Shown: positions 1 through 64,000 of the stretch, piece after piece
How the letters are laid out: each line of letters opens with the position of its first letter
Position numbering within the stretch: position 1 is the stretch's first letter
Assembly: GCA_014650475.1 (NCBI GenBank)
Contig: BMVA01000007.1
Location: forward strand, 62,001 to 126,000
Direction of reading: 5' to 3'
Length of the DNA: 64,000 nucleotides
Source of the DNA: Streptomyces albogriseolus
Lineage (GTDB): Bacteria; Actinomycetota; Actinomycetes; Streptomycetales; Streptomycetaceae
Program-made: the position numbers and the translations under genes
Notes under the pieces: model-generated
What the model saw: only the letters and a program-made list of their open reading frames with translations
The model's database searches: none
What the model was told of the DNA's origin: nothing

Positions 1-568
1 CGCAGATCTCGCGCTTCTGCCCGGCGTACGAGAGGGCCGGCAGGTAGGGGTGGCGGAGGGTGTGGTTGTGCAGGGCCACGCCCCGTTTCTGCATGTCCTC
101 GAAGTAGCCGTAGTCCGCCTCGACGAGGTAGTCGCTGAGGAAGGCGCTGTACGGCACCTTCAGTTCGGACATCATCCGCAGGAACTTCGGGTCCTTCTCG
201 GCGCCGTCGTCGATGGTGAGGAAGACGACCTTCTCCTTCACCGGGACGGTGGTGAAGACCGGCGGGAGGTCCAGCCGTTCGTGGCCGTCGACCTCGAAGC
301 CGTCGCGGGTGGTGATGCGCGGCTTGTCCGCCGGGGGCGGCGGCGCGGTCAGCGGGACCTTCTTCAGGCCCCAGCGTCTGGCCGCGGCGGCGCGTGCGGC
401 GTGCGCGGCGCGCAGCTTGTCGGCATAGGAGTCGAGGGCGCGGGCCGGGGGCGCCTCGAGGGGCTGGCCGCCGGCCGGTTCGACCGTGTCGCTGTCCTTG
501 CCGCAGCCCGAGGCGAGGGCGGCGAGCGCGAGCGCGGCGAGACCGGTTCTCGTCCCCAGCCACCGCAT
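1..568 (-). CDS. Polysaccharide deacetylase (NodB-like) lipoprotein, 3' end outside window
   Basis: The first 189 residues are present; the gene runs off the left edge. A short signal peptide ends in a lipobox (ASGC, Cys22), so the protein is probably a membrane-anchored lipoprotein. A proline/alanine-rich linker follows, then the start of a NodB fold: VVFLTIDDG at about 114-122 carries the metal/catalytic Asp pair and HTLRHP at about 169-174 is the second metal motif. Members of this family remove acetyl groups from chitin, xylan or peptidoglycan sugars; the substrate here cannot be read. ATG at 568 is followed directly by a typical positively charged signal start. Confidence 0.85.
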   Translation of the reverse strand, partial: MRWLGTRTGLAALALAALASGCGKDSDTVEPAGGQPLEAPPARALDSYADKLRAAHAARAAAARRWGLKKVPLTAPPPPADKPRITTRDGFEVDGHERLDLPPVFTTVPVKEKVVFLTIDDGAEKDPKFLRMMSELKVPYSAFLSDYLVEADYGYFEDMQKRGVALHNHTLRHPYLPALSYAGQKREIC

Positions 569-691
569 CCGCTTCTTATCGTTTTGTCCTACTACTCGCA
601 TGGTGCCGGATCCTCGCAGCCGCCCGGCCCGCGGCCGGCCCGACACCGCGGCCGGAAGCGCACGGTCCACCGACTGGCCCACAATGACCCG

Positions 692-1867
692 GTGAACGAC
701 CTCGCCCCGCTCCTCACCCCCGAAGGCCGCGCCCTCCTCGACGAGGTGCGCGACACCGACCCGGCGCACGAACTCGCCGTCGCGACCCGGCTGCGCCGCG
801 ACCACCCGGCCGAGCTGGTCTCGGCCGCGCTCGGCCAGGCGCGGCTGCGGCAGCGGGCCGTGGCGAAGTTCGGGGCGGAGGACGCGGCGCGGATGTTCTT
901 CACGCCGAACGGGGTGGAGCAGTCCACCCGGCGCGGCGTCGCCGCGTACCGGGCGGAGCGGCTGCGGGCGGCGGGCGTACGGTCGGTCGCCGACCTGTGC
1001 TGCGGGATCGGCGGGGACGCGATCGCGCTGGCGCGGGCCGGGATCCGGGTCCTCGCGGTGGACCGGGACCCGCAGACGGCCGCGGCCGCCCGTGCCAACG
1101 CGGACGCGCTCGGCCTCGCCGGCCTCATCGAGGTGCGCGAGGCGGATGTGACGGAGGTCGACACGTCCGCCTACGACGCGGTGTTCGTGGACCCAGCCCG
1201 GCGCTCGTCGAAGCGCGGCCGGATCTTCGACCCGGAGGCGTACTCGCCTCCCCTGTCCTGGGCGGTACGGGCGGCGCTGAAGGCGCCCAGGGCCGCCGCC
1301 CTGAAGGTCGCCCCCGGCATCCCGCACGAGGCGGTTCCGGCCGAGGCCGAGGCGGAGTGGATCTCCGACGGCGGGGACGTGAAGGAGGCGGTCCTGTGGT
1401 TCGGCACGGCCCCGGGCACGATCCGCGCGACCCTGCTCCCTGGCCCGCGCACCCTGGTCTCCCGCGGCCTCCCCGACCCCGCGGTCCGTCCCGTCGGACG
1501 CTACCTGTACGAGCCCGACGGCGCCGTCATCCGCTCCCACCTGGTGGCCGAGGTCGCCGAACCCCTCGACGGCGGCCTGATCGACCCGACCATCGCCTAC
1601 ATCACCGCGGACACCCTGAACCCGACCCCGTACGCCACGGCGTACGAGATCACCGACCGGCTCCCCTTCAACGTCAAGAAGCTGAAGGCGCTGCTGCGGG
1701 AGCGCGAGGTGGGGGTCCTCACCGTCAAGAAGCGCGGCTCGGCCGTCGAGCCGGAGGAACTCCGCCGCAAGGCCCTGCCGAAGCCGCACGGCACCGCGTC
1801 GGTCACGGTGTTCCTCACCCGGGTCGCGGGCGCCCCGACGATGCTGCTGGGCCACCCGGCACGCTGA
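692..1867 (+). CDS. Class I SAM-dependent methyltransferase with C-terminal THUMP-like domain
   Basis: A 391-aa protein from GTG 692; the open frame extends upstream but that part overlaps the deacetylase gene and reads as low-complexity shadow. The central Rossmann motif I is VADLCCGIGGDAIALA, followed by an acidic motif (VLAVDRD) and a catalytic-type motif VFVDPARR. The C-terminal third (FNVKKLKALLRERE..LTVKKRG) matches the THUMP-like domain that accompanies these methyltransferases in actinobacteria. The nucleic-acid target is not known; an RNA substrate is inferred from the domain. It is divergent from the upstream deacetylase gene, with a short shared promoter region. Confidence 0.85.
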   Translation: MNDLAPLLTPEGRALLDEVRDTDPAHELAVATRLRRDHPAELVSAALGQARLRQRAVAKFGAEDAARMFFTPNGVEQSTRRGVAAYRAERLRAAGVRSVADLCCGIGGDAIALARAGIRVLAVDRDPQTAAAARANADALGLAGLIEVREADVTEVDTSAYDAVFVDPARRSSKRGRIFDPEAYSPPLSWAVRAALKAPRAAALKVAPGIPHEAVPAEAEAEWISDGGDVKEAVLWFGTAPGTIRATLLPGPRTLVSRGLPDPAVRPVGRYLYEPDGAVIRSHLVAEVAEPLDGGLIDPTIAYITADTLNPTPYATAYEITDRLPFNVKKLKALLREREVGVLTVKKRGSAVEPEELRRKALPKPHGTASVTVFLTRVAGAPTMLLGHPAR

Positions 1868-2424
1868 AGCGACGCCGGTGCGCGCGGCTTCCCGAGGACG
1901 CGAAGCCCTCGCACCACGGCCGGTCACTGCCCGCCTGTACGACAGCCGCGCGTTGGCCCGGACACCACCCGTCCCGTCTCTACCGGCTGGTGACGCCTCG
2001 CACCGACCAGCCGCTGAGCCGGGCCGCGGATCGGCGGCTGATCACCACCCGCGCCCCGTCGACGGCGCGAACGCCGCCCGCCACTCCCTCGCGGAGATCC
2101 GCCGCGTCGGCTCGGACAGCCCGTCCCCCGCCCGAGCTGCACGCCACGGCGCGGACGGTCACGGTCGTCCTGACCGCGCCGTCAGCGCATCGACGACACC
2201 GCTGGGCCACCCGGCAGCGATCGGCGCGCCCGCGCGCCGCGCACTCCGACAGCTCGGGACTTCACGCGCCGATCAGCCGCCGGGCCGCGCCCCGCGCCGA
2301 TACGGGTCCCGCGCACGCCGACCCGTCACCACCCGCCACCCGACGGCAACGCACCCGCCCGCAGGACGGCGCGAGCGCCGGGACGGCGCCCTTGGCGCGG
2401 AGGTCCGCCACCTCCGCGCCTCCC
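1868..2424. other. Intergenic stretch without a recognisable gene
   Basis: This stretch of 557 bp lies between two convergent genes. The open frames in it are arginine/alanine/proline-rich on every strand, lack good ribosome binding sites and show no domain I recognise. No convincing hairpin terminator, repeat or RNA gene was seen. Confidence 0.5.
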
Positions 2425-3690
2425 TCAGCCCCCCATCTCCTCCGCCCGCCTCCGCAGCATCTCCCGTTCGCGTGCGTTGCCCGCCAGTTCCGCGGCCCGC
2501 GTGAACTCCTGCCGTGCTTCGGCCGCGCGCCCCAGGCGGGACAGGAGGTCGCCGCGGACGCTCGGCAGCAGGTGGTAGTCGCGCAGCGCCGGCACCTCGG
2601 TCAGCGCGTCCACCAGCGGCAGCGCCGCCTCCGGGCCCTCCGCCATGGAGACGGCGACCGCGCGGTTGAGTTCGACCACCGGGGACGGCGTGCGGGCGGC
2701 GAGCAGGGCGTAGAGGGCGGCGATGCGGTGCCAGTCCGTCTCCTCGTAGCGGTACGCGTGCGCGTGGCAGGCGGCGATGGCCGCCTGGAGGACGTACGGG
2801 CCCGGAGGTCCGGAGGCGACCGCGTCGGCGCGGGCCAGCGCGGCCACCCCGCGGGCGATGAGCATGCGGTTCCAGCGCGCGCGGTTCTGGTCCGCGAGCA
2901 GCACCGGCTCGCCGTCGGGGCCGGTACGGGCGGCGGTCCGGGACGCCTGGAACTCCAGCAGCGCGGTGAGCCCGTGCACCTCGGGCTCCTTCGGCATCAG
3001 CCCCGCCAGCACGCGGGCCAGCCGCAACGCGTCCTCGCACAGCGCGGGCCGCAGCCAGTCGTCGCCGGCCGTGGCCGCGTACCCCTCGTTGAAGATCAGG
3101 TAGATGACGTCGAGGACCGAGCCGAGCCGGGCCTCGCGGTCGGGTCCGTACGGCACCTCGAAGGCGACGTTCTTCCTGGCCAGCGTGCGCTTGGCGCGGA
3201 CGATCCGCTGCGCCACGGTCGCCTCGGGCACGAGGAAGGCGCGGGCGATCTCGGCCGTGGTCAGTCCGCCGAGCAGCCGCAGGGTGAGGGCGGTGCGCGC
3301 CTCGGCGGACAGGGCGGGATGGCAGGCCGTGAAGACGAGCCGGAGCAGGTCGTCGTCGATGTCGTCCGGGTCGGCGGGCGGCTCGGGCGGCGCCGTCACC
3401 AGGTCGGCGTCCCGGCCGATCTCGGCGAGCTTGCGGGCGTAGGTCTCCCGGCGGCGCACCAGGTCGACGGCGCGGTGGCGGGCGGTGGCCGTGAGCCAGG
3501 CGCCCGGGTTGTCCGGCACCCCGTCCCGCGGCCACTGCTCCAGGGCCGCGACCAGGGCGTCCTGCGCGAGTTCCTCGGCGATGCCGACGTCCCGGACGAT
3601 CCGGGCCACCGCGGCGACCACCCGCGGGAACTCCATGCGGAAGACGGTCTCGACGGCCCCGCCCGGTCCGGCGGTGGGCTGTGGTGTCAC
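2425..3690 (-). CDS. ECF42-type RNA polymerase sigma factor with long C-terminal extension
   Basis: A 421-aa ECF sigma factor, about twice the usual ECF length. Region 2 lies at about 12-80 (AEELAQDALVAALEQW, then PGAWLTATARHRAVD) and region 4 at about 125-175 (LGGLTTAEIARAFLVPEATVAQRIVRAK is split around the helix-turn-helix). The remaining ~240 residues are helical and TPR-like (ELNRAVAVSMAEG, LRDYHLLPSVRGDLL), typical of the ECF42 (SigJ-like, DUF6596) group. No anti-sigma gene is adjacent; in this group the C-terminal domain is thought to replace it. It sits 59 bp downstream of the DGPF/YciI gene, its hallmark partner, probably in one operon. The start is GTG 3690. Confidence 0.9.
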   Translation of the reverse strand: MTPQPTAGPGGAVETVFRMEFPRVVAAVARIVRDVGIAEELAQDALVAALEQWPRDGVPDNPGAWLTATARHRAVDLVRRRETYARKLAEIGRDADLVTAPPEPPADPDDIDDDLLRLVFTACHPALSAEARTALTLRLLGGLTTAEIARAFLVPEATVAQRIVRAKRTLARKNVAFEVPYGPDREARLGSVLDVIYLIFNEGYAATAGDDWLRPALCEDALRLARVLAGLMPKEPEVHGLTALLEFQASRTAARTGPDGEPVLLADQNRARWNRMLIARGVAALARADAVASGPPGPYVLQAAIAACHAHAYRYEETDWHRIAALYALLAARTPSPVVELNRAVAVSMAEGPEAALPLVDALTEVPALRDYHLLPSVRGDLLSRLGRAAEARQEFTRAAELAGNAREREMLRRRAEEMGG

Positions 3691-3749
3691 AGCCCACCAT
3701 CAGACACCCGTACGGCGGTGAGGCCAAGCGGGGCCAGCGGGCCGGGGCG

Positions 3750-4106
3750 TCAGCCCTCCTCGATCTCCCGGACCTCGCAGGTCACCGTCCAGTACGGCTC
3801 GTGCACCTTCAGGAAGCGCTTGGTCCACTCGATCGCCTCGGCCTTGTCCTTGGCCTGGAGGAGGGCGTACCCGCCGATGACCTCCTTGGTCTCGGTGAAC
3901 GGCCCGTCCGTCACGGACAGCCGGCCGCCCTCGTAGTGGACCCGGGCGCCCTGGGCGGTCGGGGTCAGCCCTGCGGTGTCCAGCAGGACGCCGTTCTTGG
4001 TCATCTCCTCGATCAGCTCGCCCATCCGCTGCATCAGCTCGGGGCTGGGTCCGCCCTCGGGGGCGTTGTTCTCGTCGATCCGGATGAGGGAGAGATAGCG
4101 CGGCAT
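3750..4106 (-). CDS. YciI/DGPF-domain protein, partner of ECF42
   Basis: A 118-aa YCII-related protein with the signature DGPF (residues about 68-71, TDGPFTETKE), which names the DGPF family that accompanies ECF42 sigma factors. The fold is a small ferredoxin-like dimer; the enzymatic role is not established. It lies just upstream of the sigma gene on the same strand, and a TGTCGA/CGAC promoter motif lies about 55-80 bases before its ATG, suggesting that the sigma factor transcribes it. Confidence 0.9.
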   Translation of the reverse strand: MPRYLSLIRIDENNAPEGGPSPELMQRMGELIEEMTKNGVLLDTAGLTPTAQGARVHYEGGRLSVTDGPFTETKEVIGGYALLQAKDKAEAIEWTKRFLKVHEPYWTVTCEVREIEEG

Positions 4107-4158
4107 GACGGCTCCTCGTGGTGTGCGGGCCGGGTCCTTCCCGGCCTCTCACCCCTGC

Positions 4159-4185
4159 GTCGAACGGCACGGACGGAAATCGACA
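4159..4185 (-). promoter_or_regulatory. Candidate ECF42 promoter (TGTCGA-N17-CGAC)
   Basis: Read on minus, TGTCGA (4185-4180) is followed after 17 bases by CGAC (4162-4159), 52 bases before the DGPF gene ATG. From memory, ECF42 of S. venezuelae recognises TGTCGA in the -35 and CGA(T/C)-like in the -10 region. This supports autoregulation of the DGPF-sigma operon. Confidence 0.55.
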
Positions 4186-4333
4186 CCCGGCCGGAGAAAT
4201 CTTCGCCTCACTTCGGCGAGACCCGCAGCCGCCCGGCCTCGGGCACGTCAGCCACCACCCGGTCGGGGTCGTCCGGCTCGGTGATCCGCCGGACCAGCGC
4301 ACCACCCGACGGCTCAGCGCACCGCCCGCCAGC

Positions 4334-5386
4334 TCAGTGCGCCGCCGGCGCGGCCGTGCTGCTCCGCACCACCAGGCTGGTGGCCAGCTCCACGCGGGTC
4401 GCCGCGGCGGAGTCCTCGCCCTTGCCGAGGTCGAGCACCAGCTTCGCCGCCGCCTCCGCCATCTCCGTCAGCGGCTGCCGCACGGTCGTCAGCGGCGGGC
4501 CCACCCAGCGGGCCACGGGCAGGTCGTCGAAGCCGACCACGCTCAGGTCCTCAGGGATCCGCAGGCCCAGCTCACGGGCGGCCTCGTACAGCCCGAGCGC
4601 CTGGAGGTCGTTGCCGGCGAAGACCGCGGTGGGCCGGTCCTCGCGGCGCAGCAGGGCGAGGCCCTGCCGGTAGCCGGCGTCGTGGTGGAAGTCACCGGAC
4701 ACGATCAGTGACGGGTCCACCGGCAGCCCGGCGGTCTCCAGGGCGGCCCGGTAGCCGTCGACGCGGGCGCGGCTGCACATCATCCGCGAGGGTCCGCTGA
4801 TCGCGCCGATCCGGGTGTGGCCCAGCTCGATCAGATGCCGGGTGGCGGCGAGCCCGCCCTGCCAGTTGGTCGCGCCGATGGAGGGCACGTCGGTGCCCGG
4901 GTCGCCGGCCGGGTCCATCACCACGAACGGGATGGAACGGCTGGTCAGCAGCGCGCGTCCGGACTCGTCGAGGCCGGACAGCACAAGGATCACGCCGTGC
5001 GGGCGGCGGGCGGCGACCTGGTCGGCCCAGGTGCGGCCGGGGGTGAGCCGCCCCGCGCTCTCCGACAGCACCACGCTCAGCCCGGCGTCCCGGGCGACGT
5101 TCTCCACGCCCCGGATGACCTCCATCGCCCAGGCGCTCTCCAGCTCGTGGAAGACCAGGTCGATCAGGGGGGAGCGACTGGCCTCGGCGCGGCGGCGCCG
5201 GTATCCGTGGGTGCGCAGCAGCTCCTCGACCCGGGAACGGGTGCCGGGGGCGACGTCGGCGCGGCCGTTGAGCACCTTCGAAACAGTCGGCGCGGAGACA
5301 CCCGCCTCGCGGGCGATCTCAGCGAGCGTCGCGGTCTGCGTGCTGCGCCCGTGGGTCCGGGTGTCAGCGGGCTGCGGGGAAGTCAT
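4334..5386 (-). CDS. LacI-family transcriptional regulator (likely xylan/xylose-type)
   Basis: A 350-aa LacI/GalR regulator. The N-terminal helix-turn-helix and hinge are at about 18-70 (TLAEIAREAGVSAPTVSKVL, then NGRADVAPGTRSRVEELL). The rest is a periplasmic-binding-like sugar sensor (GAISGPSRM, VFAGNDLQALG, VVGFDDLPVARWVGPPLTT). ATG 5386 leaves a short leader before the HTH. Its own promoter region carries two CGAA-N3-TTCG-type sites; the same paired sites precede the GH10 xylanase gene at 60387, so a xylan-derived effector is inferred. Confidence 0.9.
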   Translation of the reverse strand: MTSPQPADTRTHGRSTQTATLAEIAREAGVSAPTVSKVLNGRADVAPGTRSRVEELLRTHGYRRRRAEASRSPLIDLVFHELESAWAMEVIRGVENVARDAGLSVVLSESAGRLTPGRTWADQVAARRPHGVILVLSGLDESGRALLTSRSIPFVVMDPAGDPGTDVPSIGATNWQGGLAATRHLIELGHTRIGAISGPSRMMCSRARVDGYRAALETAGLPVDPSLIVSGDFHHDAGYRQGLALLRREDRPTAVFAGNDLQALGLYEAARELGLRIPEDLSVVGFDDLPVARWVGPPLTTVRQPLTEMAEAAAKLVLDLGKGEDSAAATRVELATSLVVRSSTAAPAAH

Positions 5387-5436
5387 GGCGGCGATCGTAT
5401 CTCCGCGAGCCGCGAGGACGAAGACCTGCGACAGTC

Positions 5437-5468
5437 CGGAACATTCGAAACGTATGACGAAACATTCG
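5437..5468. promoter_or_regulatory. Paired CGAA-N3-TTCG operator upstream of the LacI-family gene
   Basis: Two 11-bp quasi-palindromes, CGGAACATTCG (5437-5447) and CGAAACATTCG (5458-5468), have centres exactly 21 bp apart, two helical turns. They lie 51-82 bases upstream of the regulator's ATG. The same pair with the same spacing occurs before the xylanase gene (60417-60448). Confidence 0.7.
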
Positions 5469-5514
5469 CGTCATCTCGCCGTCCCGCACCCGCGACGCAG
5501 TGCCCCTCCCCCGC

Positions 5515-5778
5515 TCAGACGCTTCCCAGCGACTCGAACCGCCACCGGTGCACCGCCCGCGTGACCAGCGTGTTCTCCGGCTCCGGGAGCTCGGGGAGGT
5601 CGGCGTCGAGGGGGGCGTTCCACCAGGTGATGACGAGGACGCGGTCCTGCGGGGCGCGGAAGGTCTCCCGGCGCACCGGGCGCCGGGGCAGCTCGCGGGC
5701 CCGCTCCTCGGCCCAGGCCAGCAGGTCGGGGCCGCGGCCGGGGACCGCGCGGGCCTCCCACATCAGCGCGACGGTCAT
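5515..5778 (-). CDS. Small conserved hypothetical protein coupled to tsaD
   Basis: An 87-aa protein starting [14 protein letters not shown]. Its ATG overlaps the tsaD stop as ATGA, indicating translational coupling. The sequence ([27 protein letters not shown]) looks like a small alpha/beta protein of the antibiotic-biosynthesis-monooxygenase or dimeric ferredoxin-like type, but no signature residue is clear. Function is unknown. The open frame extends further upstream only inside tsaD. Confidence 0.7.
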
Positions 5779-6872
5779 GTGTAGAGGTTCTCCCGGGCGG
5801 TCTCGTGGACGTGGTCGTGGGAGTGGGCGGCGCCCGGCACGTGCGGGTCGGTGACCGGGAGGGAGGAGTCCGCCGAGAGGTCCCAGTCGGAGGCCGCGCG
5901 GTTGCGGGCGACCATCTCCGCGCCGAGGGCGGCCACCATCGCGCCGTTGTCCGTGCACAGCTTGGGACGCGGCACCCGCAGCCGGATGCCGGCGGCCTCG
6001 CAGCGCTCCTGGGCGAGGGCGCGCAGCCGGGAGTTGGCGGCCACGCCGCCGCCGATCATCAGATGGTCGACGCCCTCGTCCTTGCAGGCCCGTACGGCCT
6101 TGCGGGTGAGCACGTCCACGACGGCCTCCTGGAAGGACGCCGACACGTCCCGCACCGGCACCTCCTCGCCCGCCGCCCGCTTGGCCTCGATCCAGCGCGC
6201 CACGGCCGTCTTCAGCCCGGAGAAGGAGAAGTCGTACGCCGGGTCACGGGGGCCGGTCAGGCCGCGCGGGAAGGCGATCGCAGCCGGGTCGCCCTCGCGG
6301 GCGTACCGGTCGATGACGGGACCGCCGGGGAAGCCGAGGTTCAGCACCCGGGCGATCTTGTCGAAGGCCTCGCCCGCCGCGTCGTCGATGGTCGCGCCGA
6401 GCGGGCGCACGTCGGAGGTGATGTCGGCGGACAGCAGCAGCGAGGAGTGGCCGCCGGAGACCAGCAGCGCCATCGTCGGCTCGGGCAGCGGCCCGTGCTC
6501 CAGCTGGTCGACGCAGATGTGGGAGGCGAGGTGGTTGACCCCGTACAGCGGCTTGCCGAGGGCGTAGGCGTACGCCTTCGCCGCGGAGACGCCGACCAGC
6601 AGCGCGCCGGCCAGGCCGGGGCCCGCGGTGACGGCGATGCCGTCGAGGTCCCGGGCGCTCACCCCCGCTTCCTTCAGCGCCCGCTCGATGGTGGGGACCA
6701 TCGCCTCGAGGTGGGCGCGGCTCGCCACCTCGGGGACGACGCCGCCGAAGCGGGCGTGCTCGTCGACGCTGGAGGCGACGGCGTCCGCGAGCAGGGTGGT
6801 GCCGCGGACGATGCCGACGCCGGTCTCGTCGCAGGAGGTCTCGATCCCCAGTACCAGGGGTTCGTCAGCCAT
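5775..6872 (-). CDS. tsaD: tRNA N6-threonylcarbamoyladenosine transferase TsaD
   Basis: The 365-aa protein transfers threonylcarbamoyl to A37 of ANN-decoding tRNAs, with TsaB and TsaE. Family features are visible: [14 protein letters not shown] at the N-terminus, the metal-binding HLASH, the nucleotide motif [20 protein letters not shown] and [13 protein letters not shown]. Length is slightly above the E. coli enzyme because of a histidine-rich tail (HSHDHVHE). ATG 6872 was chosen because upstream codons overlap rimI. It is third in tsaB-rimI-tsaD. Confidence 0.97.
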
Positions 6873-6895
6873 GGATCTCGGTTCCTTGTACGCCG

Positions 6896-7420
6896 TCACG
6901 GGGTGGCCCGGGTCACGGAGGCGGACGGGCCGGTCAAGCGCATGACCAGCGCGTCCACGTTGCCCGGCTGGTAATAACCGCGTCTGACTCCGATGACCTC
7001 GAAGCCGAAGCGCTCGTAGAGCTTCTGGGCGCGGACGTTGTCGACGCGGCACTCCAGCATGACCTCGGCGCACTCGAACGCCGTGGCCGCGCGCAGCAGC
7101 TCGGTCAGCAGCCGCGAGCCGAGCCCGGTGCCCCAGTGGTCGCGGGTGACCGCGATGGTCTGGACGTCGGCCGCCGGGGTGGCGCCGTCGTCGCCCTCCG
7201 CGCCGGAGGTGGTGAGGCCGGCGTAGCCGACGATCCGGTCGCCCTCCTCGGCGACGACGTAGCGCCGGGTCGCCCCGGGCCCGCGGGAGTGGGCCAGCTC
7301 GGACCAGAACATGCCGCGCGACCACGCGTCCTCGGGGAAGAGGTCGCGCTCCAGCTCCAGCACGGGGTCGATGTCCCACCAGCGCATCTCGCGCAGGACC
7401 ACCGTCTCGGTTCCCGTCAC
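6896..7420 (-). CDS. rimI: Ribosomal protein S18 alanine N-acetyltransferase RimI (GNAT)
   Basis: A 174-aa GNAT acetyltransferase from GTG 7420, which overlaps the tsaB stop as GTGA. The acetyl-CoA pyrophosphate loop is [13 protein letters not shown] and the C-terminal strand is [16 protein letters not shown], both typical of RimI. The family acetylates the N-terminal Ala of S18; the fixed position between tsaB and tsaD supports the RimI assignment rather than a generic GNAT. Confidence 0.92.
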
Positions 7421-8070
7421 TTGGGGGTGACCACCTTGTAGTTCTTGGGGACCTGGGCATCGGGCCGCCGCAGGTACAGCGGCCGCGGGGCGGGCAGTTC
7501 CTCGCCCGCCTTCAGCCTCTCCACGGCCAGCCGGGCGAGGGCGGCGGCGCTCACGTGCTCCGGCTCGTGCGCCTGGGGGAAGGTGTCCGGGTAGAGCAGC
7601 GCGCCCGCGCCGACCGCGGGCACGCCCTTGACCTGGTCCGCGATGTCGGCGGGCCGGTCGACGGCCGGTTCGGTGAGGCGGGTGCGGGAGTCGGCGTACC
7701 GCGCCCAGTAGACCTCCTTGCGGCGGGCGTCCGTCGCCACGACGAAGGGGCCCTCCAGGTCGGCCGCGTAGGCCAGGCCGTCCAGCGTGCACACACCGTG
7801 CACGGGCACGCCGAGGGCCAGCCCGAAGGCGTCGGCGGTCATCAGGCCGACCCGCAGGCCGGTGTAGGGGCCGGGGCCGGTGCCGGCCACGATCCCGGTG
7901 ACGGCGTCGAGCCGCAGACCGGCCTCGGCGAGCACCCGGTCGACGGCCGGGAGCAGCAGTTCACCGTGGCGGCGGGCGTCCACCTGGCTCGACGAGGCGA
8001 TGACGTCGTCGCCGTCGTGCAGCGCGACGGTGACGGCGGGGGTGGCGGTATCCAGAGCGAGCAAGAGCAC
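7417..8070 (-). CDS. tsaB: tRNA threonylcarbamoyladenosine biosynthesis protein TsaB
   Basis: The 217-aa ASKHA-fold partner that stabilises TsaD in t6A synthesis. The N-terminus [16 protein letters not shown] and the signature [13 protein letters not shown] (about 64-76) identify it. Like other TsaB proteins it lacks the metal-binding HxxxH of TsaD. It is the first gene of tsaB-rimI-tsaD and is divergent from the gene at 8189. Confidence 0.96.
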
Positions 8071-8188
8071 GCAAACAGCCTACGGCTCCCGCGCCCCGGC
8101 CACGGCCGCACGGGCCGGACGGTCACGGACTGCTACGGTCGCGTCACATCCGCACACAGCAGGACAGAGCAGGACAGGGGCGACGGCG

Positions 8189-8734
8189 ATGGCGGGGACC
8201 AGTTCGACGATCGTGGCGGGGCTGACCGCGGCGGCCCTCGCGACGGTCGGTTACCTCGGCCACCGGGCGGCGGAGACGGTCCCGCCGGACCTGCGCCGGG
8301 AGGCGTCCGGCGCCCCGGCCCCCGCACCGAAGGCGTCCCGCGGCGGCCATCCGGCAGCCCTGCCCCCGCGCTCGGGCCTGGGACAGCGGGTCGTGTACTC
8401 GCTGGGCCGCGACCGGGTGTGGCTGGTGGACAAGGGCGACAAGGTGCGCCGCACGTTCGGCGTCAGCCCCAGCACGGTCGACCCGGCTCCGGGCACCTAC
8501 CGGGTGACGTCCCGCTCGGGGAAGGTCACCGGCTCGGACGGCGTCCCGGTCGAACACGTCGTGCGCTTCGCCGGCGTGGACGGCACGGTGATCGGGTTCA
8601 GCGCGGCGGTCGACGGCTCGGCGCCCGTCCTCGACCCGCGGGAACGCACCGGCGGGATCCGGGAGACACGGGCGGACGGCGCGGCGATGTGGAAGTTCGC
8701 GACGATCGGCCGCACGGTCGTCGTGGTGCCGTAG
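8189..8734 (+). CDS. Degenerate L,D-transpeptidase (YkuD-like) protein, catalytic residues missing
   Basis: A 181-aa protein with an N-terminal membrane anchor or signal segment (about 7-24) and an Ala/Pro linker. Residues 66-181 resemble a YkuD domain: GQRVVYSLGRDRVWLV, then GTYRVTS, and a C-terminal block TGGIRETRADGAAMWKF followed by IGRTVVVV. Active enzymes have an HG pair and SHGCIRM at the corresponding places; here the His is replaced (IGFSAA) and the Cys by Gly (GGIR). It is therefore probably a non-catalytic relative, perhaps binding cell wall. ATG 8189 follows AGGGG. It ends 5 bp from the convergent 53-aa ORF. Confidence 0.75.
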   Translation: MAGTSSTIVAGLTAAALATVGYLGHRAAETVPPDLRREASGAPAPAPKASRGGHPAALPPRSGLGQRVVYSLGRDRVWLVDKGDKVRRTFGVSPSTVDPAPGTYRVTSRSGKVTGSDGVPVEHVVRFAGVDGTVIGFSAAVDGSAPVLDPRERTGGIRETRADGAAMWKFATIGRTVVVVP

Positions 8735-8739
8735 GAGCC

Positions 8740-8901
8740 CTACGCAGCCGCGCGCCGGTCGCGTACGGCCTTCTCGTGCCGCGGCGGCTCGGGCGCGGGC
8801 GGCGGCGTGGAGACGGCGGCGGCCGCCGCGCACGCGGCGAGCAGGTCGCGCATGGACACCGGTCGCGGCGTGGACTCACGCCTGCTCGGGACGGCCGGCA
8901 T
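8740..8901 (-). CDS. Small 53-aa hypothetical protein
   Basis: A 53-aa ORF with an excellent ribosome binding site (AGGAGG, 5-6 bases before ATG 8901). It begins MPAVPSRRESTPRPVSMRDL, continues with a hydrophobic alanine-rich stretch (LAACAAAAAV, about 20-29) and ends in a charged tail. It has no recognised family. A strong palindrome lies 30-51 bases upstream, so it seems to be a regulated gene. The hydrophobic run is too short for a sure membrane segment. Confidence 0.65.
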   Translation of the reverse strand: MPAVPSRRESTPRPVSMRDLLAACAAAAAVSTPPPAPEPPRHEKAVRDRRAAA

Positions 8902-8930
8902 GGACGCCTCCTGGACATCGGGGGCGGGAC

Positions 8931-8952
8931 GCGGTTAGGTAACCCTAACCGC
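8931..8952. promoter_or_regulatory. Palindrome upstream of the 53-aa ORF, iron-box-like
   Basis: Perfect 8-bp arms GCGGTTAG (8931-8938) and CTAACCGC (8945-8952) surround GTAACC. The stretch from TTAGG at 8935 agrees with 14 of 19 positions of the DtxR/IdeR/DmdR iron-box consensus as I remember it, but the symmetry axis is shifted from that of a true iron box. The bound regulator is therefore uncertain. Confidence 0.5.
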
Positions 8953-9021
8953 GAGCTGGATACCATGTGACCACGCGGGACACCGCGGACGCAACACCTT
9001 GCCGACACCTTGTCGGGACGC

Positions 9022-9525
9022 TCAGGCGGACAGCGACCCCAGCTCGGCCCCGGCCCAGCGGGCGCCCACCCCCTGCACGGTCACGTGCCGGACCTCGTCC
9101 GTGGTGTCGCCGACCGCCCGGTGGATGACGACGTGCAGCCGGTCCTCGGTCAGCTCCTCGACCTTGCCCTCGCCCCACTCCACGACGACCACCGACTCGG
9201 GCAGCGAGACGTCGAGGTCCAGGTCCTCCATCTCGTCGAGCCCGCCGGACAGCCGGTAGGCGTCGACGTGCACCAGCGGTGGACCGTCCCCCAGCGAGGG
9301 GTGCACCCGCGCGATGACGAACGTCGGCGAGGTCACCGCGCCCCGCACACCGAGCCCTTCGCCGAGCCCGCGCGTCAGGGTCGTCTTGCCGGCCCCCAGC
9401 TCACCGGAGAGCAGCACGAGGTCGCCCGCGCGCAGCAGCTTCGCGAGCCGGCGCCCGAGGTCGCGCATCTGCTCGGGGGAGGTGACGGTCAGTTCAGCGG
9501 GGCTCTGCGGTGCTACTGCTTCCAT
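9022..9525 (-). CDS. tsaE: tRNA threonylcarbamoyladenosine biosynthesis ATPase TsaE
   Basis: A 167-aa P-loop ATPase for t6A formation. The Walker A motif GELGAGKTT (about 41-49) is followed by TRGLGEGLG, VTSPTF and the Walker B-like HVDAYRL, all typical. ATG 9525 is used; a GTG at 9531 is an equal alternative. Its 5' end overlaps the 3' end of the hydrolase gene by 32 bases, so the two are probably co-transcribed. It is separated from tsaB by the YkuD-like gene and the 53-aa ORF. Confidence 0.95.
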   Translation of the reverse strand: MEAVAPQSPAELTVTSPEQMRDLGRRLAKLLRAGDLVLLSGELGAGKTTLTRGLGEGLGVRGAVTSPTFVIARVHPSLGDGPPLVHVDAYRLSGGLDEMEDLDLDVSLPESVVVVEWGEGKVEELTEDRLHVVIHRAVGDTTDEVRHVTVQGVGARWAGAELGSLSA

Positions 9526-10708
9526 AGCCACCCACGGTAGCCCCTGCGGGCACCGCGCCCGCGCGGACGAGCAGGTCGGCGAGGCGGTCGGTCACCTGCT
9601 CGGGATGCTCCAGCATCACCAGGTGCCCGGCGTCCGGCACGAGCACCAGCTCGGCCCCGGGCAGCAGATCGGCGATGCCCTCGCTGTGCTCACTCGGGGT
9701 GACGAGATCCCCCACGCCCGCGAGCACCAGCACCGGCATGTCACGGAAGTGCGCCAGCGCCTCGGCCTTGTCGTGATCGTCGAAGGCCGGGTAGTACTCG
9801 GCGACCACGTCGATCGGCGTCGACTCGATCATCCGCTCGGCGAACCGCGCGACGGCGGGATCGACGTCCCGCGAGGCGAACGAGTACCGCTTGATGACCC
9901 CGGCGAACAGGTCGGCGGTGGCCCGCCGCCCCTTCTCCACCAGCTCGGCCCGCTGCCCCAGCGCCTTCAGCACCCCGGGCAGCACCCGCCGCACGGCGTT
10001 GACCCCGGCCACCGGCAGCCCGAAGTTGACCTCCCCCAGCCGCCCCGACGACGTCCCCACCAGAGCGACACCGGCACACCGCTCCCGGATCAGCTCCGGG
10101 AACTGCTCGGCGAGCGCCATCACGGTCATCCCGCCCATGGAGTGGCCGACCAGCACCAGCGGCCCTTCAGGAGCGGCGGCATCGATGACGGCCTTCAGAT
10201 CCCGCCCGAGCTGCTCGATGCTCACCGGCTCCCCGCGCTCCACCTGCGCGGCGCCCCGCGCCGAACGCCCGTGGCTGCGCTGGTCCCAGTACACGGACCG
10301 CACCACACCGCGCAACGCGGCCCGCTGGAAGTGCCAGGAATCCTGGCTGAGGCAGTACCCGTGACTGAACACCACGGTCACGGGGGCGGGCACCCGCCGC
10401 CCGAACAACCGCCGCCGCCTACCGCGCTCCGCGTCCGCCTCGACCTCGTCGACCTCGTAGTACAACTCGGTCCCGTCATCGGCGTACGCCTTGCCGGGCG
10501 TGCCCCGCAGCGAGCCGTACGGCCCGGCCGAGTCCAGGACGAGCCGGGCCCTGCGGCGTATGCCCCGGCCGACGGTCATCCGCTCTATGGCCACACCGGC
10601 GGCGGCCCCGGTGGCCAGCACGCCTATCGCGAGGCCCGCGACACCGGTCGCCCGGCGCCACCCCCCGGCGGACGCGGCCGTCACGGCCTGCGTACTGCTC
10701 TCGCTCAC
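9494..10708 (-). CDS. Membrane-anchored alpha/beta hydrolase
   Basis: A 404-aa alpha/beta-hydrolase. An N-terminal transmembrane segment lies at about 20-41, then the fold begins with VTVVFSHGYCLSQDSW. The nucleophile elbow is GHSMGG (Ser190); the acid is probably in GVGDLVTP and the His in DAGHLVMLEHPE. GTG 10708 was chosen because GAGGAGCG sits just upstream. The substrate is unknown. It lies between alr and tsaE on the same strand, a conserved Streptomyces arrangement. Confidence 0.88.
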   Translation of the reverse strand: MSESSTQAVTAASAGGWRRATGVAGLAIGVLATGAAAGVAIERMTVGRGIRRRARLVLDSAGPYGSLRGTPGKAYADDGTELYYEVDEVEADAERGRRRRLFGRRVPAPVTVVFSHGYCLSQDSWHFQRAALRGVVRSVYWDQRSHGRSARGAAQVERGEPVSIEQLGRDLKAVIDAAAPEGPLVLVGHSMGGMTVMALAEQFPELIRERCAGVALVGTSSGRLGEVNFGLPVAGVNAVRRVLPGVLKALGQRAELVEKGRRATADLFAGVIKRYSFASRDVDPAVARFAERMIESTPIDVVAEYYPAFDDHDKAEALAHFRDMPVLVLAGVGDLVTPSEHSEGIADLLPGAELVLVPDAGHLVMLEHPEQVTDRLADLLVRAGAVPAGATVGGYGSSSTAEPR

Positions 10709-10744
10709 GTACCGCTCCTCTTCCCCGGACCCCACGCAGGGCGC

Positions 10745-11923
10745 TTACCCGCTCTGTTCCCCGTTCACATATACGCGCGGGACGCGGCTGCCGATCCGGG
10801 TGACGATCTCGTACGCGATGGTCCCGGACGCCTGCGCCCAGTCCTCCGCGGTGGGCTCACCCCGGTCGCCGGGCCCGAACAGCACCGCCTCGGCCCCCGC
10901 CCCGGGCTCGTCACCCCCCAGATCCACCACGAACTGGTCCATCGCGACCCGCCCGGCGACGGTCCGCCACTTCCCCTCGACCAGCACGGGCCCGGCGCTG
11001 GAGGCATGCCGCGGAATGCCGTCGGCGTACCCGAGCGGCACGAGCCCCAGCGTGGTGGCCCCCGCGGTCACGTAGTGATGCCCGTAGCTGACGCCGTGCC
11101 CGCCCGGCACGTGCTTCACCAGCGCCAGCGACGCCTTGAGGGTCATCGCGGGCCGCAGCCCCAGCTCCATCGGCGTGCCAATCTCGGGGCTGGGCGAGAC
11201 GCCGTACATCGCGATGCCGGGCCGCACCAGATCGAAGTGGCTCTCCGGCAACGTCAGCGTCGCGGGCGAATTGGCGATGTGCCGCACTTCGGGCTCCACG
11301 CCCCGCGCCTCGGCGTACGCCACCATCTCCCGGAACGTCGACAGCTGCCCGGCGATGGACGGATGACCCGGCTCATCGGCACAGGCGAAGTGCGACCACA
11401 GCCCGGTGACCTTCAGCAGCCCCTCGGCCTCCGCACGCAGCGCGCCGGCGACCAGCTCGGCCCAGTCCCCGGGCTGGCACCCGCCCCGCCCGAGCCCGGT
11501 GTCCGCCTTGAGCTGCACCCGCGCGGCCCGTCCGGCCGACCTCGCTGCCGCGACGACCTCGTCCAGCGCCCACATCCCGCTCACCGAGACGTCGACGTCG
11601 GCCTCGATCGCCTCGCGCCAGGGCCCGCCGGGCGTCCACAGCCAGCACATGACCCGGACGTCGTCCGGCACCCCGGAGCCCGGCGCCCTCAGCGCGAGCG
11701 CCTCCTGCGGCGTGGCGGCGCCCAGCCAGGTCGCGCCGGCCTCCACGGCCGCACGGGCGCAGGAGGCGGCGCCGTGCCCGTAGCCGTCGGCCTTGACGAC
11801 GGCCATCAGGGCGGCGCGGGGGGCGCGCTCACGCAGGGTGCGTACGTTGGCCCGCACGGCGGCCAGATCGATCACAGCGCGAGCTCGGAGCTGCGCGCCG
11901 TGCGGGTCGGCTGTCTCTTTCAT
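10745..11923 (-). CDS. alr: Alanine racemase
   Basis: The 392-aa PLP enzyme supplies D-Ala for peptidoglycan. The PLP lysine is in VVKADGYGHG (Lys44) of the N-terminal TIM barrel. The C-terminal barrel holds HGVSYGHHY (catalytic Tyr), PLGYADGIPR and RVAMDQFVVDLG. ATG 11923 starts the protein; a 55-codon upstream extension is low-complexity. It is flanked by the hydrolase (36-bp gap) and the NAD(P)HX repair gene. Confidence 0.96.
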   Translation of the reverse strand: MKETADPHGAQLRARAVIDLAAVRANVRTLRERAPRAALMAVVKADGYGHGAASCARAAVEAGATWLGAATPQEALALRAPGSGVPDDVRVMCWLWTPGGPWREAIEADVDVSVSGMWALDEVVAAARSAGRAARVQLKADTGLGRGGCQPGDWAELVAGALRAEAEGLLKVTGLWSHFACADEPGHPSIAGQLSTFREMVAYAEARGVEPEVRHIANSPATLTLPESHFDLVRPGIAMYGVSPSPEIGTPMELGLRPAMTLKASLALVKHVPGGHGVSYGHHYVTAGATTLGLVPLGYADGIPRHASSAGPVLVEGKWRTVAGRVAMDQFVVDLGGDEPGAGAEAVLFGPGDRGEPTAEDWAQASGTIAYEIVTRIGSRVPRVYVNGEQSG

Positions 11924-12038
11924 CCCGGACAGTCTCTCAGAGCACCCACGCCCACCCCTCGCACCGGGGTGCGGCGCCTTTGCACTCCGTGCGCTTCTCC
12001 GTCCGGAGGGGGTGGGGCGGGGTGCGTCAGCCCTCACC

Positions 12039-13490
12039 TCAGCCCCGCACCACGCTCCGCCAAGCCTCCGGAATCCGCGCCGCGACATCCTCCGCGCTCA
12101 CCGGCGCCCCCTCCGCCGCGAACCGCCCCGCCAGCCCATGCAGATACGCCGCCGCACTCCCCGCGTCCACCGCCGACAACCCCGCCGCCAGCAGCGACCC
12201 CCCGAGCCCCGACAGCACATCCCCGCTCCCCGCCGTGGCCAGCCACGGCGTCCCCGTCGGGTTCACCCGCACCGCACCCCCACCCCCCGCCTGAGCCACC
12301 AACGTCGTGGACCCCTTCAGCAGCACAGCGGCCCCGTACCGCCCCGCCAGCTCCCGCACGGCCGCCAGCCGTCCCGACTCCACTTCCTCCCGCTCGACCC
12401 CCAGCAGCGCGGCCGCCTCCCCCGCATGCGGAGTCATCAACGTCGGCACCCCCCGAGCCCCCCTCGCCCGCACCGCCTCGACCCCCGCCAACCGCAACCC
12501 GTCCGCGTCGATCAGCACCGGCACGTCCGCCGCCAGCACCTCCCCCACGGTCGCCGCGTCGTCCCCCGCCCCCGGCCCGACCACCCACGCCTGCACCCGC
12601 CCGGCCCGCGCAGGCCCCCGCTCCGACACCAGCGTCTCGGGATGCCGGGCCAGCACCGCACCGCCCGCCGGCCCCACGTACCGCACGGCCCCGGCCCCGC
12701 CCCGCAAGGCCCCGCCCACCGCGAGCACGGCCGCCCCCGGATACCGGGCGGACCCGGCGGCAACGCCGACGACCCCCCGCCGGTACTTGTCGCTCTCCGC
12801 AGCAGGCACCGGCAACAACCGCGCGACGTCCGCATGCTGCAGCGCCTCCACCTCAGGCGTCCGCGCCCCGCCCGTCTCCAGCCCGATGTCGACGAACCGC
12901 ACCACCCCCGCGTACTCCCGAGCCGGATCGATCAACAACCCCGGCTTGTACGCCCCGAAGGTGACCGTGACATCCGCCCGCACGGCGGCCCCCCGTGCCT
13001 CCCCCGTGTCCGCGTCGACCCCACTCGGCAGATCCACGGCGACGACCACCCCCCGCCCCCGCCGCGCAGCCTCCGCGAGCGGCACCGCTTCCTCCCGCAG
13101 CCCGCCCTTCCCCCCGATCCCCACGATCCCGTCCACGACAAGATCGGCCTGCTCGACACACGCCTCCGCGCCCCCGGCCGCCACCACGGAACCCCCCGCC
13201 CGCCGCAGCGCGGCCAGCCCACCCGCGTGCGCCCGCCCCGGCGCCAGCAGCACGGCCCGCACCCCGGCCCCCCGCCGAGCCAGCCGCGCGCCGGCGTACA
13301 ACGCGTCGCCCCCGTTGTCGCCGCTCCCCACCAGCAGCACCACCCGGCTGCCGTACACCCGCCCCAGCACATCCGCGCACGCCGCGGCGAGTCCCGCGGC
13401 GGCGCGCTGCATCAGCGCCCCCTCCGGCGCCCGCGCCATCAGTTCCCGCTCCGCCGCCCTGACCGTCTCCACGCTGTAAGCAGTCCGCAT
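12039..13490 (-). CDS. nnr: Bifunctional NAD(P)H-hydrate epimerase / ADP-dependent NAD(P)H-hydrate dehydratase
   Basis: A 483-aa fusion that repairs hydrated NAD(P)H. The N-terminal YjeF/epimerase half (about 1-215) has VGSGDNGGDALYAG and VAVDLPSGVDADTG. The C-terminal ribokinase-like dehydratase half (about 235-480) has LMTPHAGEAAALLG and GTPWLATAGSGDVLSG, with the catalytic Asp in the GSGD loop. ATG 13490 begins MRTAYSVETVRAAE, a standard epimerase start. It is upstream of alr with a 115-bp gap. Confidence 0.95.
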   Translation of the reverse strand: MRTAYSVETVRAAERELMARAPEGALMQRAAAGLAAACADVLGRVYGSRVVLLVGSGDNGGDALYAGARLARRGAGVRAVLLAPGRAHAGGLAALRRAGGSVVAAGGAEACVEQADLVVDGIVGIGGKGGLREEAVPLAEAARRGRGVVVAVDLPSGVDADTGEARGAAVRADVTVTFGAYKPGLLIDPAREYAGVVRFVDIGLETGGARTPEVEALQHADVARLLPVPAAESDKYRRGVVGVAAGSARYPGAAVLAVGGALRGGAGAVRYVGPAGGAVLARHPETLVSERGPARAGRVQAWVVGPGAGDDAATVGEVLAADVPVLIDADGLRLAGVEAVRARGARGVPTLMTPHAGEAAALLGVEREEVESGRLAAVRELAGRYGAAVLLKGSTTLVAQAGGGGAVRVNPTGTPWLATAGSGDVLSGLGGSLLAAGLSAVDAGSAAAYLHGLAGRFAAEGAPVSAEDVAARIPEAWRSVVRG

Positions 13491-13589
13491 ACGTCCGAGT
13501 TTCCCGCACCCCCATCCCCACGCCCTCGCGTCGCCCCACCCCCTTGACTCCGCGCAGCGCCCTTGCCACAATCCCGGCCCCCCACCGGA

Positions 13590-13616
13590 TGAATCGATTC
13601 ACTCGAACCGGTTCGA
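13590..13616. promoter_or_regulatory. Two adjacent perfect palindromes before the beta-helix gene
   Basis: TGAATCGATTCA (13590-13601) and TCGAACCGGTTCGA (13603-13616) are perfect palindromes one base apart, 24-50 bases before the ATG. The first has the shape of a LacI-family operator. Both would overlap the promoter or start region, suggesting repression. Confidence 0.6.
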
Positions 13617-13639
13617 CAACCGACAAGGACAACACCCCC

Positions 13640-14824
13640 ATGCGACGCAGAGCCGCGTTACTCGCGACATCGGCCGCCACCGCCCTCCTGACGGCGACGG
13701 CCACCCTCACCGCCCCCACCGCGTCCGCGGAGGCGCCCACCCCCGCCTCGACCCCCGCCCCCGCTCGCGCGGCAGCCTGCGGTGACGGCGCCTACCACGC
13801 CGAAGCCGTCAAGAACGGCTCCACCTGGACCGCCCGCCGGGGCAGCAGCACGGTCTACACCGGCACCGACATGCGCGCCGCCGCCCAGGCGGCGATCGGC
13901 GCCCTCACGGCGAACCGCACCAGCAAGGAACGCGTCGTGGTGCGCGGCTCCGGCTCCGTCTCGGCCGGCTCCCGCATCTCCCTCCCCAGCTACACGGTGC
14001 TCGACGTCTGCGGCACGATCGACGTCACCGGCACCGGCTCGGGCGACCAGGCGCCGGTCTACTCGCGCGGCACGCGCGACATCGAGGTGCAGCACCTCAA
14101 CGTCACCGGCGCCCCGCTCTACGGCATCTTCCTGCGCAACGTGCAGAACGTGGTCCTGGGCCAGATCGACATGCGGCTCTCCCGCGGCCTCGGCGTCCGC
14201 ATCGACAACCGCGGCGACACCAGCCAGTGGACCCGCAACGTCCGTATCGACAATGTGTACGTGTCCGGCGCGTCGAGCCACGCCGTGGAGACGTACGGCG
14301 TCGACGGTCTGACCGTCGGCACGGTCACCGCCCGCAACGTGGGCGAGTCGGGCCTGCTGCTCAACCAGACGATCAACGCCACGGTGTCGAAGGTGGACGC
14401 GGAGAACGCCGGCGCGGGCACCGGCTACGCGGCGTTCCGCATGGCCAACCGCAACGGCCGGATCGGCAGCAGTTACGCGACGAACATCCGCGTCGGCGAG
14501 GTGATCGCGCGCGGCGGCGGGCGCGGCGTGTTCTGCGTCTCGGAGAGCGGCGGCGCGACGATCGACAGGATCACGCTGTCCGACACCGGCAACAACGCGA
14601 TCCTCATCGAGAACTGCTACAACGTGACCCTCGCGGCGCAGAGCGGCACGGTCACCGGCGGCGGCGAGATCCGCCTGGCGGCCCGCTCGGAGTTCCCGAA
14701 CAACAGGGACATCACCGTCCAGAACCTCACGGTGACGAACTCCTCCATCCGCGAGAGCCCCTGCGGCGAGAACACCACCTTCCGCAACAACCGCCTGGTG
14801 AACAGCACCCAGTCCATCTGCTGA
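13640..14824 (+). CDS. Secreted right-handed beta-helix (pectin-lyase-fold) protein with TTA codon
   Basis: A 394-aa exported protein: a signal peptide (about 1-32, ending ASAEA), an Ala/Pro linker, then parallel beta-helix coils (IEVQHLNVTGAPLYGIFLRN, VRIDNVYVSGASSHAVETYG, LTVGTVTARNVGESGLLLN). Cysteines near the ends of the helix may form disulfides. The family includes pectate lyases and polysaccharide hydrolases; catalytic residues cannot be assigned from inspection. Codon 7 is TTA (13658-13660), so expression should depend on bldA tRNA. AAGGAC precedes the ATG. Two palindromes lie in the promoter. Confidence 0.85.
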   Translation: MRRRAALLATSAATALLTATATLTAPTASAEAPTPASTPAPARAAACGDGAYHAEAVKNGSTWTARRGSSTVYTGTDMRAAAQAAIGALTANRTSKERVVVRGSGSVSAGSRISLPSYTVLDVCGTIDVTGTGSGDQAPVYSRGTRDIEVQHLNVTGAPLYGIFLRNVQNVVLGQIDMRLSRGLGVRIDNRGDTSQWTRNVRIDNVYVSGASSHAVETYGVDGLTVGTVTARNVGESGLLLNQTINATVSKVDAENAGAGTGYAAFRMANRNGRIGSSYATNIRVGEVIARGGGRGVFCVSESGGATIDRITLSDTGNNAILIENCYNVTLAAQSGTVTGGGEIRLAARSEFPNNRDITVQNLTVTNSSIRESPCGENTTFRNNRLVNSTQSIC

Positions 14825-14963
14825 CCGGATCGACCGGCGCCCGGCACGAAGCGGTGACCCGCACCGCCGGGAGCGGGCGTCCGCACCGGCGCGGGCGTCC
14901 GCGGCCGCGTCCCGTGCCAGACCTCCGGCAGTCGGAGCCGCCCGCCCCCTGACGTCTCGTCGC

Positions 14964-15332
14964 TCACGTGCGGTCGTGGAGAGTGACGTGGTAGCCGTCG
15001 GGGTCGGCGAAGGTGAAGGTCCGGCCGAAGGGGCCGTCGATCGGCGCGGAGACGATCGTGTGACCGCCGGCGACGAGCGCATCGTGGATCGCCTGGACAT
15101 CGGTGGCGTGGAGCCAGATCGCGGCGCCGATGCCGGGCTGGGCGACGGATGTCAGATCCGTGCCGGGAACGACGTCGCGCAGGGCGAAGGCGATCGGCTT
15201 CGTGGCGAAGACGACGGCGTGCGCGGGCCCGGCCGGCGAGCGGACGAGGCCCAGGTACTGCTCGTAGAACGCCTGCGAGGCGTCGCGGTCACGCACCTGC
15301 AGCGAGATGAAGTCGGGGCCGGTGACGGGCAT
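14964..15332 (-). CDS. VOC-family (glyoxalase/dioxygenase-like) protein
   Basis: A 122-aa vicinal-oxygen-chelate protein with paired beta-alpha-beta-beta-beta modules (FISLQVRDRDASQAFYEQ; WLHATDVQAIHDALVAGG; FTFADPDGYHVTLHD). It may be an enzyme or a drug-binding resistance protein. It is divergent from the marR-type gene and two matching palindromes fill the shared 61-bp promoter, so it is probably repressed by that regulator. Confidence 0.88.
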   Translation of the reverse strand: MPVTGPDFISLQVRDRDASQAFYEQYLGLVRSPAGPAHAVVFATKPIAFALRDVVPGTDLTSVAQPGIGAAIWLHATDVQAIHDALVAGGHTIVSAPIDGPFGRTFTFADPDGYHVTLHDRT

Positions 15333-15350
15333 GATGAACTCCTTCTTCGG

Positions 15351-15394
15351 TGTCAGTTTTCTGACACGCGGCAGGCTATGTCAGAATACTGACA
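15351..15394. promoter_or_regulatory. Two MarR-type operators between the VOC and MarR genes
   Basis: TGTCAGTTTTCTGACA (15351-15366) and TGTCAGAATACTGACA (15379-15394) share the arms TGTCAG/CTGACA with four-base centres and are 28 bp apart. The second touches the MarR gene ATG. Confidence 0.8.
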
Positions 15395-15843
15395 TGAGTC
15401 AAAGAGGTGACGGCGTCGACCTGGAGACGTCATTGGGGTACCTGCTGAAGGAAGCGTCGAGCGCCCTGCGCGCAGCCATGGAAGACGTACTGCGCCCCCT
15501 CGGGATGAGCATCACGCACTACTCCTGCCTCGAGCTGCTCGCCCAACGCCCCGGTCTGTCGAACTCCGAACTCGCGCGAGGCGCGTTCGTGACACGGCAG
15601 ACGATGAACGTGCTCCTCCAGGCCCTGGAACGAGACGGCTACGTGACCAGACCCGCACAGGCGCCCGCCGGGAAGGCCCTTCCCGCACGACTCACGCCGC
15701 GCGGGCGGCAGCACCTCGACGTGGCCAGCAAAGCCGTCCGGTCCGTCGAGGCCAGGATGCTGGGCGGCCTGACCAGCGCCGAGCAGTCGGACGCACTTCG
15801 CATCCTGCGGACGATGACCCGCTCCCTGCGCGACGACGACTGA
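15394..15843 (+). CDS. MarR-family transcriptional regulator
   Basis: A 149-aa winged-helix regulator from ATG 15394. The recognition region is GLSNSELARGAFVTRQTMNVLLQ followed by the wing LERDGYVTRPAQAPAGKALPARLTPRG. The ligand is unknown. It is divergent from the VOC gene, and one operator-like palindrome overlaps its own start, so autorepression is likely. Confidence 0.92.
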   Translation: MSQRGDGVDLETSLGYLLKEASSALRAAMEDVLRPLGMSITHYSCLELLAQRPGLSNSELARGAFVTRQTMNVLLQALERDGYVTRPAQAPAGKALPARLTPRGRQHLDVASKAVRSVEARMLGGLTSAEQSDALRILRTMTRSLRDDD

Positions 15844-15902
15844 CGGGTCCGCCCCGGGCGAAGCCGGCAGTGCTGCCACACGGCGGGTGCCGTCGCGGCC
15901 AT

Positions 15903-15915
15903 CTAACGTTGTTAG
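15903..15915. promoter_or_regulatory. TetR-type operator upstream of the TetR gene
   Basis: CTAACGTTGTTAG is an inverted repeat with arms CTAAC/GTTAG. It lies 75-87 bases before the regulator ATG and matches the two sites upstream of the SnoaL-like gene (17202-17232). Confidence 0.7.
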
Positions 15916-15989
15916 GATGACTGGGCCGTGACGGTGCCGCCGACCCCCGCGGCTCCTGCCGAGGACACGCTGGAAGCGAGGTGCCCACC

Positions 15990-16592
15990 ATGCCGACCAG
16001 CACCAGGCGGGCCCGCGAACGCGCGAACACCCGTGCACGCATCATCGAGGCCGCGTTGCACATCCTCGAGAACGACGGTGTCACGGCGCTGACGATCCGG
16101 CGCATAGCCGATGCCGTCGAATACTCCGCACCCGTGGTCTATCAGCACTTCGCCAACAAGGACGCGCTCGTGCTGGAGCTCGTCGCCCACGGCCACCGGC
16201 TGATGATGGCCGAGCTGCGGCAGGCCGCCGAGGAGCCCGACATCGACCGGCGCTTCCTGTTGCTCGCGTCCGAGAGCGTCCGGTTCGCCGGCGAGCATCC
16301 GCACCTGTATCAGGTGATGAACGACAACACGGTCGACGCGGAGGAGCGCCTGCGCGCGGCCGCCCCCATGATCGGCCTCTTGAGGGAACTCCTCACCACG
16401 TGGTCGGACGCCCACGACGTGGTCCTGGCCGATTTCGACGAGGCCTGCGACATCGTCTGGGGCACCCTGTCCGGCATAGCGTCGCTCGGCCGCATCGACA
16501 CCGTCGGCAACGAGCGCGCCCAGCAGCTCGCCCGGAAGGCGACGCGGACACTGCTTCGCGGCTGGCAGGCCGACTCTCCGGTGAACGCGTAG
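15990..16592 (+). CDS. TetR-family transcriptional regulator
   Basis: A 200-aa regulator. The N-terminal HTH is at about 12-58 (RARIIEAALHILENDG, LTIRRIADAVEYSAPVVYQHF); the C-terminal ligand domain resembles the WHG/TetR_C group. ATG 15990 has GAGGTG six bases upstream; a GTG at 15981 is possible. It converges on the SnoaL-like gene at 16623, and matching CTAAC/GTTAG palindromes precede both genes. Confidence 0.9.
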   Translation: MPTSTRRARERANTRARIIEAALHILENDGVTALTIRRIADAVEYSAPVVYQHFANKDALVLELVAHGHRLMMAELRQAAEEPDIDRRFLLLASESVRFAGEHPHLYQVMNDNTVDAEERLRAAAPMIGLLRELLTTWSDAHDVVLADFDEACDIVWGTLSGIASLGRIDTVGNERAQQLARKATRTLLRGWQADSPVNA

Positions 16593-16622
16593 ACACCCGC
16601 TGCCCGGCCCGGCGGGGAGACG

Positions 16623-17186
16623 TCAGCTGCCGGGCGGGGTCCAGTCCGCGGGCAGGCCGGATTCGCTGAGGATCTCCCCCCTGTTGTAGTAGTCGTTGCT
16701 CGACTGGATGAGATTGCCGCGCAGCCGCAGCACCGTCACGAGCGGGACCGCGAACGGGCGAGGCGCACCCACGATGTGACCGCTGAACACCCCCTCGACC
16801 ACCACGCCGTCCCCTCCACGGAACCCACCGGTCGCCTCGAACTTGAGATTCCCGATGAGCTGTCGGGACCCGGTCTCCCACTCCTCGACCCCCTTGGAAC
16901 CACGGAACACCAGGTTCAGGGCACGGTCGGTGTAGACCGCGTCCCTGGTGTACAGGCGGGCCAGATCCCGGGTGTCGCCCGTCGTCCAGGCGGCGGCCCA
17001 GCGCCGCCCGACCGCCGGCACCCGCTCCTCCCCGTGTTCGGGCGCGCCGACGAGCTGCTGCGTCCTGGCCTGCGGCTTGGGCGACGCCTCGGAAGAGGCC
17101 GCGGATCCGGCACCGGCAGTTCCGGCTATCAGGGCCGCCGCGGCCACTCCGACAGCGAGGCCGGGAACGAAACGACGCATGCGCAT
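16623..17186 (-). CDS. Secreted SnoaL-like / NTF2-family protein
   Basis: A 187-aa protein with a signal peptide (about 1-31) and an NTF2-like domain (RRWAAAWTTGDTRDLARLYT, then DAVYTDRALNLVFRG). SnoaL-like proteins are cone-shaped binders or cyclases; no active site can be read here. GAGGAG precedes ATG 17186. Two CTAAC/GTTAG palindromes lie 16-46 bases upstream, so the convergent TetR regulator probably represses it. Confidence 0.82.
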   Translation of the reverse strand: MRMRRFVPGLAVGVAAAALIAGTAGAGSAASSEASPKPQARTQQLVGAPEHGEERVPAVGRRWAAAWTTGDTRDLARLYTRDAVYTDRALNLVFRGSKGVEEWETGSRQLIGNLKFEATGGFRGGDGVVVEGVFSGHIVGAPRPFAVPLVTVLRLRGNLIQSSNDYYNRGEILSESGLPADWTPPGS

Positions 17187-17201
17187 GTGAGTCTCCTCGA
17201 T

Positions 17202-17232
17202 CTAACGTCGTTAGCTTTTCTAACACCGTTAG
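17202..17232. promoter_or_regulatory. Two TetR-type operators upstream of the SnoaL-like gene
   Basis: CTAACGTCGTTAG (17202-17214) and CTAACACCGTTAG (17220-17232) share arms with the site before the TetR gene. Their centres are 18 bp apart. Confidence 0.75.
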
Positions 17233-17287
17233 ACTATGGAGGTCGGACGTCACCGTCAAGACACCAGGGGGCGTGGCGCAGCACAAA

Positions 17288-17332
17288 GGGCCTCCCGCCG
17301 CTCGTTCGACACACGAGCCGCGCGGGAGGCCC
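17288..17332. terminator. Hairpin downstream of the SigB-type sigma gene
   Basis: GGGCCTCCCGC (17288-17298) pairs with GCGGGAGGCCC (17322-17332), with a further CTCG/CGAG pairing inside. It is 84 bp beyond the sigma gene stop on the minus strand and likely ends that transcript. Confidence 0.6.
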
Positions 17333-17415
17333 CGCTTCCACACTTGGCCGGCCAGGAGATCACCCGACCGCGCCGGCGACAGTCGCTCTCAGCCCGGCTG
17401 AAAGAGCTGAGCCCT

Positions 17416-18264
17416 TCAGTTGGTGCAGAGCATCCCCGCCCGCAGCCGCTTGAGGGTCCGCGACAGCAGTCGCGACACATGCATCTGGGAGCACCCCAGC
17501 CGCTCCCCGATCTCCGCCTGCGTCAGCTCCTCCACGAACCGCCAGTGGACGATCTTCCGCTCGCGCTCGTCCAGCTCGGCGATCATCGGGGCGAGGGCGT
17601 GGAAGTCCTCGACCAGCCCCAGCGCCGCGTCCTCGGCGCCGATGAAGTCGGCGAGCACCGACTCGCCGTCGGGCTCGCTGCCGATGGCGGCGTCCAGGGA
17701 GGCGGAGTTGTAGCCGTTGGCGGCCAGCCGGGCCTCGTTGACCTCGGCCTCGGTGAGGCTCATCAGCGTCGCCAGCTCGGCGGTCGTGGGCGTGCGGCCC
17801 AGCCGGCTGCGCAGTTCCTCGGTGGCGCGGGCGAGCTGCACCCGGGCCTCCTGGAGCCGCCGCGGCACGTGCACGGACCACGAGGTGTCGCGGAAGAAGC
17901 GCTTGATCTCGCCGACGATGTAGGGGATCGCGAAGGAGGTGAACTCGACCTCGCGGGACAGCTCGAAGCGGTCGATGGCCTTGATCAGACCGATCATGCC
18001 GACCTGGACGATGTCCTCCATCTCCTCCGGGCCGCGGCTGCGGAACCGGCCGGCCGCGTAGCGGACCAGGGACATGTTCATCTCGATCAGCGTGTTGCGC
18101 GCGTACTGGTACTCGTGGGTACCTTCCTCCAGCTCCGTCAGCCGCCGGAAGAACTGCCGGGACAGTTCACGCGCGTCCTGCGGCGCCACCTGGCCGGGAT
18201 TCGCGACCTCCGGCAGCTCGGTCACGCTCTGCGCCTGGTCCGTCCGTGCCATTGTCGACGTCAC
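17416..18264 (-). CDS. RNA polymerase sigma factor of the SigB/SigF/SigG stress-differentiation family
   Basis: A 282-aa sigma factor with regions 2, 3 and 4: NMSLVRYAAGRFRSRG and EDIVQVGMIGLIKAIDRFE (region 2), FTSFAIPYIVGEIKRFFRD (2.4), RTPTTAELATLMSLTEAEV (3), LTQAEIGERLGCSQMHVSRLL (4.2 HTH). GTG 18264 was chosen because GAGGGAGGGC sits 6-7 bases upstream; ATG 18252 and 18282 are alternatives. No anti-sigma or anti-anti-sigma gene is adjacent, unlike many SigB-type loci. A GCGT-N15-GGGTAC motif upstream suggests transcription by itself or a sister factor. Confidence 0.92.
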   Translation of the reverse strand: MTSTMARTDQAQSVTELPEVANPGQVAPQDARELSRQFFRRLTELEEGTHEYQYARNTLIEMNMSLVRYAAGRFRSRGPEEMEDIVQVGMIGLIKAIDRFELSREVEFTSFAIPYIVGEIKRFFRDTSWSVHVPRRLQEARVQLARATEELRSRLGRTPTTAELATLMSLTEAEVNEARLAANGYNSASLDAAIGSEPDGESVLADFIGAEDAALGLVEDFHALAPMIAELDERERKIVHWRFVEELTQAEIGERLGCSQMHVSRLLSRTLKRLRAGMLCTN

Positions 18265-18315
18265 AGTAAAGCCCTCCCTCATTGGTGCCCCCGCTCCGAT
18301 ACCGGCTCCCTGCCT

Positions 18316-18340
18316 GTACCCCCACTTCCACGATGCACGC
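18316..18340 (-). promoter_or_regulatory. Candidate SigB-type promoter
   Basis: On minus, GCGT (18340-18337), a 15-bp spacer and GGGTAC (18321-18316) fit the Streptomyces SigB consensus GNNT-N14-16-GGGTA(C/T). The element is 52 bases before the sigma gene GTG. Confidence 0.5.
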
Positions 18341-18411
18341 ACTTCATCGACAAATTTTTCGCAGGAGGCGTACGAGGGCGAAAACGACGGTCAGGCGCCG
18401 TCCAGGGTCCC

Positions 18412-18783
18412 TCAGCCCTCCGCGACCACGACCGCCGAGGCCACCCCGGCGTCGTGGCTGAGGGAGATGTGCCAGGAGCGCACGCCCAGTTCCTCTGCGC
18501 GGGCGGCGACGGTCCCCTTGACCCGCAGCCGGGGCTGCCCGCTGTCCTCGCACCACACCTCGGCGTCGGTCCAGTACAGCCCCGCGGGCGCCCCGAGCGC
18601 CTTGGCCAGCGCCTCCTTGGCGGCGAACCGCGCCGCCAGGGAGGCGATGCCGCGCCGGTCCCCGCTGGGCAGCAGCAGCTCGCTCTCCACGAAGAGCCGC
18701 TGTGCCAGCCCGGGCGTGCGTTCCAGCGACGCGGCGAACCGCTCGATCTCGGCGACGTCGATCCCGACTCCGATGATGCTCAT
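18412..18783 (-). CDS. acpS: Holo-[acyl-carrier-protein] synthase
   Basis: The 123-aa AcpS-type phosphopantetheinyl transferase loads the 4'-phosphopantetheine arm onto acyl carrier proteins. Hallmarks are [13 protein letters not shown] at the N-terminus (Mg-binding Asp) and [13 protein letters not shown] in the middle (catalytic Glu/Lys). It is downstream of glmS on the same strand with a 36-bp gap and close to coaA, the first enzyme of the CoA pathway that supplies its substrate. Confidence 0.96.
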
Positions 18784-18819
18784 GCGGGCAGCCTAGATCG
18801 ACCGGGCCCGCACGCCCCC

Positions 18820-20667
18820 TTACTCCACGGTCACCGACTTGGCGAGGTTCCGCGGCTGGTCCACCTCGTTGCCGCGGGCGGTGGCCAGCTCGCAGGCGAA
18901 CACCTGCAGCGGCACGGTCGCCACCAGCGGCTGGAGCAGCGTCGGCGTGACCGGGACGCGGATCAGATGGTCGGCGTACGGGACGACCGCGTCGTCCCCT
19001 TCCTCCGCGACCACGATGGTCCGGGCGCCCCGCGCGCGGATCTCCTGGATGTTGGACACGATCTTGTCGTGCAGCACGGACCTCCCACGCGGCGACGGCA
19101 CCACGACCACCACCGGCAGGTCGTCCTCGATCAACGCGATCGGCCCGTGCTTCAGCTCACCCGCCGCGAAGCCCTCCGCATGCATGTAGGCGAGCTCCTT
19201 CAGCTTCAGCGCGCCCTCCAGCGCCACCGGATGGCCCACGTGCCGCCCCAGGAACAGCACCGTGTCCTTCCCGGCCAGCGAGCGGGCGAGCTGCCGTACC
19301 GGCTCCATGGTCTCCAGGACCCGTTCGACGGCCCCGGAGACCGACGCGAGGTCGCGCACCACGGCGCGGATCTCGTCGGCGTACTTGGTGCCGCGCACCT
19401 GGCCCAGATAGAGGGCGACCAGATAACAGGCGACCAGCTGCGTCAGGAAGGCCTTCGTCGACGCGACGGCGACCTCCGGGCCGGCGTGCGTGTACAGAAC
19501 GGCGTCCGACTCCCGCGGGATCGTCGACCCGTTCGTGTTGCAGATGGCCAGCACCTTGGCGCCCTGCTCCCGCGCGTGCCGCACCGCCATCAGCGTGTCC
19601 ATGGTCTCGCCGGACTGGGAGATGGCGACGACGAGCGTCTGCTGGTCCAGGATCGGATCGCGGTAGCGGAACTCGCTCGCCAGCTCCACCTCGCACGGCA
19701 CGCGCGTCCAGTGCTCGATGGCGTACTTGGCGATGAGTCCGGCGTGGAAGGCGGTGCCGCAGGCGACGATGACGACCTTGTCGACCTCGCGCAGCACGTT
19801 CGCCGGGATGCGCACCTCGTCCAGCATCAGCGAACCCGACCCGTCGATACGGCCCAGCAGGGTGTCGGCGACCGCCTTCGGCTGCTCGGCGATCTCCTTG
19901 AGCATGAAGGAGGCGTAGCCGCCCTTCTCGGCGGCGGAGGCGTCCCAGTCGACGTGGTACTCGCGGACGTCGGCCGGGGCCCCGTCGAAGTCCGTCACCG
20001 TCACCGCGTCCCGGCGCAGCTCGACCACCTGATCCTGGCCCAGCTCGATCGCCTCACGGGTGTGCGCGATGAACGCGGCGACGTCGGAGGCGAGGAACGA
20101 CTCGCCCTGCCCGACCCCTGCCACCAGCGGCGAGTTGCGGCGCGCGCCCACGACCACGTCCGGCTCGTCGGCGTGCACGGCGACGAGGGTGAACGCGCCC
20201 TCCAGCCGCCGGCACACCAGCCGCATCGCCTCGGCGAGGTCGGCGCAGGCGGAGTACTCCTCGGCGAGCAGATGGGCGACGACCTCGGTGTCGGTCTCGG
20301 AGGCCAGTTCGTGCCCGCGCTCGGTCAACTCCTCGCGCAGGGCGGCGAAGTTCTCGATGATGCCGTTGTGGACGACGGCGACCCGGCCCGCGTTGTCCAT
20401 GTGCGGGTGGGCGTTGGCGTCGGTCGGACCGCCGTGCGTGGCCCACCGGGTGTGCCCGATCCCGGTCGTGCCCGTGGGCAGCGGCCGTTCGCTCAGCTCC
20501 TTCTCCAGGTTGACCAGCTTCCCGGCCCTTTTCGCCGTGGCCAGCCCGCCGTCGGCCTGCACGGCGACGCCCGCCGAGTCGTAGCCCCGGTACTCCAGTC
20601 GCTTCAGTCCGGCCGTCACGACGTCAAGCGCCGACTGCGGCCCCACGTAACCCACGATTCCGCACAT
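18820..20667 (-). CDS. glmS: Glutamine--fructose-6-phosphate aminotransferase (isomerising)
   Basis: The 615-aa enzyme makes glucosamine-6-phosphate, the entry to UDP-GlcNAc and peptidoglycan. Cys2 (MCGIVGYVG) is the glutaminase nucleophile; the class II amidotransferase domain covers about 1-240 (RLEYRGYDSAGVAV, GHTRWATHG). Two SIS sugar-isomerase domains follow (ISQSGETMDT; LGRHVGHPVALEGALKLKE is split around its loop) and the C-terminus is AKSVTVE. No glmS ribozyme was seen. glmM lies 3 kb upstream in the same orientation. Confidence 0.97.
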   Translation of the reverse strand: MCGIVGYVGPQSALDVVTAGLKRLEYRGYDSAGVAVQADGGLATAKRAGKLVNLEKELSERPLPTGTTGIGHTRWATHGGPTDANAHPHMDNAGRVAVVHNGIIENFAALREELTERGHELASETDTEVVAHLLAEEYSACADLAEAMRLVCRRLEGAFTLVAVHADEPDVVVGARRNSPLVAGVGQGESFLASDVAAFIAHTREAIELGQDQVVELRRDAVTVTDFDGAPADVREYHVDWDASAAEKGGYASFMLKEIAEQPKAVADTLLGRIDGSGSLMLDEVRIPANVLREVDKVVIVACGTAFHAGLIAKYAIEHWTRVPCEVELASEFRYRDPILDQQTLVVAISQSGETMDTLMAVRHAREQGAKVLAICNTNGSTIPRESDAVLYTHAGPEVAVASTKAFLTQLVACYLVALYLGQVRGTKYADEIRAVVRDLASVSGAVERVLETMEPVRQLARSLAGKDTVLFLGRHVGHPVALEGALKLKELAYMHAEGFAAGELKHGPIALIEDDLPVVVVVPSPRGRSVLHDKIVSNIQEIRARGARTIVVAEEGDDAVVPYADHLIRVPVTPTLLQPLVATVPLQVFACELATARGNEVDQPRNLAKSVTVE

Positions 20668-20730
20668 GCCGGGCAGCCTACGGTCCGTCAGCCGCCGAAA
20701 ACGGCCTCCGCGTGCCCGAAATCGGAAATT

Positions 20731-20757
20731 CCCACCGGTGCACGAGGCACCGGTGGG
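20731..20757. terminator. Hairpin terminator after the lipoprotein gene
   Basis: CCCACCGGTGC (20731-20741) and GCACCGGTGGG (20747-20757) form an 11-bp perfect stem with a five-base loop, 13 bp beyond the lipoprotein stop and upstream of glmS. Confidence 0.75.
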
Positions 20758-20769
20758 AGAGGTTCCGCG

Positions 20770-21558
20770 TCAGCCGAGCTTGGCGACCTGGGCGGCGACG
20801 ACGTCGGCCGGGACCTCGAAGTCCTTGCCGGTGGCCATGGCCGCGAGGTTCACGGCGCTGAAGGTGACCACGGTCGAGCCCTTGCGCACCAGGACGATCT
20901 TGGCGGGCGCCTTGACGCCCTCGTCCGCGGCGACGGTCAGGGTGACGGCGACGCCCTCGTCGCCGCCCTCGGGCGCGTCGCCGGTGGCGACCTTCACGAC
21001 GTCCATCGGCTGACCGACGGCGGTGGCCTTGAACCCGCCCGCGCACTTCTCGGCCGCCGCGACGACACCCTTCACGGCCTGCTCGGCGCCGTCGCCCTCG
21101 TAGGAGGCGAGGTTGATCAGCACCTTCTCCGTGTCCAGCGCGGCCAGCAGGGCGTCCTCGGGCTTGGTGTCCGCGGACGGCTTCACCGGGTCGCCCGTGA
21201 AGGACCGCTTCACGGACGCGGCCGGCTCACCCTGCGCCACACCGTTCTGGGCGTGCGCCAGCGGCAGACAGGCGGCGTCCTCGGTCGTCACCTGGTCCTC
21301 GGCGATGTCGTCCGTCGCGGGGAGCTTGGTGGCGACCTTGCCGCCCTTGACGTCCGACTGCGCGAGGGCGGCCTTCTCCAGCTCGGCTGCGGTGAGCGTC
21401 TTCGCCGGGGCGGCGGCGGAGGCCGTGGGCGCGGCCTTGCCCTTGCCCTCGTCGGCCTTGTCCTGGTCGTCACCGGAGCCGCCACAGGCGGTGACGAGCA
21501 GGGCCAGCGCGGCGGCGGAGGCGGCGAGCGCGGTACGACGGACGGAACTGGTTCTCAC
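20770..21558 (-). CDS. Lipoprotein of unknown function
   Basis: A 262-aa lipoprotein from GTG 21558. The signal peptide ends in the lipobox VTAC (Cys about 25), then comes a charged Asp/Lys/Gly-rich linker and a domain of about 200 residues with two cysteines (DAACLP, AEKCAGG) that could form a disulfide. The spacing resembles secreted Streptomyces sensor-like lipoproteins; no enzymatic motif was seen. The start is supported by AGAAAGAG upstream. It is divergent from coaA. Confidence 0.85.
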   Translation of the reverse strand: MRTSSVRRTALAASAAALALLVTACGGSGDDQDKADEGKGKAAPTASAAAPAKTLTAAELEKAALAQSDVKGGKVATKLPATDDIAEDQVTTEDAACLPLAHAQNGVAQGEPAASVKRSFTGDPVKPSADTKPEDALLAALDTEKVLINLASYEGDGAEQAVKGVVAAAEKCAGGFKATAVGQPMDVVKVATGDAPEGGDEGVAVTLTVAADEGVKAPAKIVLVRKGSTVVTFSAVNLAAMATGKDFEVPADVVAAQVAKLG

Positions 21559-21711
21559 GGAGAAACTCTTTCTCGAGGGCGCGGAGGGATCCGCGTCACG
21601 TGCGCGCACTGTAGACACAGCCGCTTCACAGTTGATCACCGGGGCCCCCACAGGGCCGCGGCGTGACACAGCCCACCTGTCGCCGCGTTCGAACTCCGTT
21701 AACAATGGACT

Positions 21712-22701
21712 GTGATCTCTCCGGTCTCCTCGATGCCCCGGAGCGCCCACCGGCAGCGGCCGGAGGCGACTCCCTACGTCGACCTCACCCGCTCCGAGTG
21801 GAGCGCGCTGCGCGACAAGACACCGCTGCCGCTGACCGCGGAGGAGGTGGAGCGGCTGCGCGGGCTCGGCGACGTCATCGACCTCGACGAGGTGCGGGAC
21901 ATCTACCTGCCGCTGTCCCGGCTGCTCAACCTCTACGTCCGCGCCACCGACGGGCTGCGCGGCGCGCTCAACACCTTCCTCGGTGAGAAGGGCTCCCAGT
22001 CGGGCACGCCCTTCGTCATAGGGGTCGCCGGTTCCGTCGCCGTCGGCAAGTCCACGGTGGCCCGGCTGCTGCAGGCCCTGCTGTCCCGCTGGCCGGAGCA
22101 TCCGCGCGTCGAGCTCGTCACGACGGACGGCTTCCTGCTGCCCACCCAGGAACTCCAGGCACGCGGCCTGATGTCGCGGAAAGGTTTCCCCGAGTCCTAC
22201 GACCGGCGCGCGCTGACACGCTTCGTGGCGGACATCAAGGCCGGCAAATCCGAAGTCTCCGCCCCCGTCTACTCCCACCTCATCTACGACATCGTCCCGG
22301 GCGAGAAGCTCACGGTGCGGCGGCCGGACATCCTGATCGTCGAGGGCCTCAACGTCCTCCAGCCGGCCCTCCCCGGCAAGGACGGGCGCACCCGCGTCGG
22401 CCTCGCCGACTACTTCGACTTCAGCGTGTACGTCGACGCCCGGACCGAGGACATCGAGCAGTGGTACCTGAACCGGTTCCGGAAGCTGCGGCAGACGGCG
22501 TTCCAGGATCCGTCCTCGTACTTCCGGAAGTACACGCAGGTGTCGGAGGAGGAGGCACTGGACTACGCCCGCACGATGTGGCGGACCATCAACAAACCGA
22601 ACCTCGTGGAGAACATCGCCCCCACCCGGGGCCGGGCCACCCTGGTCCTCCGCAAGGGCCCCGACCACACGGTCCAGCGCCTGAGCCTGCGCAAACTGTG
22701 A
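21712..22701 (+). CDS. coaA: Type I pantothenate kinase
   Basis: The 329-aa PanK-I phosphorylates pantothenate, the committed step of CoA synthesis. It has the P-loop [12 protein letters not shown] (about 103-114), [18 protein letters not shown] and FIYVDA-like [15 protein letters not shown]. The assigned start is GTG 21712; ATG 21733 ([10 protein letters not shown]) is possible. It shares a 153-bp promoter region with the divergent lipoprotein gene. Confidence 0.97.
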
Positions 22702-22741
22702 ACCCCCCGGCCCGCCCGTCACCGGCGGCTACCCTGCCGCC

Positions 22742-23689
22742 ATGCTGCATCTGCGTCTGATCACACCCGCCGAGCAGACCGAGGAAGCGGTCCGCCTGAT
22801 CGAGGGGACGAGAGGCACGACGCATCTGTGTGTGCTGACGGGTGCCGCCCGCGACCCCGCCGGGGACGTCGTGCTGTGCGACGTGGCCCGGGAGGCCGCC
22901 GACGACCTGCTCAGCGGCCTGCAGCGACTGGGTCTGGACACGACCGGGTCCATCGCCGTGGAGAACGTCGACCTGTCGCTGTCGGAGCGCGCGGACCGGG
23001 CCGAGAAGGAGGCGCCCGGGGAGGGCGCGGACGCGGTGCTGTGGGAGCACCTCACGGAGGCCACCCACGAGGAGTCCACCCTCTCGGTGACCTACCTCTC
23101 GTTCCTCACGCTGGCGACCATGATCGCGGCGTGCGGTGTGGTGCTGGACAACGCGGTGCTGATCGTGGGGGCGATGGCGGTGGGCCCGGAGTTCGGCCCG
23201 CTGGCCGGCATCTCCACGGCGACGGTGCAGCGCCGGCCGCGCCTCGCGGTGCGTTCGCTGATCGCCCTGCTGGTGGGCTTCGCGGTGGCGATGGTGCTGA
23301 CGGTGGGGTTCAGCCTGTTCATGGACGCGGTGGGGCTGTTCACCAAGGAGCAACTGGAGGCCGACCGGCCGCAGACCGGCTTCGTGTACGCCCCCGACTG
23401 GTTCTCCTTCGTGGTGGCGGTGCTGGCCGGGGCGGCCGGCACGCTGTCGCTCACGTCCGCGAAGTCGGGAGCCCTGGTGGGAGTCGCCATCTCGGTGACG
23501 ACGGTGCCGGCCGCGGCGAACGCGGCGGTGGCCCTGAGCTACGGGGACACCGTCCAGACCTGGGGTTCCACCGAGCAGCTGCTGCTCAACCTGCTCGGGA
23601 TCACGCTGGCGGGCACGCTGACGCTGCTGACACAGAAGCAGCTGTGGCGGAAGCAGCACGCACGTCTGCGAAGGCGCGCGGCCGCCTGA
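22742..23689 (+). CDS. DUF389 multi-spanning membrane protein
   Basis: A 315-aa protein with a soluble N-terminal region (about 1-115) and then about six hydrophobic segments (LSFLTLATMIAACGVVL, LIVGAMAVGPEFGPLAGIS, SLIALLVGFAVAMVLTVGF, FSFVVAVLAGAAGTLSL, a VAISVTTVPAAANAAVAL loop, and LLGITLAGTLTLL). The DUF389 signature around GAMAVGPEFGPL is clear. Function is unknown. It starts 40 bp after coaA and may be co-transcribed. Confidence 0.9.
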   Translation: MLHLRLITPAEQTEEAVRLIEGTRGTTHLCVLTGAARDPAGDVVLCDVAREAADDLLSGLQRLGLDTTGSIAVENVDLSLSERADRAEKEAPGEGADAVLWEHLTEATHEESTLSVTYLSFLTLATMIAACGVVLDNAVLIVGAMAVGPEFGPLAGISTATVQRRPRLAVRSLIALLVGFAVAMVLTVGFSLFMDAVGLFTKEQLEADRPQTGFVYAPDWFSFVVAVLAGAAGTLSLTSAKSGALVGVAISVTTVPAAANAAVALSYGDTVQTWGSTEQLLLNLLGITLAGTLTLLTQKQLWRKQHARLRRRAAA

Positions 23690-23791
23690 GGCGCGCCGGC
23701 GGTGGCCGGGCCGCCCACGGCGGCCCCGCACCACCACCCCGCCGTGGGCGCGACCTCACCCCTCACCGGGCAGCGCCGCAGGCACACGACC

Positions 23792-25150
23792 TCAGCCGAG
23801 CGCGGACTTCACCGCATCCGCGAGCCGCCCCGCCACCGACCGCGCCTGGTCGATGTCGGCCGCCTCGACCATCACCCGCACCAGCGGCTCCGTGCCCGAG
23901 GGACGCAGCAGCACCCGCCCGGTCTCCCCCAGCTCACGCTCGGCCTCGCCCACGGCCGTCGCCAGCTCCGCGGACGTCTTCACCCGCGACTTGTCCACGT
24001 CAGGGACGTTGATCAGGACCTGCGGCAACCGCTCCATCACCGACGCCAGCTCCCGCAGCGGCCGCCCCGTCTGAGCGACCCGCGCCGCCAGCAGCAGCCC
24101 CGTCAGCGTCCCGTCACCCGTCGTCGCGTGGTCGAGGATGATCACGTGCCCGGACTGCTCGCCGCCCAGGGCGAACCCGTGCTGCTTCATCTCCTCCAGC
24201 ACGTACCGGTCCCCCACCGCGGTCTGGACGAGCCGGATCCCCTCCCGCTCCATGGCGAGCTTGAACCCGAGGTTCGACATCACGGTGGCGACCACCGTGT
24301 CGGACCGCAACGCCTCCCGCTCCCGCATGGCCAGCGCCAGCACGGCGAGGATCTGGTCCCCGTCGACCTCCTCCCCCATGTGGTCGACGGCCAGGCACCG
24401 GTCGGCGTCGCCGTCGTGCGCGATCCCCAGCGCGGCCCCGTGCTCGACGACGGCGGCCTTCAGCAGCGCGAGATGCGTGGACCCGCACCCGTCGTTGATG
24501 TTCAGCCCGTCCGGCTCGGCACCGATCGTCACGACCTCGGCCCCGGCCCGCCGGAACGCCTCGGGCGACACCTGCGACGCCGCCCCGTGCGCCTCGTCCA
24601 GCACGATCTTCAGCCCGTCGAGCCGGTTCGGCAGCACGTCCACGAGGTGGGCGACATACGTGTCGGCCCCCTCCTCGTAGTCCCGCACCCGCCCGACCCC
24701 GGACCCGGTGGGCCGGTCCCACGGCGCACCGGTGCGGTGCTCCTCGTAGACCGACTCGATCCGGTCCTCCAGCTCGTCGGCGAGCTTGTGCCCCCCGCGG
24801 GCGAAGAACTTGATGCCGTTGTCCGGCATGGCGTTGTGGCTGGCGGAGAGCATCACGCCGAGGTCGGCGCCGAGCGCACCGGTGAGATGGGCGACGGCCG
24901 GCGTCGGCAGCACGCCGACCCGCAGGACGTCCACGCCCGCGCTGGCGAGCCCGGCGACCACGGCGGCCTCCAGGAACTCCCCGGACGCGCGCGGGTCCCG
25001 TCCGACCACGGCGGTGGGCCGGTGCCCTTCGAACGTGCCCGCCTCGGCCAGTACGTGCGCGGCGGCGACGGACAGGCCGAGCGCCATCTCCGCCGTGAGA
25101 TCCGCGTTGGCGACACCGCGCACGCCGTCCGTGCCGAAGAGTCGTCCCAC
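23792..25150 (-). CDS. glmM: Phosphoglucosamine mutase
   Basis: The 452-aa enzyme converts glucosamine-6-P to glucosamine-1-P for UDP-GlcNAc. Typical blocks: [14 protein letters not shown] at the N-terminus, the phosphoserine loop [12 protein letters not shown] (Ser104), the metal loop HDGDADR, GGEQSGH in the sugar loop and [12 protein letters not shown] in the phosphate-binding domain. GTG 25150 is preceded by AGGAGG. It follows rpsI on the same strand beyond a terminator. Confidence 0.97.
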
Positions 25151-25365
25151 TTGTCCTCCTGAGGATGCGTCAGTATCGACAGCCCTCCAGGGTCCTGCCA
25201 CTGACAAAGCTGAGCTTCTGCTGTGTTCGACGGTCGCGGAACGACCCCGGCTCCCATGTCACGGGAACGCGCACCGGGCGTACACCTCGGCGTCACCGCC
25301 CGACCATCCGATCACATTAGCGTTTGAGCGCCTTGTGCCGTTATACGCCCACGCCAGTGAATAAA

Positions 25366-25407
25366 CGAACGCCCCGGCAGCACGATGGCGTGCCGCCGGG
25401 GCGTTCG
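25366..25407. terminator. Terminator of the rplM-rpsI operon
   Basis: CGAACGCCCCGGC (25366-25378) pairs perfectly with GCCGGGGCGTTCG (25395-25407). It begins 24 bp past the rpsI stop on minus. Confidence 0.85.
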
Positions 25408-25430
25408 GAGTACGCGCGAGCGCCCTGCGA

Positions 25431-25943
25431 TTAGCGCTTGCTGTACTGCGGAGCCTTGCGGGCCTTCTTCAGACCGGCCTTCTTCCGCTCGACCGCACGG
25501 TCGTCGCGGCGCAGGAAGCCGGCCTTCTTCAGCGGACCGCGGTTGTTGTCGACGTCCGCCTCGTTCAGCGCACGGGCGACACCGAGACGGAGCGCACCGG
25601 CCTGACCGGAGACACCGCCACCCGCGATGCGGGCGATGACGTCGTAGCGGCCCTCGAGCTCGAGCACCTTGAAGGGCTCGTTCACTTCCTGCTGGTGCAC
25701 CTTGTTCGGGAAGTAGTCCTCGAGGGTGCGACCGTTGATCTTCCACTTGCCGGTGCCCGGGACGATCCGGACGCGGGCGATGGCGTTCTTGCGACGGCCC
25801 AGGCCGGCGGCCGGCTGGGGCTCGCCGAAGCGGGACGCCATGGACTCCGAGGTGTACTCGCCCTCGACGGGCGCCTCGGACTCGGTGGTGTAGCTGTCGA
25901 TGTCAAGCTCTTCGAGCGGCTGCTCGGCAGTGGTCTCGGCCAC
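25431..25943 (-). CDS. rpsI: 30S ribosomal protein S9
   Basis: 170 aa from GTG 25943. The conserved C-terminal ~130 residues start at [19 protein letters not shown] and end with the basic tail [11 protein letters not shown] that reaches the P-site tRNA. The acidic N-terminal ~40-residue extension ([15 protein letters not shown]) is usual in actinobacteria. Directly follows rplM with a 42-bp gap. Confidence 0.97.
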
Positions 25944-25985
25944 GATTCTCCTCAGATTCTCTTCGGTCTTAGGGGGTGGCCGGAC

Positions 25986-26429
25986 TTACTGCGCGACCTG
26001 GGTGATCTCGAACGGCACCGGCTGCTGGGCAGCGTGCGGGTGCTGGTCGCCCGAGTAGACCTTCAGCTTCGAGAGCATCTGACGGCCCAGGGTGTTCTTG
26101 GGGAGCATGCCCTTGACGGCCTTCTCGATGGCCTTCTCGGGGTTCTTGGCAAGCAGCTCGTCGTAGCGGACGGAGCGCAGACCACCCGGGTAGCCCGAGT
26201 GGCGGTACGCCATCTTCTGGGTCCGCTTGTTGCCGGAGAGGTGCACCTTGTCGGCGTTGATGATGATGACGAAGTCACCGGTGTCGACGTGGGGCGCGTA
26301 GATCGGCTTGTGCTTGCCACGCAGGATGGAGGCGGCAGTGGAGGCCAGACGGCCCAGGACGACGTCCTGAGCGTCGATGACGTGCCACTGGCGCGTCACA
26401 TCGCCGGGCTTGGGGCTGTACGTACGCAC
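25986..26429 (-). CDS. rplM: 50S ribosomal protein L13
   Basis: 147 aa from GTG 26429, starting [20 protein letters not shown]. Landmarks are [20 protein letters not shown] and [18 protein letters not shown], standard L13. First gene of rplM-rpsI; the 243 bp upstream to the GT87 gene should contain the promoter, but no single box is convincing. Confidence 0.97.
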
Positions 26430-26672
26430 GGTTCGTAGCCTTCGCTTCTTCAGTGAATGGTCCTGACAAGGTCACCGAAGACGATCACGACAGCCCTGAC
26501 CGCACAGCGGTGACGCAAACCGCGTGCTGGTCGCTGGTCATCGGCCCGGTGGACCGGTGTAAGGGCCCCTCACGTGAGAATGAGTAAGCCACTACACACA
26601 ACAGAGACGCAGAATACCCGTGCTCGGCCGGACGGGTCAAAACGAGCCCGCCGCCCGTGGGCGCGCCCTATT

Positions 26673-27890
26673 TTACGGCCGTACGGCGCCCTCCGTGGCC
26701 GCACGCCACCCGTCCGCCGCCCGACCGGCCCCTTCCCCGTCCCGGGGAGCTCCCCGCGCGCCCCGGACCGCGTGGTACGCCACCGTCCCCGCCAGCACGC
26801 ACAGCGTGACGGCGTCCCGGAACGCCCGCCGCTTCCCCGACTCCAGCCACGGCCAGGTCACCCCCGGCAGCTGCGGCACCAGCGCCAGCCAGAACCACGG
26901 CCGCCGGGTCACCGACCCCGCGTACGGCAGCCCCGCGATCAGCAGGGGCAGCACGACGAGCAGGTAGTGGTTGTAGGAGGGCCGCGACACCAGGAACGCG
27001 GACAGCATCAGCCCGGCGGACGTCTCCGCCAGCCGCAGCGGCTCGGGCCCCGGCCCCCGCCACCGCCGGTACGCGCACCCCACCCCGACCGCGGCGGCGG
27101 CCACCGCCAGCGCCTGGGCCAACGCCTGCGGCACACCGAGCCGGGGCAGCACGGCCGCGGGACCCGCCTCGTAGAGCCGGAGGAAGGCGTCGTCGGCGGT
27201 GAAGAGGAAGGGCAGGGTCTGGGTGAGGAAGCCGGTGGGGTCGGGCAGGAAGAAGGCGGCCACCACCGACGAGACCGCCGGCACCAGCACCACCAGCGCG
27301 AGCGCTCCCCACCGGCGCGCGAAGAGGAACAGCAGCGCCATCGGCGCGAGCAGCGGCTTCAGCGCCACCGCCACCCCGATCACCGCGCCCGCCGCGACCC
27401 ACCGCCCCCGGCTCGCGAGCAGCAGGCACAGCGGCAGCGCGAGCACCGCCGTCACCGTCCAGTTGCCCAGCCGCACCAGTTGCGCGAACGGCGCGAACCC
27501 GGCCGCCAGCCCGAGCAGGCCGAGCACGGCGAGCCTGCTGCGCAGCGGCACCCGGTGCAGCAGCAGCGCGCACACCCAGCCCAGCGCGAGGGCGAGGACG
27601 ACCGCCACCGGCACCAGGACGTCCAGCACGGACCGCGGCAGCAGCGCCTGCGGGGCGGCCGCCATCACCGCGCTCGGAAAATAGAGGAAGTGCTCGTCGT
27701 CGTACGGCGATCCGCCGTCCAGCCAGGTGCGCGCCGCGTCCACGACGATGCCGTTGTCCATGCCTCCGTCCGAGGTCACCAGCACCGTATGGGTCGTCAG
27801 CGCGGCCAGGACCGCCACGAGTCCGGCCCACCAGCCGATGCCCGCGGGGCGCACCAACCACCCGGAGATGTCGCTTTTGCCCGTCGCCAT
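26673..27890 (-). CDS. GT87 (DUF2029) polyprenyl-phosphate mannosyl/glycosyltransferase-like membrane protein
   Basis: A 405-aa integral membrane protein with about ten hydrophobic segments. The early extracytoplasmic acidic motif (VTSDGGMDNGIVVDAARTWL, then SPYDD) and the SRPSYNHYLLVVLPLLIAG block fit the GT-C fold glycosyltransferase 87 family, whose mycobacterial members use polyprenyl-phosphate-mannose to build PIM/lipomannan. Substrate is not determinable. ATG 27890 begins MATGKSD. It is divergent from the gene at 27965. Confidence 0.82.
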   Translation of the reverse strand: MATGKSDISGWLVRPAGIGWWAGLVAVLAALTTHTVLVTSDGGMDNGIVVDAARTWLDGGSPYDDEHFLYFPSAVMAAAPQALLPRSVLDVLVPVAVVLALALGWVCALLLHRVPLRSRLAVLGLLGLAAGFAPFAQLVRLGNWTVTAVLALPLCLLLASRGRWVAAGAVIGVAVALKPLLAPMALLFLFARRWGALALVVLVPAVSSVVAAFFLPDPTGFLTQTLPFLFTADDAFLRLYEAGPAAVLPRLGVPQALAQALAVAAAAVGVGCAYRRWRGPGPEPLRLAETSAGLMLSAFLVSRPSYNHYLLVVLPLLIAGLPYAGSVTRRPWFWLALVPQLPGVTWPWLESGKRRAFRDAVTLCVLAGTVAYHAVRGARGAPRDGEGAGRAADGWRAATEGAVRP

Positions 27891-27964
27891 GGACGCAACG
27901 CTAGGCCCTCGCGGGCCCGTTGAGGCGGACCAGCACACCCCTTGCCCCGTCTAAGATGCGCCCC

Positions 27965-28846
27965 ATGAGCTTTGGTCAGGGGGGCTCCTCACAGCAGTGG
28001 GATCCCTGGAAACCGAATTCCCAGCAGCCGTGGAGCGGCGGCAGTGCCGGCGGGTCACCCGACTGGGCGGCGCTCGCCGACGCGTCCGAGGCGCGCGCCA
28101 AGCGGCGCCGGCTGCTGTTCATAGGCGGCGGCGCACTCGCCGCCGTGGCGATAGGCACCGCGGTGGCGGTCGCCGTCGTGTCGGCGGGCGGCTCGAACCA
28201 GGCCTCCCCGGGCACCGAGTCCCAGCTGCCCGGCGTCTCCGACCTGCCGAGCCCCACCGGCACGGTCCCGTCGTTCGAGCCGACGAGCGCGCCGCCCCCG
28301 CTGGACCCGAAGGACTTCGTCGCCAGCGCCCAGAAGGACAAGGCGCCGCTGAGCCCCGACATCCTGTTCCCGGGCACACAGCTGACCATGGGAGACACGG
28401 TCTACAAGAAGGGCCCGACGGCGGACACCAAGGACTGCGCGTCCGCGGCGAAGGCCACGCTCCCCAAGGTCCTCACCGACAACGGCTGCACGCGGCTGAT
28501 CCGCGTCACCTACAGCCGGGACGGCGTGGCGGTGACGGTCGGCGTGGCGGTCTTCGCGACCGAGGCGCAGGCGACGAAGGCCAAGCAGCAGGCGGACGCG
28601 AAAAGCATCGTCAAGTCGCTGTCCGGCGGCGGGGTGAAGGACTTCTGCGTCGGCGCGGTCTGCCGCTCCACCACCAACGCCTACGGCCGCTACGCCTACT
28701 TCACGCTGGCCGGCTTCACCAGCGGCAAGGACGTGACGGAGAAGGACAAGGCCGTCTTCAAGACCGGCGACGACCTCCAAGAGTTCACGTACCGTCAGAT
28801 CCGGCGCAGGGGCGAGGCGCAGGCGTCGGCGGCGGCGGTCGGCTGA
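27965..28846 (+). CDS. Single-pass membrane protein of unknown function
   Basis: A 293-aa protein. The N-terminal Gln/Ser/Gly/Trp-rich cytoplasmic segment (about 1-50) precedes one transmembrane helix (about 56-77, LLFIGGGALAAVAIGTAVAV), a Pro/Ser/Thr linker and an extracytoplasmic domain with four cysteines (KDCASA, NGCTRL, DFCVGAVC) probably forming disulfides. No catalytic motif was recognised. Its ATG is 75 bp from the divergent GT87 start. Confidence 0.85.
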   Translation: MSFGQGGSSQQWDPWKPNSQQPWSGGSAGGSPDWAALADASEARAKRRRLLFIGGGALAAVAIGTAVAVAVVSAGGSNQASPGTESQLPGVSDLPSPTGTVPSFEPTSAPPPLDPKDFVASAQKDKAPLSPDILFPGTQLTMGDTVYKKGPTADTKDCASAAKATLPKVLTDNGCTRLIRVTYSRDGVAVTVGVAVFATEAQATKAKQQADAKSIVKSLSGGGVKDFCVGAVCRSTTNAYGRYAYFTLAGFTSGKDVTEKDKAVFKTGDDLQEFTYRQIRRRGEAQASAAAVG

Positions 28847-28865
28847 CCCCGCCGATCGGAGCGCG

Positions 28866-29705
28866 TCAGCAGCAGCCGGCCGACGGCAGCGTCCGCTTGT
28901 TGCGCGCCTCGGCGCTGCGGGCCGCGAGGAGTTCGTCGGCCGGGTAGCCGACCTCCTCCAGGGTCAGGCCGTGCGGGCGTACGACATGGACCGCCGAGTC
29001 CCGTACGCCCGCCGCCAGGACCTTCGCGGGCCAGTCCGGCGTGCGGTGCCCGTCCCCGACGAACAGCAGCGCGCCGATCAGCGAGCGCACCATGTTGTGG
29101 CAGAAGGCGTCGGCGCGGACGGTGGCGGTGATGATCCCGTCGTCGCCGCGCACGAGACTCAGCTCCTGCAGCGTCCGGATGGTCGTCGCGCCCTCGCGCC
29201 GCTTGCAGTAGGCGGCGAAGTCGTGCTCGCCGAGCAGTCCGCGGGCGGCCTCGTTCATGGCGTCCACGTCCAGCGGCCAGTCGTGCCAGAGCACATGGTC
29301 GCGCAGCAGCGGGTCGACGCCGCCGGGGTTGTCGGTAACGCGGTAGGCGTAGCGCCGCCAGATCGCCGAGAACCGGGCGTCGAAGCCCGCCGGCGCCTCC
29401 CTCAGCGCCCACACCCGGACGTCCTTCGGCAGCCGCCCGGCGAGCCGCTTCAGCAGCTTCGGCCGGTGCTCGGCCCACACCTCGCGCGGCAGGTCCACGT
29501 GCGCGACCTGACCCCGCGCGTGCACACCGGCGTCGGTCCGCCCCGCCACGGTCAGCTCGTACGTCGTCGCGGACCGCGTCACGGTCCGCAGGGCGTCCTC
29601 GATCTCCCCCTGCACGGTCCGCCGCCCCCCGGCCTGCTTGGCCCACCCGGAGAACTCGGAACCGTCGTAGGAAAGATCCAGCCGCACCCGCACCACACCA
29701 CTCAC
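28866..29705 (-). CDS. truA: tRNA pseudouridine(38-40) synthase TruA
   Basis: 279 aa from GTG 29705, preceded by GGAGATCTCC. The catalytic Asp58 is in [14 protein letters not shown]. Further family blocks are [11 protein letters not shown] at the N-terminus, YAYRVTDNP and [14 protein letters not shown] near the end. It follows rplQ but is separated from it by a terminator and a repeat element. Confidence 0.96.
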
Positions 29706-29731
29706 CCGGAGATCTCCATTCCAAAACGAAA

Positions 29732-29761
29732 CGGGCCCGCTCCTCGGAAGAAGCGGGCCCG
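29732..29761. terminator. Terminator of the rpoA-rplQ operon
   Basis: CGGGCCCGCT (29732-29741) and AGCGGGCCCG (29752-29761) form a 10-bp stem with a ten-base loop between rplQ and truA. Confidence 0.75.
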
Positions 29762-29766
29762 CTGGT

Positions 29767-29857
29767 GCGCCCTGAAGGGGCGCGGGACTGTGCTTGATAT
29801 GCGGCTCCGCCGCGTGGGCGCGACAAGCCACAACGGCGCCGCACTGAAGCGACCGCA
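29767..29857. repeat. Streptomyces-type intergenic repeat, copy 1
   Basis: It starts with the hairpin GCGCCCTGAAGGGGCGC and continues GGGACTG, then CGCGACAAGCCACAACGG. A variant copy lies at 30490-30560 on the other side of rplQ. Similar elements are scattered between genes in many Streptomyces chromosomes; their role is not established. Confidence 0.65.
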
Positions 29858-29876
29858 CAGGCCCCGCCAGAAACGC

Positions 29877-30377
29877 TTACGCGTCCTTCGACTCCTCGGC
29901 CGCAGCCTCGTCGTCGCCCTTGGCCGTGTCGACCTTGGTCTCCGCGGCCTCCGCCTCGGCGTCCTTCGCGGACCGCTTGGTCGCGGCCTCGGCCTCGCCG
30001 ACCGCGGCCTGCTGCACCGTCAGCGCCTCGACCAGCTCGATGACGGCCATGGGCGCGTTGTCGCCACGGCGGTTACCGATCTTGGTGATGCGGGTGTAGC
30101 CACCGGGACGGTTCTCGTACCGCGGGCCGATCTCGGTGAAGAGCGTGTGGACGATGCTCTTGTCCGTGATCACCTGGAGCACCTGACGGCGGTTGTGAAG
30201 GTCGCCCTTCTTCGCCTTGGTGACCAGACGCTCGGCGTAGGGACGCAGCTTGCGCGCCTTCGCCTCGGTGGTGGTGATGCGGCCGTGCTCGAAAAGCGCC
30301 TTCGCGAGGTTCGCGAGCATGAGCTTCTCGTGCGCGGCGCTGCCGCCCAGACGGGCACCCTTGGTGGGCCTCGGCAT
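29877..30377 (-). CDS. rplQ: 50S ribosomal protein L17
   Basis: 166 aa, longer than the ~120-residue core. The core ([57 protein letters not shown]) is followed by an acidic Ala/Glu/Asp-rich tail from about residue 125, common in Streptomyces. Last gene of the alpha operon; a repeat element separates it from rpoA. Confidence 0.97.
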
Positions 30378-30489
30378 AGTGACTCTCCTGTGTGTCTGCC
30401 CCGGCCGTATCAGGTACCGGAGTCAGTATCCGAGCAGGCGGTCGCCTGTCGGAGATCCGGGACGCCTTCACAGACGTCCCGGAGGGCCC

Positions 30490-30560
30490 GCGCCCCCGAA
30501 GGGGCGCGGGGAACTGCGCGACCAGCCGAAACCGGCCGGCAGTCACCAACGGACCGCAGG
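30490..30560. repeat. Streptomyces-type intergenic repeat, copy 2
   Basis: It contains GCGCCCCCGAAGGGGCGC, then GGGGAACTGCGCGACCAGCC and a divergent end (AGTCACCAACGGACCGCAGG). It lies in the 191-bp gap between rplQ and rpoA, close to the rpoA stop. Confidence 0.65.
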
Positions 30561-30568
30561 TCCCGAGC

Positions 30569-31591
30569 TCAGTACTGCTCGGTCTCCACGAACCCGGCAT
30601 CCGCGTCGTCGTCGGCGCCGAAGGCGTCCGCAGCGGCGGTCGGGTCGAACCCGGGAGGCGAGTCCTTGAGCGCGAGGCCCATCCCGGCCAGCTTGGCCTT
30701 GACCTCGTCGATGGACTTCGCACCGAAGTTCCGGATGTCGAGCAGGTCCGCCTCGGACCGCGCGACGAGCTCACCCACGGAGTGGATGCCCTCACGCTTG
30801 AGGCAGTTGTACGACCGGACCGTGAGCTCCAGCTCCTCGATCGGCAGCGCCAGGTCGGCGGCGAGGGCGGCGTCCGTCGGGGACGGACCCATGTCGATGC
30901 CCTCGGCGTCGATGTTCAGCTCGCGGGCGAGACCGAACAGCTCGACCAGGGTCTTGCCGGCGGAGGCCATGGCGTCACGCGGACGCATCGCCTGCTTGGT
31001 CTCGACGTCGACGATCAGCTTGTCGAAGTCGGTGCGCTGCTCGACACGGGTCGCCTCGACCTTGTAGGTGACCTTGAGAACCGGCGAGTAGATCGAGTCG
31101 ACCGGGATGCGCCCGATCTCCTGGCCCACCTGCTTGTTCTGCACGGCGGAGACGTAGCCGCGACCGCGCTCGACGGTCAGCTCCATCTCCAGCTTGCCCT
31201 TGCCGTTGAGCGTGGCGAGGACGAGGTCCGGGTTGTGCACCTCGACACCGGCCGGGGGCGCGATGTCGGCGGCGGTGACCAGACCCGGGCCCTGCTTGCG
31301 CAGGTACATCACGACCGGCTCGTCGTGCTCCGAGGAGACGACCAGCTGCTTGATGTTGAGGATCAGGTCGGTGACGTCCTCCTTGACGCCCGGCACGGTG
31401 GTGAACTCGTGCAGGACGCCGTCGATGCGGATGCTGGTGACAGCGGCACCGGGGATCGACGACAGGAGGGTGCGGCGGAGGGAGTTGCCGAGGGTGTAGC
31501 CGAAGCCCGGCTCCAGCGGCTCGATCACGAACCGGGAACGGAATTCGTCGACGACCTCTTCGGTCAACGAGGGACGCTGAGCGATCAGCAT
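30569..31591 (-). CDS. rpoA: DNA-directed RNA polymerase alpha subunit
   Basis: 340 aa. The N-terminal assembly domain has [20 protein letters not shown]-type residues (here [20 protein letters not shown]) and the C-terminal DNA/activator-binding domain has [20 protein letters not shown] and [20 protein letters not shown]. Follows rpsK with a 145-bp gap. Confidence 0.98.
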
Positions 31592-31736
31592 GAGTGGATC
31601 AGATCCTTCTTTCGTGGACGCCCGCTATTTGACGTCCGACGGAAACCGCACCTGGTGAAAAGTGCGGGTACTGCAAGGGTACGGGCGATACGGCCCTTGC
31701 GAGCCGTACCGCCCGGAACCTCAGGAAACCGGTGCC

Positions 31737-32141
31737 TCAGACGCGGCGGCGCTTCGGCGGGCGGCAGCCGTTGTGCGGGGTCGGGGTGACGTCCTGGATG
31801 GAGCCGACCTCGAGGCCCGTGGCCTGCAGGGAGCGGATCGCGGTCTCACGACCGGAACCCGGGCCCTTGACGAACACGTCGACCTTGCGCATGCCGTGCT
31901 CCTGGGCGCGGCGGGCGGCCGACTCGGCGGCCATCTGCGCGGCGAACGGCGTGGACTTCCGGGAGCCCTTGAAGCCGACGTGGCCGGCGGAGGCCCAGGA
32001 GATCACGTTGCCCGACGGGTCCGTGATCGAGACGATCGTGTTGTTGAACGTGCTCTTGATGTGCGCGTGGCCGTGAGCGACGTTCTTCTTTTCCTTGCGG
32101 CGCACCTTCTTGGCAGCGCCCTGACGACCCTTGGGGGGCAT
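31737..32141 (-). CDS. rpsK: 30S ribosomal protein S11
   Basis: 134 aa. Conserved blocks [39 protein letters not shown] and the C-terminal [16 protein letters not shown] are standard S11. In the alpha operon between rpsM and rpoA; rpsD, present here in many bacteria, is absent. Confidence 0.98.
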
Positions 32142-32207
32142 CTGTACTCCTACGGGAGGTGGTCGGTCCTACAGCGAAGACCGCTGGACGGCGAAGTCCG
32201 CTGAGGA

Positions 32208-32588
32208 CTACTTCTTGCCCGGCTTCTTCTTGCCGGCGATGGCGCGACGCGGGCCCTTGCGGGTACGCGCGTTGGTGCTGGTGCGCTGACCGCGGACGGG
32301 CAGACCGCGACGGTGACGCAGACCCTGGTAGGTGCCGATCTCGACCTTGCGGCGGATGTCGGCCTGGATCTCGCGACGGAGGTCACCCTCGGTCTTGATG
32401 TTGTTGTCGACGTACTCGCGGATCGCGACGAGCTGCTCCTCGGAGAGGTCGCGGACGCGGGTGTTCGGGTCGACGCCGGTGGCGGCCAGCGTCTGCTGCG
32501 AAAGGGTCCGGCCGATGCCGAACACATAGGTGAGGGCGATCTCCACGCGCTTTTCGCGCGGGATGTCAACACCGGAAACGCGTGCCAT
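32208..32588 (-). CDS. rpsM: 30S ribosomal protein S13
   Basis: 126 aa: [20 protein letters not shown] at the start, [11 protein letters not shown], the [15 protein letters not shown] block and a Lys-rich end. Contacts the head of the small subunit and the subunit bridge. 66 bp before rpsK. Confidence 0.98.
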
Positions 32589-32780
32589 TCAATGGCTCCA
32601 GTTGGTTGTCGGAGGTCTTCCACAGAACCGGATCCCCGCCCGCCGTACCAGGTACGGGCCGGGTCCCCGGCCTCCGAGCCGGGGGTGTCGAGCCGTGCGG
32701 CTCGGGTCCTGCGTATGAACGTGTGTTGCTCGCGTCGCGCGAAGTCTGCGGGAGGCGCAGAGGGTGGATCAGTGCTGCGG

Positions 32781-32894
32781 TCAGCCCTGGCGCTGCTTGT
32801 GGCGCGGGTTGTCGCAGATGACCATGACCCGGCCGTGACGGCGGATCACCCTGCACTTGTCGCAGATCTTCTTGACGCTCGGCTTGACCTTCAT
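32781..32894 (-). CDS. rpmJ: 50S ribosomal protein L36
   Basis: 37 aa, [19 protein letters not shown], then [18 protein letters not shown]. The Cys-x2-Cys...Cys...His zinc set is intact, so this is the zinc form. Between infA and rpsM. Confidence 0.97.
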
Positions 32895-32953
32895 GGGTGT
32901 GAGGTTCTCCGGGTCAGTGCCATCACCCCGGCGGGCCGGGGAGCGGGCAAGAT

Positions 32954-33175
32954 CTACTTGTACCGGTAGACGATCCGGCCACGCGTCAGGTCGTACGGAG
33001 ACAGCTCCACCACGACCCGGTCGTCAGGGAGGATGCGGATGTAGTGCATGCGCATCTTGCCGCTGATGTGTGCCAGGACCTGGTGGCCGTTCTGGAGCTC
33101 GACCCTGAACATGGCGTTCGGCAGAGACTCAACGACAGTGCCCTCGATCTCGATGGCACCTTGCTTCTTGGCCAC
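32954..33175 (-). CDS. infA: Translation initiation factor IF-1
   Basis: 73 aa, an OB-fold protein: [39 protein letters not shown] and [12 protein letters not shown]. It occupies the A site during initiation. First of infA-rpmJ-rpsM-rpsK-rpoA-rplQ; the 149 bp to map should hold the promoter. Confidence 0.98.
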
Positions 33176-33324
33176 GCTTCGCCCTTCGAATCGACTACCT
33201 TGATCGACTCTTCAGTACACCGTGACCACATGCGGACATGCGGGTGCACCAGAGCCGACGAGTCAGTCTACGTCAGCGGCCCCGGAAACACGAATCGAGA
33301 GATCCTGCCCGCTGCGGGAGATCC

Positions 33325-34161
33325 TTAACCGAGCGGGTCCGGCGCGGCCGTGATGCCCAGCTCCGCCAGCTTGGCCTTGCCGCCGTCGGGGGCGGTCAGG
33401 ACCAGGGGGCCCTGCTCGGTGAGGGCGACCGAGTGCTCCCAGTGGGAGGACCAGGTGCCGTCGGTCGTGATGACCGTCCAGTCGTCGGAGAGGACCTCGG
33501 TGCGCGGGGTGCCGAGGGAGACCATCGGCTCGATCGCCAGGCAGAAGCCGGGCACCAGCTTCGGGCCCTTGCCGCGCTTGCGGTCGACGTAGTTCAGCAG
33601 GTGCGGGTCCATGTGCATCTCGGTGCCGATGCCGTGGCCGCCGTAGTCCTCGATGATCCCGTACTTGCCGCCGCCGGGCTTCGGCTGGCGGCGGATGTAC
33701 GTCTCGATCGCGCGGGAGATGTCGACCAGCCGGTTGCCCTGCTTCATGGCCGCGATGCCGGCCCACATCGACTCCTCGGTGACCCGGGAGAGCTCGACCA
33801 GCTCCGGGGAGTGACCCGAGCCGACGAAGGCGGTGTAGGCGGCGTCGCCGTGCCAGCCGTCGATGATGGCGCCGCAGTCGATGGAGATGATGTCCCCGTC
33901 CTTGAGGATCACGTCGTCGGACGGGATGCCGTGGACCACGACCTCGTTCACCGAGGTGCAGATGGTGGCGGGGAAGCCGCCGTAGCCGAGGAAGTTCGGC
34001 TTGGCGCCGTGCTCGGCGAGCACCTTGCGGGCGACCTGGTCCAGATCCTTGGTGGACGCCCCCGGCACCGCGGCCTCACGGGTGGCCGCGTGGATGGCGG
34101 CGACGACCAGCCCCGCCTCGCGCATCTTGGCGATCTGCTCAGGGCTCTTGATCTGCACCAT
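33325..34161 (-). CDS. map: Methionine aminopeptidase, type I
   Basis: 278 aa from ATG 34161 (MVQIKSPEQIAKMREAG). The metal ligands are in ISIDCGAIIDGWHGDAAYTA (the two Asp), GHGIGTEMH (His), EPMV and GTWSSHWEHSVA (Glu). Removes the initiator Met. The frame extends 35 codons upstream but only in shadow sequence. It lies between adk and infA, with a terminator before it. Confidence 0.97.
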   Translation of the reverse strand: MVQIKSPEQIAKMREAGLVVAAIHAATREAAVPGASTKDLDQVARKVLAEHGAKPNFLGYGGFPATICTSVNEVVVHGIPSDDVILKDGDIISIDCGAIIDGWHGDAAYTAFVGSGHSPELVELSRVTEESMWAGIAAMKQGNRLVDISRAIETYIRRQPKPGGGKYGIIEDYGGHGIGTEMHMDPHLLNYVDRKRGKGPKLVPGFCLAIEPMVSLGTPRTEVLSDDWTVITTDGTWSSHWEHSVALTEQGPLVLTAPDGGKAKLAELGITAAPDPLG

Positions 34162-34269
34162 GGGGACGACGGCCTTTCTGGACCAGTGGAGGAGTGCGAA
34201 CGCTTCCAACGATACGGGCGCGAGCCGCCCGGGTGCCGCGCGGGCGGCGGCACGGACCCCGCCCACGCC

Positions 34270-34303
34270 ACAGCCGCGGTCCCTCGGGGGGAACCGCGGC
34301 TGT
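34270..34303. terminator. Terminator of secY-adk
   Basis: ACAGCCGCGGT (34270-34280) and ACCGCGGCTGT (34293-34303), an 11-bp perfect stem, lie 18 bp past the adk stop. Confidence 0.8.
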
Positions 34304-34320
34304 GCGGGCGGCGGGACGGA

Positions 34321-34974
34321 CTACTGGCCGCTCTTCAGCGCCTCCAGCGCCCGGCCGGTGACCTCGTCGACGGGACCCGTCGCGGAGATGGTCACCACCA
34401 GGCCCTGGGCCCGGTAGTAGCCGATGATCGGCTCGGTCTGCGTGTGGTAGACCTCCAGGCGCGTGCGGACGGTCTCCTCGGAGTCGTCGTTGCGCTGGTA
34501 CAGCTCGCCGCCGCAGAGGTCGCAGACGCCGTCCTGCTTCGGCGGGCTGTAGGTGACGTGGAAGACGTGCGCGGAGTCCTTGCGGCAGACGCGCCGCCCG
34601 GCGATCCGCTTCACGACCTCGTCCTCGGGGGCCTCGAGGTCGAGCACCGCGTCCAGCTTGATGCCCTCGCTCTTCAGCAGCTCGTCCAGCGCCTCGGCCT
34701 GCGACACGTTGCGCGGGAAGCCGTCCAGCAGGAAGCCGCCCTCGGCGTCGGGCTGCGCCATGCGGTCCTTGGCCATGGCGATGGTGACCTCGTCGGGGAC
34801 GAGATTACCGGCGTCGATGTAGGACTTCGCGAGCTTGCCGAGCTCGGTCTGCCGGCTGATGTTGGCGCGGAACAGGTCGCCCGTGGAGATGTGCGGGATG
34901 CGCAGTTTCTCGGCAAGGCGGGTTGCCTGTGTGCCCTTACCAGCACCCGGCGGCCCGACGAGGACGATTCGCAT
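34321..34974 (-). CDS. adk: Adenylate kinase
   Basis: 217 aa. P-loop GPPGAGKGTQA at about 7-17, ISTGDLFRANI, the DGFPRNVSQAEALDELL motif, and a long LID with CRKDSAHVFHV...VCDLCGG, a Cys-rich zinc-type LID. ATG 34974 overlaps the secY stop by one base (TGATG), so translation is coupled. Confidence 0.98.
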   Translation of the reverse strand: MRIVLVGPPGAGKGTQATRLAEKLRIPHISTGDLFRANISRQTELGKLAKSYIDAGNLVPDEVTIAMAKDRMAQPDAEGGFLLDGFPRNVSQAEALDELLKSEGIKLDAVLDLEAPEDEVVKRIAGRRVCRKDSAHVFHVTYSPPKQDGVCDLCGGELYQRNDDSEETVRTRLEVYHTQTEPIIGYYRAQGLVVTISATGPVDEVTGRALEALKSGQ

Positions 34975-36287
34975 CAGCGGAGGAACCCTTCGTAATTGCG
35001 CTGCTGGAGCTGGCTCTCGATCTGCTTCACCGTCTCGAGACCGACACCCACGATGATCAGGATGCTCGTCCCGCCGAACGGGAAGTTCTGGTTTGCCCCG
35101 AAACCAACCAACGCCATCGTCGGTACGAGAGCGATCAGACCCAAGTACAGCGAACCCGGCCAGGTGATCCGGTTGAGTACGTAGCTCAGGTACTCAGCGG
35201 TCGGTCGGCCAGCCCGGATGCCCGGGATGAAGCCACCATACTTCTTCATGTTGTCCGCGACTTCCTCGGGGTTGAACGAGATGGCCACGTAGAAGAACGC
35301 GAAGAAGACGATGAGCAAGAAGTACAGCGTCACGTAGATCGGGTGGTCACCGCGGACGAGGTGCGCCTCGATCCAGGTCTTCCAGCCCGAGGTGCCGCTG
35401 GAGAACTGCGCGATCAGCGCCGGGATGTACAGCAGCGACGAGGCGAAGATGACCGGGATCACACCGGCCTGGTTGACCTTCAGCGGGATGTAGGTCGACG
35501 TACCGCCGTAGGAACGGCGGCCGATCATGCGCTTCGCGTACTGGACGGGGATCCGGCGCTGGGCCTGCTCGACGAAGACGACCAGGCCGACCATGACCAG
35601 GCCGACGGCGATGACGGTGCCGAACTCGATCCAGCCGTCCGCGAGGCTGCCCTGCTCCTTGATGGCCCACAGGGCGGAGGGGAAGGTGGCGGCGATCGAG
35701 ATGAACATCAGGATCGACATGCCGTTGCCGATGCCGCGGTCGGTGATCAGCTCACCGAGCCACATGACCACGGCCGTACCGGCGGTCATGGTGATGACCA
35801 TGGTGATGGTCACGAAGATCGACTGGTCCGGGACGATCTGGCTCGCGACCGGGCAGCCCTGGAAGAGGGCGCCGCTGCGGGCGGTGGCCACCAGGCCGGT
35901 GCCCTGGAGGATGGCGAGCGCGACCGTCAGGTAACGGGTGTACTGCGTGATCTTCGCCGTGCCGGCCTGCCCCTCCTTCTTCAGGGCTTCCAGGCGCGGG
36001 ATCACCACGGTCAGCAGCTGCAGAATGATGCTCGCCGTGATGTACGGCATGATCCCGAGCGCGAAGACCGTGATCTGGAGCAGCGCGCCGCCGCTGAACA
36101 TGTTCACCAGACCGAACAGGCCCTGGTTCGCCTGGGCCGCGTCGATACAGGTCTGGACGTTCCGGTAGTCGACACCCGGGATGGGGATGTGCGTACCGAG
36201 CCGGTACACCACGATGATGCCGAGCGTGAAGAGCAGCTTCTTGCGCAGGTCGGGCGTCTTGAACGCCCGGGCGAACGCGGTGAGCAC
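34974..36287 (-). CDS. secY: Protein translocase channel subunit SecY
   Basis: 437 aa with ten hydrophobic helices. Visible landmarks are GIIVVYRLGTHIPIPGVDY near the N-terminus, the plug-region FSGGALLQITVFALGIMPYI, YVLNRITWPGSLYLGLIAL and the cytoplasmic GIRAGRPTAEYL loop. Forms SecYEG in the cytoplasmic membrane. Separated from rplO by a strong hairpin, so it probably has its own promoter within 36288-36460. Confidence 0.98.
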   Translation of the reverse strand: MLTAFARAFKTPDLRKKLLFTLGIIVVYRLGTHIPIPGVDYRNVQTCIDAAQANQGLFGLVNMFSGGALLQITVFALGIMPYITASIILQLLTVVIPRLEALKKEGQAGTAKITQYTRYLTVALAILQGTGLVATARSGALFQGCPVASQIVPDQSIFVTITMVITMTAGTAVVMWLGELITDRGIGNGMSILMFISIAATFPSALWAIKEQGSLADGWIEFGTVIAVGLVMVGLVVFVEQAQRRIPVQYAKRMIGRRSYGGTSTYIPLKVNQAGVIPVIFASSLLYIPALIAQFSSGTSGWKTWIEAHLVRGDHPIYVTLYFLLIVFFAFFYVAISFNPEEVADNMKKYGGFIPGIRAGRPTAEYLSYVLNRITWPGSLYLGLIALVPTMALVGFGANQNFPFGGTSILIIVGVGLETVKQIESQLQQRNYEGFLR

Positions 36288-36460
36288 GGTGCCTCCTGCG
36301 ACCCCCCGCGCAACTGCGTCAAGGGTGATGGTCTGAGATTCCGACTGAGGACGAATTCTTAACGGTCAACTGCCGCCCTGAGTGCCCCGCGTGGGGCTCC
36401 CGGGGTGAATGGGCAGCGCAGGCCACCTTACCGGCGACACCACCGCCCTAGGAACGACCA

Positions 36461-36494
36461 ACCGGGGATACCCCATTTGTGGGGTATCCCCGGT
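36461..36494. terminator. Hairpin at the end of the spc ribosomal-protein unit
   Basis: ACCGGGGATACCCC (36461-36474) and GGGGTATCCCCGGT (36481-36494) form a perfect 14-bp stem with a six-base loop, 37 bp after the rplO stop. Confidence 0.85.
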
Positions 36495-36530
36495 CGGGAT
36501 CGCTCTATGTCATCGAGACACCTGACGGGG

Positions 36531-36986
36531 TCAGACGAGCTCGGTGACGGTACCGCCGGCGGCGGTGATCTTCTCCTTGGCGGAGCCGGAGACGGCGTCG
36601 ACCGTCACCTGCAGCGCCACGGAGATCTCGCCCTGGCCCAGGACCTTGACGAGGCTGTTCTTGCGCACGGCGCCCTTGGCGACCAGGTCCTCGACCGTGA
36701 CCTCTCCGCCCTCGGGGTAGAGGGAGGCGAGCTTGTCCAGGTTCACGACCTGGTACTCGGTCTTGAACGGGTTCTTGAAGCCCTTCAGCTTCGGGAGACG
36801 CATGTGGAGGGGCATCTGGCCACCCTCGAAGCGCTCCGGAACCTGGTAGCGGGCCTTGGTGCCCTTCGTACCACGACCGGCCGTCTTACCCTTCGACGCC
36901 TCACCACGACCCACACGGGTCTTGGCGGTCTTGGCGCCCGGGGCCGGACGGAGGTTGTGGATCTTGAGCGGGTTGTTCTCCGCCAT
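36531..36986 (-). CDS. rplO: 50S ribosomal protein L15
   Basis: 151 aa: [20 protein letters not shown], then [34 protein letters not shown] and [11 protein letters not shown]. Two bases after rpmD. Last ribosomal gene before the hairpin at 36461. Confidence 0.97.
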
Positions 36987-36988
36987 GA

Positions 36989-37171
36989 TCAGTCGACCTC
37001 CTCGACCGTCACGAGGTGGCGGACGGTGTGCACCATGCCGCGGAACTCGGGACGATCCTCCTTGACGACCTGCGTGTTGATGCCCTTGAGACCAAGGGAG
37101 CGCAGGGTGTCACGGTGGTTCTGCTTGCTGCCGATGTAGGACTTGACCTGCGTGATCTTGAGCTGCGCCAT
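36989..37171 (-). CDS. rpmD: 50S ribosomal protein L30
   Basis: 60 aa, [53 protein letters not shown]. Starts two bases after the rpsE stop; the frame upstream of ATG 37171 is inside rpsE. Confidence 0.97.
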
Positions 37172-37173
37172 GA

Positions 37174-37779
37174 TCACACACCCGCCCCGGCACGCGCACG
37201 CAGCAGAGCCGCGGGAGCGACGTCCTCGAGGGGCAGACCACGGCGGGCCGCGATCTCCTCGGGACGCTGCAGGCCCTTCAGGGCCGCCACGGTCGCGTGC
37301 ACGATGTTGATGGCGTTGTCGGAGCCGAGCGACTTCGACAGCACGTCGTGGATACCGGCGCACTCGAGCACGGCGCGCACCGGACCACCGGCGATCACAC
37401 CGGTACCCGGGGACGCGGGCTTGAGCAGCACGACGCCGGCAGCCTTCTCACCCTGGATGGGGTGCGGGATGGTGCCCTGGATGCGGGGGACCTTGAAGAA
37501 GTGCTTCTTGGCCTCCTCAACACCCTTGGCGATGGCGGCCGGCACCTCCTTGGCCTTGCCGTATCCGACACCCACGGTGCCGTCACCGTCGCCCACCACG
37601 ACCAGCGCGGTGAAGCTGAAGCGACGACCACCCTTCACAACCTTGGCGACGCGGTTGATCGCGACAACGCGCTCAACGTACGCGGTCTTCTCGGCGGCAG
37701 CAGCGCCGCCGTCACGGCCCTTCCGGTCCCGCCGCTCGCCGCCACCGGCGCCGCCACCGCGGCGCTGGGGTCCAGCCAT
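37174..37779 (-). CDS. rpsE: 30S ribosomal protein S5
   Basis: 201 aa. A Gly/Arg-rich N-terminal extension of about 35 residues precedes the core: [57 protein letters not shown]. Helps decoding accuracy. 36 bp after rplR. Confidence 0.98.
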
Positions 37780-37815
37780 TGGATTACCTCTCTCTTTCCG
37801 CTAGCTACAAGCGGC

Positions 37816-38199
37816 TCAGAACTTGAGCCCGGCTTCGCGGGCGGCGTCCGCCAGGGCGGCGATGCGCCCGGCGTACTGGTTGCCACCACGGTCGAACACG
37901 ACGGCCTCGACACCGGCGGCCTTGGCACGCTCGGCGACCAGGGCGCCGACCTGCTTGGCCTGCGCGGACTTGTCGCCCTCGCCGCCGCGGACCGACGCGT
38001 CCAGGGTGGACGCCGACGCCAGGGTGTGACCCTTCAGGTCGTCGATCACCTGCGCCACGATGTGGCGGTTGGAACGGGTCACGACCAGGCGAGGACGCTC
38101 GGCGGTGCCGGCGACCTTCTTGCGGATCCGGATGTGACGGCGCTTGATAGCAGCACGCTTGTACGCGTCGCCCTTGAGGATCTTCTGCCCGTATGCCAT
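37816..38199 (-). CDS. rplR: 50S ribosomal protein L18
   Basis: 127 aa, 5S-rRNA binding: [57 protein letters not shown] and terminal EAGLKF. Three bases after rplF. Confidence 0.98.
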
Positions 38200-38202
38200 G
38201 GC

Positions 38203-38742
38203 TTACTTACCCGCCTTTCCGACCTTGCGGCGGATGACTTCGCCCTCGTACTTGACGCCCTTGGCCTTGTACGGGTCGGGCTTGCGCAGCTTGCGGATGT
38301 TGGCCGCAACCTCGCCGACCTTCTGCTTGTCGATGCCCTCGACCGAGAACCGGGTCGGGGTCTCCACCTTGAAGGTGATGCCCTCGGGGGCCTCGACCGT
38401 GATCGGGTGGCTGTAGCCGAGGGAGAACTCCAGGTTCGAACCCTTGGCGACAACGCGGTAACCGACACCGCTGATCTCGAGCTTCTTCACGTAACCCTGG
38501 GTCACGCCGGTGATCATGTTCGCCACCAGCGTGCGGGACAGGCCGTGCAGGGCCTTGTTCTGACGCTCGTCGTTGGGGCGGGTGACGTTCAGAACGCCGT
38601 CCTCGCCCTTGGCGATCTCGATCGGCGCCACGACGGTGTGGGTCAGCGTGCCCTTGGGGCCCTTGACCGCGACCGTGCGGCCGTCGATGGTGACGTCCAC
38701 GCCGGCGGGAACCGCGATGGGGAGCTTGCCGATGCGCGACAT
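38203..38742 (-). CDS. rplF: 50S ribosomal protein L6
   Basis: 179 aa: [59 protein letters not shown] and [20 protein letters not shown]. Between rpsH and rplR. Confidence 0.98.
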
Positions 38743-38766
38743 AGCTGTTTCCTCCGTTCCCTTCCG

Positions 38767-39165
38767 TTACCAGACGTAGGCGAGGACTTCCCCACCCACG
38801 CCCTTCTTGCCGGCCTGCTTGTCGGTGAGGAGCCCGTGCGACGTGGAGATGATCGCCACGCCCAGGCCGCCGAGCACCTTCGGCAGGTTGGTGGACTTCG
38901 CGTACACCCGGAGACCGGGCTTGGAGATCCGCTTGATGCCCGCGATGGAGCGCTCACGGTTGGGGCCGAACTTCAGCTCCAGGACGAGGTTCTTGCCGAC
39001 CTCGGCGTCCTCGACCTTCCAGCCCGTGATGAAGCCCTCCTGCTGGAGGATCTCCGCGATGTGCGACTTGATCTTCGAGTGCGGCATCGACACGGTGTCG
39101 TGGTATGCCGAGTTCGCGTTCCGCAGACGCGTAAGCATGTCTGCGATCGGATCAGTCATGGTCAT
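38767..39165 (-). CDS. rpsH: 30S ribosomal protein S8
   Basis: 132 aa from ATG 39165 ([18 protein letters not shown]); ATG 39159 is an alternative. Landmarks are [37 protein letters not shown] and [14 protein letters not shown] 211-bp gap separates it from rpsZ. Confidence 0.97.
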
Positions 39166-39376
39166 GAATTGGCCTTCGGCCTCTCTCGCCGGGGTTTCCT
39201 GGTGCGCCATCCCTCTCCCCGATCCGAGACGGGACGGGTGCGGCGCGGTGGACCTACGGCGTAGTAAGTCGTACGGGCACGGCAGGTGCCCAACCCCACA
39301 AGCCTAAGCCATGCGGAGCGGGGCTCCTGCCGTTCCCATTGCTTACCGAGAGCCCTGGGAGTCCGGAACTACCGGA

Positions 39377-39562
39377 TTACCAGGAGCTCTTGGTCACGCC
39401 CGGCAGCTCGCCACGGTGAGCCATCTCACGAAGGCACACGCGGCACAGGCCGAACTTGCGGTACACGGAGTGGGGACGGCCGCAGCGCTGGCAGCGGGTG
39501 TAGCCACGCACACCGAACTTGGGCTTGCGAGCAGCCTTCGCGATGAGAGCCTTCTTCGCCAT
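39377..39562 (-). CDS. rpsZ: 30S ribosomal protein S14, zinc-binding type Z
   Basis: 61 aa, the short zinc form: Cys24-x2-Cys27 ([10 protein letters not shown]) and Cys40-x2-Cys43 ([16 protein letters not shown]). Streptomyces often encode a second, long zinc-free S14 elsewhere under Zur control; none is in this window. Five bases after rplE. Confidence 0.97.
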
Positions 39563-39567
39563 CTCGC

Positions 39568-40125
39568 TCACGCCTCCTTGAACGGGAAGCCGAGGTGACG
39601 GAGAAGGGCACGGCCCTCTTCGTCGTTGGTCGCCGTGGTCACCACGGTGATGTCCATACCCCGGACGCGGTCGATCTTGTCCTGGTCGATCTCGTGGAAC
39701 ATGACCTGCTCCGTGAGACCGAAGGTGTAGTTGCCACGGCCGTCGAACTGCTTGGGGGACAGGCCGCGGAAGTCGCGGATGCGCGGGAGCGCGAGCGACA
39801 GGGTGCGGTCCAGGAACTCCCACATGCGGTCGCCACGGAGCGTGACGTGGGCACCGATCGGCTGGCCCTCACGCAGCTTGAACTGCGCGATGGACTTGCG
39901 GGCCTTGGTGACGGCCGGCTTCTGACCGGTGATCGTGGTGAGGTCGCGGATGGCGCCCTCGATCAGCTTGGAGTCGCGGGCGGCGTCGCCCACACCCATG
40001 TTGACCACGATCTTGACGAGGCCGGGAACCTGCATGACGTTCTCGTAGGAGAACTCCTCACGCAGCTTGCCCGCGATCTCCTCGCGGTACTTCGTCTTCA
40101 GACGCGGAGTGGTGGTGGTCGTCAT
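39568..40125 (-). CDS. rplE: 50S ribosomal protein L5
   Basis: 185 aa: [77 protein letters not shown]. Its ATG overlaps the rplX stop by one base. Confidence 0.98.
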
Positions 40126-40448
40126 CAGATGTCCTCACCCGTCCGCTTGGCAACGCGGATCTTGTTGCCCTCGTCGTCGAAGCGGTAGCCGACGCGGGTC
40201 ACGACCTTCTTGCCGTCCTTCTCCACGACCAGCTGGACGTTGGAGACGTGGATCGGGGCCTCGGTGGTGACGATGCCGCCGGCCTGCGAACCGCGAGCCG
40301 TCGGACCGGCCTTGGTGTGCTTCTTGACCCGGTTGACACCCTCGACCAGGACGCGCTGCTCGCGCGGGAAAGCGGCAATGACCTTGCCCTGCTTGCCCTT
40401 GTCCTTGCCGGTGATGACCTGGACCAGGTCGCCCTTCTTGATCTTCAT
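40125..40448 (-). CDS. rplX: 50S ribosomal protein L24
   Basis: 107 aa from ATG 40448 ([20 protein letters not shown]), KOW-type assembly initiator; a GTG at 40454 is in frame but would add only two residues. Contains [19 protein letters not shown]. Overlaps or abuts rplN. Confidence 0.97.
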
Positions 40449-40450
40449 GC

Positions 40451-40819
40451 TCACAGCACCTCCGGCGCGAGGGAGATGATCTTCATGAACTTCTTCTCGC
40501 GCAGCTCACGGCCCACGGGGCCGAAGATACGGGTGCCACGAGGGTCGCCGTCGTTCTTGAGAATGACGGCGGCGTTCTCGTCGAAGCGGATGTACGAGCC
40601 GTCCGGACGGCGGCGCTCCTTGACGGTGCGAACGATGACCGCCTTGACGACGTCACCCTTCTTCACGTTGCCACCGGGGATCGCGTCCTTGACGGTGGCG
40701 ACGATGACGTCACCGATACCCGCGTAGCGGCGACCGGAGCCACCGAGCACACGGATGCAGAGGATCTCCTTCGCACCCGTGTTGTCGGCGACACGCAGTC
40801 GCGACTCCTGCTGGATCAC
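40451..40819 (-). CDS. rplN: 50S ribosomal protein L14
   Basis: 122 aa: [57 protein letters not shown] and [19 protein letters not shown]. First gene of the spc unit; two hairpins precede it. Confidence 0.98.
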
Positions 40820-40847
40820 GTCTATCTCCTGAATGTCTGCCGGTTCC

Positions 40848-40912
40848 CCGGGAGCCGCTCAGCGAGCGGCTCCCGGAGCCTGGCGGAACTGTCCTGCGGG
40901 TTTGCCCGCAGG
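40848..40912. terminator. Double hairpin between rpsQ and rplN
   Basis: Hairpin 1: CCGGGAGCCGCT (40848-40859) with AGCGGCTCCCGG (40865-40876). Hairpin 2: CCTGCGGG (40893-40900) with CCCGCAGG (40905-40912). They occupy the 95-bp rpsQ-rplN gap, the largest gap in this part of the superoperon, at the classical S10/spc boundary. They could be attenuators or processing sites. Confidence 0.65.
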
Positions 40913-40914
40913 AA

Positions 40915-41202
40915 TTACTTGGCCTTCTCGAGGATCTCGACGACGCGCCAGCGCTTCGTCGCGGACAGCGGCCGGGTCTCCATGAGGAGGACGCGGTCGC
41001 CGACACCCGCGGCGTTCTGCTCGTCGTGCGCCTTGAGCTTGTTCGTACGGCGGATGACCTTGCCGTACAGCGCGTGCTTCACGCGGTCCTCGACGGCGAC
41101 GACGACGGTCTTGTCCATCTTGTCGCTGACGACCAGACCCTCACGGGTCTTGCGGAATCCGCGGGCGGCCTTCGTCTCTTCAGTCACGTTGTTCTCGCTC
41201 AT
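40915..41202 (-). CDS. rpsQ: 30S ribosomal protein S17
   Basis: 95 aa: [60 protein letters not shown]. Starts within the last four bases of rpmC. Confidence 0.97.
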
Positions 41203-41423
41203 GCGCTCTCCACCGTCTCGATGCCCAGCTCGCGCTCACGCATCAGGGTGTAGATCCGCGCGATGTCCTTGCGGACGGCCTTGAGCCGACCGTGGTTCTC
41301 GAGCTGACCCGTGGCCGCCTGGAAGCGGAGGTTGAACAGCTCTTCCTTGGCCTCGCGGAGCTTCGCCAGAAGCTCCTCGTTGCCCAGCTCGCGCAGCTCT
41401 GACGCCTTGGTACCGGCCGACAT
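41199..41423 (-). CDS. rpmC: 50S ribosomal protein L29
   Basis: 74 aa from ATG 41423: [58 protein letters not shown]. One-base overlap with rplP. Confidence 0.97.
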
Positions 41424-41842
41424 CACGCTTCACCTGCCTCGCGCTTGACGATCTTGCACTTCATCGGCAGCTTGTGAGCCGCACGGGTCAGGGCCTCGCG
41501 CGCGATCTTCTCGTTGGGGTACGACAGCTCGAACATGACGCGTCCGGGCTTGACGTTGGCCACCCACCACTCCGGGGAGCCCTTACCGGAACCCATGCGG
41601 GTCTCGGCCGGCTTCTTGGTGAGGGGGCGGTCCGGGTAGATGTTGATCCAGACCTTGCCGCCACGCTTGATGTGGCGGGTCATGGCGATACGAGCCGCTT
41701 CGATCTGGCGGTTCGTCACGTACGCCGGGGTGAGCGCCTGGATGCCGTACTCGCCGAACGCAACCTGCGTGCCACCCTTCGACATGCCGTTGCGCTTCGG
41801 GTGGTGCTGCTTGCGGTGCTTGACCCTACGGGGGATCAGCAT
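41423..41842 (-). CDS. rplP: 50S ribosomal protein L16
   Basis: 139 aa: [79 protein letters not shown]. Five bases after rpsC. Confidence 0.98.
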
Positions 41843-41847
41843 GGTGG

Positions 41848-42675
41848 TCAGGCCTCCGTTCCGGTGCTCTCAGCCGGAGCGGCCGCCGGAGCCTCGGCCT
41901 TGGGGGCCTCGGCAGCGGGAGCCTGCTGCGGCTTGCGACCGCGACCGCCACGCTCGCCACCGCGGCCACCACGGGCCGGGCGGTCTGCACCGCCACGGGC
42001 CGGGCGGTTGCCGGCGCGGGCAGCGGCGTTCTCGGCGCGGACCTCGGCGATGTTCTTGACGTCGCCCTTGTAGATCCAGACCTTCACGCCGATGCGGCCG
42101 AAGGTCGTCTTGGCCTCGAAGAAGCCGTAGTCCACGTTCGCGCGGAGCGTGTGCAGGGGCACGCGGCCCTCGCGGTAGAACTCCGAGCGGGACATCTCGG
42201 CGCCGCCGAGGCGGCCGCCGCACTGGATCTTGATGCCCTTGGCGCCCGCCTTCATGGCCGACTGCATGCTCTTGCGCATGGCGCGGCGGAAGGAGACGCG
42301 GGAGGAGAGCTGCTCGGCGACGGCCTGGGCGACCAGCTGAGCGTCGGTCTCGGGGTTCTTGACCTCGAGGATGTTCAGCTGGACCTGCTTGCCGGTGAGC
42401 TTCTCGAGGTCGCCGCGGATGCGGTCGGCCTCGGCGCCACGGCGGCCGATCACGATGCCCGGACGCGCGGTGTGGATGTCCACACGCACACGGTCACGGG
42501 TGCGCTCGATCTCGACCTTGGAGATGCCGGCGCGCTCCATGCCGGACGTCATCATCCGACGGATGGCGACGTCTTCCTTGACGTAGTCCTTGTACAGCTT
42601 GTCGGCGTACCAACGCGACTTGAAGTCGGTCGTGACACCGAGCCGGAACCCATGCGGGTTAACCTTCTGGCCCAT
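41848..42675 (-). CDS. rpsC: 30S ribosomal protein S3
   Basis: 275 aa, about 40 longer than the E. coli protein. The KH core ([40 protein letters not shown]) and the C-terminal half ([20 protein letters not shown]) are intact; the last ~50 residues are an Arg/Gly then Ala/Pro/Glu-rich tail usual in actinobacteria. One-base overlap with rplV. Confidence 0.98.
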
Positions 42676-43022
42676 TACCGGGTTCCTTCCTTGCTGCTGA
42701 CGACCACGGTGATGTGGCTGGTCCGCTTGCGGATCCGGTAGGCGCGGCCCTGGGCGCGCGGACGGAACCGCTTCAGGGTCGGGCCCTCGTCGACGTAGGC
42801 CTCGGAAATGAAGAGGCTGTCGACGTCGGTGTGGTCGTAGTTGTGCGCGGCGTTGGCAATGGCGCTGTCCAGCACCTTGCCCACCGGAACCGAGGCTGCC
42901 TGCGGAGCGAATCGCAGGACGGCCTGGGCCTCCGTGGCGTCCATGCCACGGATGAGGTCCACCACGCGGCGGGCCTTCATGGGCGTGACGCGGATGTACC
43001 GCGCCTGGGCCCTGGCTTCCAT
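42675..43022 (-). CDS. rplV: 50S ribosomal protein L22
   Basis: 115 aa: [59 protein letters not shown], the loop that lines the exit tunnel. 43 bp after rpsS. Confidence 0.98.
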
Positions 43023-43065
43023 GGTTGTCCTTCCAGTTACTTACGTGTCTGTTGCGATCCGCGCC

Positions 43066-43347
43066 CTAGCGGCGCTTCGACTTCCGGTCTTCCTTGACGT
43101 GACCCCGGAAGGTCCGCGTCGGCGAGAACTCGCCGAGCTTGTGACCGACCATCGACTCGGTGACGAACACCGGGATGTGGGTCTTGCCGTTGTGCACCGC
43201 GATCGTGTGGCCGAGCATCGCCGGGACGATCATGGAGCGACGGGACCAGGTCTTGATGACGTTCTTGGTACCGGCTTCGTTCTGCGCGTCCACCTTCTTG
43301 ATCAGGTGGTCGTCGACGAAGGGTCCCTTCTTCAAGCTACGAGGCAT
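43066..43347 (-). CDS. rpsS: 30S ribosomal protein S19
   Basis: 93 aa: [60 protein letters not shown]. 12 bp after rplB. Confidence 0.98.
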
Positions 43348-43359
43348 CTCAACCCGTCC

Positions 43360-44196
43360 TTAGCGCTTCTTGTTCGTCTTGCGGCGGCGGACGATGTACT
43401 TGTTCGACGCCTTCTTGGGCGAACGAGTACGGCCTTCCTTCTTGCCCCAGGGGGACACGGGGTGACGGCCACCGGAGGTCCGGCCCTCACCACCACCGTG
43501 CGGGTGGTCGACCGGGTTCATCACGACACCACGGACGGTCGGGCGGACGCCCAGCCACCGCTTACGGCCGGCCTTGCCCCAGTTGATGTTGCTCTGCTCG
43601 GCGTTGCCGACCTCGCCGACCGTGGCGCGGCAGCGCTGGTCGACCAGGCGGATCTCACCGGAGGGCATGCGGAGGTGGGCCATGGTGCCCTCCTTCGCGA
43701 GCAGCTGCACCGAGGCGCCGGCGGAGCGGGCGAACTTGGCGCCGCCGCCGGGACGCAGCTCGATGGCGTGCAGCGTCGTACCGACCGGGATGTTGCGCAG
43801 GGCAAGGTTGTTGCCCGGCTTGATGTCGGCCCCGGGACCGTTCTCGACGCGGTCGCCCTGGCTCAGGCCACGCGGCGCGAGGATGTAGCGCTTCTCGCCG
43901 TCCGCGTAGTGCAGGAGCGCGATGCGCGCGGTGCGGTTGGGGTCGTACTCGATGTGCGCGACCTTCGCCGGCACGCCGTCCTTGTCGTGACGACGGAAGT
44001 CGATCACTCGGTAGGCGCGCTTGTGGCCACCGCCCTGGTGGCGGACGGTCACACGACCGGAATTGTTACGGCCGCCCTTGCTGTGCAGGGGACGGACCAG
44101 CGACTTCTCCGGCGTGGACCGCGTGACCTCGACGAAGTCGGCGACGCTGGAGCCACGACGGCCCGGAGTCGTCGGCTTGTACTTGCGGATACCCAT
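43360..44196 (-). CDS. rplB: 50S ribosomal protein L2
   Basis: 278 aa. [20 protein letters not shown] near the N-terminus and the C-terminal peptidyl-transferase-centre block [19 protein letters not shown] are invariant L2 features. 38 bp after rplW. Confidence 0.98.
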
Positions 44197-44234
44197 TTCT
44201 CAGTCCTCGTCCGATATCGAACGATCCTGACCGC

Positions 44235-44654
44235 TTACGCGGTCGGACCGCCGAAGATGTCGATACGGTCGCCCTCAGCGAGGGTCACGATCGCGCGCTT
44301 GGTGGCGGCACGCTGGCCGAAGCCGGTGCGGGTGCGCTTGCGCTTGCCCACGCGGTTGATCGTGTTGACCCCGGTGACCTTGACCTCGAAGACCGCCTGG
44401 ACGGCCTCCTTGATCTGGGTCTTGTTGGCACGCGGGTCGACGAGGAACGTGTACTTGTTCTCGTCGATGAGCGCGTAGCTCTTCTCGGACACGACCGGCT
44501 TCAGCAGGACGTCACGGGGGTCCGTGTACGCCTTGCTCGCCGGGGTGACGACGGTGTTCTTGCCTTCGGCCTCGTGACGGCGCGCCTTGGCGACGCGCGC
44601 AGCCTTGGCCGCCTTGGCGGCCTTCGAGGCGATCGAGGGGTGACGGGCAGCCAT
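44235..44654 (-). CDS. rplW: 50S ribosomal protein L23
   Basis: 139 aa from ATG 44654. An Ala/Lys/Arg-rich N-terminal extension of about 40 residues precedes the core ([57 protein letters not shown]). L23 surrounds the tunnel exit. One-base overlap with rplD. Confidence 0.97.
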
Positions 44655-45313
44655 CAGACCTCGCTCCCTTCGTTGTCGTTGGCCTTGTTCGGGCCGGCGA
44701 CGAAGGACTCGAAAGCGGCCTTGGTGAAGACCACGTCGTCCGAGACGAGAACGTCGTACGTGTTCAGCTGGCCCGGCTCCAGGATGTGGACCTGGGGCAG
44801 GTTGCGGGCGGAGAGCCACGCGGCCTCGTCGGCGCGGTCGACGACCAGGAGCAGGTTCTTGCGCTCCGAGATCTTGCCGAACAGCGTCTTGGCGGCCTTC
44901 GTGGAGGGGTTCTCGCCCTCGACCACGCCGGTGACGACGTGGATGCGGTTGTGGCGCGCCCGGTCGGTGAGGGCGTGACGCAGGGCGGCAGCCTTCATCT
45001 TCTTGGGCGTGCGCTGCGAGTAGTCGCGCGGCACGGGACCGTGCACGACGCCACCACCGGCGAACTGCGGCGCGCGGGTCGAGCCCTGACGGGCGCGGCC
45101 GGTGCCCTTCTGGCGGTACGGCTTCTTGCCGCCACCACGGACCTCGCCACGGCTCTTCGTCTTGTGCGTGCCCTGGCGGGCAGCGGCCAGCTGCGCGACG
45201 ACGACCTGGTGGATCAGCGGAACGCTGACCTTCTCGACGTCGAAGATCTCCGCGGGGAGCTCGACGGTACCGGCCTTGTCGCCCGCCGGCGAAAGGATGT
45301 CAACAGTGCTCAT
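44654..45313 (-). CDS. rplD: 50S ribosomal protein L4
   Basis: 219 aa: [20 protein letters not shown], the tunnel loop [40 protein letters not shown]. Between rplC and rplW. Confidence 0.98.
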
Positions 45314-45321
45314 CGGTTACC

Positions 45322-45966
45322 TCAGGCCCCCTTGGCCGCGGTGCGGACCAGGACGAGGCCGCCGTTCGGACCGGGAACCGCGCCCTTGATGAGCAGCAGA
45401 CCCTTCTCCGCGTCAACGGCGTGGACGGTCAGGTTCTGGGTGGTGACCCGCTCGTTGCCCATGCGACCCGCCATGCGGAGGCCCTTGAACACACGACCCG
45501 GGGTGGCGCAGCCACCGATGGAACCGGGCGAGCGGTGCTTGCGCTGGGTGCCGTGACCGGCGCCGAGGCCCTTGAAGTTGTGACGCTTCATGACACCGGC
45601 GAAGCCCTTGCCCTTGCTCTTGCCGGTCACGTCGACCTTCACGCCGGACTCGAACACCTCGGCGGTGATCTCCTGGCCCAGCGTGTACTCGGAGGCGTCC
45701 GACGTGCGGATCTCGACGAGGTGACGACGGGGGGTGACGTCGGCCTTGGCGAAGTGACCCTTGAGGGGCTTGTTCACCTTGCGCGGGTCGATCTCGCCGA
45801 AGGCGATCTGGACGGACTCGTAGCCGTCGACGTCGTTCGTGCGGACCTGGGTGACGACGTTGGGGCCGGCCTTGACGACGGTGACCGGGACGACGCGGTT
45901 GTTCGCGTCCCACACCTGCGTCATGCCGAGCTTCTCGCCCAGGATGCCCTTGATCTGCTTAGCCAT
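45322..45966 (-). CDS. rplC: 50S ribosomal protein L3
   Basis: 214 aa: [60 protein letters not shown]. 18 bp after rpsJ. Confidence 0.98.
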
Positions 45967-45984
45967 CTCTTCAGATCACCGGCC

Positions 45985-46293
45985 TCAGAGCTTGATCTCG
46001 ATGTCGACACCGGCCGGGAGGTCGAGTCGCATCAGGGAGTCAACGGTCTTGGGGGTCGGGTCGAGGATGTCGATCAGGCGCTTGTGCGTGCGCATCTCGA
46101 AGTGCTCGCGCGAGTCCTTGTACTTGTGCGGCGACTTGATGACGCAGTACACGTTCTTCTCAGTGGGCAGCGGCACCGGGCCCGCGACCGACGCACCAGT
46201 ACGCGTCACCGTCTCGACGATCTTCTTCGCCGAAGAGTCGATGACCTCGTGGTCGTAGGCCTTGAGCCGGATGCGGATCTTCTGTCCCGCCAT
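45985..46293 (-). CDS. rpsJ: 30S ribosomal protein S10
   Basis: 102 aa from ATG 46293: [60 protein letters not shown]. First gene of the S10 operon. Also the NusE transcription-antitermination factor. An upstream in-frame extension belongs to the leader. Confidence 0.98.
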
Positions 46294-46801
46294 GGCTACT
46301 TCGTAGTCCTGTCTCTCATTACGCTCTGGAACCCGGAGCGGCTTCCCCTCACCTCCGACCCACGCGGTCGGGCGTGTCGCACTCCCGCTGACACAGATGT
46401 CCCTTGTTCGAACATCCCTGCGGGATTGACACGGCCCTACCAGAACCGCGGACCGGGGGCGAAAGGCCCACCGGGCGCCTGGCCGGCGCCGCACCACACT
46501 TCCCGGAAGATTCCCGTACGTCCGCCCCTGATCAGGGACGACGAGTACTGTGGGACTCGCTTCCGGTCCTCCCGGCGGGAGGCGCGCAGCATCAACACTC
46601 GACCGAGCAACTCGGACAGTCTGCCACAGAGGGCGGCGGGCTGGCCAATCGGGCGGAAGAGAGTACCCGGAAGGTGGCGGGGATCAAACGCGGGAGCCCC
46701 GGAAACGGCGCAGCGAACAGGCCGGTGCAGGAACGTCGTGCGAGTTCACGGGCTTCGGCACCGCTCCCCCGCACACCGCTCCTCGTTCCCGCCGGCGTGC
46801 T
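46294..46801 (-). promoter_or_regulatory. Long leader/promoter region of the S10 operon
   Basis: These 508 bp contain no convincing gene. Features include the palindrome CCCTGATCAGGG (46526-46537) and the hairpin CCTCCCGGCGGGAGG (46568-46582). Further upstream on minus, a TTGGCC...CAGACT pair might be a vegetative promoter, but its spacing (19) is long. The region probably holds the S10 promoter and a structured 5' UTR. Confidence 0.45.
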
Positions 46802-47245
46802 CTAACGGATGCCTTCGATCAGCTTTTCCAGTGCCTCCTCAGCCGTGTGCGCCAGCAGCACGACACTGTCCCTGCCGATGTAAACGGCACCAGTCGGCGC
46901 GATGCCGAGGAAACTGTTGCGCCGGTCGGCCTCTCCGATCGGATAGAGGTCGGTACCGGCCTCCTCACTGAGTACGTCGAAGATCTCGTCCTCCCATTCG
47001 GCCGCCGTCGGATCGAGGCTGAATCCCATACGGGCCATCGTCCGCCCGGGTCCGCGAGCAGTGCTCTCGAGCCCTCCGAACTCGGCAAGGAAGCGTCGGG
47101 CCGCCTCGTGCATTTCAAAGCCGCCGCGTTCTTTGAGCGCGTTCTCCCACTCCTCGGTCGACACCGTCCGGCCGGGGCGCCAGCCCGCCTCCCGCAACAC
47201 CCGGTCGGTCTCCGCGGACCACCGCTGCCCGTCGTTCTCGTGCAT
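46802..47245 (-). CDS. SUKH-3 family immunity protein
   Basis: 147 aa. The SUKH-3 pattern is clear: WSAETDRVLREAGWRPGRTV, GFEMHEAARRFLAEFGGLE, a WEDEIFDVLSEEAGTDLYPI block, and the end TGAVYIGRDSVVLLAHTAEE. SUKH proteins neutralise polymorphic toxins. ATG 47245 is two bases from the RHS stop, so the pair is translationally linked and this is very probably the cognate immunity protein. Confidence 0.88.
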   Translation of the reverse strand: MHENDGQRWSAETDRVLREAGWRPGRTVSTEEWENALKERGGFEMHEAARRFLAEFGGLESTARGPGRTMARMGFSLDPTAAEWEDEIFDVLSEEAGTDLYPIGEADRRNSFLGIAPTGAVYIGRDSVVLLAHTAEEALEKLIEGIR

Positions 47246-47247
47246 CG

Positions 47248-50200
47248 CTATGTCACCGCCGTTATTCCTAGTTGACCAAGGACATGTTGACAGGAGGAGC
47301 ACACAGCCTTCGGCGTTCCGTGCCTCGGATTGCCCGCCGCCCGTACCTCCACGGCGGCCATCACACCGCCCCGGGGATCGACACCGGCCTTCATGGCGTT
47401 CGACAGTGCTTCCGCCTCGCCGCACCGTCCGTGCTGGTTGCCGACGGGCGGCCGCTGGTCCGTGGGAACCCGGTCGTAGGCCGCCTGGATGTCCGGATGC
47501 AAGTCGTGGTCGCCACCGCCCTTGATGCTCGCGCCCGTGAACGGCGCGTCATGCCCCGGCACGGAGAGTCCGGCCGCGCTGGTCGGTCTTGTGTACTTGT
47601 TGGCGCCGGGCCGAGCCTGCTCCTCGTCGGCCCTCCGGCGCGCGGCGGCCAGAGCTTCCTCATCACAAGCCGGCGACAGACCGAAGGGGTCCACCGCGGT
47701 GAATGGGTTACGGACATAGGCGCGCGGGTTCGGTCCGGGGGCAAGGCCCAAGGGGTCCTGGGAAACGTACCGCCCCGTCTCCGGGTCGTAGTGACGGTGG
47801 TAGTTGTAGGCGAGGGCCGTCTCGGGATCGCTGTACTGACCCGGAAAACGCAGCGGGCAGTGCGCACCGCCGGTCCGGTGACCGTCGACGGCCGCTCCCC
47901 AGACCGTTGTGCGCGCACTCCACGCCACCTCCCCGCTCTCCCCGACAAGTTCGGTGGGGGTTCCGACGAGGTCCGTCACGATGCCGTAGAACTGCTCGTC
48001 CACCCAGTCCTGGAAGGCTCCTGCGCGACGCACCCGGTCCACCTGTGTGACAGGGCTGAACCGGTCCCGCTCCCAGTCCCACACTGTGCATGTGGACGTT
48101 TCGTCGTCCGCCCTGGTGACGACCTGCTCGGCCAGGACGAAGCCGTCCCACGTGAAGTGCACCTCCTCCACCGGGGTCTCTCCGTCGGGTCCGAGCCGTT
48201 GTTTGGCGACACGGCGTCCGAACGGGTCGTACCGGTAGACCCACCGCGTGCCGTCGGGTGTAGTCACGGAGGCCAGGCGGTCTTGGCTGTCCCAGACGTA
48301 GTGCCAGACATCGGCCTTGTTCGAGAGGCGCTTCCTGCGCCTGACCACCACCCGGCCTTGGGCGTCGTACTGGTATCGGACATCACCAACCCTGTGCACC
48401 CGGCCGGGCTCGGTCCGGGGCGCGCCAAGGCGGGACCCGTGCTCCCGCAGTTCTCCCTGCGCGAGGTTTCCCGCCCTGTCGTACGCATAGCTCTCCGACC
48501 ACGTGGCCGCCCTGACGCCCGTGACCCGGCCCGTAGCGTCGACATCGACGTCGCGGTCGCCGTTGAGCAGGTCCGTGATCGCCGTTACCGTGCCGTCCTC
48601 CCGGTAGCGGTAGGCACGGTGCTGGACCCGGTGGGATGCGGACTCCGCCGAGGGGCCGGTGCCCGCCAGGAGGGTCTGCGAGCTCAGTCTGCCGTTCGTG
48701 TCCCAGGTCTGGCTCAGCCGGGCGGCGCCCAGGCGGCGTTCGACCTCACGCCCTGCCTCGTCGTATGCGAACGTGATGTCTCTGCCCGCGGTCCGCAGTA
48801 GAACGGGCCTGTCCCGTCCGTCGTACTGCCAGATGCTCTCGGTGCCGGACGGCGTCGTCCGGCGGATGCGTCTGCCGAGGATGTCGTAGGCCGAACGGAC
48901 GGTCGCGCCGTTGCACGCCTCGGCGACGACCCGGCCGACTGCATCCCGTTCATAGGTCAACTCGACGCTACCGTCGCCCGCCCGGACAAGGTTGCCGACC
49001 GCGTCGTACGTGTAGGTCGTGACTCCTTCGGACGTGCGCTGCTCCACCACCTTGTCCCGGGCATCACGAACATAGGTGACGGACTGACCGAGTCCGTTGG
49101 TCAGCTCGACTAGGCGGCCGCCCGCGTCGAATCGGTAACTCTGGGTACGGCCGGAGAAGTCCCGCTCGCGCACCAGACGTCCGGCGGCGTCGTAGACATA
49201 GCTCCACTCGGCTCCGAGCTGATTGGTGACGGAGGTGACACGCAGTTCACGGTCGTAGGTGAAGGTCAGAAGCGAGCCGTCCGGATCGGTGCGCGAGGTG
49301 ACGAGATCGAACCCGCCGTATGTGAAGCGGGTCACCTGACCGAGGGCGTCCACGTGCTCGACGAGGTTGCCCTCGGCATCGTAGCTCCGGATCTCCGTCG
49401 TGCCGTCGGGGCTGGTGCGTCGGCTCAACCTGCCTTCCGTCGTCCAGTGGAACCGTGTCTCCGCCCCGTCCGGAGCGGTCACTACGACGATCCTGCCGAA
49501 CGCATCCCTTTGGTACCGGGTCGTCGCGCCTTCTGCGTCGGTGTACGCGAGAGGCAGGCCGGCCGCGTCCGGCTCCACGAGCGCGGTTCGTCCGAGTGCG
49601 TCGGTGACGGCGACCAGTGCCCCGATGTTGTTGTACTGGTAGCCGATCCGGGCACCCGTGGGGTCGGTTTCTCCTGTCAGGTTCCCCCGCGCGTCGTACT
49701 CCAGGGACCAGACACCGCCATTGGCCTGCATGAGCGACACCGGCCGACCGAACTGGTTGTTCTCGGCCGACTCCCGGCTGCCGTCGGGACGGACGACGGC
49801 TGTCGGTGCGCCGAACTCGTCGTACTCGTAGTGCGTCGTCCGGCCGAGCGGGTCCGTACGGGACAGCAGGCGATCGTAGCGATCCCATTCCGAGTACGTG
49901 GTGTGACCGAGAGGGTCGGTCGAGGAAACGAGTTGGTACAGCTCGTTGTGCCGATAGACCGTCGTGTTGCCAAACGCGTCCGTGTAACGCGTCTCACGGC
50001 CGTCCGCGTCGTACTCGACGGTGCAGGAGAGGCTGCCGTCGGCGCCCTCGCCGGCGACGCAGCGGTCCAGGGCGTCGTAGGTGAAGTGGTACCAGTAGTC
50101 GTTGCGGTCGGTCCATGACGTGATGCGGGCGCGGTCGTCGTACGTGAGCTTCAGCGGCCGGCCGCTCGAATCGTGGATCTCGGTGAGGTTCCCTTCGGGG

Positions 50201-51864
50201 CTGTAGCCGAAGCTCCTGAGAACGGTGCCCTCGGCACCGTCCTCCATATTGCGCAGGCGGAGCCGGGTGACACGTCCGTCCGTCGTGTCGACGTGCACGT
50301 GCCGACCGCCCGAATCGCGTACCGCGACAGGGGTTCCGTCGGCGTCACGATCGAAGTCGACACGCGATCCGTTGCGGTCGGTTATCGCGGCCAGGGGCAG
50401 CGTGAAGGTCTCATCCACCGCGGCCGGGCTCGACCGGGGCGCGAAGTGACGAGTGATCCCCATACCGGGGTCGGTGATGCGAAGAGGAGCACCCGCTGTG
50501 CCGTCCCAGTCCAGCGGCCAGCGGGGGCCCTCCAGCGGCATGACCGAGGTGCCCGGACGGGGCACCGGGTAGAAGAGCAGCATGCCGTCCTCGGTGGCGA
50601 AAACGGCTCCCTCGTCGTCCAGTTCGAGGCGTTCGTCCAGAGTGGAGGCCCAGGACGGGCCGAAGCAACGGCCCCACTGATATGTGGACAGGTGGGTGCG
50701 GCGCAAGATCAGGGGGAGCAGGCCGGGAAGTTCGACATCGGTGGTCTCCATGAGCATTTCGCCGGAGACCATGTCGATCGGGTCGCCGTTCTTGCAGCGG
50801 CCCTTGGACGGCTTGGACTTCGCAGCGGCGTCGTCGGCTTCTCTGCGCAGGCCCTTTCCGAGCCCTTTGGCCATGGCTTTCAGCCCACCCTTGGCCAAGG
50901 TTTTGGCACCCTTGGCCAAGGCGCCGAGGGTGGTCAGGCCCTTCATGCCGGGTATGCAGTCCAGCGCGGCCAGCCCCACGTCCCATAGGGACGCCTGGCC
51001 TTTGGAGTATTTGTAAAGTGTGTCGGCCAGGACGACCAGCGCCGCGATGAGGACGATCGCGCCGAGGATCGGTCCGCCGATGATCAGCGCGACGATGCCG
51101 ACGACCGCGACGACGATCTTGCAGGCGGCGACGATGTTGTCCCAGTTGTCGGTGAACCAGTCGCCGATCTCCTCCCACCACGACCGGTTCTGGATCCCCG
51201 CGTCGGAGGCCTCGTCGATCTTCGACTTCGCGTCCCGCGCCGCCTCCTCGCGCATCTTCCGCGCGTCCGCGGCCATCTTCTTCGCCGCGTCCAGCGCGCT
51301 CTGCGCGGACGTGACGTCCGACTGCGCCTTCTCCTGCGCCGACTTCGCACTGCGCACATCACGGGTCGCGGCCCGCACCTTCGCCTCGTCCGGCTTGTCC
51401 GCGTCCGACTTCGACCCCGTCGGGTCGTCCTTGTACTTGTCGGCCTCCTTCGTCGCCCGCCCCACCCACGACTCCGCCGACGCCAGCTTCGACTTCGCCG
51501 ACGACAGATCCGCCTGCGCCTCACGCGCCTTCGCCAACGCCTTGTCCGCCAGCGCCTGCGCCCGCTCCAGCTTCGGCCAGTAATCCGCGAGCGCGTCCCC
51601 GCACATCGCGTACGACTTCTCCAACTTCCTCAAGTTCTTGGGAACGCCGGAGAACTCCTCCTTGAACACCTTCGCCGACTTCCCCGCCCACTCCGCCAGC
51701 GCCCCCTCACCGGCCATCCCCTTCACCAGACGCAACGCCTCGGAGACGTCGTCGGCGAAGTCGTGCAGGAATCGCGCGAGCTGACGCACCCGCTCCGGGT
51801 CACCGGGCGTCGGGTCCTTGTCCAGGTCGAGAACATGCCAGTCCGTCGGTCGGTGACCCGCCAT
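47248..51864 (-). CDS. RHS-repeat polymorphic toxin with T7SS-type N-terminus and deaminase-like C-terminal toxin
   Basis: 1538 aa. Residues 1-110 resemble the type VII secretion signal domain (WHVLDLDKDPTPGDPERVRQ). About 100-220 is Ala/Lys coiled coil, and 245-283 are hydrophobic segments followed by DCIPGMKGL. A DUF6531-type start (NGDPIDMVSGEM, about 359) opens the RHS shell of YD repeats (YDADGRETRYTDAFGN and many more) to about 1390, closing with YNYHRHYDPETGRYVSQDPL and DPFGLSP. The last 140 residues are the variable toxin: HGRCGEAEAL (about 1478-1487) and PKAVCSSC (about 1518-1525) fit a YwqJ-type nucleic-acid deaminase. SUKH-3 immunity follows. Confidence 0.9.
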   Translation of the reverse strand: MAGHRPTDWHVLDLDKDPTPGDPERVRQLARFLHDFADDVSEALRLVKGMAGEGALAEWAGKSAKVFKEEFSGVPKNLRKLEKSYAMCGDALADYWPKLERAQALADKALAKAREAQADLSSAKSKLASAESWVGRATKEADKYKDDPTGSKSDADKPDEAKVRAATRDVRSAKSAQEKAQSDVTSAQSALDAAKKMAADARKMREEAARDAKSKIDEASDAGIQNRSWWEEIGDWFTDNWDNIVAACKIVVAVVGIVALIIGGPILGAIVLIAALVVLADTLYKYSKGQASLWDVGLAALDCIPGMKGLTTLGALAKGAKTLAKGGLKAMAKGLGKGLRREADDAAAKSKPSKGRCKNGDPIDMVSGEMLMETTDVELPGLLPLILRRTHLSTYQWGRCFGPSWASTLDERLELDDEGAVFATEDGMLLFYPVPRPGTSVMPLEGPRWPLDWDGTAGAPLRITDPGMGITRHFAPRSSPAAVDETFTLPLAAITDRNGSRVDFDRDADGTPVAVRDSGGRHVHVDTTDGRVTRLRLRNMEDGAEGTVLRSFGYSPEGNLTEIHDSSGRPLKLTYDDRARITSWTDRNDYWYHFTYDALDRCVAGEGADGSLSCTVEYDADGRETRYTDAFGNTTVYRHNELYQLVSSTDPLGHTTYSEWDRYDRLLSRTDPLGRTTHYEYDEFGAPTAVVRPDGSRESAENNQFGRPVSLMQANGGVWSLEYDARGNLTGETDPTGARIGYQYNNIGALVAVTDALGRTALVEPDAAGLPLAYTDAEGATTRYQRDAFGRIVVVTAPDGAETRFHWTTEGRLSRRTSPDGTTEIRSYDAEGNLVEHVDALGQVTRFTYGGFDLVTSRTDPDGSLLTFTYDRELRVTSVTNQLGAEWSYVYDAAGRLVRERDFSGRTQSYRFDAGGRLVELTNGLGQSVTYVRDARDKVVEQRTSEGVTTYTYDAVGNLVRAGDGSVELTYERDAVGRVVAEACNGATVRSAYDILGRRIRRTTPSGTESIWQYDGRDRPVLLRTAGRDITFAYDEAGREVERRLGAARLSQTWDTNGRLSSQTLLAGTGPSAESASHRVQHRAYRYREDGTVTAITDLLNGDRDVDVDATGRVTGVRAATWSESYAYDRAGNLAQGELREHGSRLGAPRTEPGRVHRVGDVRYQYDAQGRVVVRRRKRLSNKADVWHYVWDSQDRLASVTTPDGTRWVYRYDPFGRRVAKQRLGPDGETPVEEVHFTWDGFVLAEQVVTRADDETSTCTVWDWERDRFSPVTQVDRVRRAGAFQDWVDEQFYGIVTDLVGTPTELVGESGEVAWSARTTVWGAAVDGHRTGGAHCPLRFPGQYSDPETALAYNYHRHYDPETGRYVSQDPLGLAPGPNPRAYVRNPFTAVDPFGLSPACDEEALAAARRRADEEQARPGANKYTRPTSAAGLSVPGHDAPFTGASIKGGGDHDLHPDIQAAYDRVPTDQRPPVGNQHGRCGEAEALSNAMKAGVDPRGGVMAAVEVRAAGNPRHGTPKAVCSSCQHVLGQLGITAVT

Positions 51865-52118
51865 CCCGCAACCCCCGTTACGCGCACATCGTCAACACCT
51901 GTATGCACACGTGAACTTACCGGGCACGGCTGTTCGATCGGAAGAGTGGCCCTTCTCGCCGCAGGGGCGTCAGTCGGGCGTTACTCACCACATGCTGGGA
52001 CCGACGGTCACCGGCACGTCAGCAGGGGCCCAGTCGTACCGGACCAGGAGTTCTTGGGGGTTCCGTCTCCCGGACAGGCGTGGACGACTCGCGTGCCGAT
52101 GCGCATGGCCGCTCCTCC

Positions 52119-52649
52119 TCACGCGTCTCCGTGCGGGTTCGGTTCCGACGCGATGACGTGCCGCACCTGCCAGCGGGCTTCCTCCCAGCGGGCGCGGCGG
52201 GCGGCGGTGCGCTCGTCGACATCGTCGCCACGGTGCCGCGCGGCCCAGCGGCCGGCCTCCGCCTGAAGCCGGCGGGCCACGTAGAGGCAAGGAATCGGGG
52301 TGGAGGGGCCATGCCCCGCCGCCTTGGCCAGCATCTGCTCGGTGCCGACCCGTGCGGCGTCGAGAACCAGCCCCGCTCCCCGGGCGAGGACGTGTCTGTC
52401 GGTGTTCCACCGTGCGGCGGCTTCCCACAGTCGCTCCTTCGCCTCGGACAGCCGAGGAGGAACCTCCCCGAGATCGATCGCGTCGTGGCACGCCTCGACG
52501 TACCCCAAGCACGCGGCCCACACGGGCTCCTCGATCTCGTCCCGCTCCAGATCCAGCACGTGCCGTGCGAAGTCCAGTGCCAGATGAGCCGCTCGTTTCT
52601 GGTCGATCTGTTCGAGCAGGTCACCCAGCAGTCTCGAAGGAACAATCAC
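52119..52649 (-). CDS. Hypothetical protein in the RHS toxin locus
   Basis: A 176-aa, largely helical soluble protein (LLEQIDQKRAAHLALDFARH, VWAACLGYVEACHDAIDLGE, RWNTDRHVLARGAGLVLDAA). No family was recognised. Same strand as the RHS gene, 254 bp upstream of it. Two overlapping frames of similar length are compositional shadows; this one has normal amino-acid balance. It could be an accessory or an orphan immunity protein. Confidence 0.65.
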   Translation of the reverse strand: MIVPSRLLGDLLEQIDQKRAAHLALDFARHVLDLERDEIEEPVWAACLGYVEACHDAIDLGEVPPRLSEAKERLWEAAARWNTDRHVLARGAGLVLDAARVGTEQMLAKAAGHGPSTPIPCLYVARRLQAEAGRWAARHRGDDVDERTAARRARWEEARWQVRHVIASEPNPHGDA

Positions 52650-52709
52650 GTCCAGCCCCCTCCCCTCGAACCCAGCTCATTCTCGATTCCCCCCTCCGCC
52701 AGTGCCGCG

Positions 52710-53165
52710 TCACCCACGGCGCACGGCCTGCCACACGCGACGCGCCGCGTCCTCCCCCCGCAGCCACCAGCCTTCCAGCTTGTCCCGGACCGTCACGTAC
52801 ACCGCCCACGGCGGCAGGTCGCGGAACCGTACGAAGGTGAGGGTGTCGTCCACGGCGTTCACGGCGATGCTTCTGCGGCCGGGGCCCGCCGCGCGCAGCA
52901 CCTCGTACAGCTCTGGCGTCAGCGCCCCGTTCAGCCGGGCCGCCGTCCCCACCGCCGTGAAGGCGAAGCCTCGTTGGTCGGTGTCCGGGAGTTGCGTCGC
53001 GCGGACGAGACGCGGGGAGGCGTCCTCCAGCGGGCAGTTGAAGGCCAGGCCGATCGCCGCCGTGCCCAAACTCCGCTCACCGCGTTCGAATGCGGCGTCC
53101 CACTCCTCCGGGCTGTCGAGCCCCAGGAGGCCCTCCCCCGTCGCCCAGTCCCACGACCGCGTCAT
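52710..53165 (-). CDS. Hypothetical protein in the RHS toxin locus
   Basis: A 151-aa protein starting MTRSWDWATGEGLLGLDSPE. The middle (PRLVRATQLPDTDQRGFAFT) and the aromatic end (RDKLEGWWLRGEDAARRVW) are distinctive, but no family was recognised. It is 24 bp after the next gene on the same strand, probably an operon pair with it. Confidence 0.7.
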   Translation of the reverse strand: MTRSWDWATGEGLLGLDSPEEWDAAFERGERSLGTAAIGLAFNCPLEDASPRLVRATQLPDTDQRGFAFTAVGTAARLNGALTPELYEVLRAAGPGRRSIAVNAVDDTLTFVRFRDLPPWAVYVTVRDKLEGWWLRGEDAARRVWQAVRRG

Positions 53166-53189
53166 GCCAGCTCAGCCCGCTCAGTCCAC

Positions 53190-53876
53190 TCAGTCCGCGA
53201 ACCGGAACGTCGACGTGATCGCGTCGAAGATGTCGAAGAAGGACTCCGCGAGGTCCAGGACCTGGCTGCTGCCCGCGACCAGGGCGACCTTGCCCTCCTG
53301 GCCCGGCACCGGGATGAACGTCTGCATCAGCACGGCCCGGATCGTGCGGCCGAGCTCGTCACCCGGTACCGGGACGTCCTCGATGCCGTACGTGCGGGCC
53401 GCCGGACCCACGCCCGGGATGTCGACCGTCGTCACCTTGCGCCAGGCGTCGCCCTCCCGCCTGGCCTCCTTGACCGCGAGCTGGGCGGTGACCGCCTCCG
53501 GGTCGGTGGGGAGCGGGTCGCCCTTGCTGGTGCGGCCGCCGACCAGCGACACCGTGACCGAGCCGGTGATCGGGGTGTCGCCCCCGAAGCTCTCCGCCAT
53601 GCAGCCGCAGTACAGCGCACCCGACTTCCACGCGTCCGCCGCCGCCTTGCGCAGGAAGGAGACGAACGTGTCGCGGTGCGGCTCGAGTTCGGGGTGTGCG
53701 CGCACCCGCTCGCTCACCATGCGGTGGATCGAGTCGTCCCGGGACTCGGGACGGACGTCGAACTCCCACCAGCTCTCCGGCACCTTGATCCGGAAACCGC
53801 CCCGCTCGACGGTCAGCGCTTCCATGTAACGGGCCATGACGCCGGCGTCCCCCTTCGCTCGATGACGTGCCGACAT
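53190..53876 (-). CDS. Conserved hypothetical protein, probable T7SS-toxin-locus accessory
   Basis: A 228-aa protein. ATG 53876 is used; an internal start near MARYMEAL is possible. The N-terminal half begins RGGFRIKVPESWWEFDVRPE and continues to a Cys pair (ALYCGCMAES); the C-terminal half has DIPGVGPAARTYGIED and ends DLAESFFDIFDAITSTFRF. Proteins of this general shape (PsbP/LpqN-like by inspection) occur beside Streptomyces type VII substrates; a secretion adaptor role is only inference. Confidence 0.7.
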   Translation of the reverse strand: MSARHRAKGDAGVMARYMEALTVERGGFRIKVPESWWEFDVRPESRDDSIHRMVSERVRAHPELEPHRDTFVSFLRKAAADAWKSGALYCGCMAESFGGDTPITGSVTVSLVGGRTSKGDPLPTDPEAVTAQLAVKEARREGDAWRKVTTVDIPGVGPAARTYGIEDVPVPGDELGRTIRAVLMQTFIPVPGQEGKVALVAGSSQVLDLAESFFDIFDAITSTFRFAD

Positions 53877-53937
53877 CGTGCCATCGCGCCGTCACCGCGT
53901 GGGGCGCGGGCCCGTCAGTCGTCGAAGCTCACCGACG

Positions 53938-54270
53938 TCAGCCCTTCTTCGCCACCGTCAGCAGCACCGCCGCGTCCTCCAGCGCCTCCAGCCCGTGCCG
54001 GGCGTCCGGGATGACGAGGAGGTCGCCGGTGCGGCCCTCCCATTGCACATCGCCGCTGGTGAGGCGGACGCGGCCGCGCAGGACGTGGAGGGTGGCCTCT
54101 CCAGGGCTGTCGTGCTCGGCGAGTTCCGTGCCGGCGGTCAGCGCGAGAAGGGTCTGGCGCAGGGTGTGCTCGTGGCCGCCGTAGACGGTGGTCGCGCTGC
54201 GGCCGCTGGAGGCGGTGGCGGCCTGCTCCAGGTGGGTGCGGACGAGGGCGTCGAGTGAAAGCTTCTCCAT
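53938..54270 (-). CDS. Small cupin-domain protein
   Basis: 110 aa from ATG 54270 (MEKLSLDALVRTHLEQA). A single cupin barrel: AEHDSPGEATLHVLRGRVRL is motif 1 with the metal-binding His and Glu, and GDLLVIPDARHGLEALED is motif 2. Substrate is unknown. Divergent from the DUF2071 gene. Confidence 0.88.
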   Translation of the reverse strand: MEKLSLDALVRTHLEQAATASSGRSATTVYGGHEHTLRQTLLALTAGTELAEHDSPGEATLHVLRGRVRLTSGDVQWEGRTGDLLVIPDARHGLEALEDAAVLLTVAKKG

Positions 54271-54345
54271 GCGTCCAGCGTCGCCGAGCGCCTCGGCTGC
54301 GGCCAGGGCCATGTGGGGTACCGCACCGTCCGCGATACTGGCGCC

Positions 54346-55104
54346 GTGCCCTCGACACCGCAGCCCGTCACGCCCGACCCGCCGGAGGCGATCGCGCGTC
54401 CGCTGCTCACGCAGTCATGGCTGGACCTGACGTTCGTGCACTGGGCGGTGGACCCGGCCGACGTGGCGGGGCTGCTGCCGCCGGGCGCCGTGCCCGACAC
54501 CCTCGACGGCGTGACGTACGTCGGTCTCGTCGCGTTCCGGATGCACCGGGTGGGCTGGCTGCGGCTGCCGGGTGTGCCGTACCTGGGGAACTTCCCGGAG
54601 ACGAACGTCCGCCTGTACTCGGTGGACGACCACGGCCGGCGCGGGGTGGTGTTCCTCTCCCTGGACGCCTCCCGGCTGGTCCCGGTGCTGGTCGGCCGCC
54701 TCGGCTTCGGGATGCCGTACGTCTGGTCGCGGATGCGGGTACGGCACGTCGACGACCGCACCGTCACGTACACCGCCTCCCGGCGCTGGCCCGGGCCGCG
54801 CGGGGCCGGTACGCGGCTCACCGTGCGGCGGGGCGAGGCGGTCGCGGAGCCGACGGAGCTGGAGCACTTCCTCACCGCCCGCTGGGGCATGCACGGCGTG
54901 TTCTTCGGGCGGCCGATGTATCTGCCGAACGCCCATCCGCGCTGGCCGCTGTACCGGGCCGAGCTGCTGGAGTGCGAGGAGGACCTGGTCGCGGCGGCGG
55001 GGCTGCCCGCGCCTGCCGGAGAGCCGGTCAGCGTGCTGTACTCGCCGGGCGTCCCCGCCCGCTTCGGCCGCCCGGCCCGCCCGGCGGGCATCCCCACGCC
55101 CTGA
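54346..55104 (+). CDS. DUF2071 (YqjF-like) protein
   Basis: 252 aa from GTG 54346. Characteristic blocks are LLTQSWLDLTFVHWAVDPAD, LPPGAVPDTLDGVTYVGLVA, FPETNVRLYS, GLGFGMPYVWSRMRV-like GRLGFGMPYVW and HFLTARWGMHG. Function is unknown. A GATACT hexamer seven bases before GTG suggests a leaderless transcript. Confidence 0.88.
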   Translation: MPSTPQPVTPDPPEAIARPLLTQSWLDLTFVHWAVDPADVAGLLPPGAVPDTLDGVTYVGLVAFRMHRVGWLRLPGVPYLGNFPETNVRLYSVDDHGRRGVVFLSLDASRLVPVLVGRLGFGMPYVWSRMRVRHVDDRTVTYTASRRWPGPRGAGTRLTVRRGEAVAEPTELEHFLTARWGMHGVFFGRPMYLPNAHPRWPLYRAELLECEEDLVAAAGLPAPAGEPVSVLYSPGVPARFGRPARPAGIPTP

Positions 55105-55170
55105 ACGCAGGCGGGGCCGAGGGCGGCACGCCCCCAGCCCCACGCAGCCCACGCCCGTACGGCGTACGCG

Positions 55171-56700
<1,530 letters not shown>

Positions 56701-56804
56701 TTAAGCGGATACCAAGAGGCGAGTCGGATAGTCCGCTATCTGGACACCGTGTACGGAGTACGGATGCGCTGCGCAGAGCGGGGGCGTGCGCTTCAGCGCG
56801 CCGA

Positions 56805-57014
56805 TCAGTGCTCCGAGGCGTACGTCACGAAGCGGGCCCACGCGGCCGGCGTGAGCGCGAGGCGGGGTCCGGTCACGTCCTTGGAGTCACGGACGTGGAC
56901 GGTGCGGGGGGCTATCGCCACCTCGACGCAGGAATTGCCGTCCGGCCCGTCGCTGTAGCTGCTCTTGTACCAGACCAGCTCGGAAACGTCCCCGTCGGAA
57001 GCCTTGCGGATCAT
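56805..57014 (-). CDS. DUF397 small protein
   Basis: 69 aa with the DUF397 signature: WYKSSYSDGPDGNSCVEVAI, VHVRDSKDVTGPRLALTPAA, WARFVTYA. It overlaps the stop of the upstream XRE/DUF5753 gene by four bases; such pairs are abundant in Streptomyces and some affect development (bldB/abaA-like neighbourhoods). The DUF397 protein probably modulates its XRE partner. Confidence 0.93.
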   Translation of the reverse strand: MIRKASDGDVSELVWYKSSYSDGPDGNSCVEVAIAPRTVHVRDSKDVTGPRLALTPAAWARFVTYASEH

Positions 57015-57886
57015 GTCTCTCCCAGCATGTGCTCGATGAGGTCCAGCGACTCCCGAGGCGTGAGAGCCAGCGCCCGGATCGTCCCATAGCGCAGGTCCAG
57101 GATCCGAAGCTGCTTCGGATCGAAGGTCGGCCGGCCGTTGAACGCGCCGTCGGACCGGCCCGCGGCCGTGCCGTCGGCGAACTTCAGCACCTCGATCCTG
57201 CCGTTCAGTCCGGGGTGGGCCCCGGCGCCCGTGGGCATCACCTGGAGCGTCACATTACGCAACTGCCCCACCTCCAGCAGGTGTTCGAGCTGCCGACGCC
57301 ACACCATTGTCCCTCCGACCGGGCGGCGCACGGTCGTCTCTTCCAGGACGAAGCTGAGCGCCGGGGCGGGGGACCGCTCGAAAATCGCCTTACGGGCCAT
57401 CCGGGCGGCCACCAGGCCCTCGGCCTCCTCCTGCGTGTACGGCGGCTGCCAGGCGTCGAACAGGGCGCGTGCATGCTCGGGCGTCTGCAGCAGACCATGA
57501 ATGCTGAGCCCGACGTACACGCCCAACTCGACGCACTTGGATTCGAGTTCGGCCAGAGCCCGCACACTTTTCGGGTACCGAACCCTCTTCACGTCCTCCC
57601 ACGCCGCCGCGAGCAGCCCGCCGGCCCTCAGCACCTCGTCGGCCCGCTCCAGATACTCCCGCCGCGGAATACGCTTCCCCGCCTCGACCTTGTATACGAG
57701 GTCCTCCCCGTACCCGACGGCCCGCGCGAAGTCGCACACCCGCATTTCCACGGCCTCGCGCCGCAGCTTCAACTGCCGCCCCACGGTGGTGATGACGGCG
57801 ACGCCCCACTCGTCGTCCGGGTCCACCTCCCACCCCGGCTCGTCCGCCTCCCCCGAGCCCCGTACGACCTCGCCGTCCACCGCCAT
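57011..57886 (-). CDS. XRE-family regulator with DUF5753
   Basis: 291 aa from ATG 57886, preceded by GGAGGGG. HTH at about 35-85 (VGRQLKLRREAVEMRVCDFA, GYGEDLVYKVEAGKRIP). The C-terminal DUF5753 ligand/partner domain covers about 110-285 (VGLSIHGLLQTPEHARALFD, MVWRRQLEHLLEVG). Partner of the DUF397 gene. Target genes are unknown. Confidence 0.93.
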   Translation of the reverse strand: MAVDGEVVRGSGEADEPGWEVDPDDEWGVAVITTVGRQLKLRREAVEMRVCDFARAVGYGEDLVYKVEAGKRIPRREYLERADEVLRAGGLLAAAWEDVKRVRYPKSVRALAELESKCVELGVYVGLSIHGLLQTPEHARALFDAWQPPYTQEEAEGLVAARMARKAIFERSPAPALSFVLEETTVRRPVGGTMVWRRQLEHLLEVGQLRNVTLQVMPTGAGAHPGLNGRIEVLKFADGTAAGRSDGAFNGRPTFDPKQLRILDLRYGTIRALALTPRESLDLIEHMLGET

Positions 57887-58265
57887 CCCGCACCCCTCCG
57901 TGTCGTCCGCGCACCGCACACACCGGCGCCTCCCCCTGCCAACGAGCAGGACAGCGTGGACAGCACTGGACAACCAACTGGACAACCAGTGCCGTGAACG
58001 CGCCACCGGAACGCGAACTTTGATGCTCCGGTGCCTCCGGCGGTCCCAAGCAAGAACTCGGGGGAAATCACCCCACCAAGCCCCACCCCTCCCGCCCGCG
58101 GCCCCGTGATCACTCGGGCGAGTGAACATCCGCCGCTCAACTGGCGTTTGGAGCCCTCAGCACCTCTACGCTCAGCGCAACACCACCCGAAAAAGACTTC
58201 GGCCCCCGCCGGGACTGGCATCCCGGTGCGAGGGCCTGACCACCAAGGAAGAAGAGAGCTTCCCG
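57887..58265. promoter_or_regulatory. Divergent regulatory region with tandem repeat and palindrome
   Basis: These 379 bp separate the XRE gene from the HTH gene. They hold a perfect tandem duplication of ACTGGACAACCA (57965-57976 and 57977-57988), with a partial third copy just before it (GTGGACAGC), and the palindrome TCACTCGGGCGAGTGA (58110-58125, arms TCACTCG/CGAGTGA). No extra gene is convincing. Confidence 0.6.
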
Positions 58266-59144
58266 ATGGATACCCAAAACCCTAGCGCGCCCCCGCGCGC
58301 CCAGTCAGCCCCCGCCGACAAACCGGCCCGATCGCGTCACCACACCGGCGGCGTCATCCACGAGAACACCCGCCACACCACCCGTTTCACGGTGATCGGC
58401 AACCACCTCACCCAGCACAAGGAACTCTCCCTGCTGGCGATCGGCCTCGGCTGTCACCTCCAATCGCTGCCCACGGGCGCCCCGGCCGACATCAAGTCGC
58501 TGACCGCCCGCTTCAAGGAGGGCGCCACGCGCATCGCCGCCGCCCTCCGCGAACTGGAGACCCACGGCTACCTGCGCCGGGAACGCGTCCGCACCGCCAC
58601 CGGCCGGATCATCACCCGCACCATCTCCTGCAACCAACCCGGACAGCGCCGCCGCCCCGCCGACACCGGCTGCCCCACACCACCCCGGACCGCGCACAGG
58701 CCCGAACCCCGCCCCCGCAAGGCCCTCCCCGCCGTCCCCCAGCCCACCCAAGCCGCCGCCCTGGCCCTCCACCAGCAGGCCACCGACCTCCTCACCGGCC
58801 TCCGCCGCCAAGACCCCCGCCTCCTCCTCTCCGCCACCGACACCGAGCACCTGGCCCCCGGAGTCGCCGCCTGGCTCGAACGCGAAGTCACCCCCACCGC
58901 CGTCCGCCACGCCCTCACCACCGACCTCCCCGACACCCCCCTCCGCCGCCCCGCAGCCCTTCTCGCCCACCGCCTCACAGCCCAACTCCCACCCCCACCC
59001 CCCTACCGCACCCCGGCCACCACCCCACCCCCCGTCCGCCACAAACTCCGCACCTGCGACACCTGCGACCGCGCCTTCCGCGCCCCGGACACAGAAACCC
59101 ACTGCCGCGACTGCCGCACGGCAGCCACCACGCCTCCCGCGTGA
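58266..59144 (+). CDS. Helix-turn-helix protein with C-terminal zinc knuckle
   Basis: 292 aa from ATG 58266. The N-terminal ~115 residues form a winged-HTH-like domain (HTTRFTVIGNHLTQHKELSL, DIKSLTARFKEGATRIAAAL, RELETHGYLRRERVRT). A Pro/Arg-rich middle follows, and the end has a Cys4 cluster (CDTCDRAF...HCRDC, about 270-285). This architecture is common in Streptomyces but uncharacterised. Divergent from the XRE/DUF397 pair. Confidence 0.82.
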   Translation: MDTQNPSAPPRAQSAPADKPARSRHHTGGVIHENTRHTTRFTVIGNHLTQHKELSLLAIGLGCHLQSLPTGAPADIKSLTARFKEGATRIAAALRELETHGYLRRERVRTATGRIITRTISCNQPGQRRRPADTGCPTPPRTAHRPEPRPRKALPAVPQPTQAAALALHQQATDLLTGLRRQDPRLLLSATDTEHLAPGVAAWLEREVTPTAVRHALTTDLPDTPLRRPAALLAHRLTAQLPPPPPYRTPATTPPPVRHKLRTCDTCDRAFRAPDTETHCRDCRTAATTPPA

Positions 59145-59217
59145 GCATGGAACCGCCCCGGACCGGTGACGGGCGACCGGGCCGGGGCGGCGGTGTGGGG
59201 GACGTGCGGGGGACCGC

Positions 59218-60387
59218 TCAGTGCTTGTGGTGCTTCGGGCCCTTCCCGCAGTCGTCGTGGCGGGCTTCCTTCAGGGTGTCGCGCAGGGCGTAGTACGCCG
59301 GCTTGCGGTCGAAGTCCTCCGTCATGACCGTCGCGAAGCCCTCACCCTGGAAGAACACCGGGACCCACGAGTACTTGTCGGTGAAGCCCCAGATGGTGAA
59401 CGAGTTGCAGCCGTCGACCTCCAGGCACGCCTGGAGCATCCGCTGGTAGTACTCGGCCTGCTGCTTCTCCTGGGCCGGGGTCGGGAGCGACCCCTCCGGC
59501 ACGTCCATGCGGACGTCCAGCTCGGTGACCGCGGTCTCCAGGCCCAGCGCGTCGAAGCGGCGCAGGTTGTCCGCGAGGTCGCCGGGGAAGCCGTACCGCG
59601 TGCTCAGGTGGCCCTGCACGGAGAAGCCGTGCACCGGCACCCGCTGCGCGCGCAGGTCCTTCACCAGGGCGTAGTAGGCGTCGCTCTTCGCGTTGACGCC
59701 CTCGACGTTGTAGTCGTTGAAGAACAGCTTCGCCTTGGGGTCGGCCTGGTGGGCCCAGCGGAACGCGTCCGCGACGATCTCCGGACCGAGCTCACGGATC
59801 CAGATGTTGTCCTGCGTGCGCAGGTTGCCCTGGTCGTCGAAGATCTCGTTCGCCACGTCCCACTGCTGGATCCTGCCCTTGTACCGGCCGACCACCGTGG
59901 TGATGTGCTCGCGCAGGATGCCGCGCAGCTCTGCCTTGGTGAAGTCGCCCTCCTCCAGCCAGGCCGGGTTCTGGCTGTGCCACAACAGCGTGTGCCCGCG
60001 CACCACTTGGCGGTTCTTGCGGGCGAACTCGACGATCGCGTCCGCCTGCCCGAAGTCGTAGCGGTCGCGCTCGGGGTGGATGTAGTCCCACTTCATCTGG
60101 TTCTCGGGCGAGACCGAGCTGAACTCCCGGCCCAGTACCTTCCGGTACTCCTTGTCGTACGTGAAGGGGTCCGGGTAGTCCTGCTCCAGGTGGTGGCCGC
60201 CGCCCGCCACGGCGGTGCCGATCACGAAACCTTCGGGGGCGGCCGCGCGCAGCCGGTCGAACTGGGCGTGGGAGTGCTGCGGCGGCTTGGGGCCGGCCGG
60301 CGAGGCGGCGGTCGCCGAACCGCCGAGGAGCGGCAGGGCCAGTGCCGCGGTGGCGAGGGCCACGGTGGCGAAACGGAACGGTCTCAT
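59218..60387 (-). CDS. Secreted GH10 endo-1,4-beta-xylanase
   Basis: 389 aa: signal peptide (about 1-28, ATA-A), a single GH10 barrel and a short His/Lys tail; no carbohydrate-binding module. The catalytic acid/base Glu181 is in WDVANEIF and the nucleophile Glu289 in TELDVRM; HTLLWHSQNPAW (132-143) is the substrate-binding strand. Cleaves xylan outside the cell. Two CGAA-N3-TTCG-type sites lie just upstream, matching those at the LacI-family gene near 5.4 kb. Confidence 0.96.
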   Translation of the reverse strand: MRPFRFATVALATAALALPLLGGSATAASPAGPKPPQHSHAQFDRLRAAAPEGFVIGTAVAGGGHHLEQDYPDPFTYDKEYRKVLGREFSSVSPENQMKWDYIHPERDRYDFGQADAIVEFARKNRQVVRGHTLLWHSQNPAWLEEGDFTKAELRGILREHITTVVGRYKGRIQQWDVANEIFDDQGNLRTQDNIWIRELGPEIVADAFRWAHQADPKAKLFFNDYNVEGVNAKSDAYYALVKDLRAQRVPVHGFSVQGHLSTRYGFPGDLADNLRRFDALGLETAVTELDVRMDVPEGSLPTPAQEKQQAEYYQRMLQACLEVDGCNSFTIWGFTDKYSWVPVFFQGEGFATVMTEDFDRKPAYYALRDTLKEARHDDCGKGPKHHKH

Positions 60388-60416
60388 GCGGGGGCTCTCA
60401 TTCCCGTCGTCGTTCT

Positions 60417-60448
60417 CGAATGTTTCGAAGTAGCATCCGAAACATTAG
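60417..60448. promoter_or_regulatory. Paired CGAA-N3-TTCG operator upstream of the xylanase gene
   Basis: CGAATGTTTCG (60417-60427) and CGAAACATTAG (60438-60448) have centres exactly 21 bp apart and lie 30-61 bases before the xylanase ATG. The first is the exact reverse complement of the site at 5458-5468. Confidence 0.75.
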
Positions 60449-60520
60449 GGATGGGCGGACGGTACGATCCGGCCATGCGGCGAGTCAATACCCGTGCACG
60501 GACCGGGTTTTCGAGCTGCC

Positions 60521-61420
60521 TCATCCCGCAGACGGGCGGATCACCTCCTCCGCGACCCACCGGGCGATGCCCTCGGGGAACGGCGCAGGCAGCCCGAGCA
60601 CGACATGCCGGAACCCCGCGTCCAGCACCTCCCTCACCGCGCCCCGCACCGCGGCGGGCCGGTCCGTGTCGACGGGGAGGTGGATGGACCGGACGATCGA
60701 CGCGGGGTCGCGGCCGATGTCGGCGCAGTACCGGTCGAGCAGGGCGCTGCGCCGCACCACGTCGTCGAGGTCGCCGCCCGGGACGTTCCACAGGTCGGCG
60801 TGCTCGGCGACCACGCGCAGCGTCGCGGACGACCGGCCGCCGACGAGGATCGGCGGATGCGGGCGCTGCACCGGCTTCGGGCTGCCGAACGCCCCCGTCA
60901 GCCGGTGGTGCTCGCCGTGGAAGTCGAACGGCTTCTCCTCCGTCCAGAGCCGCCGGATCAACACGCAGGCCTCGGCGAGGCTCGCCACCGCCCGCGCCGG
61001 TTCCTGGAACGGCAGGCCGTGCGCCGGGTACTCGCGCCACGCCTCGGGCGGATGCGGGCGCGAGCCGACGCCTATGCCGAAGTCGAGCCGGCCGCCGGAG
61101 ACGATGTCGACGGTCGTCGCGATCTTCGCGAGCACGGCGGGTGGCCGGAACCGGTTGCTGGTGACCATCACGCCCAGCCGCATCCGCCGCGTCTGCGCCG
61201 CGAGGGCCGCCAGCAGCGTCCAGCCCTCGAACGTCGGTCCCTCGGGGTCCCCCCAGATGGGCATGAGGTGGTCGAACAGCCAGGCGTGCTCGATCTCGGG
61301 GACCTCGTCCGCCTCGCGCCAGACGCGGACGAGGTCGTCGTAACCGACTTGCGAGGGCGCGGTCATGATGCCGAAGCTGGGCCGCCCCGGCGGGACGGGC
61401 GGACGTGTCGTGTCGGGCAT
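60521..61420 (-). CDS. LLM-class flavin/F420-dependent oxidoreductase
   Basis: 299 aa from ATG 61420. The luciferase-like TIM barrel has FGIMTAPSQVGYDDLVRVWR, AWLFDHLMPIWGDPEGPTFE, GVMVTSNRFRPPAVLAKIAT, VDIVSGGRLDFGIGVGSRP and PILVGGRSSATLRVVAEHAD. The actinobacterial subgroup often uses F420. Substrate unknown. 56 bp after the aldo/keto reductase gene on the same strand, probably co-transcribed. Confidence 0.92.
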   Translation of the reverse strand: MPDTTRPPVPPGRPSFGIMTAPSQVGYDDLVRVWREADEVPEIEHAWLFDHLMPIWGDPEGPTFEGWTLLAALAAQTRRMRLGVMVTSNRFRPPAVLAKIATTVDIVSGGRLDFGIGVGSRPHPPEAWREYPAHGLPFQEPARAVASLAEACVLIRRLWTEEKPFDFHGEHHRLTGAFGSPKPVQRPHPPILVGGRSSATLRVVAEHADLWNVPGGDLDDVVRRSALLDRYCADIGRDPASIVRSIHLPVDTDRPAAVRGAVREVLDAGFRHVVLGLPAPFPEGIARWVAEEVIRPSAG

Positions 61421-61476
61421 GGGCCGGGGCCCCTTCCGGGTCGGATGGCGGCCGGGTGGCGGCCGGACGGCGGTGG

Positions 61477-62499
61477 TCAGCGACGGCGGCGCAGGGACGC
61501 GTCGAGCAGCGCCGGCGGGGTGTCGAACTTCTCGCCGGGGGCCAGGTCGGTGCCGGGGGCGACGATCTCGTCGATCGCGTCGAGGACGTCGGCGGTCAGC
61601 ACGATGTCGGCGGCGGCGAGCTGCGACCGCAGGTGCTCCATCGTGCGGGGTCCGATGAGCGCGGCCGTCACGGCGGGGTGCGCGTTGACGAAGCCGAGCG
61701 CCAGCTGGATCAGGGTGAGCCCGGCCTCGTCGGCGACCTTGGACAGCCGCTCCACCGCGTCGAGCCGGGCCTCGTTGTGCGGGAGCGAGGGGTCGAAGCG
61801 CTCCGGCAGGACCGCCGAGCGGTGGGTGGCGACGTCCCGACCCTTGCGCACCGCACCCGAGAGCCACCCCGAGGCCAGCGGGGACCAGGCCAGCACGCCC
61901 ATGCCGTACTCCTCCGTCACCGGCAGGACATGGGACTCGATGCCACGCTGAAGCATCGAGTAGCTGGGCTGCTCGGTCACGTAGCGGCCGAGCCGGTGCT
62001 CGGAGGCGGCCCACTGGGCCTGCACGATGCGGTACGCGGGGAAGGTCGAGGAGCCGAAGTAGCGGATCTTGCCGGCGCGCTGGAGGTCGGTGAGGGCCGA
62101 CAGGGTCTCCTCGTCGCTGGTCGTCGGGTCCCAGCGGTGCATCTGGTAGAGGTCCACGTGGTCGACGCCGAGGCGGCGCAGGCTGTCGTCCAGGGCGGTG
62201 TAGAGCCAGCGGCGCGAGCTGCCCCGGTGGTTGCGCTCCTCCCCTATCGGCATGGTCGCCTTCGTGGCCAGCACGATGTCGTCGCGGCGGCCGGCGATGG
62301 CCTTGCCGACCATCTCCTCGGACTCGCCGTTGCCGTACATGTCGGCGGTGTCGATGAGGTTGACGCCGGCCTCCAGGGCCGCGTCGACGATGGCGGTGGC
62401 CTCCTCCTGCGTGGTGCGCCCGATGGCGCCGAAGTTCATCGCGCCGAGCGCGAGGGTGCTGACCTGGACGCCGGTGCGGCCGAGGGTGCGGTACTGCAT
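61477..62499 (-). CDS. Aldo/keto reductase
   Basis: 340 aa. NADPH-dependent AKR barrel with the catalytic set Asp/Tyr (NLIDTADMYGNGESEEMVG), Lys (IVLATKATM) and His (DLYQMHRWDP). The cofactor block LIGPRTMEHLRSQLAAAD is near the C-terminus. Substrate unknown. Divergent from a TetR gene, with two operator palindromes between. Confidence 0.94.
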   Translation of the reverse strand: MQYRTLGRTGVQVSTLALGAMNFGAIGRTTQEEATAIVDAALEAGVNLIDTADMYGNGESEEMVGKAIAGRRDDIVLATKATMPIGEERNHRGSSRRWLYTALDDSLRRLGVDHVDLYQMHRWDPTTSDEETLSALTDLQRAGKIRYFGSSTFPAYRIVQAQWAASEHRLGRYVTEQPSYSMLQRGIESHVLPVTEEYGMGVLAWSPLASGWLSGAVRKGRDVATHRSAVLPERFDPSLPHNEARLDAVERLSKVADEAGLTLIQLALGFVNAHPAVTAALIGPRTMEHLRSQLAAADIVLTADVLDAIDEIVAPGTDLAPGEKFDTPPALLDASLRRRR

Positions 62500-62524
62500 G
62501 CCGTGGTCTCCTCACGAGTAGAAT

Positions 62525-62571
62525 CGGAACAGTGTTCCGGTACGACTCCAACGATACGGAACACTGTTCCG
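62525..62571. promoter_or_regulatory. Two TetR operators between the AKR and TetR genes
   Basis: CGGAACAGTGTTCCG (62525-62539) and CGGAACACTGTTCCG (62557-62571) are perfect apart from the central base and are mutual reverse complements, 32 bp apart. They lie 26-72 bases before the AKR ATG. Confidence 0.85.
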
Positions 62572-62642
62572 TTTTTCCAGTCCGAGCGCCCGCGGACATG
62601 CGTGAGGCGCCTCGGGCAGGCGTGAGACCATGCGGTAGCTGT

Positions 62643-63254
62643 ATGAGTGACGGAGGAAACGACGCGGTGAACCAGAGCGAGGACGGCGTGGGCGCCGGCC
62701 CGTCACGGCGCAAGGACGCCCGGCGCAACAAGGAGACGCTGCTGGAGGCGGCCGCCGCGGTCTTCGTCACGTCCGGCGTGGACGCCCCGGTGCGCGACAT
62801 CGCCTCCCGGGCAGGCGTCGGCCTGGGCACCCTCTACCGGCACTTCCCGACGCGGGCGGACCTGATCATCGCCGTCTACCGGCACCAGGTGGAGGCCTGC
62901 GCCGAGGCCGGCCCGGCCCTGCTGGAGTCCGCTCCGACCCCGCACGACGCCCTGCGGCAGTGGATCGACCTCTTCGTCGACTTCCTGGTCACCAAGCACG
63001 GCCTCGCCGCCGTGCTGCGCTCCGACCAGTCGGGCTTCGAGGGCCTGCACGCGTACTTCCTCGACCGCCTCGTCCCCGTCTGCACCCAGCTGCTCGACGC
63101 CGCGAGGGCGGCCGGGGAGATCCGCGAGGACATCGCCGCCCTCACGCTCATGCGCGGCGTGGGCAACCTCTGCATCGGCGCGGAGACCGACCCCGACTAC
63201 GACGCCCGCCGCCTCGCCGCGGTGCTGGTCGACGGCCTGCGCCGCCCCAGCTGA
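62643..63254 (+). CDS. TetR-family transcriptional regulator
   Basis: 203 aa from ATG 62643. HTH at about 24-70 (ETLLEAAAAVFVTSGVDAPV, RDIASRAGVGLGTLYRHFPT); the C-terminal ligand domain is of the AKR/SDR-linked TetR type. Likely represses the divergent AKR-LLM genes through the two CGGAACA/TGTTCCG palindromes. An in-frame ATG at 62532 is within the operator region and is unlikely. Confidence 0.92.
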   Translation: MSDGGNDAVNQSEDGVGAGPSRRKDARRNKETLLEAAAAVFVTSGVDAPVRDIASRAGVGLGTLYRHFPTRADLIIAVYRHQVEACAEAGPALLESAPTPHDALRQWIDLFVDFLVTKHGLAAVLRSDQSGFEGLHAYFLDRLVPVCTQLLDAARAAGEIREDIAALTLMRGVGNLCIGAETDPDYDARRLAAVLVDGLRRPS

Positions 63255-63273
63255 CGACAGGCCTGGAACCCCG

Positions 63274-63561
63274 TCAGCCGGCGTCCGCCCCGGACTCCCC
63301 GTCCGACGCGAAGACCTCCGCCGTCGACGTCGCTGTGAGGGCCTTCCTGAACCACAGGCCCAGCACGTCGGGATCACCACAGCCGACAATGCGCTCCCGG
63401 TCCTCCTCGGAGACCTCGACACCCCGGTGCCCCAGCAGGAGCAGCAGATCCTTCGCCCGGCCCTCCGCCCGAAGCTGCTGCGCGGTCTGCGACTGGAAGA
63501 ACGAGAGGTCGAAGGCCATCAGATGTCCGTGGACAGTTCGACGGTGGGATGAGCTGACCAT
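63274..63561 (-). pseudogene. Short remnant ORF, probably internally deleted Rpn-like (transposase-nuclease-fold) protein
   Basis: A 95-aa ORF: MVSSSHRRTVHGHLMAFDLS, then FFQSQTAQQLRAEGRAKDLL and ERIVGCGDPDVLGLWFRKAL. From memory, a common Streptomyces family of about 290 aa starts MVSSSH and ends with a very similar DLSFF...RAEGRA...GCGDPD segment. Here the first six residues join almost directly to the C-terminal ~85, so about 200 internal residues, including the nuclease-like core, appear deleted in frame. Confidence 0.55.
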
Positions 63562-63680
63562 GAGGCGAAGCTAGGGGCGCCTGGCATACGCCGGGCGGAT
63601 ATGCGGCAGTGATCACGCGACCGGGCGAACTGACCGGCGCGCGTTGACGCTCCCACGCTCCCACGCTCCCGCGCCCAAGC

Positions 63681-63718
63681 GAAGGGGCCCGCACGACCGA
63701 AGTCGTGCGGGCCCCTTC
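63681..63718. terminator. Strong terminator after tuf
   Basis: GAAGGGGCCCGCACGAC (63681-63697) pairs perfectly with GTCGTGCGGGCCCCTTC (63702-63718) around the loop CGAA. A 17-bp stem, 35 bp past the tuf stop. Confidence 0.92.
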
Positions 63719-63752
63719 AGGTGCTCGCAGCAGGAGCTACCAGGTCAGATCG

Positions 63753-64000
<248 letters not shown>

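Follow-up and report, generated by a model that had tools for sequence, protein, structure and literature searches.

BxlR, a LacI-family regulator, has been described in Streptomyces thermoviolaceus, in S. lividans (SLI7232), and in strain SirexAA-E (SACTE_0535), and it shares with the regulator described here the CGAA-Nx-TTCG sites and, as predicted for the latter, the xylanase targets (PMC4743123, PMC12772271; both are quoted from the portions of their text available to us). The site of the S. thermoviolaceus protein, CGAAACTTTCG, is also the motif of xylan-related promoters (PMC4743123), and CGAANNTTTCG is present at two xylanase promoters and upstream of SACTE_0535 (PMC12772271). BxlR responds to xylobiose, and deletion of bxlR in S. 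lividans raised the activity of a xylanase promoter without fully releasing it (PMC4743123). XlnR of S. lividans is likewise implicated in xylanase expression in the available text of PMC4743123; the reference cited there for XlnR is by its title a GntR-family paper, so that this is probably another protein, and XlnR was rejected as the identity of our regulator.

The window analyzed here, a stretch of 64,000 nucleotides from Streptomyces albogriseolus, contains a regulator gene, designated LacI-W, and a xylanase gene, each preceded by two boxes:

4334 to 5386, minus strand: LacI-W, LacI-family regulator of the BxlR type, 350 residues (PF00356 and PF13377)
5437 to 5447, no strand: operator box CGGAACATTCG, the weaker of the two in the LacI-W doublet, near edge at -51 from the ATG
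5458 to 5468, no strand: operator box CGAAACATTCG, the stronger of the two, centre 21 bp from that of CGGAACATTCG
59218 to 60387, minus strand: GH10 endo-xylanase, 389 residues (PF00331, E 1.6e-94)
60417 to 60427, no strand: operator box CGAATGTTTCG (reverse complement CGAAACATTCG), with its near edge at -30 relative to the GH10 start codon
60438 to 60448, no strand: operator box CGAAACATTAG (reverse complement CTAATGTTTCG), 21-bp partner of CGAATGTTTCG

Pfam searches agreed with the preliminary description in assigning the first gene to the LacI family and the second to the GH10 xylanases. LacI-W contains both the DNA-binding (LacI) and the sugar-binding (Peripla_BP_3) domains of the family, and the xylanase scored 317 bits against PF00331, for a curated cut-off of 22.1. 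Judged by eye, the N terminus of the xylanase looks like a secretion signal. Our own gene caller, a G+C heuristic, starts LacI-W too late (263 versus 350 residues). The four boxes reported to fit CGAA-N3-TTCG with at most one mismatch were all present, and the centre-to-centre distance was indeed 21 bp at both promoters. Single boxes at this stringency are not rare, with 49 in the window for 22.8 expected. In contrast, doublets at 21 bp occurred only at the two noted promoters, and none was found in 100 shuffles of the window. The whole genome (8.07 Mb) has such a doublet at three places, the third (C5:42731) being G+C-rich. An exact CGAAACCTTCG is also present at position 60225, within the GH10 coding sequence, with no 21-bp partner among the matches listed.

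CebR, the LacI-family cellobiose repressor, has the operator TGGGAGCGCTCCCA. It resembles LacI-W as a sugar-responsive LacI regulator of polysaccharide genes, a role that is predicted for LacI-W, but its operator is another, even-spaced sequence, unlike the LacI-W box. Like BxlR, LacI-W is in some relatives divergent from a BxlE-F-G-GH3 cluster. Unlike BxlR, which keeps a bxlEFGA-type cluster in the same genome, LacI-W is a lone gene in the window, 55 kb away from the xylanase gene. In addition, its boxes deviate from the perfect form (CGAAACATTCG) and occur as pairs at 21 bp, whereas the published BxlR boxes are CGAAACTTTCG or CGAANNTTTCG in the available text (PMC4743123, PMC12772271). An exact-string literature search with CGAAACATTCG retrieved no Streptomyces paper by title, and the 21-bp doublet was not mentioned in the titles and first parts of the abstracts retrieved; the S. 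thermoviolaceus BxlR paper, which was outside the scope of that search, may describe it. Both the type of regulator and the box are already known. In the literature searched, to which the original BxlR paper did not belong, no mention was found of the exact doublet, of its association with imperfect boxes, or of a regulator standing alone.

Conservation was analyzed in two samples. The first consisted of the named orthologs of LacI-W, taken as the best 80 of 337 relatives (89 to 100% identity), and the second of 41 genomes searched whole, each with a LacI-W ortholog of at least 74% identity and including the window's genome. In the window, the divergent bxlEFG-GH3 (BxlA) cluster is absent, and no GH10 gene, BxlE-like gene, or second bxl-like cluster adjoins LacI-W. 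Among the best 80 of 337, 50 had at least one GH3, BxlE, BxlF, or BxlG gene upstream or a GH10 gene in the locus, 29 had no such cluster genes, and one locus was too short to tell. The full layout, with a divergent BxlE-F-G-GH3 cluster, LacI-W, and a downstream GH10 gene, was found in some relatives (L125, L131, L155, L162, and L166), and parts of it in others. A GH10 gene lay downstream in 14 of these 80 loci, although some of the sequences stop before such a gene could be seen. In the genomes searched whole, a GH10 gene was located 123 to 472 bp downstream of LacI-W on the same strand in 16 of 41 (matches at E ≤1e-60), a BxlE-like gene (E ≤1e-95) adjoined LacI-W in 17 of 41, and one or the other neighbor was present in 26 of 41. 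In G027 and G061, LacI-W and the window-type GH10 gene form a separated pair at a distance of 49 to 53 kb. It is probable from this comparison that LacI-W of the window works like, and descends from, the regulator of a bxl-type locus, although it is not inside one.

Three further observations concern these loci. At L249, L237, L232, L305, and L247, the interval from LacI-W to the downstream GH10 gene contains one perfect CGAAASTTTCG box. In G027 and G061, LacI-W is followed by a gene of about 350 codons (L390, 7449 to 8540; L388, 7446 to 8495), by eye of the LytR-CpsA-Psr type, of which positions 4107 to 4333 of the window are an apparent C-terminal remnant, the rest being missing. The LacI-W cluster of S. 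thermodiastaticus can encode a GH3 protein of 770 residues and a LacI protein of 342 residues. The corresponding bxl proteins of S. thermoviolaceus have 770 and 343 residues, and by protein sizes LacI-W may be nearer than BxlR to the S. thermoviolaceus regulator.

The doublet upstream of LacI-W was present with at most two mismatches in 78 of the best 80 of 337 named orthologs, the exceptions being L107 and L127, and in 38 of the 41 genomes searched whole, the remaining three having it at three mismatches. For the 50 cluster-bearing relatives among the best 80 of 337, the box columns contained 1.6 to 2.0 bits and the 10 spacer columns 0.1 to 0.8 bits. A spacer of fixed length and free sequence is as expected for two proteins bound in register. 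In the same relatives, the 13 columns adjacent to the second box contained 0.8 to 2.0 bits, indicating that the boxes are not the only sequence held there. All 50 had the doublet at one mismatch, in comparison to 16 of the 29 named relatives without cluster genes, in which the doublet otherwise had two (11 relatives) or three (2 relatives) mismatches. Its retention at up to two mismatches in 27 of these 29 relatives is as autoregulation would require. A GGAA-type flank beside the second box was found in 46 of the 50 relatives with cluster genes versus 3 of the 29 without; as seen in L088 to L167, the flank to the right of this box is GGAACCTATGGCG-like in cluster-bearing relatives and mostly absent where the cluster genes are gone. 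The pattern fits an operator that would still be maintained, though somewhat less strictly, for control of the regulator itself. Among the 80 named upstream regions, spacings of 27 bp and 12 bp at up to two mismatches were found in 29 and 9, respectively, versus 78 for 21 bp, and the 27-bp spacing may be attributable to the conserved flank in one homologous family.

Upstream of the xylanase gene, the doublet was present in three of five window-type GH10 orthologs (76 to 93% identity). In G061 and G027 (93%) and in G017 (79%), both boxes were found at 21 bp with diverged spacers, and the CGAATGTTTCG box occupied the same position in the two 93% orthologs. One box was found in G065 (77%) and none in G043 (76%). 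Among 24 distant GH10 genes (45 to 58%), the 700 bp upstream contained a doublet in 1 and an exact single box in 4.

The spacing was also evaluated independently of the two promoters by collecting all CGAAACATTCG sites in 25 genomes, regardless of spacing; 18 of the genomes had any, for a total of 51 sites, and a partner box was scored if it matched at least 6 of 8 positions. A partner was found at exactly 21 bp for 28 of the 51 sites, versus 0 to 5 for every other distance between 11 and 60. The 28 paired sites comprised 11 LacI-W promoters and 17 sites at GH10, GH11, GH43, GH62, or binding-protein loci, the latter 17 representing about seven kinds of promoter and hence not all independent. 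Among the 23 unpaired sites, 12 were at plant-polysaccharide genes, including those for an LPMO, GH27, and glucuronoyl esterase, and 11 had no such link. The difference in gene content between paired and unpaired sites gave Fisher p values of 3e-5 and, with the LacI-W promoters left out, of 8e-4, both of which are too small because sites in related promoters are not independent. The labels of all 51 sites were assigned manually from annotations and none was dropped; for the 11 sites called unrelated, the neighbors were checked against Pfam in part. One of the latter (G003:C13, L396) lies between genes for a sugar-binding protein and another LacI regulator, and the L383 site is 509 bp upstream of a GH62 gene, with a short gene call between. 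The GH10 label given by tblastn to L380, L273, and L381 proved to be an accessory-domain match, Pfam assigning GH27, GH27, and glucuronoyl esterase, respectively, and L374, GH10-like by eye, is GH27 according to Pfam.

Perfect boxes behaved differently. For 49 CGAAASTTTCG sites in 15 genomes, a partner was found at 21 bp in 6 cases, 5 of which are one homologous promoter, and at 20 bp in 3. The difference in pairing between imperfect and perfect boxes gave a Fisher p value of 7e-6, or 0.0015 minus the LacI-W promoters. Perfect boxes being mostly single, the doublet was ruled out as a universal layout.

The preliminary description had proposed a regulatory link between LacI-W and the xylanase as an inference, which is now backed by the GH10 genes found downstream of LacI-W in relatives, by the conserved doublets, and by the gene content of the paired sites. 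We therefore consider it likely, on the strength of these comparisons, that LacI-W is a BxlR-type sugar-responsive repressor acting on its own gene and on the GH10 gene through the CGAA-N3-TTCG doublets and released by a product of xylan. Each box would be bound by one LacI dimer. Since 21 bp corresponds to two helical turns, two dimers would lie side by side on one face of the DNA, and two imperfect boxes could thereby make up one strong cooperative operator, located 30 to 82 bp before the start codon, where transcription can be blocked. The inducer would be a product of xylan breakdown, with xylobiose or another xylo-oligosaccharide as the most likely candidate, as suggested by the neighboring genes in relatives and by the xylobiose response reported for BxlR in the available text of PMC4743123. 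In relatives, LacI-W is part of a second bxl-like cluster consisting of an ABC transporter, a GH3 gene, LacI-W, and a GH10 gene, and the lineage of the window most likely lost the cluster neighbors while retaining the regulator and its operator.

The window's genome contains 32 matches to LacI-W, itself included. The nearest paralog, 61% identical, is BxlR (C1:627493). In the BxlR cluster (C1:621911-628512), which has the bxlEFGA layout, Pfam identified the first gene as that of a binding protein and the last as a GH3 gene; the middle two have the length of transporter genes. LacI-W is thus BxlR-like, yet it is not the regulator of the C1 cluster. A second paralog, on C16, is 57% identical, and another (C4:316603), 45% identical to LacI-W, is probably CebR-like, to judge from its neighbors. 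The recognition-helix stretch reads SAPTVSKV in LacI-W, SMPTVSKV in BxlR, and SVPTVSRV in the C16 protein, so that LacI-W and BxlR differ by one residue. Only the helix sequences were used from a tree of 22 proteins, which had long branches and an unsure root and in which LacI-W did not form one clade at the midpoint root. At residues of about 60 to 75, after the DNA-binding domain, LacI-W has four residues fewer than PurR and lacks the hinge-helix motif; LacI-W can be aligned over this stretch with both BxlR and the C16 protein. The C16 regulator, of the BxlR type (L075, 7410 to 8438; C16:185410-186438), has no adjoining xylan genes in the window's genome. Its relatives in G022 (86%) and G009 (87%) end a GH43-transporter-GH10 cluster and a transporter-GH10 cluster, respectively, with the same doublets.

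The claim that the regulator and xylanase genes share an operator holds insofar as the sites are common to both; they are not private to the pair, being the known BxlR box found across a xylan regulon, and at least one more regulator of this genome, BxlR, should use the same box. It is unlikely, in our view, that the sites are operators of BxlR with LacI-W as a mere target whose own specificity is different or lost. In favor of this reading, the box is the one published for BxlR, in the available text of PMC4743123 and PMC12772271, and BxlR is encoded in the window's genome beside a bxlEFGA-type cluster, with a box immediately upstream of bxlE. BxlR and the C16 protein, with their similar recognition helices, could bind the same boxes. 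However, when 20 candidates per genome were scored, the BxlR clade, defined as at least 70% identity to the genome's BxlR, was detected at E 1e-95 in 18 of 101 genomes, LacI-W in 41, and both in 6. The 35 of 41 LacI-W genomes without a BxlR-clade match, in which some BxlR may be missed, keep the doublet (G003 at three mismatches), which points to LacI-W itself. The single difference in the helix stretch also argues against a divergent specificity and makes overlap between the two regulators likely in the window's genome, and identities of 89 to 100% among the best 80 of 337 relatives, including cluster-free species, argue against a decaying gene. Mutual exclusion of the BxlR and LacI-W loci was rejected, since the 6 genomes with both are about the number given by independence (41 × 18 / 101).

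Quite improbably, LacI-W, BxlR, and the C16 protein might use the boxes in common and act jointly, perhaps in response to different oligosaccharides. The similar helices of the three paralogs, the position of the C16-type regulator in the G022 cluster, and the occurrence of single, double, and mixed boxes all favor joint action, but the same 35 genomes gave no BxlR match (20 candidates per genome scored). That the promoter match is a coincidence, or a conserved sequence without regulatory role, is scarcely credible, because doublets were absent from the window shuffles, the boxes are conserved while the spacer drifts, and one exact spacing stood out among sites picked regardless of spacing, even though one-mismatch doublets do arise by chance inside gene calls (31 of 54 among the matches listed).

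These 54 are the genus-wide doublets among the matches listed, G000 and the LacI-W promoters left out. The preliminary description had expected a genome scan to place paired sites at xylan or xylose genes and not at random. This expectation was borne out outside gene calls, where the other 23 doublets are in or near transporter, GH10, GH43, or GH6 loci and thus at polysaccharide or bxl-like genes; random scatter was seen only inside gene calls, where most of the 31 doublets look like coding coincidence. The L273 doublet, within a gene call, is 272 bp upstream of a GH27 gene. The odds seem to us about even that the xylan genes of Streptomyces use a two-grade operator code, in which a perfect box (CGAAASTTTCG) would usually act alone and the imperfect CGAAACATTCG as a 21-bp cooperative doublet, paired BxlR-type dimers making up for the low affinity of a single imperfect box, with LacI-W as a free-standing master regulator after loss of its cluster.

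Streptomyces xylanase promoters serve for protein expression. The incomplete release observed in the S. lividans bxlR deletion mutant (PMC4743123, in its available text) would be explicable if that species has a second BxlR-type regulator that acts on these boxes. The exact 21-bp spacing may provide a precise signature for members of the regulon in Streptomyces genomes. Retention of the lone regulator would illustrate how a local repressor can persist after the loss of its operon.

Exact CGAAA-N2-TTCG boxes of the window's genome, whose places were annotated in part, precede bxlE, two GH11 genes, and the two other GH10 genes, as well as GH62, LPMO, and GH12 genes, and one is located between genes for an ABC permease and an acetyl xylan esterase. 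The remaining boxes examined were inside gene calls or beside genes without a link to xylan. The perfect box upstream of the GH12 gene (L076, 8138 to 8159; C1:199138) runs straight into GGGAGCGCTCCC, a sequence similar to the CebR operator, and this gene may be under joint control.
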